Source: a virus
Length of the DNA stretch: 22,411 nucleotides
Strand: one strand, 5' to 3'
IMG/VR virus record: IMGVR_UViG_3300018080_000628
Location: 1-22,411 of that record
The position numbers and the translations under genes are program-made. Shown here one piece after another: positions 1-22,411 of this stretch. Numbering within the stretch: the first letter of the stretch is position 1; the number at the start of each line of letters is the position of its first letter. The notes beneath the pieces are model-generated. The model worked only from the letters and a program-made list of their open reading frames with translations. It had not been told where the DNA came from and searched no databases.

Positions 1-816
1 CGGATTTGTCGGGCCCAGCATGATGACATCCTGTATGATCGCCCCGTCAGCGACAGCCGATGGTATGGCCTCATTGACCGTGATCCGGGTCGCCGATCCT
101 GTCCAGACCGCTGAGACGACTGAGTATCTCTGATCCGATGTCCCCGGATCGTCATTCCCGGTCGATCCCTCGATCTTAAATCTGAGGTCAGCTGTAAACT
201 CACTGGGGACGTTATCGTTAGTCTCAAACCACTTGGCCCCCTGATTGACAGCTGAGATCGCATAAGTCCCAGTCCCTAGAGCCGTCCCGGTCACGTCCTG
301 ATTAGAGAGGTCATCATGTATGTAACATTTCGCCCCGGTGATGTGAGAGGGATCGGGCCAGAGAGTGTCGCCGTCAAATGATCCATAGGTCGATGACGAT
401 CTCAGAGGGAGCTGACTGACCAGCTTGTGATCTGTCTCGATGACCCACTTGTATGATCCATTTCTGGGACAGAGGGATTTAGCGAGCACTCCCTCAGGAC
501 TCATCAGAGTGACCTGTAGAAAATTACCCTCAGCGTCTGATCTGAATAGCGGTTTCTGAGCGATGTATCCATGAAACCAGTTAAAGGCTCCCCGCTTGAG
601 TAGCATTGTCGAGTTGACCTGAGCGGGATTATTATCGTCAGTTTCCAGATCGTACAGCGACAGGACATCCACATCGATAAAGCATAAGAGCTCAGAGATC
701 GTGTCCATGGTGTGAGACGTGCGAAAATACTTAATCGGGACGACCGCTGATGTCCCACTGGCCGCCCCGGTATAGTTATATCGAGGGTTATTAAATGTCG
801 CTGTAAAAGTGCTCAT
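1..816 (-). CDS. Unrecognised tail-tip/baseplate-region protein (3' end cut by window)
   Basis: An open frame of 272 codons starts with MSTFTATFNNPRYNY at 816 and runs without a stop to base 1, so the C-terminus lies outside the window. Its ATG overlaps the stop of the preceding gene by 4 bases (ATGA), so it belongs to the late tail operon. I do not recognise the family. The visible part is rich in Thr, Ser, Asp and aromatic residues with alternating hydrophobic positions, as in beta-rich virion proteins. It has no signal peptide or membrane segment. As the second gene after the tape measure, it is most likely a distal-tail, baseplate hub or tail-tip component; this rests on gene order only. 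Confidence 0.75.
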   Translation of the reverse strand, partial: MSTFTATFNNPRYNYTGAASGTSAVVPIKYFRTSHTMDTISELLCFIDVDVLSLYDLETDDNNPAQVNSTMLLKRGAFNWFHGYIAQKPLFRSDAEGNFLQVTLMSPEGVLAKSLCPRNGSYKWVIETDHKLVSQLPLRSSSTYGSFDGDTLWPDPSHITGAKCYIHDDLSNQDVTGTALGTGTYAISAVNQGAKWFETNDNVPSEFTADLRFKIEGSTGNDDPGTSDQRYSVVSAVWTGSATRITVNEAIPSAVADGAIIQDVIMLGPTNP

Positions 817-1682
817 GTCGTCAGTCCCAGCTCACTAAAGAGCGAGAAAGCCCCGTCAAGTAAAAAGTCGATTGAGTATGGATCAGGGCTCATCTTATGT
901 GGAGACAGGACGAGCCCGGCGATCCTGTCCAGCTTCCCGGTGTAATAGAGATAGTGAGCGTCAGTCGCCCAGACAGACGGATTCGACAGGGCCAGATCAT
1001 CGACTCTCACATCGGGCCCATGCTCAGCGAGCCACTGTAAGAGATGTATCTCATTCATGGTAAAGGCGTTCTGTGTACAGTGGAGTTTCATCGTCCGGGG
1101 CCCGTTATAGGTCGAGTCCTTATTTTTCAGATCGTTATTTACGTCCGGTGTATACCTCATCTCTGAGGGCGGTAGCTGGGGATCAGGCTTGATCGGCGGC
1201 TTACCCTCGACACAGGGGAGAAAATGTCGGGCTCGCCCGGCGACCGTGACCCCTGTCGATCGGACTCTTACCCAGAAAGCTGAGGCCCCATTAATGGTCG
1301 TCAGCGACCAGCCGCCCGGTACTGGCCAGCTCAGATATCCGTAAGTCTCAGACAGACCCGCTGTAGTATCGACCTTAAAGCTAAAGGGTGTCCAGCCGAC
1401 CCCGTCAAAATACTCGATGGTGAAACCACTATGCTGAGGCTGGATAGTCCCGACCAGAAATCCGATGTATCCGAATGGTGTCGTGTGACCGAAATAGAAA
1501 GTATCCAGAGGCCCCGACCAGAGCGGGATGTCGTCTGGGGTCAATGGTGGATACTGGACTCTGGTCGCCTCATTATCATAATTCAGCCATGGCCCGACCG
1601 GGGGAGTCGCCCCTGATGCGTCATGTCTCAGGAAAGAAAAGACCCCGCTCGTCTGGGTTATTCTCATTCTCGCTCTACTCAT
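813..1682 (-). CDS. Unrecognised structural protein after the tape measure (distal tail candidate)
   Basis: The product has 289 residues and begins MSRARMRITQTSG. Its ATG overlaps the tape-measure stop (ATGA), with GAGG about 11 bases upstream. The first half is rich in Gly, Trp, Tyr, Phe and Pro and looks beta-sandwich-like. A Pro-rich linker (residues about 155-170) leads to a more polar second half. The gene directly after the tape measure in siphoviruses often encodes the distal tail protein, and that is my best guess from position alone; I see no diagnostic motif. The next gene starts within its stop codon. Confidence 0.75.
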   Translation of the reverse strand: MSRARMRITQTSGVFSFLRHDASGATPPVGPWLNYDNEATRVQYPPLTPDDIPLWSGPLDTFYFGHTTPFGYIGFLVGTIQPQHSGFTIEYFDGVGWTPFSFKVDTTAGLSETYGYLSWPVPGGWSLTTINGASAFWVRVRSTGVTVAGRARHFLPCVEGKPPIKPDPQLPPSEMRYTPDVNNDLKNKDSTYNGPRTMKLHCTQNAFTMNEIHLLQWLAEHGPDVRVDDLALSNPSVWATDAHYLYYTGKLDRIAGLVLSPHKMSPDPYSIDFLLDGAFSLFSELGLTT

Positions 1683-3784
1683 GATGCGTTGATCCTCTGG
1701 GCCTCAAAGTGGAGCCCGGCTGATAATCGATCGACTCCCGGAGCTGACAGCCCCAGTAAAAATGACTTTGTAATATTCAGAGCCGCTGTAGCGATATCCC
1801 CGGTATTAACGACCTCGACCTTGAGGGGGTCAGCCGCTGACTCACCTTTCCGCTTTTTCTTTTTAAAGAGACCGCCGATGAGACCGAAAGCCCCGCCGAT
1901 CAGTCCACTACCCAGAGCCCCCAGCACAGACCCGCCGAAAGTGTCAGTCCCCTCAGCCGTCTGGAAATGTTTAACGATCGAGTCATTTACTCTCGTTGCG
2001 ATCACTGATCCGATCGAGTCAAAGGTCTTAGCGAAAGCCGACCCGATGTCCCCGGAAAATACAGACTCAGCGAGCCTCTCAGTATTTTTTATGATCGAAT
2101 CCTCAAGGGCTGAAAATAGCGGCTCTGTCTCGTCAGCGGCCTGATTGTCTGTGAATCGCTGGAGTAGCTCATCGACTGACGGGACTTGATATACTCCCTC
2201 GATCGCTGACTGTATGGGATCGGGCCTCAGGACTCCGATGTCCCTCAGATAATCCATGAAAGGCTCATTCTCGATCCGTCTGAGCTCAGCCATGACAGCG
2301 GCCATTTTCTCTTGTCTCTCAGCCTCTTGAGCCATCATGGCGAAAGAGAGTAGAGCCATCAGGGCTGTGATATTGACCCCTGTCCTCTCAAGCTCGTCAT
2401 TGATATCGGAGATCGAGTCGGCTGTCCCGCCCCCGGACACAGCGTCATTGACATTATTCATGGCCCCGGCGAGGTTGTTAAAGTCGTCAGCTGTCGAGAG
2501 GGCTGTCCCCCCGGCGGCCTCGACCACATTATTAAGCTCTGTCTGGGCCCCGATGAGTGTATCCGTGATCCCGTCCAGATCGATTAAAAATCCGTGGAGC
2601 TTGTCGATTTCCTCACTGGCCTGAGAGACCATGTCAGAGGTTGAGGCGATCGCATTATCCAGCCCGGTAAAGCCATCGATCGTGATCCGGGTCATGGTCG
2701 AGAAACTGGTCTTGAGGGTATTATTCGACCAGTTAATAAAGCGGTTGATCTGATCGATCCCGGCGTTAATCGTCCCCTCGACCCATGTCAGAAAGCCGTT
2801 GATCGCATCTCTCAGGAATACCAGTACAGCGTTAGCGGCGATCCTGAGACCTCGCTCCAGCTCCCAGATTCCCGTCCATGCGAGAGTCAGTATCCTGATG
2901 AGACCTATGATCCCTCTGGCGACCCAGATTCCCCCGGAGACGATAGCGGCGAAAGCCTTGCCGACCAAATCCTGACCCGCTGTTTTTCCGTCCTGCATTG
3001 ACCCGGTGAGTCTGTTGACCCAGTCCCCGATCAGCTTGATGACGTTGACGACTACCGGGCTCTCTGTGATCCATGAGCCGATCACTTCCATGAAATCGCC
3101 CCAGCTGTTTCTGAGCCGTCCGGTCTGGCCGTCAAAGGTCAGCATTTTCGCCTCAGCGATGACCATCCCGGCTGAGGTCGCCGACAGTATCTGGTTAAGT
3201 CGGCCCTGAGCGTCAGCCGACATATCGACTTGTATCCCGTATCTCTGGAAAGCGTTAAGATTCGAGGTCAGGGTTTTACCCAGTAAGAGAGCGGCATTTT
3301 TATAATCGACCTGATAGAGATTACTGATCTGGACGACAGCGTCCATGGCTCCCGGTAAAGCCTCAGCTGACAGCTTAGTGAGACCCTCGATCATCCCCAG
3401 CGTCTCGATCGTGACCTCATCCCCGATCCCCAGACTCTCTTGTAGAGCGGCGGCATATTCCTGTAGCCCCTCGCTGGCCTCGACTGAAAACTCCCCAGCC
3501 GCCGCCAGAGCGGCATTGAGAGTATTGACGGCTCGCTCTTGCTCAGCCGCCGCCGCCGCCGCCTCTCTCATGAAATTGATAATCCCTCTGACAGCCGCCA
3601 GAGCGGCGAAAGCGGCGATCAGCCCTCTGACGTTAAAGATCGCATTTTTAATACCAGCTCCCAGATTATTAAAGCTCGTCCTGATCCGCTGTAAGCCAGT
3701 AACTGACCGGGTTTTCATCCGGTCGATTCCCCCAGAGAAATTATCCCTGAGGTTAATGACGACTTCTAAGAGATTTTTATTCAT
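1679..3784 (-). CDS. Tail tape measure protein
   Basis: At 701 residues this is the longest gene in the window, and it sits where a tape measure is expected, directly after the G/GT chaperone genes. It sets tail length and is threaded inside the tube. The N-terminal part is helical and Ala-rich, with a run of six Ala codons (simple GCC/GCG repeat near 3541-3562). Hydrophobic stretches lie at about residues 53-70 and 275-305, and a Gly-rich hydrophobic stretch precedes a basic KKKKRK cluster near the C-terminus. With the family rule of about 1.5 angstroms per residue, the tail would be roughly 105 nm. Its start overlaps the end of the GT extension by 8 bases. Confidence 0.9.
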   Translation of the reverse strand: MNKNLLEVVINLRDNFSGGIDRMKTRSVTGLQRIRTSFNNLGAGIKNAIFNVRGLIAAFAALAAVRGIINFMREAAAAAAEQERAVNTLNAALAAAGEFSVEASEGLQEYAAALQESLGIGDEVTIETLGMIEGLTKLSAEALPGAMDAVVQISNLYQVDYKNAALLLGKTLTSNLNAFQRYGIQVDMSADAQGRLNQILSATSAGMVIAEAKMLTFDGQTGRLRNSWGDFMEVIGSWITESPVVVNVIKLIGDWVNRLTGSMQDGKTAGQDLVGKAFAAIVSGGIWVARGIIGLIRILTLAWTGIWELERGLRIAANAVLVFLRDAINGFLTWVEGTINAGIDQINRFINWSNNTLKTSFSTMTRITIDGFTGLDNAIASTSDMVSQASEEIDKLHGFLIDLDGITDTLIGAQTELNNVVEAAGGTALSTADDFNNLAGAMNNVNDAVSGGGTADSISDINDELERTGVNITALMALLSFAMMAQEAERQEKMAAVMAELRRIENEPFMDYLRDIGVLRPDPIQSAIEGVYQVPSVDELLQRFTDNQAADETEPLFSALEDSIIKNTERLAESVFSGDIGSAFAKTFDSIGSVIATRVNDSIVKHFQTAEGTDTFGGSVLGALGSGLIGGAFGLIGGLFKKKKRKGESAADPLKVEVVNTGDIATAALNITKSFLLGLSAPGVDRLSAGLHFEAQRINAS

Positions 3785-4615
3785 GTCGCTTAGCCTTGAT
3801 CGCCTGATTTTCGGCTGTCTTAAACTGACTGTCTATATAGGTCATCGCCTCAATATACCAGCCGGGCTGATCCATGACCGATCCGTCCTCGATGAGATGG
3901 CCCAGTTTGTACAGCTTATACAGCTCATAATAGGCGAGGGTCTGGGATGTAACGAGCTCCCAGACACAGCCTGACGAGTATGTATAATCCATCTCACCAT
4001 TAACGATCCTCTGGCCTGTCTTGATCGCCCCTGTAGCACAGTGATTCGGACAAGTCGCCTTATCCCCGGAGCATGGCTCCAGCTCCAGAAATAAGAGCTC
4101 TAAGTAAAATTTAGATTCTCGCCCTCATCATCGCTGAGCTTTGAGGCATCGCCACAGGCCCGGCTGATCTCATCGAAAAGTTTCGGCGGGAGCCTGTCGA
4201 TCTGGTCATCGCTGACCCGCTTGATATCGGTCTTTCTCCCGACCTTACACTTTTTAAACTCTAATACCATGGGCTCGTTTGTCTCAGGATCGATGACCCC
4301 CTTGAGCCCTTTCAGTGAAAATGCCAGAGCATCGAGAGCCGCCCCGGCGAGGTCTGGCTCGTTAGTCTCAGGATCGATCGACATAGAGGCGATATGTGTC
4401 CTGATCCGGTTTGTCATCGGCTCGATCAGATACTCGACATCGGTCTCTGTCAGGATGATCGGCTTTCCGTCCTCATCCAGTTTTTTGACCTTTCTCTTTT
4501 TCTCATCGAGCTTAGGCTTGTCTGTCTCCGGGTCGATCTCATACTCATAGACCCGATAACATTCGGCCTTAGCCCAGTCTCCGGTAAATCTCTTAGGTAG
4601 AGCTTTTACTGTCAT
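3777..4615 (-). CDS. Tail assembly chaperone GT, made by -1 ribosomal frameshift
   Basis: This is the frameshifted product of the chaperone gene, about 279 residues: 170 from the first frame, then 109 from the -1 frame. The -1 frame is open from the slippery site at 4106-4112 to the stop at 3777. It begins YLELLFLELEPCSGDKATC and contains Cys residues spaced CX6CX3C followed by another Cys, which could bind metal. The second frame has no good start of its own; the ATG at 3992 falls in mid-domain and lacks a convincing ribosome site. In lambda-like phages the GT protein binds the tape measure and recruits tail tube subunits. Gene order (tube, G, GT, tape measure) matches exactly. Confidence 0.85.
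4100..4615 (-). CDS. Tail assembly chaperone G (unshifted product)
   Basis: The product has 171 residues and ends shortly after the slippery heptamer (last residues NLNFT). A strong ribosome site GGGGAG lies 8 bases before the ATG. The protein is charged and carries three copies of an IDPET motif (residues 27-31, 80-84, 108-112), two of them in the longer form IDPETNEP. Its C-terminal part is acidic. Position between tail tube and tape measure, together with the -1 slip site, identifies it as the G-type chaperone. It is expected to be made in excess over GT and to be absent from the finished virion, as in lambda. Confidence 0.85.
   Translation of the reverse strand: MTVKALPKRFTGDWAKAECYRVYEYEIDPETDKPKLDEKKRKVKKLDEDGKPIILTETDVEYLIEPMTNRIRTHIASMSIDPETNEPDLAGAALDALAFSLKGLKGVIDPETNEPMVLEFKKCKVGRKTDIKRVSDDQIDRLPPKLFDEISRACGDASKLSDDEGENLNFT
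4106..4112 (-). promoter_or_regulatory. -1 ribosomal frameshift slippery site AAATTTT
   Basis: On the minus strand the zero-frame codons are CTA AAT TTT ACT TAG. The heptamer A AAT TTT fits X XXY YYZ exactly and lies two codons before the zero-frame stop. A slip of -1 enters a 109-codon open frame. A hairpin lies about 23 bases downstream at 4066-4082 (GGAGC, loop CAT, GCTCC, plus two outer pairs). The spacing is longer than the usual 5-9 bases, so its stimulatory role is uncertain. Confidence 0.85.
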
Positions 4616-4628
4616 TTATTGTCTCCCC

Positions 4629-4645
4629 GTCAGTCATCGACTGAC
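4629..4645 (-). other. Perfect inverted repeat before the chaperone ribosome site
   Basis: GTCAGTC, 3-base loop, GACTGAC. It fills the 36-base gap between the tail tube stop (4652) and the chaperone gene and directly abuts the GGGGAG ribosome site. In the mRNA it would form a 7-pair hairpin, possibly tuning chaperone translation or mRNA stability. It has no U-run, so it is not a standard terminator. Confidence 0.6.
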
Positions 4646-4651
4646 TTGATA

Positions 4652-5566
4652 TTAATCTACTGTGAGCTTGAGCGGTGTATCGCCGCTCTGGAAAGATCGA
4701 GCAAACTCAAGTTCCTGACTCATGACCCCGTCATCGTCTCCAGAGACAGGGAAAGATTTCAGATAGAGATCGCCATCGATCGTGTGAGTGTTACCAGCCG
4801 CTGATCCCAGTACAGCATTGAGAGCGACCTTAGTCTCATTCGTCCAGTTGGCCACATAGTCAGCGGTCGCCTTATCGGGATACTCGATCATCGCCTTGAC
4901 GAAAGGATCATACCCGGTCAGGACAGCTGACTTGACCCCGGTCGCTTCTGTGAGGTCTCTCCGGGGAGCGTTATTCTCATTCCCCAGACCCCATTCCAGC
5001 TTTCTGACGATCAGGACGACCCCGGCGAAAGTCAGCGTCAAGGCCAGACAGATAGGCGGTCGAGCGAGATTAGCGTCCAGAGTAGCGACCCCGGCGGCCT
5101 CGCTGGGAGCCTCATACTGACCCGTAAAGTCAAACTGACAGATCGCTGGCTTACCGGGCTCAAGGATCATCGACATATCGCCGATCGCCTGTAGACAGGA
5201 CTCTTTCACAAAATTTCCTTTGTGAGCGGCGATGTCGAGCGGGACGAGATCGGTCTCAAAGTCGTTAGCGGTCGAATACTCGACTGATGTCCCGACATTG
5301 ATCGTCTCTTTCAGGCCACAGGCTTTGAAGAAAATACCCATGGGCGGGACATTACCAGCCCCGGCTGTATTCCCGGCCAGCTCCATTTTAAAGCCCATCT
5401 CTGACCAGCGGATACCCGGTCGGGGGATGTCCTGCTGATGCTGTGGTAACTGGTCTGTGTGGTCAAAGGTCTCGCCCTTGAGGATGTCATGAGTCAGATC
5501 AGTGACCCTGTGTAACTCCCCGCCAGCCTCGACCCTCGATGTTTTAATGACGTTTGGTGAGCTCAT
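4652..5566 (-). CDS. Major tail tube protein
   Basis: The product has 304 residues and begins MSSPNVIKTSRVEAGGE. It is placed directly before the chaperone pair, the standard place for the siphovirus tube subunit. The sequence is beta-rich with many Gly, Thr and hydrophobic alternations. Features common in phage tube proteins are visible, such as MGIFFKACGLKE near residue 76 and KGNFVKESCLQAIGD near residue 115. The start overlaps the stop of the small upstream gene (ATGA), with GGAGATGAG as ribosome site. At about 300 residues it is longer than the shortest tube proteins, so an added domain is possible. Assignment rests on order and general character. Confidence 0.8.
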   Translation of the reverse strand: MSSPNVIKTSRVEAGGELHRVTDLTHDILKGETFDHTDQLPQHQQDIPRPGIRWSEMGFKMELAGNTAGAGNVPPMGIFFKACGLKETINVGTSVEYSTANDFETDLVPLDIAAHKGNFVKESCLQAIGDMSMILEPGKPAICQFDFTGQYEAPSEAAGVATLDANLARPPICLALTLTFAGVVLIVRKLEWGLGNENNAPRRDLTEATGVKSAVLTGYDPFVKAMIEYPDKATADYVANWTNETKVALNAVLGSAAGNTHTIDGDLYLKSFPVSGDDDGVMSQELEFARSFQSGDTPLKLTVD

Positions 5567-5790
5567 TTCTCATCTCCATTAATTGATTTTCTGCGATCGA
5601 GGACAGCGAGATAAGTCCTCTTGTCCCCGGCACTCTTAGCGGCCCAGTCAGCCGGGGGGTATCCGTCAGGACATGGGGGCTCATCCTCATGTCTCTCAGG
5701 ATCGGGCTCTATGGATTTTTCCCTCTCAGGCTCGACAGCCGTCTCAGCCTCAGGGGGATCGATTTTCTTTTTTTTGTCTGTGTCGCTCAT
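5563..5790 (-). CDS. Small highly charged protein in the tail operon
   Basis: The product has 75 residues, beginning MSDTDKKKKIDPPE. Two ATG codons are adjacent (5793 and 5790); I chose the second because GAGG then lies 6 bases away rather than 3. The first half is a mix of Lys, Glu, Asp and Pro and is probably disordered. The C-terminal 30 residues (PDGYPPADWAAKSAGDKRTYLAVLDRRK) look like a small folded helical element. It is coupled to the tail tube gene by an ATGA overlap. I do not recognise the family. Confidence 0.65.
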   Translation of the reverse strand: MSDTDKKKKIDPPEAETAVEPEREKSIEPDPERHEDEPPCPDGYPPADWAAKSAGDKRTYLAVLDRRKSINGDEK

Positions 5791-5802
5791 CATCGACCTC
5801 GC

Positions 5803-6228
5803 TTATGTGATGTCCCGGCGATACCGGACAGTCATGATTTTATCATAAATGTGGATTTCATTTTTCACTGGCCACTGGATCGGGGGATCGCCGCCCAGAG
5901 CATCGGCCTTAATACATGTGTCATTAAGCTGGGGATTCCCCTCGATCAGCGATATAAACTGGTCTGAGAAATTGCGACCGACTGACAAGTCCTGATCGTC
6001 CTTAACGAAAATCCTGACGAAAATATCTAGCTCGATATCGAGATGAGACCCCAGCTCCCGGATGACCCTTGTCCCGCCCTCGATCAGCGAGACAGCGGGA
6101 AATTTATTGTCCTCGATCTCAGTAGACTGGAGAGGATACGACTCGACTCTCTTGATATCGGTCAGCCCGGCCTTGACGATCGAGACCAGCTCTTTAAAAA
6201 TATCTACTCTGTTGTCTGTTAATACCAT
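5803..6228 (-). CDS. Tail terminator / tail completion protein
   Basis: The product has 141 residues, beginning MVLTDNRVDIFKELV. An upstream in-frame GTG at 6237 exists, but AGGTGG lies 5 bases before the ATG at 6228, and that ATG overlaps the previous stop as TGATG, so I take the ATG. An N-terminal helix followed by alternating strands (FPAVSLIEGG, LDIELDIFVRIFV) resembles the lambda gpU-like tail terminators that cap the tube at the head end. Its place between the gp10-like gene and the tube gene agrees. Confidence 0.7.
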   Translation of the reverse strand: MVLTDNRVDIFKELVSIVKAGLTDIKRVESYPLQSTEIEDNKFPAVSLIEGGTRVIRELGSHLDIELDIFVRIFVKDDQDLSVGRNFSDQFISLIEGNPQLNDTCIKADALGGDPPIQWPVKNEIHIYDKIMTVRYRRDIT

Positions 6229-6755
6229 CAGTCCCACCTATCCATTTTCCTGAGATCAGCCATGAGGTCTGGGATCAGAGCTCTCATGGGAGTAGCGAAA
6301 AAATACCGGGCCCGGATGTTAAGTCGCCGACTGTGTGGCCCTCTGATATGAGCTCGTCTCCGATGCTGGGGTATCGACTGGGCCCCATGGATCGTGTTTC
6401 TGGTATGAGCTCTCACAGTATGGGCCTTGACCCGGTGAGCCGGGACTCTCACGACCCCGGCGTATCCATCATGTAGAGGTCGAGCATACTCGATCGGATC
6501 AGACTCGCTCCCGGCTCTCAGACCGAAACTGGCGACCGTCTCAGACAGTCTCCGGGTCAGGGTCGTGAAAGATCGGATCAGCCGCCCGGTCGGACGGTTG
6601 AGCACAGAGGGATAGAAAGAGATCGCCCGGTTAAGAAATTTATTCGGCCACTTGGCCAGCATCCCGGCGACTTTCTGAGGATGTTTTTCAGACAGCCTCT
6701 TGATGTCGGCCCCGATCTGGCGATCGATCTGAGATATCGGTATCGACTTAGACAT
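6228..6755 (-). CDS. HK97 gp10-like / minor tail or neck protein
   Basis: The product has 175 residues from MSKSIPISQIDRQIG. A longer frame extends to 6821, but the ATG at 6755 sits in an 8-base overlap with the connector stop, as elsewhere in this operon. The order (connector, this gene, tail terminator, tube) matches the HK97 gp10-like family. The central part contains LIRSFTTL and the segment SDPIEYARPLHDGYAG, typical of this family. An Arg/His-rich stretch follows at about residues 115-150. Likely role: head-tail joining or tube completion. Confidence 0.7.
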   Translation of the reverse strand: MSKSIPISQIDRQIGADIKRLSEKHPQKVAGMLAKWPNKFLNRAISFYPSVLNRPTGRLIRSFTTLTRRLSETVASFGLRAGSESDPIEYARPLHDGYAGVVRVPAHRVKAHTVRAHTRNTIHGAQSIPQHRRRAHIRGPHSRRLNIRARYFFATPMRALIPDLMADLRKMDRWD

Positions 6756-7392
6756 GGTGATCTGTGTATCGATCGAGGGCGTGTTTAGCGGCCTCTGGGA
6801 TACCCTGTACAAATTTATCAACCTGTATTGACTCGACTCCCCGGCTGATCGAGCTCATCATGAATCTGGACTGGCCGCCCTTTGAGTCAATCCAGTCTTT
6901 CATCGCCAGCTCACAGATAGCGTCCTCAAGGTCTGGCGGGACTGGAAAATCGGCCCATGGGTTGAGGATCGCCCACTCGTCAGTCAGATATCCAGCCTTG
7001 AAAGTGATCCTGATCCCCTCATCGAAAGTCGAGGGCCAGCATGAGTGCTCAGCGTCATCAGCTTTCGTCCTGAGAGGATAGACCAGCGTTCGCTCGCCCC
7101 TGAGCTCATAGTGAGTTGAGTCGATGACTTCCCACTGATCCCCGTCCCAGATGGCGACCTCAACGATCTCAGCGACCGGGTATTCCTCAAGGTAGAGCTT
7201 TCGCTCGTCAGTCCCATTGTAATACTCGACCCTGTCAGCCGTGTTAGAGGCTCGCTCTAAGACCCGCCCAGTGTAAGTCTCAGCAAACTTAGAGGCGACC
7301 TGTAACAAGGTCTTGAGAGGCTCGTCATACTCCCCGGTGTCGATGTCGAGATAGGCTGGGGATGTGAGTACAAGTAATCTCGCTAATGCCAT
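6748..7392 (-). CDS. gp6-like head-tail connector (adaptor)
   Basis: The product has 214 residues. The N-terminal helical part, LKTLLQVASKFAETYTGRVLE, resembles the gp6/phiE125 gp8-like connector family, whose members sit as a ring under the portal. A beta segment follows (KLYLEEYPVAEIVEVAIWDGD), with the family-like phrase IRITFKAGY near residue 125 and a helical C-terminus (DLEDAICELAMKDW). AGAGAGGA lies 6 bases before the ATG. It is the first gene after the internal terminator at 7414-7457, so its transcription depends on read-through or an unseen promoter. Confidence 0.8.
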   Translation of the reverse strand: MALARLLVLTSPAYLDIDTGEYDEPLKTLLQVASKFAETYTGRVLERASNTADRVEYYNGTDERKLYLEEYPVAEIVEVAIWDGDQWEVIDSTHYELRGERTLVYPLRTKADDAEHSCWPSTFDEGIRITFKAGYLTDEWAILNPWADFPVPPDLEDAICELAMKDWIDSKGGQSRFMMSSISRGVESIQVDKFVQGIPEAAKHALDRYTDHHV

Positions 7393-7413
7393 GATCTGTC
7401 CTCTCTGTTAATT

Positions 7414-7457
7414 AAAAAAGCCGGGCGACTGAGACCACTATCGGCTTGTCGCCCGGC
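7414..7457 (-). terminator. Rho-independent terminator inside the structural operon
   Basis: On the minus strand a perfect 10-pair GC-rich stem (GCCGGGCGAC with GTCGCCCGGC, 18-base loop) is followed at once by TTTTTT. It lies between the decoration-like gene and the connector gene and is one of the strongest terminators in the window. It probably reduces expression of tail genes relative to capsid. Confidence 0.85.
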
Positions 7458-7462
7458 GATAT

Positions 7463-7481
7463 TTTCTCAGTCTCTGAGAAA
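7463..7481 (-). other. 8-base inverted repeat before the terminator
   Basis: TTTCTCAG, 3-base loop, CTGAGAAA, between the stop of the upstream gene (7499) and the terminator. It may act as an extra hairpin that stabilises the 3' end of the capsid transcript. Confidence 0.5.
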
Positions 7482-7498
7482 CCAGTTATCTGTCAGCT

Positions 7499-7966
7499 CT
7501 AGCTTGACTGAGCCAGAGCCCCGGCGGTCTGGATTCTCGCATGAGACAAGTTAGCCCATGCGGCCAGTACGACCCCGTTAGTCAGTGTCCCGGTCACGAC
7601 TCCCCTGAGCTCAAGGAACCTCTTAGTCCCTTTGTAGCCCAGAGCCCTGATGATGCCCTCATCGGTTGCGTCATCATCGAGCAATCCGAATTTGTTGACA
7701 GCGTCAGGATCGTCATCGGAAAATACATCATCATCGGAGACCTTTGTATAAGTCCCGCCTGATGTATCACACTCCCAGAGCTCGAAATAAATGTTATTCG
7801 ATGCGTCATGGGTGTCCCCGGCGAGCCCTGAGTATACCTTGACAGTACACGACTCAAAGCCCTGAGTATCGACTTTCTTAGTCGATGTGAAATTGACTGT
7901 CGGAGCGACCAGAATCGGATCGTAGAGGGGGACGGATTTGTCCCTGTTGAAATTGTCCTGATTCAT
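7499..7966 (-). CDS. Putative head decoration / minor head protein
   Basis: The product has 155 residues. It contains a pattern seen in small proteins encoded just after HK97-type capsids: KKVDTQGFESCTVKVYSG, then YFELWECDTSGGTYTKV, an acidic Asp-rich middle (DDDVFSDDDPD), and GYKGTKRFLELRGVV. The whole is predicted beta-sandwich, with a repetitive Ala/Ser C-terminus. Position between capsid and connector, and co-transcription with the capsid before the terminator, suggest an abundant head-surface protein. The precise role is inferred. Ribosome site GTGAGGA lies about 10 bases upstream. Confidence 0.65.
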   Translation of the reverse strand: MNQDNFNRDKSVPLYDPILVAPTVNFTSTKKVDTQGFESCTVKVYSGLAGDTHDASNNIYFELWECDTSGGTYTKVSDDDVFSDDDPDAVNKFGLLDDDATDEGIIRALGYKGTKRFLELRGVVTGTLTNGVVLAAWANLSHARIQTAGALAQSS

Positions 7967-8004
7967 CTGTGTCTGTCCTCACTTTCATTAGGATTTTAAT
8001 ATAT

Positions 8005-8033
8005 GACCGGGGAGACCTCAGGCCGCCCCGGCC
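8005..8033 (-). other. GC-rich hairpin between capsid and decoration-like gene
   Basis: GGCCGGGG pairs with CCCCGGTC (8 pairs, one G-U) around a 13-base loop on the minus-strand transcript. It is followed by ATATATT rather than a U-run. It could be a weak terminator, or an RNA-processing or stability element in the 88-base gap between the two genes. Confidence 0.5.
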
Positions 8034-8054
8034 AGATGGTTGTCAGTGTGCGGC

Positions 8055-9290
8055 TTACAGCTTGAGCTTGACGAGAGCGTTCGGCTGGGTGACCCCGCCG
8101 CCATTTCTCATCCGGTACTTGGCCCAGTAGTTAGGCCAGTTAGTCACATTCTCAAACTGTAACGTCATCCCGGCCCGGTCAACGATCCGATAGCCGATCA
8201 TGAAATCCCCGAAACATACCGGGTAGGCTCCATTAGCCTGATCGGGCATGTCGTCAAGGATCGTGTACGGCTTACCAGCGATGGTCGGGGGTGCTCCCTG
8301 CTGGAGCCCGGACTGCCAGATGTAAGCCCCGTTAGAGTCTTTCAGGGTCATGACATAAATCCATGTGGCGGTATTCATGACGTATCGACCATTTCTCCGG
8401 TAGGGAGTAGCGATCTCGCCCTGAAGGTTGTAAAAGTCATCGCCCTCGACCTTGTTCGCCACAGTCTCGATCCCGGCTTTCTCGCCGACATCAGCGTTAG
8501 TCATGAAGCCCTCAGGCTCGTTGACCGCTGTCCCGTTGACAAACTCAGTCCCCTCAAGGTAAGCGAAAGCGATAGCGGCATCGGCCTGTAGCTCAGCCCT
8601 GAGGTTGATGATCGAGTCCTCAAGTAGATCGTCTGAGATCGGAGTCTTAGCGATCATGGGGGTCACAGGAATGGTGACCTTTTTCCATTTCGGCTCGCTT
8701 TCCGATCCTGATCCTGTCTCACTGACCCGGCTCGCTGTCGGGATGGTTGTTCGCCTGATGATGGAAAACTGCTTACCGTCAGTCTGAGACACTCTGGCGA
8801 TCGATCTCACATCGGAGATTTCCGTCCAGTCCTTGATGATCTCACTTGAGATGACCTCAGGGACGAAAAATCCACCTGACGGATCGACAGTCTCAACGAG
8901 TGTCCGATGCTCAGGAGTCCCCATAAAGGCCCTCAGCTCATCCGGGACGATACCAGTAAAGGCGTTCTCCAGAAAGAGCTCATACATCTTGACCTCAGGA
9001 GTCTCCCGGCCCTCGACCTTGTCTGAGATGATCCGCTCTCTGATAGCCTCGACCTTGTCCAGTCGATCGACTATTTTCTGAGCCTCATCCAGCTTGAGGA
9101 AAGTCCCGGCGAGGTCGGTCGCTACCCTTTCCTCGATCTCTTTCGCCTCACCAAATCCCCGCTTTTTCAGCGAGGAATCGACCCGGCTGTCTACTGACTT
9201 GTCGAGATCATCCCTGATCTCATCGAGCTTAGTCGAGAGCTGGCCGATCTGAGTTTCCAGAGTTTCGACATTTTTGTCTTTGTCGCTCAT
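8055..9290 (-). CDS. Major capsid protein, HK97 fold
   Basis: The product has 411 residues. Residues 1 to about 110 are charged and predicted coiled coil, like the HK97 delta (scaffolding) domain removed by the protease. The mature domain starts near TVDPSGGFFVPEVISSEII, the usual start of the HK97 N-arm. Other typical stretches are TPISDDLLEDS, YVMNTATW and GKPYTILDDMP, with a C-terminal P-domain strand. The ATG overlaps the protease stop (ATGA). Length and protease partner fit a capsid with a cleaved N-terminal scaffold domain. Cleavage near residue 115 is my inference. Confidence 0.93.
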   Translation of the reverse strand: MSDKDKNVETLETQIGQLSTKLDEIRDDLDKSVDSRVDSSLKKRGFGEAKEIEERVATDLAGTFLKLDEAQKIVDRLDKVEAIRERIISDKVEGRETPEVKMYELFLENAFTGIVPDELRAFMGTPEHRTLVETVDPSGGFFVPEVISSEIIKDWTEISDVRSIARVSQTDGKQFSIIRRTTIPTASRVSETGSGSESEPKWKKVTIPVTPMIAKTPISDDLLEDSIINLRAELQADAAIAFAYLEGTEFVNGTAVNEPEGFMTNADVGEKAGIETVANKVEGDDFYNLQGEIATPYRRNGRYVMNTATWIYVMTLKDSNGAYIWQSGLQQGAPPTIAGKPYTILDDMPDQANGAYPVCFGDFMIGYRIVDRAGMTLQFENVTNWPNYWAKYRMRNGGGVTQPNALVKLKL

Positions 9291-10036
9291 AGAAATGTAA
9301 CCTCGATTTTCTCTGATAGATTTGTCAGCTCATCCTTGACCCCGGCCAGCGAGTGTCCAGTAGACGGCTCCCTGAGCATCTCAGCGGCTCTTACCATTTT
9401 CTCGACCTCAGCCTCTAAGAGTGCCATTGTCGGGTCGGAGTGTCCATCTGACGGCTCCATGACCCTGTCGGCGGCTCTTGACAGAGAGTCGATCGCCCGG
9501 CTAAAGAGTGCTATTTCGTCTGGGTTGAGATGGCTTATGTCATCGAGTAACTCCCTGACCTTTGTGATCCGGGCCTTAGGATTGGCCGGGAAGGGGGTCA
9601 CAGAATACTCGACTAATTGCAATTCGATAATTTTCCTGATGGGCTTACCTTTCTCAGTCTCGACCTTGTCCTTTATCGGTCGAAATCCGATCGAGAGCCC
9701 GGTCGGGACTCCCTCATCCAGAGACAGCTCCATGAGAGCCCATGTCTCAGCCGCCTCTTGTATTTTGTCAATCAGGACTTTACCCCTGACCTTGAAACCT
9801 TTCTTGTCCTCTGATCCCTCAAGGCCGAGTCCGATCTGGTTAAAATGGCGATTAAGGATCGGGACTTTCCCGCCCTTAGTCTCCCGGAGAGTCTTATCGA
9901 AAGCCCCCGGCATGACGACCTCGTTATAGAATGGGATCACGACATTTGTCGCTGAGGCGTATCCCTCGAAAATCCCGGACTCGCTGTCGAGCTCCCGGAG
10001 ATCATAGCGGAATTGACGTGTGATTTTTTCGGCCAT
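9287..10036 (-). CDS. Prohead protease, HK97 family (S78 type)
   Basis: The product has 249 residues. The catalytic His is visible in ILNRHF (H64) and the catalytic Ser in PTGLSIGF (S115). An acidic residue in LVEYSVTPFPANP (E143) fits the third position. The domain spans about residues 5-165. The remaining 80 residues are charged and helical and contain two similar segments, RVMEPSDGHSDP and MLREPSTGHSLAG, a small internal duplication. It cleaves the capsid delta domain during head maturation. Its gene is coupled to the capsid gene by an ATGA overlap. GAGG lies 9 bases before the start. Confidence 0.92.
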   Translation of the reverse strand: MAEKITRQFRYDLRELDSESGIFEGYASATNVVIPFYNEVVMPGAFDKTLRETKGGKVPILNRHFNQIGLGLEGSEDKKGFKVRGKVLIDKIQEAAETWALMELSLDEGVPTGLSIGFRPIKDKVETEKGKPIRKIIELQLVEYSVTPFPANPKARITKVRELLDDISHLNPDEIALFSRAIDSLSRAADRVMEPSDGHSDPTMALLEAEVEKMVRAAEMLREPSTGHSLAGVKDELTNLSEKIEVTFL

Positions 10037-10084
10037 TTCTATATCCTCGCTTTTAAAATAACATCCCGGACTGAAAATGACAAT

Positions 10085-11008
10085 CTATGGCCCGTCCCAT
10101 GCTGGGATTTCATCATCAGGATCGATGATCGGGGCCATGGTACAGCGACAGTTAATATCCTCGCCCGGTATCCCGAAAGCCATCGGCTGGGGAGCTGTGG
10201 CCCCGGCGTTATCATTAGGGGCCGGGATGGAAAAATCCTCATTCATATCCCGGACTTGACCATCGAGCGAGATGTGACTGTCCCGGACATCCCCGTCTCT
10301 GGCTGATATCCACTCTTTTTTTTCGACCCCAGACTGTCTGAAAGCCTGATACTGGGAGATGTTAGCGGCTCTCCCGACCTCTGTCCGGGCGATCGCAATA
10401 GTCCTACCCCGGCTGATCGTGTTAAATTTTTCGGCGATCCTCGATCGGATCACAGCTGACCCTTTCCCCTCAGCGACTGCATTATTAATCAGAGTCTGGA
10501 GCTGACGGGCTGTCGAGTCGTTAATCAGCCTCGATCTCACAGACAGATCGTCAGCCAGCCACTGTTGAATCTCAGGGTGAGCGATATCAAAGCCGACAGT
10601 ATCAGCGATGATCCCAGCCTTGCCGAGCTCTTTCATGGTCTCATCGCCCATGGACGTGATGACCCCGATCTGGAGATTTGAAAATTCCTCGACCCAGCGA
10701 CCGGGCTCGTCCTCAGCCTCAAATAAATCTCTGATCCAATCGTCCGGGATAAAGCGGGTCTCGACCGGGGCCCCAGATCGCCCAGTGTCAGGGTCTGGGA
10801 TGTATGGAAATTTCTTGAAAGCCTCTAAGACCATGTCCCGCTGTTGTCTAAAATACCGTCGCTGTTTTCTGATCCATCGCCGCTCAAATCGATACTTGAT
10901 CCGATCGACCAGAGCGAGCTTAAACTGACGGCTTTCCTCAGTCGGGTAGAGAGAGCCTTTATCGACCTGAGGGAGAATCTCAGAGTCAGTCCCCGTCTCC
11001 CTCGTCAT
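10085..11008 (-). CDS. MuF / SPP1 gp7-like head morphogenesis protein
   Basis: The C-terminal half has the family signature: an Arg-Glu helix (IAIARTEVGRAANISQYQAF), then WISARDGDVRDSHISLDGQV and the end motif EDINCRCTMAPI. The N-terminal half is helical and basic. This minor protein sits inside the head near the portal. The start is uncertain: the frame is open up to 11146, but its first 46 codons only read the portal's Asp/Glu repeat in another frame (Met/Thr/Arg-rich). I prefer ATG 11008 (MTRETGTDSE) or 11017, giving a short overlap with the portal stop. It is shorter than SPP1 gp7-type fusions with toxin domains; no extra domain is seen. Confidence 0.88.
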   Translation of the reverse strand: MTRETGTDSEILPQVDKGSLYPTEESRQFKLALVDRIKYRFERRWIRKQRRYFRQQRDMVLEAFKKFPYIPDPDTGRSGAPVETRFIPDDWIRDLFEAEDEPGRWVEEFSNLQIGVITSMGDETMKELGKAGIIADTVGFDIAHPEIQQWLADDLSVRSRLINDSTARQLQTLINNAVAEGKGSAVIRSRIAEKFNTISRGRTIAIARTEVGRAANISQYQAFRQSGVEKKEWISARDGDVRDSHISLDGQVRDMNEDFSIPAPNDNAGATAPQPMAFGIPGEDINCRCTMAPIIDPDDEIPAWDGP

Positions 11009-12368
11009 CGTCCTCATCGTCCGGGTTGTCATCCTCTGGGTTGTCATCGTCCTCATCGTCATCGTCAGATTTCGGTTTAGGCTTGCTCTTGTCATCGGGC
11101 TCATCCTCATCGAGATCGCCAGCCGCCACAGAAAGCGGGACGACATTCATCGGGACGAGTATCTCATCGCCGCCCTCGATATCGTCAAGACCGTCCTGAG
11201 CCCTGATCTCGTTGATCGTTGACCATGCTGATTTTTTGACCAGTCGCTCGACTCGCTCATTCTCATTTTCCCGGAGAGCGTCTATGGCTGATACATCGAG
11301 CTCCAGCTCAGCGATCGGGTCATAGTCCCCGACCAGTCCGATAGTAATACTCTCGATGAATCGCTCCATGATCGGGAGTACAGTCTTGAGGTAGAGGGCT
11401 CTCATGGCCTCTTGATAGTTGCTGTAAGTCGAGGCTCCCGGATCATTAAAGAGCTGAGATGGTGTCCTCATGACAGCACAGATATCACGCATGAGATCAC
11501 GCTTACCGCCCAGCCAGTCGAGATCTTTAGACGTGTGGCCCATGGACACATACTCGATCCCGTCCCCGGCTGTGACTTTGATCTTACCGATATTTTTCGG
11601 CCCGGTGTATTTTTTCTCAAAGTCTTGTTCCAGCTTGTCGAGTTTCTCTTTCCCCAGATTCCTGACACCTTTAATGACGGCGATCCCGGAGACCAGCCCC
11701 ATGTTTTTGAGTAGCGTATTATTCCAGACAAAGCCGTTATTATGGGTGTCGATGACGATCGCCGCCGCCTTGATCGGGGCGAATCCCGCCGCCTTATTTC
11801 GGGGATGGACAAAGCGAGTCATGATGACCTGATCTCGCTCCAGCCTGTGTTTTTTCCCGTCAGCATCGATATACTCAAAGTGAGTCACGATCCCCCCGGA
11901 CGTGTACACAGTGACCATGTCGGGCCTGAGCAAGTGGAGCTCTGGGGCCGCTTTCGGTCTGGCCTGTCCCTGTAGCTCGCTCGTCCCCGTCCCGATTTTG
12001 TAGATGTAAGCTGACCCGGCGAGATGTAAGTCGATGAGCCAGTTTTCTAAAAACATCCGATAGGTCTGATCGGGATTAGGCCGCTTGAGTAGCCTCATGA
12101 CCGCTTTCTGAGCATCGGTCATTTTATCTTTTTCGATGTCCTCATCATCCATCGTCAGCTTGAGGCTGATAGCATTTGAAGCCTCGACTATCTCTCTCAT
12201 ACATGCGTTGACGTATGGGTTAGCCTCATAGCCCTTAGCTGAGAATTGAGCAAAGTCCCAGTTCTGGGCTGAGCTGTCGGCGACCATGAGATATTCGGCG
12301 AGGGCTGAGAGAGGGACATCCCGGAGTAAAAGTCTGTCGATCCATCTCTGGAGTATGTTTCTGGCCAT
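10986..12368 (-). CDS. Portal protein, HK97 family
   Basis: The product has 460 residues. Typical portal stretches include YEANPYVNACMREIVEA near the start, FLENWLIDLHLAGSAYIYK, a wing region with HLLRPDMVTVY, GKRDLMRDICAVMRTPSQLF, and STYSNYQEAMRALYLKTVLP. It forms the dodecameric DNA channel at one head vertex and binds the terminase. The last 50 residues are an extreme acidic tail of Asp/Glu repeats with some Pro, Lys and Asn (DDDDEDDDNPEDDNPDDED), which could face the DNA or bind the MuF protein. AAGGGG lies 9 bases before the ATG, 11 bases after the terminase stop. Confidence 0.93.
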   Translation of the reverse strand: MARNILQRWIDRLLLRDVPLSALAEYLMVADSSAQNWDFAQFSAKGYEANPYVNACMREIVEASNAISLKLTMDDEDIEKDKMTDAQKAVMRLLKRPNPDQTYRMFLENWLIDLHLAGSAYIYKIGTGTSELQGQARPKAAPELHLLRPDMVTVYTSGGIVTHFEYIDADGKKHRLERDQVIMTRFVHPRNKAAGFAPIKAAAIVIDTHNNGFVWNNTLLKNMGLVSGIAVIKGVRNLGKEKLDKLEQDFEKKYTGPKNIGKIKVTAGDGIEYVSMGHTSKDLDWLGGKRDLMRDICAVMRTPSQLFNDPGASTYSNYQEAMRALYLKTVLPIMERFIESITIGLVGDYDPIAELELDVSAIDALRENENERVERLVKKSAWSTINEIRAQDGLDDIEGGDEILVPMNVVPLSVAAGDLDEDEPDDKSKPKPKSDDDDEDDDNPEDDNPDDEDDDEGDGD

Positions 12369-12379
12369 TGAGTGACCCC

Positions 12380-13765
12380 TTAAAATGAGAATAAGAGCGG
12401 CTCTTGAGACCTGAGTCCGATCGTTCCCTGTATTTTATAGCGACAGGCATCAGCGGCATCATCAAATTCTTTTTTCGGTCGCTCGCTGTCCGACTTGTCG
12501 CTCCATGCTAACGATTCTAATTGCTCGATTGTATTTTCACAAGTCGAGTCGATCTCGAAAGCTGGGCCGTGATCGTCTCGACTAAAGAGGTCATTCATGG
12601 TAGCGGCTCCCTCTTTAAAGTCGGTGTACTGTCGCCGCTCGTCAGTCTCTGGCTCAAACATCGGCCAGCCGTCATCTCTCCAGTCTGTGATCGTCCCCGG
12701 TCTTGACGGGTCAGAGTATATCATATCGACTGAAAACTCCCCGTGAGTGTCCATGAAATCTCTCAGCTCCCGGATGACCCGCTCTTTACATTGGCTGTCT
12801 GAGAGATCGGTCTCATGTATCTCCCGGTAAATCCTGATCCGGTCGCCGCCCAGTAACTGACCGATCAGGAAAGCGAAAGGATGACGGAATCCCCAGTCAG
12901 CCCCAGCGATCAGCGGGACTCCGGGGATCGGCTCAAGGTTGTCCCGGACATGCCATGGGAGCCCGTGTCTGGTCGGCGAGAAATGCTTAAAGACAGCCCC
13001 GGCCAGAGCTGTAAACTCAGCCATGACCTCTTGTAAGAAAAGATCGAGCCGCCCGGCCCTGATACATTTTTGCTTATACTTTTCGATCCGGGCCTTGTCG
13101 ATGTGAGGGTTATCGTATGAGCTCGCTGTCGAGACATAGTATGAGCCGTCAGTCCTAGACTGAGTCTCCCAGTCCTTATAGGTCTTAGTAGCGTGATTCA
13201 TCCGTCCCTGAGGCGTGGTCGAGATGATGATCCGACCGCCTGTCGCCCATGTCGGGGGCTCCAGATACTGATCGAGGATATTGTCTTTATCTCTGGCGTG
13301 TTCGTCAGCGAGGATCAGGGCGACCCCGTCTCCCAGTAGAGAGGTCGGCTCTTTCGTGGTTTTCCCCTCGACCCTCGCTCCCCATGGCATCTCGATGTAT
13401 CTCTGGCGTTGAGACTTAGCTGTCGGCCTGACCCCGAATATATTTTCCTCGACAATCCAGTCCCACATGTAATTAAAAATCCTGTCAGTGACATCGGTCT
13501 CAGGGCCTGTGATCTCGACCAGTCTCTTAGGGACTCCGGGCTGGGGGCCATAGGCCATCTCTGTAGTCCCCTCGATGGCTGAGTCGATCGATTTCCCGGT
13601 CTGGCGGCCCCAGTTTTTATAGACTCTGGTCGCTCCCCGGTCGATCGCTCTCTGTGTCTGGACTTGCTTAGGGTGAGGGGTGTAATCGAGCCGGGCCATG
13701 ATCCGGTTTCTCCAGCGAGCCCGGTCGAGTCGATGGATCAGCTGTCTCTGGGTCTCGATATTCAT
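12380..13765 (-). CDS. terL: Terminase large subunit (ATPase and nuclease)
   Basis: The product has 461 residues. ATPase: Walker A GRQTGKS (53-59), Walker B LILADE (150-155, with catalytic E155) and coupling motif IISTTP (180-185). RNase H-like nuclease: first Asp in AGADWG (D290), second in YSDPS (D352), third in EFDDAADACRY (D435/D436/D439). All needed residues are present, so it should be active in cutting and pumping DNA into proheads. It overlaps the small subunit gene by 4 bases (ATGA) and has no strong ribosome site of its own, which suggests coupled translation. Confidence 0.95.
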   Translation of the reverse strand: MNIETQRQLIHRLDRARWRNRIMARLDYTPHPKQVQTQRAIDRGATRVYKNWGRQTGKSIDSAIEGTTEMAYGPQPGVPKRLVEITGPETDVTDRIFNYMWDWIVEENIFGVRPTAKSQRQRYIEMPWGARVEGKTTKEPTSLLGDGVALILADEHARDKDNILDQYLEPPTWATGGRIIISTTPQGRMNHATKTYKDWETQSRTDGSYYVSTASSYDNPHIDKARIEKYKQKCIRAGRLDLFLQEVMAEFTALAGAVFKHFSPTRHGLPWHVRDNLEPIPGVPLIAGADWGFRHPFAFLIGQLLGGDRIRIYREIHETDLSDSQCKERVIRELRDFMDTHGEFSVDMIYSDPSRPGTITDWRDDGWPMFEPETDERRQYTDFKEGAATMNDLFSRDDHGPAFEIDSTCENTIEQLESLAWSDKSDSERPKKEFDDAADACRYKIQGTIGLRSQEPLLFSF

Positions 13766-14307
13766 GACGTGCTCTGAGGCTCTGAGGGGCTCTCTGTGGC
13801 CCGATCGTTATTTTCCGATGGATCGGTCTCGACCTCTATATCCTCGCCCGTGAGATCGTAATACAGCTCTTTCAGGACGGCTGGGGTCAATAGGGCGGCG
13901 AGTTCTTCCTCAGTGGTCTCTCCGGGGGCTTTCATCCGTCCGGTGATCCTGAGCTCTGGCGGCGGGAAGAAATTACAATTCTCCATGAGCCATCGGCTGT
14001 CATCACGATTACCCTCTAAGATCGACTCAGCGATGTTATCAGCGGCGTGGTAGATGACCTGATGATCGAATACGTCAAACAGACAGTCCCTGAGCTCCCT
14101 CTTAAACTCCGGGTCGTTATAATCCCGGTTGACTGTGGACTTATCCGTCTCGATCCCGATGTCAGCGAGCCGCTCAGCCATCTCTCGACAGGACGATTTA
14201 TGGCGATCCTCGATCATGAGACGGATGATCCCCTGTCGCCTCTCATGCTGTTTTACTAAATTAGCGAGGCTGATTTTCTTTTTCGGCTTTTTTCGCTTTT
14301 GTCCCAT
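13762..14307 (-). CDS. terS: Terminase small subunit (DNA recognition)
   Basis: The product has 181 residues. A Lys-rich start (QKRKKPKKK) precedes a helix-turn-helix-like region (residues about 20-70: IIRLMIEDRHKSSCREMAERLADIGIE), then helices for oligomerisation and an acidic Ser/Pro/Glu C-tail that could contact the large subunit. The assignment rests mainly on this layout and on coupling to terL. The ribosome site is weak (GAGACACC before the ATG), and two adjacent palindromes lie 12-33 bases upstream, so its expression may be controlled. It is the first gene of the late operon. Confidence 0.8.
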   Translation of the reverse strand: MGQKRKKPKKKISLANLVKQHERRQGIIRLMIEDRHKSSCREMAERLADIGIETDKSTVNRDYNDPEFKRELRDCLFDVFDHQVIYHAADNIAESILEGNRDDSRWLMENCNFFPPPELRITGRMKAPGETTEEELAALLTPAVLKELYYDLTGEDIEVETDPSENNDRATESPSEPQSTS

Positions 14308-14318
14308 GGTGTCTCATT

Positions 14319-14340
14319 TATGATATCATACCTCATGAGG
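14319..14340. promoter_or_regulatory. Two adjacent perfect palindromes upstream of terS
   Basis: TATGATATCATA (14319-14330) is followed without a gap by CCTCATGAGG (14331-14340); both are perfect palindromes. They lie 12 bases before the terS start in the 201-base gap between terS and the divergent lipoprotein gene. They could bind a regulator or the small terminase (pac or cos region). The rest of the gap holds three purine-rich repeats on the minus strand (GGAGAC, GGAGAG, GGGAGAC at about 14350-14385). I see no clear terS promoter. Confidence 0.5.
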
Positions 14341-14432
14341 GCCGGGGTGTCTCCCTCTACCTCTCCGGTAAAGTCTCCTGTCAGGGCCGTACACTGTCCC
14401 CCCCAGTCATATATCCCCGGCTCTCGCCCCTC

Positions 14433-14461
14433 TTTTAAATCGTCAGCCTGTCCTGTATTAT
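14433..14461 (+). promoter_or_regulatory. Candidate promoter of the lipoprotein gene
   Basis: A poor -35 (TTTTAA, 14433-14438) and a fair -10 (TATTAT, 14456-14461) are 17 bases apart. The palindrome at 14470-14484 covers the expected start of transcription. This is the only plus-strand gene and it needs its own promoter, but the -35 match is weak. Confidence 0.4.
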
Positions 14462-14469
14462 TATCCCCA

Positions 14470-14484
14470 TGGTCATGATGACCA
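14470..14484. promoter_or_regulatory. Operator-like palindrome TGGTCATGATGACCA
   Basis: Perfect 7-1-7 inverted repeat just downstream of the candidate -10 and upstream of the ribosome site, so a bound repressor would block transcription. This suggests the lipoprotein gene is regulated, for example by host or prophage state. The binding protein is not in this window. Confidence 0.55.
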
Positions 14485-14508
14485 AATAACAAGAAAGGAG
14501 TCTTTATC

Positions 14509-15087
14509 ATGCGACTGAACCTCTCGATTGTATTTCTCACGATCCTGATCCTGTGTATGGGATGCTCGACCTCGACATCGATCGCCCCGGAGATCATCGA
14601 GCCCGATCCGGGCCCGGAGATGACAGCTCAGATATACTGGCCTGAGACGACCGGGACGATCTGGGAAAATGTCGATGTGTCAGGCTATCAGGAAAAATTC
14701 ATCGAGTACGGTCTCGATCAGCTTGTGATCGCCCGGAGAGCCCAGACGTTCTGGGAGTATGACCCCGACTTTATCCCGGACGGGACGACCATGACCCCGA
14801 CTCAGATCGTGGTCACGTTGACCGGGGAGCTTACCGCTCAGAATTTCGGCTGGGGCCCTGTCGGTAATTTCACAGGATGCGATGTCTACGTCCTGATGTA
14901 TTGGCAATTATGGGAGTATGAAATTAACAGTCTCCCGCCCCCGCTTAATGCGGCCTCTTACTGGGTATGGGTCATGGAGTTTAACGGGTATGATTGGCCA
15001 AATGAGCCGACTGTTTTCCCGTGTGATGAGTGTCCCGATTATCAGGATATTGGATTCGGAGAGATGGTCTGCTATCCTCTGGAGTGA
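14509..15087 (+). CDS. Predicted lipoprotein, sole plus-strand gene (moron candidate)
   Basis: The product has 192 residues. The N-terminus MRLNLSIVFLTILILCMGCS is a basic start, hydrophobic core and lipobox-like CMGC, with C19 as the lipidated residue; Cys at -3 is unusual. Ser at +2 would favour outer membrane sorting if the host is Gram-negative. The mature part is Trp/Tyr/Asp-rich and acidic, with four more Cys near the C-terminus (GCDVY, PCDECPDY, MVCYP) that may form disulfides. I do not recognise the family. Ribosome site AAAGGAGT is 7 bases from the ATG. It has its own promoter, palindrome and terminator and opposes the late operon, the layout of a moron gene. Superinfection exclusion or surface change of the host is a plausible role, not shown. 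Confidence 0.85.
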   Translation: MRLNLSIVFLTILILCMGCSTSTSIAPEIIEPDPGPEMTAQIYWPETTGTIWENVDVSGYQEKFIEYGLDQLVIARRAQTFWEYDPDFIPDGTTMTPTQIVVTLTGELTAQNFGWGPVGNFTGCDVYVLMYWQLWEYEINSLPPPLNAASYWVWVMEFNGYDWPNEPTVFPCDECPDYQDIGFGEMVCYPLE

Positions 15088-15117
15088 GACCCGTCAAGAT
15101 CGTCTAGTTAGTAAAAG

Positions 15118-15146
15118 CCCCCGGTTAATGTCCGGGGGATTTTTTT
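15118..15146 (+). terminator. Rho-independent terminator of the lipoprotein gene
   Basis: CCCCCGG, 7-base loop TTAATGT, CCGGGGG, then ATTTTTTT. It is very strong on the plus strand. Read from the minus strand, the same stem is followed by CTTTTAC, so it may also end transcripts of the convergent gene at 15166. Confidence 0.93.
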
Positions 15147-15165
15147 GTCGGTCTTGACCGGGGCG

Positions 15166-15522
15166 TTATTCCGATCTGGGATCGCTGGGCTCAGTGTCTC
15201 CGGGATCGTCCTCAGCCGGGGGATTCTCATCGCCTGTCGTGACCTCAGCTGTGGTCTCGTCAGTGACAGGATTCTCGTCAGCTGTCGGCTCTGTGGCTTT
15301 CGGGGCCTCAGGCTCAGACTCTCTCTCGACCTTGATGACTTTCATCTGGAAAATGGATGTCATCGGACAGTAGACCGCCTGATCTTTCCCGTCAATATAC
15401 ATGATCCCGCCGTCAGCCAGAGCCTGTTTAGCTTTGTCATGGGCGGCGGTCTCGCTGTCACAGGGGAGATCGATCTGTCCGGTTCCCGATGTATAGACCT
15501 TTAAAATCCAGTCATGCTCCAT
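15166..15522 (-). CDS. Small protein with acidic disordered tail
   Basis: The product has 118 residues from MEHDWILKVYTSGTG. The open frame reaches 15648, but that part crosses a hairpin and a -10 box; ATG 15522 has GAGGT 8 bases upstream and is preferred. Residues 1-65 alternate in hydrophobicity and look like a small beta domain (GGIMYIDGKDQAVYCPM, SIFQMKVIKVERE). Residues 66-118 are Glu, Asp, Pro and Thr with almost no hydrophobics. No family recognised. It has its own promoter and lies between two hairpins with the same stem, as an independent cassette. Confidence 0.7.
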   Translation of the reverse strand: MEHDWILKVYTSGTGQIDLPCDSETAAHDKAKQALADGGIMYIDGKDQAVYCPMTSIFQMKVIKVERESEPEAPKATEPTADENPVTDETTAEVTTGDENPPAEDDPGDTEPSDPRSE

Positions 15523-15553
15523 GGAGTGATACCTCGCTTTGAGATTTTCCCGG

Positions 15554-15562
15554 ATTATAACA
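15554..15562 (-). promoter_or_regulatory. Extended -10 promoter (TGTTATAAT)
   Basis: On the minus strand TGT TATAAT is a perfect extended -10 box, which needs no -35. The -35 position falls in the preceding hairpin and has no match. It lies about 19 bases before the ribosome site of the gene starting at 15522. Confidence 0.55.
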
Positions 15563-15566
15563 CAGA

Positions 15567-15594
15567 AAGCCCCCGGCTGACGACCGGGGGAGTT
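15567..15594 (-). terminator. Hairpin terminator after the DUF1937 gene
   Basis: CCCCCGG, 7-base loop, CCGGGGG, with the same stem as the terminator at 15118. On the minus strand it follows the DUF1937 stop (15620) and is followed by CTTTCTGTGTT, a poor U-run, so termination may be partial. Its downstream edge merges into the next promoter. Confidence 0.65.
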
Positions 15595-15619
15595 TATAGG
15601 GTAGATCAGAAAATGCTCG

Positions 15620-16204
15620 TTATATGTGGACATGCTCGATCGGGACATTGAGCTCGTTAGCGATCTCGATCTCTCGCCTGATCCCGTCCGATTTTTCCCA
15701 GCCCGGTATCTGGGCGATCGACAGGACTGTAGACTTTCCGATCATGAGCCTGTCATATCGCTCGTAAAAATCAAAGCCGTGAGGGAGACCGCCCCGGACA
15801 GCGATCGGGTAAGTGTGAGCGATCGGAGAAAAGACCATTTTCCCGGCGGCGAAAATCCCAGCGGCCACATGACAGACAGCCTCGAATCTGGACTCCATGA
15901 CAGCCGGGTCATCATGGGAGAGCGGCGAGGCCAGATAGATGAGCTCATCTGGATTCTCCCCTCGATCGTGAGCCAGCCAGCCCTGAGCCCAGCTGATATG
16001 TCGATCTTTCTCCATGGGTGAGAGCTTACCGTAGATCGGCGGCATCTGGTAATAGACCTCAGCCCGGCGATCCTTATCGGCGATCTCCCGGACTTTGTAT
16101 CCCTCGACAGCGATCCCCAGCGTGTCTTTATGAAAATCGGCGATCGCATCCCGGAGCCTCTTAGCCTGATTCATGGTCTTACATTTCGCTATCAATTGAG
16201 CCAT
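15620..16204 (-). CDS. DUF1937 (nucleoside deoxyribosyltransferase-like) protein with N-terminal extension
   Basis: The product has 194 residues. Residues 87-194 match DUF1937: LIYLASPLSHDDPAVMESRF, AAGIFAAGKMVFSPIAHTYPIA, GLPHGFDFYERYDRLMIGK, VLSIAQIPGWEKSDGIRREIEIA. This family is related to nucleoside 2-deoxyribosyltransferases and presumably acts on nucleotides or their modification; activity is inferred. Residues 1-86 are an extra helical, basic domain I do not recognise. ATG 16204 has GAGGGG 8 bases upstream and overlaps the previous gene by 26 bases. It is the last gene of the operon driven from 17533. Confidence 0.8.
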   Translation of the reverse strand: MAQLIAKCKTMNQAKRLRDAIADFHKDTLGIAVEGYKVREIADKDRRAEVYYQMPPIYGKLSPMEKDRHISWAQGWLAHDRGENPDELIYLASPLSHDDPAVMESRFEAVCHVAAGIFAAGKMVFSPIAHTYPIAVRGGLPHGFDFYERYDRLMIGKSTVLSIAQIPGWEKSDGIRREIEIANELNVPIEHVHI

Positions 16205-16865
16205 TGTCGCCCCCCTCAGCGTGATTGATATCTCTCTCCACAGCCTCGATCTCAGGCCCCAGAAAAGCGGTCAAGTCCCTGACCTCTCCCTCGATCCCGG
16301 TCATATACTCATGGATCGCCCGGAGTCGGCCCAGTAGCTCTTTATCTCGATCGAGAGCCCCGGCTGTGACGATCTCTTTCATGATGTGGGCTCCATGGGC
16401 GGCCCCGGCTTTCCAGCTGGCTGTCCGATCCTTGACCATGGCGAGCTCGTAGTCTGAGCATTTCCCGGAGACCATGACCTTATTATCGGTCGTCCCCCGG
16501 AGCTCAGCTGGCTCGATCAGGATATCGACAGCTGGATTATTTGTCGGGGCTGACTGGGCGAGTAAGTCAGCGAGGGCCTGACAGCTCTCTGGAGCCCCTC
16601 TGAAAATTTCCTCATAGCGATCGGCCCGGCCTGAGTTGACCGCTGAGCTGAGGATCGAGTTTTTCCTGAGCTCGTCCGGTGTCATCCCGTCCTGATAGTC
16701 GTCAATGAAATAATGCTCAGCCTCGATCGGGAGAGCGAGCTCTTTATATTGCGACTCCCAGTCATCATCAGAGATAATCTGGCCTCTCCAGATATGAGCT
16801 GTGACCCCGTTATGGATCGGACAGTCACAGTCATGGTCTGGCTTTAAAATTTGTTCGTGGATCAT
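16179..16865 (-). CDS. Unrecognised 228-residue protein
   Basis: It begins MIHEQILKPDHDCDCPIHNG; the Cys/His cluster DHDCDCPIH may bind metal. The middle and C-terminal parts are helical, with few aromatics after residue 60, ending in an acidic tail (HAEGGDNGSIDSEM). A strong AGGGAGA ribosome site lies 6 bases before the ATG and abuts a GC-rich hairpin. It overlaps the DUF1937 gene by 26 bases. Third gene of the operon. No function can be given. Confidence 0.8.
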   Translation of the reverse strand: MIHEQILKPDHDCDCPIHNGVTAHIWRGQIISDDDWESQYKELALPIEAEHYFIDDYQDGMTPDELRKNSILSSAVNSGRADRYEEIFRGAPESCQALADLLAQSAPTNNPAVDILIEPAELRGTTDNKVMVSGKCSDYELAMVKDRTASWKAGAAHGAHIMKEIVTAGALDRDKELLGRLRAIHEYMTGIEGEVRDLTAFLGPEIEAVERDINHAEGGDNGSIDSEM

Positions 16866-16878
16866 TTTCTGTCTCCCT

Positions 16879-16910
16879 GAGGGAGCCCGGCCATGGAGAC
16901 CGGGCCCCTC
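16879..16910 (-). other. Strong hairpin next to a ribosome site
   Basis: GAGGG plus GCCCGG pair with CCGGGC plus CCCTC, 11 pairs with one bulged base and a 9-base loop. It fills the gap between the genes at 16919 and 16865 and ends next to the AGGGAGA ribosome site on the minus-strand mRNA. There is no U-run. It is likely an mRNA stability or translation control element, or a weak terminator. Confidence 0.6.
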
Positions 16911-16918
16911 GATTTTGA

Positions 16919-17191
16919 TTATTTAATTTTCCCTCTGGCGATCAGAAATCCGATGATCGCCCCCTTGATTAACATCCCCCGCTCTCTCGTCCCGGACTCA
17001 GTCTTGACCTCATCGGCTGTCGAGAGTATGAGCTCCCAGACATCCCAGCCCCAGTTCGCCTCGATATAGGCGAGATGGCGAGCGATGAGATCACAGAATC
17101 CGTTATACTGCATTGACTCAAGTAAGTCACAAGCTGACCTCAAGTCTGGCCTGTGCTTTCTTACCTTGTGTCGGATACCTTTGATTTTCAT
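16919..17191 (-). CDS. Unrecognised 90-residue basic helical protein
   Basis: It begins MKIKGIRHKVRKHRPDLRSA, a strongly basic N-terminus that may bind nucleic acid. Helical segments follow (LLESMQYNGFCDLIARHLAYIE), and the end is hydrophobic and basic (LIKGAIIGFLIARGKIK). A GGGAGAT ribosome site lies 7 bases before the ATG. Second gene of the operon after the zinc-ribbon gene. No family recognised. Confidence 0.8.
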   Translation of the reverse strand: MKIKGIRHKVRKHRPDLRSACDLLESMQYNGFCDLIARHLAYIEANWGWDVWELILSTADEVKTESGTRERGMLIKGAIIGFLIARGKIK

Positions 17192-17229
17192 ATCGCTGAT
17201 CTCCCTGTAGGATTTATGATCGAAAATGG

Positions 17230-17258
17230 GCCGGGGATTTTTTATCCAGCTCCCCGGC
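17230..17258 (-). other. Perfect 8-pair hairpin between two genes
   Basis: GCCGGGGA and TCCCCGGC separated by a 13-base A-rich loop (minus strand). It follows the zinc-ribbon gene stop by about 17 bases. The following sequence CCATTTTCG is a weak U-run, so it may be a partial terminator that lowers expression of downstream genes. Confidence 0.6.
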
Positions 17259-17275
17259 GGCTGAGTCTCGATTTC

Positions 17276-17470
17276 TTAGTAGCTATTAACCTCGACAATA
17301 TTCCCGGCGACCTCGCCACAGTGAGGACAGTACAGATTCCGATCCTCAGGATCGTCAGGATTTTCTTTGAGGTCTTTCGGCTGGGTCGGGGCCTGACACT
17401 CCCAGCATACCAGCGTCTCAAGTCCCTCATGGTAGTCTAAATGATGCTGTGGATAGTGAGTAGTTTTCAT
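17276..17470 (-). CDS. Small zinc-ribbon protein
   Basis: The product has 64 residues from MKTTHYPQHHLDYH. The frame extends to 17533 but would then cover the promoter; ATG 17470 has a GGGAGAT ribosome site and is preferred. Two Cys pairs, CWEC and CPHC, lie about 25 residues apart, a typical zinc ribbon, preceded by a His-rich start. Such small proteins bind nucleic acid or act as adaptors. As the first gene after an operator-like promoter, it could be a regulator, but this is inference. Confidence 0.8.
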   Translation of the reverse strand: MKTTHYPQHHLDYHEGLETLVCWECQAPTQPKDLKENPDDPEDRNLYCPHCGEVAGNIVEVNSY

Positions 17471-17504
17471 GATCTGATCTCCCTGAGATTTATTAACTGC
17501 CCTG

Positions 17505-17533
17505 AATTTAGCACAGCCTGACTTGATTGTCAA
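17505..17533 (-). promoter_or_regulatory. Sigma70-like promoter of the zinc-ribbon operon
   Basis: Perfect -35 TTGACA (17528-17533), spacer of exactly 17, and -10 TAAATT (17505-17510, 4 of 6). The start of transcription would be near 17498, about 28 bases before the ATG. It follows the terminator at 17577-17614, so it opens a new unit running to 15567. Confidence 0.8.
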
Positions 17534-17536
17534 GTC
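17520..17536. promoter_or_regulatory. Operator candidate overlapping the -35 box
   Basis: Perfect inverted repeat GACTTGA, 3 bases, TCAAGTC, with six further pairs outside it (one bulged base, one G-T). It covers the -35 TTGACA, so a bound protein would exclude RNA polymerase. This is a typical repressor site; the repressor is not in the window. Confidence 0.65.
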
Positions 17537-17576
17537 CAGACTGACGCTTATCCCACTTTTTTTGAAAAAACTCGAT

Positions 17577-17614
17577 TAAAAAATCCCGCCTGAGCTCAGT
17601 TATCAAGCGGGATT
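17577..17614 (-). terminator. Rho-independent terminator after the ASCH-fusion gene
   Basis: AATCCCGC and GCGGGATT form an 8-pair stem, with TTTTTTAATC on the minus strand (the last stem bases join the U-run). It lies 32 bases after the stop at 17646 and ends the HNH to ASCH operon. A second copy of CGGGAT just upstream (17616-17621) could form an alternative pairing. Confidence 0.88.
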
Positions 17615-17645
17615 GCGGGATTTCCATCATCCGTGTAATGGAAAA

Positions 17646-18233
17646 CTATTTTTTCTCTGTGTCGGATTTAGCCTTTTTATCGCCCCCTTTCGCTTTTTTC
17701 TTAGTCCCCGTTCCAGTCCCGGTCTCGCCCGGATGATACTTTTTCCTCATCTTGGTCAGCTCTGTCGCTGTGACCCCGTCCGGGTAATTGTCGAGAGCCC
17801 AGATGAGTTTTTCCTCGACCAGTTTCGCTGACTGGATGAGAGCTCCAATCAGACCAGCCTGATGATCGAGAGCCTTATCACATCTCTTTTCAAGACCCGC
17901 CGACTCGATGATGGCATAAGCCGGGGCCCCGAATTTCTTGATCTCTGATCTCAGACTGACCGTCTCTGTCGAGAGCTCTGAGGCCATCTCAGCGAGCTCC
18001 CGGAGTCGATCGATCTGATTCGTTTTTGTGACAAGGCCATTTTTCCAGTCCTTGATCGCCTGAGCTCGATCCTTAGCGGCCTGTTTGTCAGCCTCTTTTT
18101 TCTCATGCTCAGCGACCTCTGGTAATTTCGGGTTATCCTCCGATCCCGTCTCCGGGTCGGGCTGGACTCCCAAAACCTCGCCAGTCTCCGGGTCTACTTT
18201 CCCGGCTGGCTTTGTTGCTTTTTTGACAGCCAT
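17646..18233 (-). CDS. Internal start: separate Lys-rich protein inside the ASCH frame
   Basis: ATG 18233 is preceded by CAGGGAGACACCTT, with GGGAGA 7-8 bases from the start, the same form of site used by true starts here (17191, 17470, 20053). It would give 195 residues. Upstream codons DPDILNQFTGRHL read through this ribosome site, which looks like former non-coding leader. A TAA exists in another frame just upstream (ACTAAATC). So either the fusion arose by loss of a stop, or two products are made from one frame. Confidence 0.6.
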   Translation of the reverse strand: MAVKKATKPAGKVDPETGEVLGVQPDPETGSEDNPKLPEVAEHEKKEADKQAAKDRAQAIKDWKNGLVTKTNQIDRLRELAEMASELSTETVSLRSEIKKFGAPAYAIIESAGLEKRCDKALDHQAGLIGALIQSAKLVEEKLIWALDNYPDGVTATELTKMRKKYHPGETGTGTGTKKKAKGGDKKAKSDTEKK

Positions 18234-18641
18234 AAGGTGTCTCCCTGTGAATTGATTTAGTATGTCAGGATCGGCTTGACTCGCCTCTCTCATTGACTCG
18301 ATGATATCTCGATACGGTTTCGGATCGGGCCAGACCATCTCAAAGTCGATGACCCAGACCAGAGCGTATCCGTCCCACTGGCCGTATATTCTCCGGTAGA
18401 CCTCTTTATAATCCTCGATGGTGTCATAGCCCTCAGCGTTAGCGTCAGCCTCTGTGATCTTATCCAGTCGCTCTTGTCGGACAGCGAGGATTTTCAGATC
18501 GGCGAATCGATCATCCCGCCTAAATCCGGTCTTGGCCTGATGGATCGATCCGACTTTCCAGCGTTTCTTTCCCTGTCGGCGAGTCTGGGTCTTGAGGCCA
18601 TACAGGATCGGCTCTCGATGCTCTGTCTTGAAAAGTAACAT
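17646..18641 (-). CDS. ASCH-like domain fused in frame to a Lys-rich helical protein
   Basis: The product has 331 residues. Residues 1-105 resemble ASCH/YqfB-like RNA-binding domains: LLFKTEHREPILYGLKTQTRR, a basic patch, KVGSIHQAKTG and the end strand YALVWVIDFEMV. Residues 137-331 (from MAVKKATKP) are a separate protein: a DPETG-rich linker, a Lys/Glu/Ala coiled region, a helical middle, and a Lys/Gly/Thr-rich tail (KKKAKGGDKKAKSDTEKK) likely to bind nucleic acid. M137 (18233) has a strong ribosome site of its own, so the second part may also be made alone. The start overlaps the upstream stop (TGATG). Confidence 0.75.
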   Translation of the reverse strand: MLLFKTEHREPILYGLKTQTRRQGKKRWKVGSIHQAKTGFRRDDRFADLKILAVRQERLDKITEADANAEGYDTIEDYKEVYRRIYGQWDGYALVWVIDFEMVWPDPKPYRDIIESMREASQADPDILNQFTGRHLMAVKKATKPAGKVDPETGEVLGVQPDPETGSEDNPKLPEVAEHEKKEADKQAAKDRAQAIKDWKNGLVTKTNQIDRLRELAEMASELSTETVSLRSEIKKFGAPAYAIIESAGLEKRCDKALDHQAGLIGALIQSAKLVEEKLIWALDNYPDGVTATELTKMRKKYHPGETGTGTGTKKKAKGGDKKAKSDTEKK

Positions 18642-18955
18642 CAGCCCCGGCCCTCGCCCTTTTTCTTATCCCCTGTCAGGACTTTTTTCTGGAGATCAGC
18701 GATGATCCTCTGATCCTCGATCGCCTTAGCCTTAAATTTATTGAGTATCCCGGCGAGCTCATCCAGTCGATCGAGAGCGTCAGCCCGGCCATCGTAAGCG
18801 GCATTTCTAAACTCAGTCGGATGTATGAGCGGCCCCAGAGCCTGAGAGGCGGCGATCCTCGCCCGGTATCCGTCAAGGTCAAGCTGTCCGACCAGTCCCT
18901 CTAATAATCTGATCTGATGTGTGGTCGTCTCAAATTGCTCATCTGTCATCGCCAT
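18641..18955 (-). CDS. Small helical protein, function unknown
   Basis: The product has 104 residues from MAMTDEQFETTTHQIR. The frame extends to 19123, but GGAGAG lies 5 bases before ATG 18955, which overlaps the DUF5131 gene by 17 bases, so the short form is preferred. It is almost all helix with heptad-like Leu/Ile spacing (IRLLEGLVGQLDLDGYRARI, DALDRLDELAGILNKF), probably a dimeric coiled coil. Its end is basic. Its stop overlaps the next ATG. No family recognised. Confidence 0.75.
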   Translation of the reverse strand: MAMTDEQFETTTHQIRLLEGLVGQLDLDGYRARIAASQALGPLIHPTEFRNAAYDGRADALDRLDELAGILNKFKAKAIEDQRIIADLQKKVLTGDKKKGEGRG

Positions 18956-19673
18956 GATTTCTCTCCGGTAGCTGATCCCAGACCCGGCCATCGAGGATCG
19001 GCATTTTCTCTGTTGAATTTTGCTTATAGAAAAATGGGACGCTAAACATCTCACACTGGAATTGAGCCGACCGGGCCCAGCTCTCGTCAAAGTCCCTCGC
19101 CCCCTGTCCAGACTCAGCTCCACAGATCAGCCAGTGGATTTTATCTGTCTCGATGAAAGGGCGAAAATTAATATCCTCAAGGGCTGGCTCGTAACTGATA
19201 AACCGGACAGCCGCCAGAGTCTTGAGTAGAAATGGGATGTCCCGGTCAGCGTCAGCCTGTGTCGAGACTGAGACCCCAGCCCAGATGTTAGGTAGATGTT
19301 TTCCCAGATTGAGCTGAGGATCGCTGAGGATATTTTTCATCCTCTCCGGTCGCTTAGTCAGTATCTGGAATACATGCTGGGGACACTTATAGATCGTCTC
19401 CATGACCTGATCTATCCAGTCGAGCTTAACGTCCTCATGAAAGAGATCGCCCATGGAGCAAACAAAAATCATCGAGGGCTTTCTCCATGAGAGCGGCTGG
19501 GTGATTTTATCCCGGTGAAATGTGACCCTGAAAGGATCGTCAGCCGGGTAGCCATATCGCCCCCGGAGCCGCTTTGACATTTTCTCAGCGTAACAATTTT
19601 TACAGCCCTGAGCGATCTTAGTACAGCCAGTGATCGGATTCCATGTCCGACCCGTCCACTCGATTTTAGTCAT
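18939..19673 (-). CDS. Phage Gp37/Gp68 family protein (DUF5131, radical-SAM-like)
   Basis: The product has 244 residues. The family start is clear: IEWTGRTWNPITGCTKIAQG, then CKNCYAE, giving Cys 17, 24 and 27 (CX6CX2C), which may hold an iron-sulfur cluster. Other family phrases are FVCSMGDLFHEDV, FQILTKRPERM, WAGVSVSTQADAD, ICGAESGQGARDFDESWAR and FFYKQ. The family is widespread in phages; its reaction is not established to my knowledge. It is translationally coupled to the HNH gene (ATGA). Full length, no missing motif. Confidence 0.9.
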   Translation of the reverse strand: MTKIEWTGRTWNPITGCTKIAQGCKNCYAEKMSKRLRGRYGYPADDPFRVTFHRDKITQPLSWRKPSMIFVCSMGDLFHEDVKLDWIDQVMETIYKCPQHVFQILTKRPERMKNILSDPQLNLGKHLPNIWAGVSVSTQADADRDIPFLLKTLAAVRFISYEPALEDINFRPFIETDKIHWLICGAESGQGARDFDESWARSAQFQCEMFSVPFFYKQNSTEKMPILDGRVWDQLPERNHGDDR

Positions 19674-20053
19674 GTGTATCGACCTCTCTCGTCTCTGGCC
19701 CGGCCCTCGAAAACTCCAGCCTCGACAGCCCGGCGAAAATTCTCAGCTGAGGGGACGGCCTGTAAATTACTGATCCGATTGTTAGTCTTATCCATGTCCA
19801 GATGATCGATCTCCAGCTCGCCGAAAAGAGGTAGACCATGCTCAGCGAGCCATACAGCCCGGTGATTCATAAAGACGATCCTCTCCCCGGCGACCTTGAT
19901 CTCAGATCGGACATAGCCTTTCCCGGTCACTGTCCCCAGCGGTCGGTCTCGATCTCTCCGGGTAGAAAAGACCCGGCCTGTCTTAGTACAGACCCGGATT
20001 AATTTCTTACTGATGAGCTCGATGACTTTCCTGTCCTGAGTCTCTTGTATCAT
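19670..20053 (-). CDS. HNH endonuclease (homing type)
   Basis: The product has 127 residues. The HNH core is MNHRAVWLAEHG, then LEIDHLDMDKTNNRISNLQAV and ENFRRA: the first His, the IDH motif and the NN/NL motif are all present. A short beta N-terminal region precedes it and a basic tail follows. This is the size of free-standing homing endonucleases common in phages. It is the first gene after a near-consensus promoter, with a GGGAGAT ribosome site. It may be a mobile gene, but its base composition does not differ obviously from its neighbours. Confidence 0.9.
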   Translation of the reverse strand: MIQETQDRKVIELISKKLIRVCTKTGRVFSTRRDRDRPLGTVTGKGYVRSEIKVAGERIVFMNHRAVWLAEHGLPLFGELEIDHLDMDKTNNRISNLQAVPSAENFRRAVEAGVFEGRARDERGRYT

Positions 20054-20074
20054 ATACGATCTCCCTGTGATCTG

Positions 20075-20103
20075 ATTATAAACTGACGATCCCGATCAGT
20101 CAA
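20075..20103 (-). promoter_or_regulatory. Near-consensus sigma70 promoter
   Basis: -35 TTGACT (20098-20103), 17-base spacer, perfect -10 TATAAT (20075-20080). It is the strongest promoter by sequence in the window and drives HNH, DUF5131 and the two following genes. A perfect 11-base palindrome GACTGTCAGTC lies just upstream (20109-20119), and ACTGA/TCAGT flank the spacer, so regulation is possible. Confidence 0.82.
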
Positions 20104-20113
20104 GCTGGGACTG

Positions 20114-20404
20114 TCAGTCATCGTCCGGGCCATTGTATCGCCAGCGATCGGCGGCCCATGGGTTAGTAAAATATTTCCAGCCGAAATAAGGCGGCTGATC
20201 TCTGGTCGGGATATCGAGAGTCCTCATGTAACACGACCATTTCTCCCTCTCAGAGCCCCCGTCATCCCCATAGCTGACAGAGCCAGACTCCAGAAATGGG
20301 GGCCAGAGCCGCCCTGAGGCTGTACAGACGGCGAAATCGATCGTCATATACAGACAGACCACGATCCCGATGATCGACAGAAACAGACAGCCTGAGCGGG
20401 TCAT
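20114..20404 (-). CDS. Small single-span membrane or exported protein next to the endolysin
   Basis: The product has 96 residues. Residues 5-27 (GCLFLSIIGIVVCLYMTIDF) form one membrane segment or uncleaved signal anchor. The rest is polar and aromatic (RLWPPFLESG, PPYFGWKYFTNPWAADRW) and would lie outside the membrane if N-in. Its ATG overlaps the endolysin stop (ATGA), so it is in the lysis unit and could be a holin-like or spanin-like protein. The long aromatic tail is unlike classic holins, so this role is tentative. Confidence 0.7.
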   Translation of the reverse strand: MTRSGCLFLSIIGIVVCLYMTIDFAVCTASGRLWPPFLESGSVSYGDDGGSEREKWSCYMRTLDIPTRDQPPYFGWKYFTNPWAADRWRYNGPDDD

Positions 20405-21171
20405 GATGTCGGCCTCTGAGCGAGCTTGAGTACCAAATCCCAGCCCTTGATCTCCCCGGCCTTAGACTCAAAGGTCTCGACCCCGACAGCGTCTGTCCAT
20501 GCTCCATGGGTGAGCGGCCCGGCGATCCCGTCCACAGCCAGCCCGGATTTTTTGACCCGGTTGAGTATCCTCTGGACGGCGGCGATCTGATCCACTGACC
20601 CGGTATAGACAAACAGATTTTCGTTATACCAGTCCTGTAGATCGAGCCAGTGATTATCGGTCTCCCAATGCTCGAAATATTTCCTCATGACCTTGAGATC
20701 GATATTAAGTCCCGGACACTGGGTCGGGGCGATCTCCCTGTGGCCCATGACGAGCGGCTGGGGATTGTCAGGATCGGGAGAGTCAGGATCATAGAGCTCG
20801 ATCCCCTTTTTCTCCCGGAGCCAGTTGACCAGTAGAGCGAGACTCATCGCCCTCGCATCGAGATTATTGTCGATGACTGTCTGGGAAAAATCCCCGATGA
20901 CCACGATAGCGATCGAGTCTGTGTTTTTCGGCTTGTGAGCGGCTGGGGTCTCGTTGACATTTCGCCCGGTCTCGATAAATCCCATGGGATAGTAAGTCCC
21001 GTTATGGATGATGAAATGGTATCCGATCTCGTTAAAGCCCCTCTGTCGATGCCAGCTGTCAATCAGCTCAGCGTATCCGAAAGAGCTCGCCGAGTGATGA
21101 ATCCCGATGTGTGTCCGATCTTTGACCGGGATCGGGATTTGTCCTGTGTTTCTGATGAGATGAAATTTCAT
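20401..21171 (-). CDS. Endolysin: N-acetylmuramoyl-L-alanine amidase with peptidoglycan-binding domain
   Basis: The product has 256 residues. Amidase_2/PGRP domain: zinc ligand His in HIGIHHSAS (H25 or H26), Tyr in IGYHFIIH (Y51), and GHREIAPTQCPG with H144, T150 and C152. This is the full zinc and catalytic set. A C-terminal peptidoglycan-binding-like repeat lies at 192-230 (VQRILNRV, VDGIAGPLTHGAW). It cleaves the bond between MurNAc and the peptide to lyse the host. No signal peptide, so export needs a holin. GAGAGGA lies 6 bases before the ATG. Confidence 0.93.
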   Translation of the reverse strand: MKFHLIRNTGQIPIPVKDRTHIGIHHSASSFGYAELIDSWHRQRGFNEIGYHFIIHNGTYYPMGFIETGRNVNETPAAHKPKNTDSIAIVVIGDFSQTVIDNNLDARAMSLALLVNWLREKKGIELYDPDSPDPDNPQPLVMGHREIAPTQCPGLNIDLKVMRKYFEHWETDNHWLDLQDWYNENLFVYTGSVDQIAAVQRILNRVKKSGLAVDGIAGPLTHGAWTDAVGVETFESKAGEIKGWDLVLKLAQRPTS

Positions 21172-21200
21172 GATGTGTCCTCTCAGTTTTTTTAATAAGT

Positions 21201-21224
21201 GGGCGGCCCCCTCAGAGACCGCCC
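21201..21224 (-). other. GC hairpin upstream of the endolysin gene
   Basis: GGGCGG and CCGCCC form a 6-pair stem with a 12-base loop, in the 101-base gap between DUF2190 and endolysin genes. On the minus strand it is followed by ACTTATT and then an A-run, not a U-run, so it is not a standard terminator. It may regulate endolysin expression. Confidence 0.5.
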
Positions 21225-21238
21225 GGCGAGAATCACGC

Positions 21239-21256
21239 TCACATTAAGCGTCTCCC
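21239..21256 (-). other. Strong ribosome site followed by a start-stop (ATG TGA)
   Basis: GGGAGA (21251-21256) lies 6 bases before an ATG (21242-21244) that is followed at once by TGA. Initiation here would make no peptide. It may hold ribosomes in the endolysin leader, or be the remnant of a lost small gene. Confidence 0.45.
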
Positions 21257-21272
21257 TCTATCCTTCCGACCC

Positions 21273-21605
21273 TCAAGCGAGCGACTGTATGAGACGGCAG
21301 TAAAATTTTCCGTCAGCGTCAGTCGATGATATGGCCCGTCCAAATGGGGCCGACCCTGATCCCGGATCATCGATGAGCCTGATGAGTTTGTTATCCTCAT
21401 CGATCAGGATCACGTCTCCGATCTCGACCCCGGCCAGCTCAAGCTCGAATACCCCCTCAAGCTGAAATGAGAGTGTCTCCCCTGAGCTGACGCTCAAGAG
21501 GGCGACCCCGTTAAAGCCATGGAGCCTGTACGGTCTCCCTGACTCATGGGATCGGTCAGCTGTAAGCGAGATGACCTCGCCCCGGCTGATGTAATTCTGT
21601 GCCAT
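21273..21605 (-). CDS. DUF2190 family protein (capsid decoration/cement-like)
   Basis: The product has 110 residues. It fits DUF2190: start MAQNYISRGEVISLTADRSH, then SGRPYRLHGFNGVALLSVSSGE, LEGVFELE, a GDVILIDEDNKL strand, and FGRAISSTDADGKFYCRLIQ. Members are small beta proteins usually found near the capsid gene and thought to decorate heads. Here it is far from the capsid, before the endolysin. GGGAGA lies 8 bases before the ATG, inside the end of the preceding gene. Confidence 0.8.
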   Translation of the reverse strand: MAQNYISRGEVISLTADRSHESGRPYRLHGFNGVALLSVSSGETLSFQLEGVFELELAGVEIGDVILIDEDNKLIRLIDDPGSGSAPFGRAISSTDADGKFYCRLIQSLA

Positions 21606-21607
21606 AG

Positions 21608-21919
21608 TCAGTCTCCCTCTGTGGCCTGTAGCTCAGCCACAAATTTGTTAATGGCGGCCTGACGATCCTCAGCCGCATAATAAATTTTATAAGCTCCCTC
21701 TTTAATGTAGCTGAGGGATGACTCGCTCCAGCGACTGACGATCGCCTTATTGACCATCCCGAAATATCCCGGTTCGTCATTAAGGATCGAGAGGCTCATA
21801 GCATACAGCGGGACGATCTGATCCCGTGTATTTTTCTCGTCCATGATGGCCTCGATTATCATCGCTGATGGTGACAGGGCGAGTCCCGGCCTGTCAGTTT
21901 TGTCTTTACCGTCTGTCAT
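21608..21919 (-). CDS. Unrecognised small helical protein
   Basis: The product has 103 residues. After a charged, disordered start (MTDGKDKTDRPG), it is helical (SAMIIEAIMDEKN, LYAMSLSILNDEPG, IVSRWSESSLSYIKEGAYKIYY, AAINKFVAELQ). Its ATG overlaps the RuvC-like gene stop (ATGA), and GGAG lies 9 bases upstream. No family recognised. Confidence 0.8.
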   Translation of the reverse strand: MTDGKDKTDRPGLALSPSAMIIEAIMDEKNTRDQIVPLYAMSLSILNDEPGYFGMVNKAIVSRWSESSLSYIKEGAYKIYYAAEDRQAAINKFVAELQATEGD

Positions 21920-22411
21920 GATGTGTATCTCCGATATTCATAGAGTGCAATACAGAGGGCCTCTTTCTCATCGAGGCTGATCCCCTCAGGATCGAGACCG
22001 TGTCGCCTGAGACAGCTGTCGATCGCTGGGGTCAAATGATCCGGGACGTTTGGGCCGACAGGCTTTCTGGCGGCTCCCCGGCCTTTATAACGCTGGCCGC
22101 CCTTTGACCATTTTTTCATGTATACCCAGTCCCCGCCCTTAGTCTTTCGATTGATCGGGATCGAGGGCGGCTCTCCCAGCATCTCTCGCCGCCATACATC
22201 GACCGGGACGGGCTTACAGGGTATCTCTTTTACAGCCAGAGCCTCGATCGCCCCGCCATAACTCCCGGCCATGGTCAGGAAAGCCCCGGCTGACATTCTC
22301 CCTCGACTGGCTGGGGGAGTCTCGATCCCTGACGAGTGTATCCGACCGCCCATGTCATTGTAACTGACTCCGATCATCTGGCCGACCATCTGGCTGTGTA
22401 ATCCGGGAGCC
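21916..22411 (-). CDS. RuvC-like Holliday junction resolvase (5' end cut by window)
   Basis: The frame is open to the window edge (APGLHSQMVGQ before the first ATG), so the N-terminus with the first catalytic residues is missing. The visible 164 residues fit phage RuvC-like enzymes: a segment ending SAGAFLTMAGSYGGAIEALAV, the PVDVWRREMLG phrase, and a C-terminal helix DEKEALCIALYEYRR that carries the last acidic residues. Residues 115-145 form a basic, Gly/Lys-rich insertion (KGGDWVYMKKWSKGGQRYKG). It would resolve branched DNA before packaging. Assignment is moderately sure because the N-terminal part is unseen. Confidence 0.7.
   Translation of the reverse strand, partial: APGLHSQMVGQMIGVSYNDMGGRIHSSGIETPPASRGRMSAGAFLTMAGSYGGAIEALAVKEIPCKPVPVDVWRREMLGEPPSIPINRKTKGGDWVYMKKWSKGGQRYKGRGAARKPVGPNVPDHLTPAIDSCLRRHGLDPEGISLDEKEALCIALYEYRRYTS

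Follow-up and report, generated by a model that had tools for sequence, protein, structure and literature searches.

A predicted moron-like lipoprotein cassette beside the packaging genes of a tailed phage

Phage lipoproteins and the setting of the locus

Transcriptome work regards an antisense position among lytic genes as a hallmark of moron loci, and it counts bor and lom among the lambda genes that lysogens express from the prophage (PMC7067206). We checked that bor, whose product is an outer-membrane lipoprotein, is encoded antisense, with the lysis genes on one side and, on the other, the genome end joined to the terminase genes. Exclusion lipoproteins such as Llp (T5), Cor (T1, phi80, N15) and Rtp45 (Rtp) are phage-encoded and Sec-exported; Llp and Rtp45 carry a disulphide (PMC9586334, PMC12685063), Rtp45 is ~6 kDa (PMC12685063) and Llp has been called small, while llp sits directly downstream of the T5 receptor-binding gene (PMC9586334). 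Ltp, a surface lipoprotein of temperate Streptococcus phages (TP-J34), has been argued to be a moron with its own promoter and terminator (PMC3952083). Finally, the o-spanins (Rz1 and others) are phage outer-membrane lipoproteins whose lipoboxes can be non-canonical (AWAC, LNGC and FVGC, of which AWAC was picked for experimental test); in the spanin survey concerned, no two partner genes lay further apart than ~1 kb, and the pair averaged at most 250 residues in total (PMC6139136).

The DNA analysed here (the window) is the whole of IMG/VR virus record IMGVR_UViG_3300018080_000628, a linear sequence of 22,411 bases that is probably a phage fragment. Tailed-phage genes were recognised for the large terminase, portal, head morphogenesis protein, prohead protease, HK97-type major head protein, head-tail adaptor, amidase endolysin and head decoration protein, together with genes for DUF5131 and ASCH-domain proteins, an HNH endonuclease and a DUF1937/deoxyribosyltransferase-like protein. 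All of these are on the minus strand, as is a probable tape-measure gene. Indeed, as the initial annotation had noted, one gene opposes all others: a 192-aa ORF is the sole plus-strand gene, with all other plausible genes of the window on the minus strand. The head decoration (Phage_cement_2) gene (21273-21605, minus strand) lies among the right-end genes, distant from the head gene block.

The phage appears to belong to a poorly sampled lineage. Relatives of its large terminase in viral contigs are only 25-30% identical, motif scans found no relative of this protein among 84,980 species genomes and none of the major head protein, and no close relative of the phage emerged from the terminase and head protein searches. 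In contrast to this rest of the phage, which has no close relatives, the DUF5131 (phage Gp37/Gp68-type) protein (18939-19673, minus strand) shares ~45% identity with proteins of mycobacteriophages and Gordonia phages. The test that defines a moron, presence of the gene in one phage and absence from a near relative, would need such a close relative. All loci retrieved through the terminase or portal lacked a comparable antisense lipoprotein, and at the corresponding place the annotated distant relatives carry nothing of this kind.

Lambda Bor is the best positional analogue, as in both cases a single antisense gene, for a lipoprotein in lambda and for a predicted one here, lies at a junction near the terminase end; however, there is no sequence relation (no Pfam match), Bor has 97 aa against 192 here, and it is expressed in lysogens whereas the present protein is known from sequence alone. 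Predicted Sec export of a phage-encoded, probable lipoprotein is the likeness to Llp, Cor and Rtp45, to which no homology was found, and the disulphides of Llp and Rtp45 would parallel those probable here; the mature protein here, at about 20 kDa, differs from the small Llp and Rtp45, and its gene adjoins the small terminase rather than a receptor-binding or tail-tip gene. Homology to Ltp was likewise not found, and Ltp has characterised temperate relatives, unlike this phage, which has no known close relative. Compared with the o-spanins, the gene differs in size, distance and strand, and no recognised spanin partner was found in the window. Membership of the Bor, Llp/Cor/Rtp45 or o-spanin groups is therefore not claimed.

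The gene and its flanking signals

The reading frame scores 0.26 bits per codon, against 0.12-0.54 for the phage's own genes, and the remaining five frames over the same stretch score at most 0.04. Because this coding score is joined by a ribosome site and a terminator (Table 1), the gene is real beyond reasonable doubt. Among 21 genes it ranks lowest for phage-typical synonymous codon use (similarity 0.126, compared with 0.177-0.370 for the others), and all 57 slices of other genes score higher (lowest slice 0.139). The effect is modest, and the gene is only slightly atypical in its codons; the GC content of the region is ordinary and its 3-mer make-up unremarkable (74th percentile). Reversed strand skew was tested as the source of the atypical codon use and does not account for it.

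Table 1. Positions in the window of the cassette, its neighbours and a candidate lysis gene
Feature	Position	Strand	Basis
Putative small terminase gene	13762-14307	-	ORF list
Divergent intergenic region between the predicted lipoprotein gene and the putative small terminase gene	14308-14508		sequence, ORFs
Promoter-like hexamers, weak (TTTAAA-16-TATTAT)	14434-14461	+	9/12 matches
Palindrome TGGTCAT-G-ATGACCA (7-nt arms, 1-nt centre)	14470-14484		exact repeat
Ribosome binding site AAGAAAGGAG	14491-14500	+	sequence; 8 nt before ATG
Predicted lipoprotein gene, 192 aa	14509-15087 (stop included)	+	ORF, coding score, sequence
Outer inverted repeat around terminator, 10 nt	15093-15102 / 15149-15158		sequence
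Bidirectional intrinsic terminator, common to the convergent minus-strand gene	15118-15138		sequence, folding
Convergent neighbour gene	15166-15522	-	ORF; extended -10 TGTTATAAT
Possible i-spanin partner, 96-aa protein	20114-20404	-	overlaps endolysin gene stop; N-terminal membrane segment

The initial annotation had credited this gene with a promoter-like sequence of its own, a perfect palindrome at the start point, a strong ribosome site and the textbook terminator of a self-contained unit. The ribosome site is indeed among the best in the window and better than those of most neighbouring genes. The promoter-like hexamers exist as described; however, sites of the 9/12 class occur near the chance rate (22 in 20 kb, compared with 14.2 ± 3.8 in shuffles), and a promoter belonging to the gene is plausible on this sequence. 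The palindrome is exact and well placed, starting 9 nt past the -10-like hexamer, near the inferred transcription start, and it occurs once in the window. Its significance had nevertheless been overstated: a palindrome with 7-nt arms and a spacer of 0-1 appears in 1.9% of simulated 201-nt spacers, and one with a spacer of up to 8 in 7.8%, so that it is only mildly unusual. As RNA it folds no better than shuffles, and it is possibly an operator. A six-codon leader frame (MVMMTK, 14469-14489) lacks a ribosome site and was regarded as fortuitous, and no Rfam element was found.

The terminator has 7 G-C pairs followed by a T tract, ATTTTTTT, and the segment 15085-15160 folds with z = -4.5. Its strength is thus as the initial annotation had it, but it is not private to the unit: it also reads on the minus strand, where it ends the convergent gene.

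Three further observations concern the flanks. The core of the outer inverted repeat, TCAAGAYCG, has four copies in the window where 0.85 are expected, and the arms that flank the terminator account for two of them. The convergent gene probably starts at ATG 15522 and encodes 118 aa (MEHDWILK at its start) with an acidic tail rich in Pro, Thr and Glu; its extended -10 directly follows a terminator hairpin (15590-15570) with a stem matching that of the terminator in Table 1, and the interval 15166-15590 (minus strand) forms another self-contained orphan cassette, which converges on the predicted lipoprotein cassette. On the other side, two abutting perfect 10-bp palindromes, ATGATATCAT and CCTCATGAGG, lie at 14320-14340, a short way before the start of the putative small terminase gene. 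The N-terminal half of its product has a weak match to the ArgR DNA-binding domain (E = 0.0007), and these palindromes are possibly an autoregulation or packaging site.

The predicted protein and the search for relatives

The N-terminus is of the export type. Residues 1-18 form a signal with Arg2, a hydrophobic core and the end ...ILCMGC, which places a candidate lipidated cysteine at position 19 and Ser20 at +2. A Ser/Thr/Pro-rich stretch follows Cys19, and there is no second hydrophobic or membrane segment. The lipobox, C16-M17-G18-C19, departs from the consensus [LVI][ASTVI][GAS]C at -3 (C) and -2 (M); lipidation at Cys19, while unproven, is likely from the sequence despite these deviations, because such deviations occur in phage lipoproteins (PMC6139136). 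The secreted lipoprotein of the initial annotation hence keeps its export-type N-terminus with Cys19, with the reservation that its lipobox is off consensus at two positions.

The mature part, 174 residues including Cys19, has a mass of about 19.9 kDa and a pI of 4.05. Relative to the phage's other proteins it is rich in Trp and Tyr (20 of 174 residues where 7.8 are expected, P = 1e-4) and depleted in Lys and Arg (3 of 174 where 20.5 are expected, P about 8e-7), both P values assuming independent residues and having been computed after looking. Asp and Glu are ordinary (27, with 26.1 expected), and the acidity of the mature protein thus comes from the loss of basic residues. Its domain contains Cys124, Cys172, Cys175 and Cys188, and the last three, together with Cys124, could form disulphides after export. 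The initial annotation had already drawn attention to the aromatic residues, to the Cys-rich end and to the lack of a recognised family, all of which agree with our analysis.

No family was found for the protein in Pfam, NCBIfam, PHROGs or PADLOC; the Pfam search, which included the curated phage lipoprotein families, gave no match at E up to 10, and none at E up to 1 with the full protein. In tblastn searches, the best hit among phage records had E = 0.4 and covered part of the protein, and plasmid records gave no match. The best PDB sequence (E = 0.51) was judged to be chance. Motif matches numbered 7 in viral contigs and 27 in genome contigs, with no relative among them, in scans that rely on exact matches of 8 residues and whose reach is limited to close relatives. 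AlphaFold2 without an alignment yielded nothing usable (mean pLDDT 38 for the full and 33 for the mature protein). Duplication of another window protein and an internal repeat were both rejected, as their best local scores lay within the range of one shuffle set. By these sequence searches, the protein appears to be an orphan in a known kind of arrangement.

Candidate functions and their alternatives

The moron-type unit proposed in the initial annotation fits the anatomy of the locus, given its antisense orientation, its place at an operon junction, its own ribosome site and terminator, its atypical codons and its exported product. The exclusion or conversion role proposed with it does not carry over in the same way, as there is no homology to any known exclusion protein and as the size differs from that of Rtp45 and the gene position from that of llp. 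The anatomy gives good support to a moron-like envelope lipoprotein cassette, and the best explanation as a whole, to which we assign a probability of about 0.58, is an accessory cassette of moron type whose envelope lipoprotein would alter the host surface.

Several other explanations account for parts of the same evidence. A lipoprotein for host conversion, as Bor is, made in the carrier cell to serve the host (through resistance to predators, serum or bacteriocins, or through adhesion) rather than phage exclusion, is the somewhat unlikely reading suggested by a gene position and orientation of the same type as in lambda bor and by the outer-membrane sorting signal. It is weakened by the empty Pfam search, the curated phage lipoprotein families included, by the difference in length from Bor, and by the window genes scanned, among which no integrase or repressor was recognised, so that a lysogen is itself an assumption. 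An o-spanin-like lysis partner, breaking the outer membrane with an inner-membrane protein, is improbable. The only PHROG matches are to Rz-like spanins (sub-threshold, E = 0.026 and 0.03), and no spanin is recognised elsewhere in the window; however, these matches span residues 6-54 only, mainly signal peptide and linker, and were rejected as signal-peptide-driven. Furthermore, the gene lies ~5 kb from the endolysin on the opposite strand, its separation exceeds the maximum in the spanin survey, its 192 aa compare with an average there of at most 250 residues for both genes (PMC6139136), and the product is without the central poly-proline stretch of Rz1. The 96-aa protein encoded at the endolysin stop has one N-terminal membrane segment, a Trp/Tyr-rich ectodomain (11.5% W+Y) and no family; it is a candidate lysis protein.

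More improbable still is an unrecognised virion or tail-associated protein that is reverse-encoded by happenstance. A composition rich in aromatic and acidic residues and the adjoining packaging genes would suit it, but the protein carries an export signal, its gene stands outside the structural operon, and homology to a virion protein, which the initial annotation had named as counter-evidence, was searched for among structural families of Pfam and PHROGs and not found. That the ORF arose in a spacer by chance is hardly credible: the absence of a homologue from every search is what such an ORF would give, but against it the coding score, the ribosome site and the terminator agree with the export signal and with the length of 192 codons.

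Under the accessory-cassette explanation, the gene would occupy the junction between a minus-strand block ending at 15166 and the packaging-structural operon starting with the small terminase at 14307. It would be transcribed toward the former, apart from both blocks, and stopped at the common bidirectional terminator. The product would leave the cytoplasm by the Sec pathway, probably receive a lipid at Cys19 and be anchored in the envelope, with Ser at +2 sorting it to the outer membrane if the host is Gram-negative. There its acidic, aromatic-rich and probably disulphide-bonded domain may bind a surface component and so change the host surface, for which we consider the chances roughly even. 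The likeliest benefit would be that other phages, or the phage's own progeny, are kept off the infected cell or cell debris; superinfection exclusion specifically is one guess among several, and a rather doubtful one. It is more speculative still that the protein may be the first of a new family of receptor-blocking phage lipoproteins, larger at about 20 kDa, almost without Lys and Arg and rich in aromatic residues, which would use a domain unlike the small Llp/Cor/Rtp45 plugs.

As sequence alone settles no function, the predicted lipoprotein should be seen as a reasonable candidate rather than a discovery. Surface-altering phage lipoproteins decide which other phages infect a cell; the structurally solved Llp and Rtp45 are very small, and a larger orphan with clear cassette boundaries would lend itself to cloning and direct testing.
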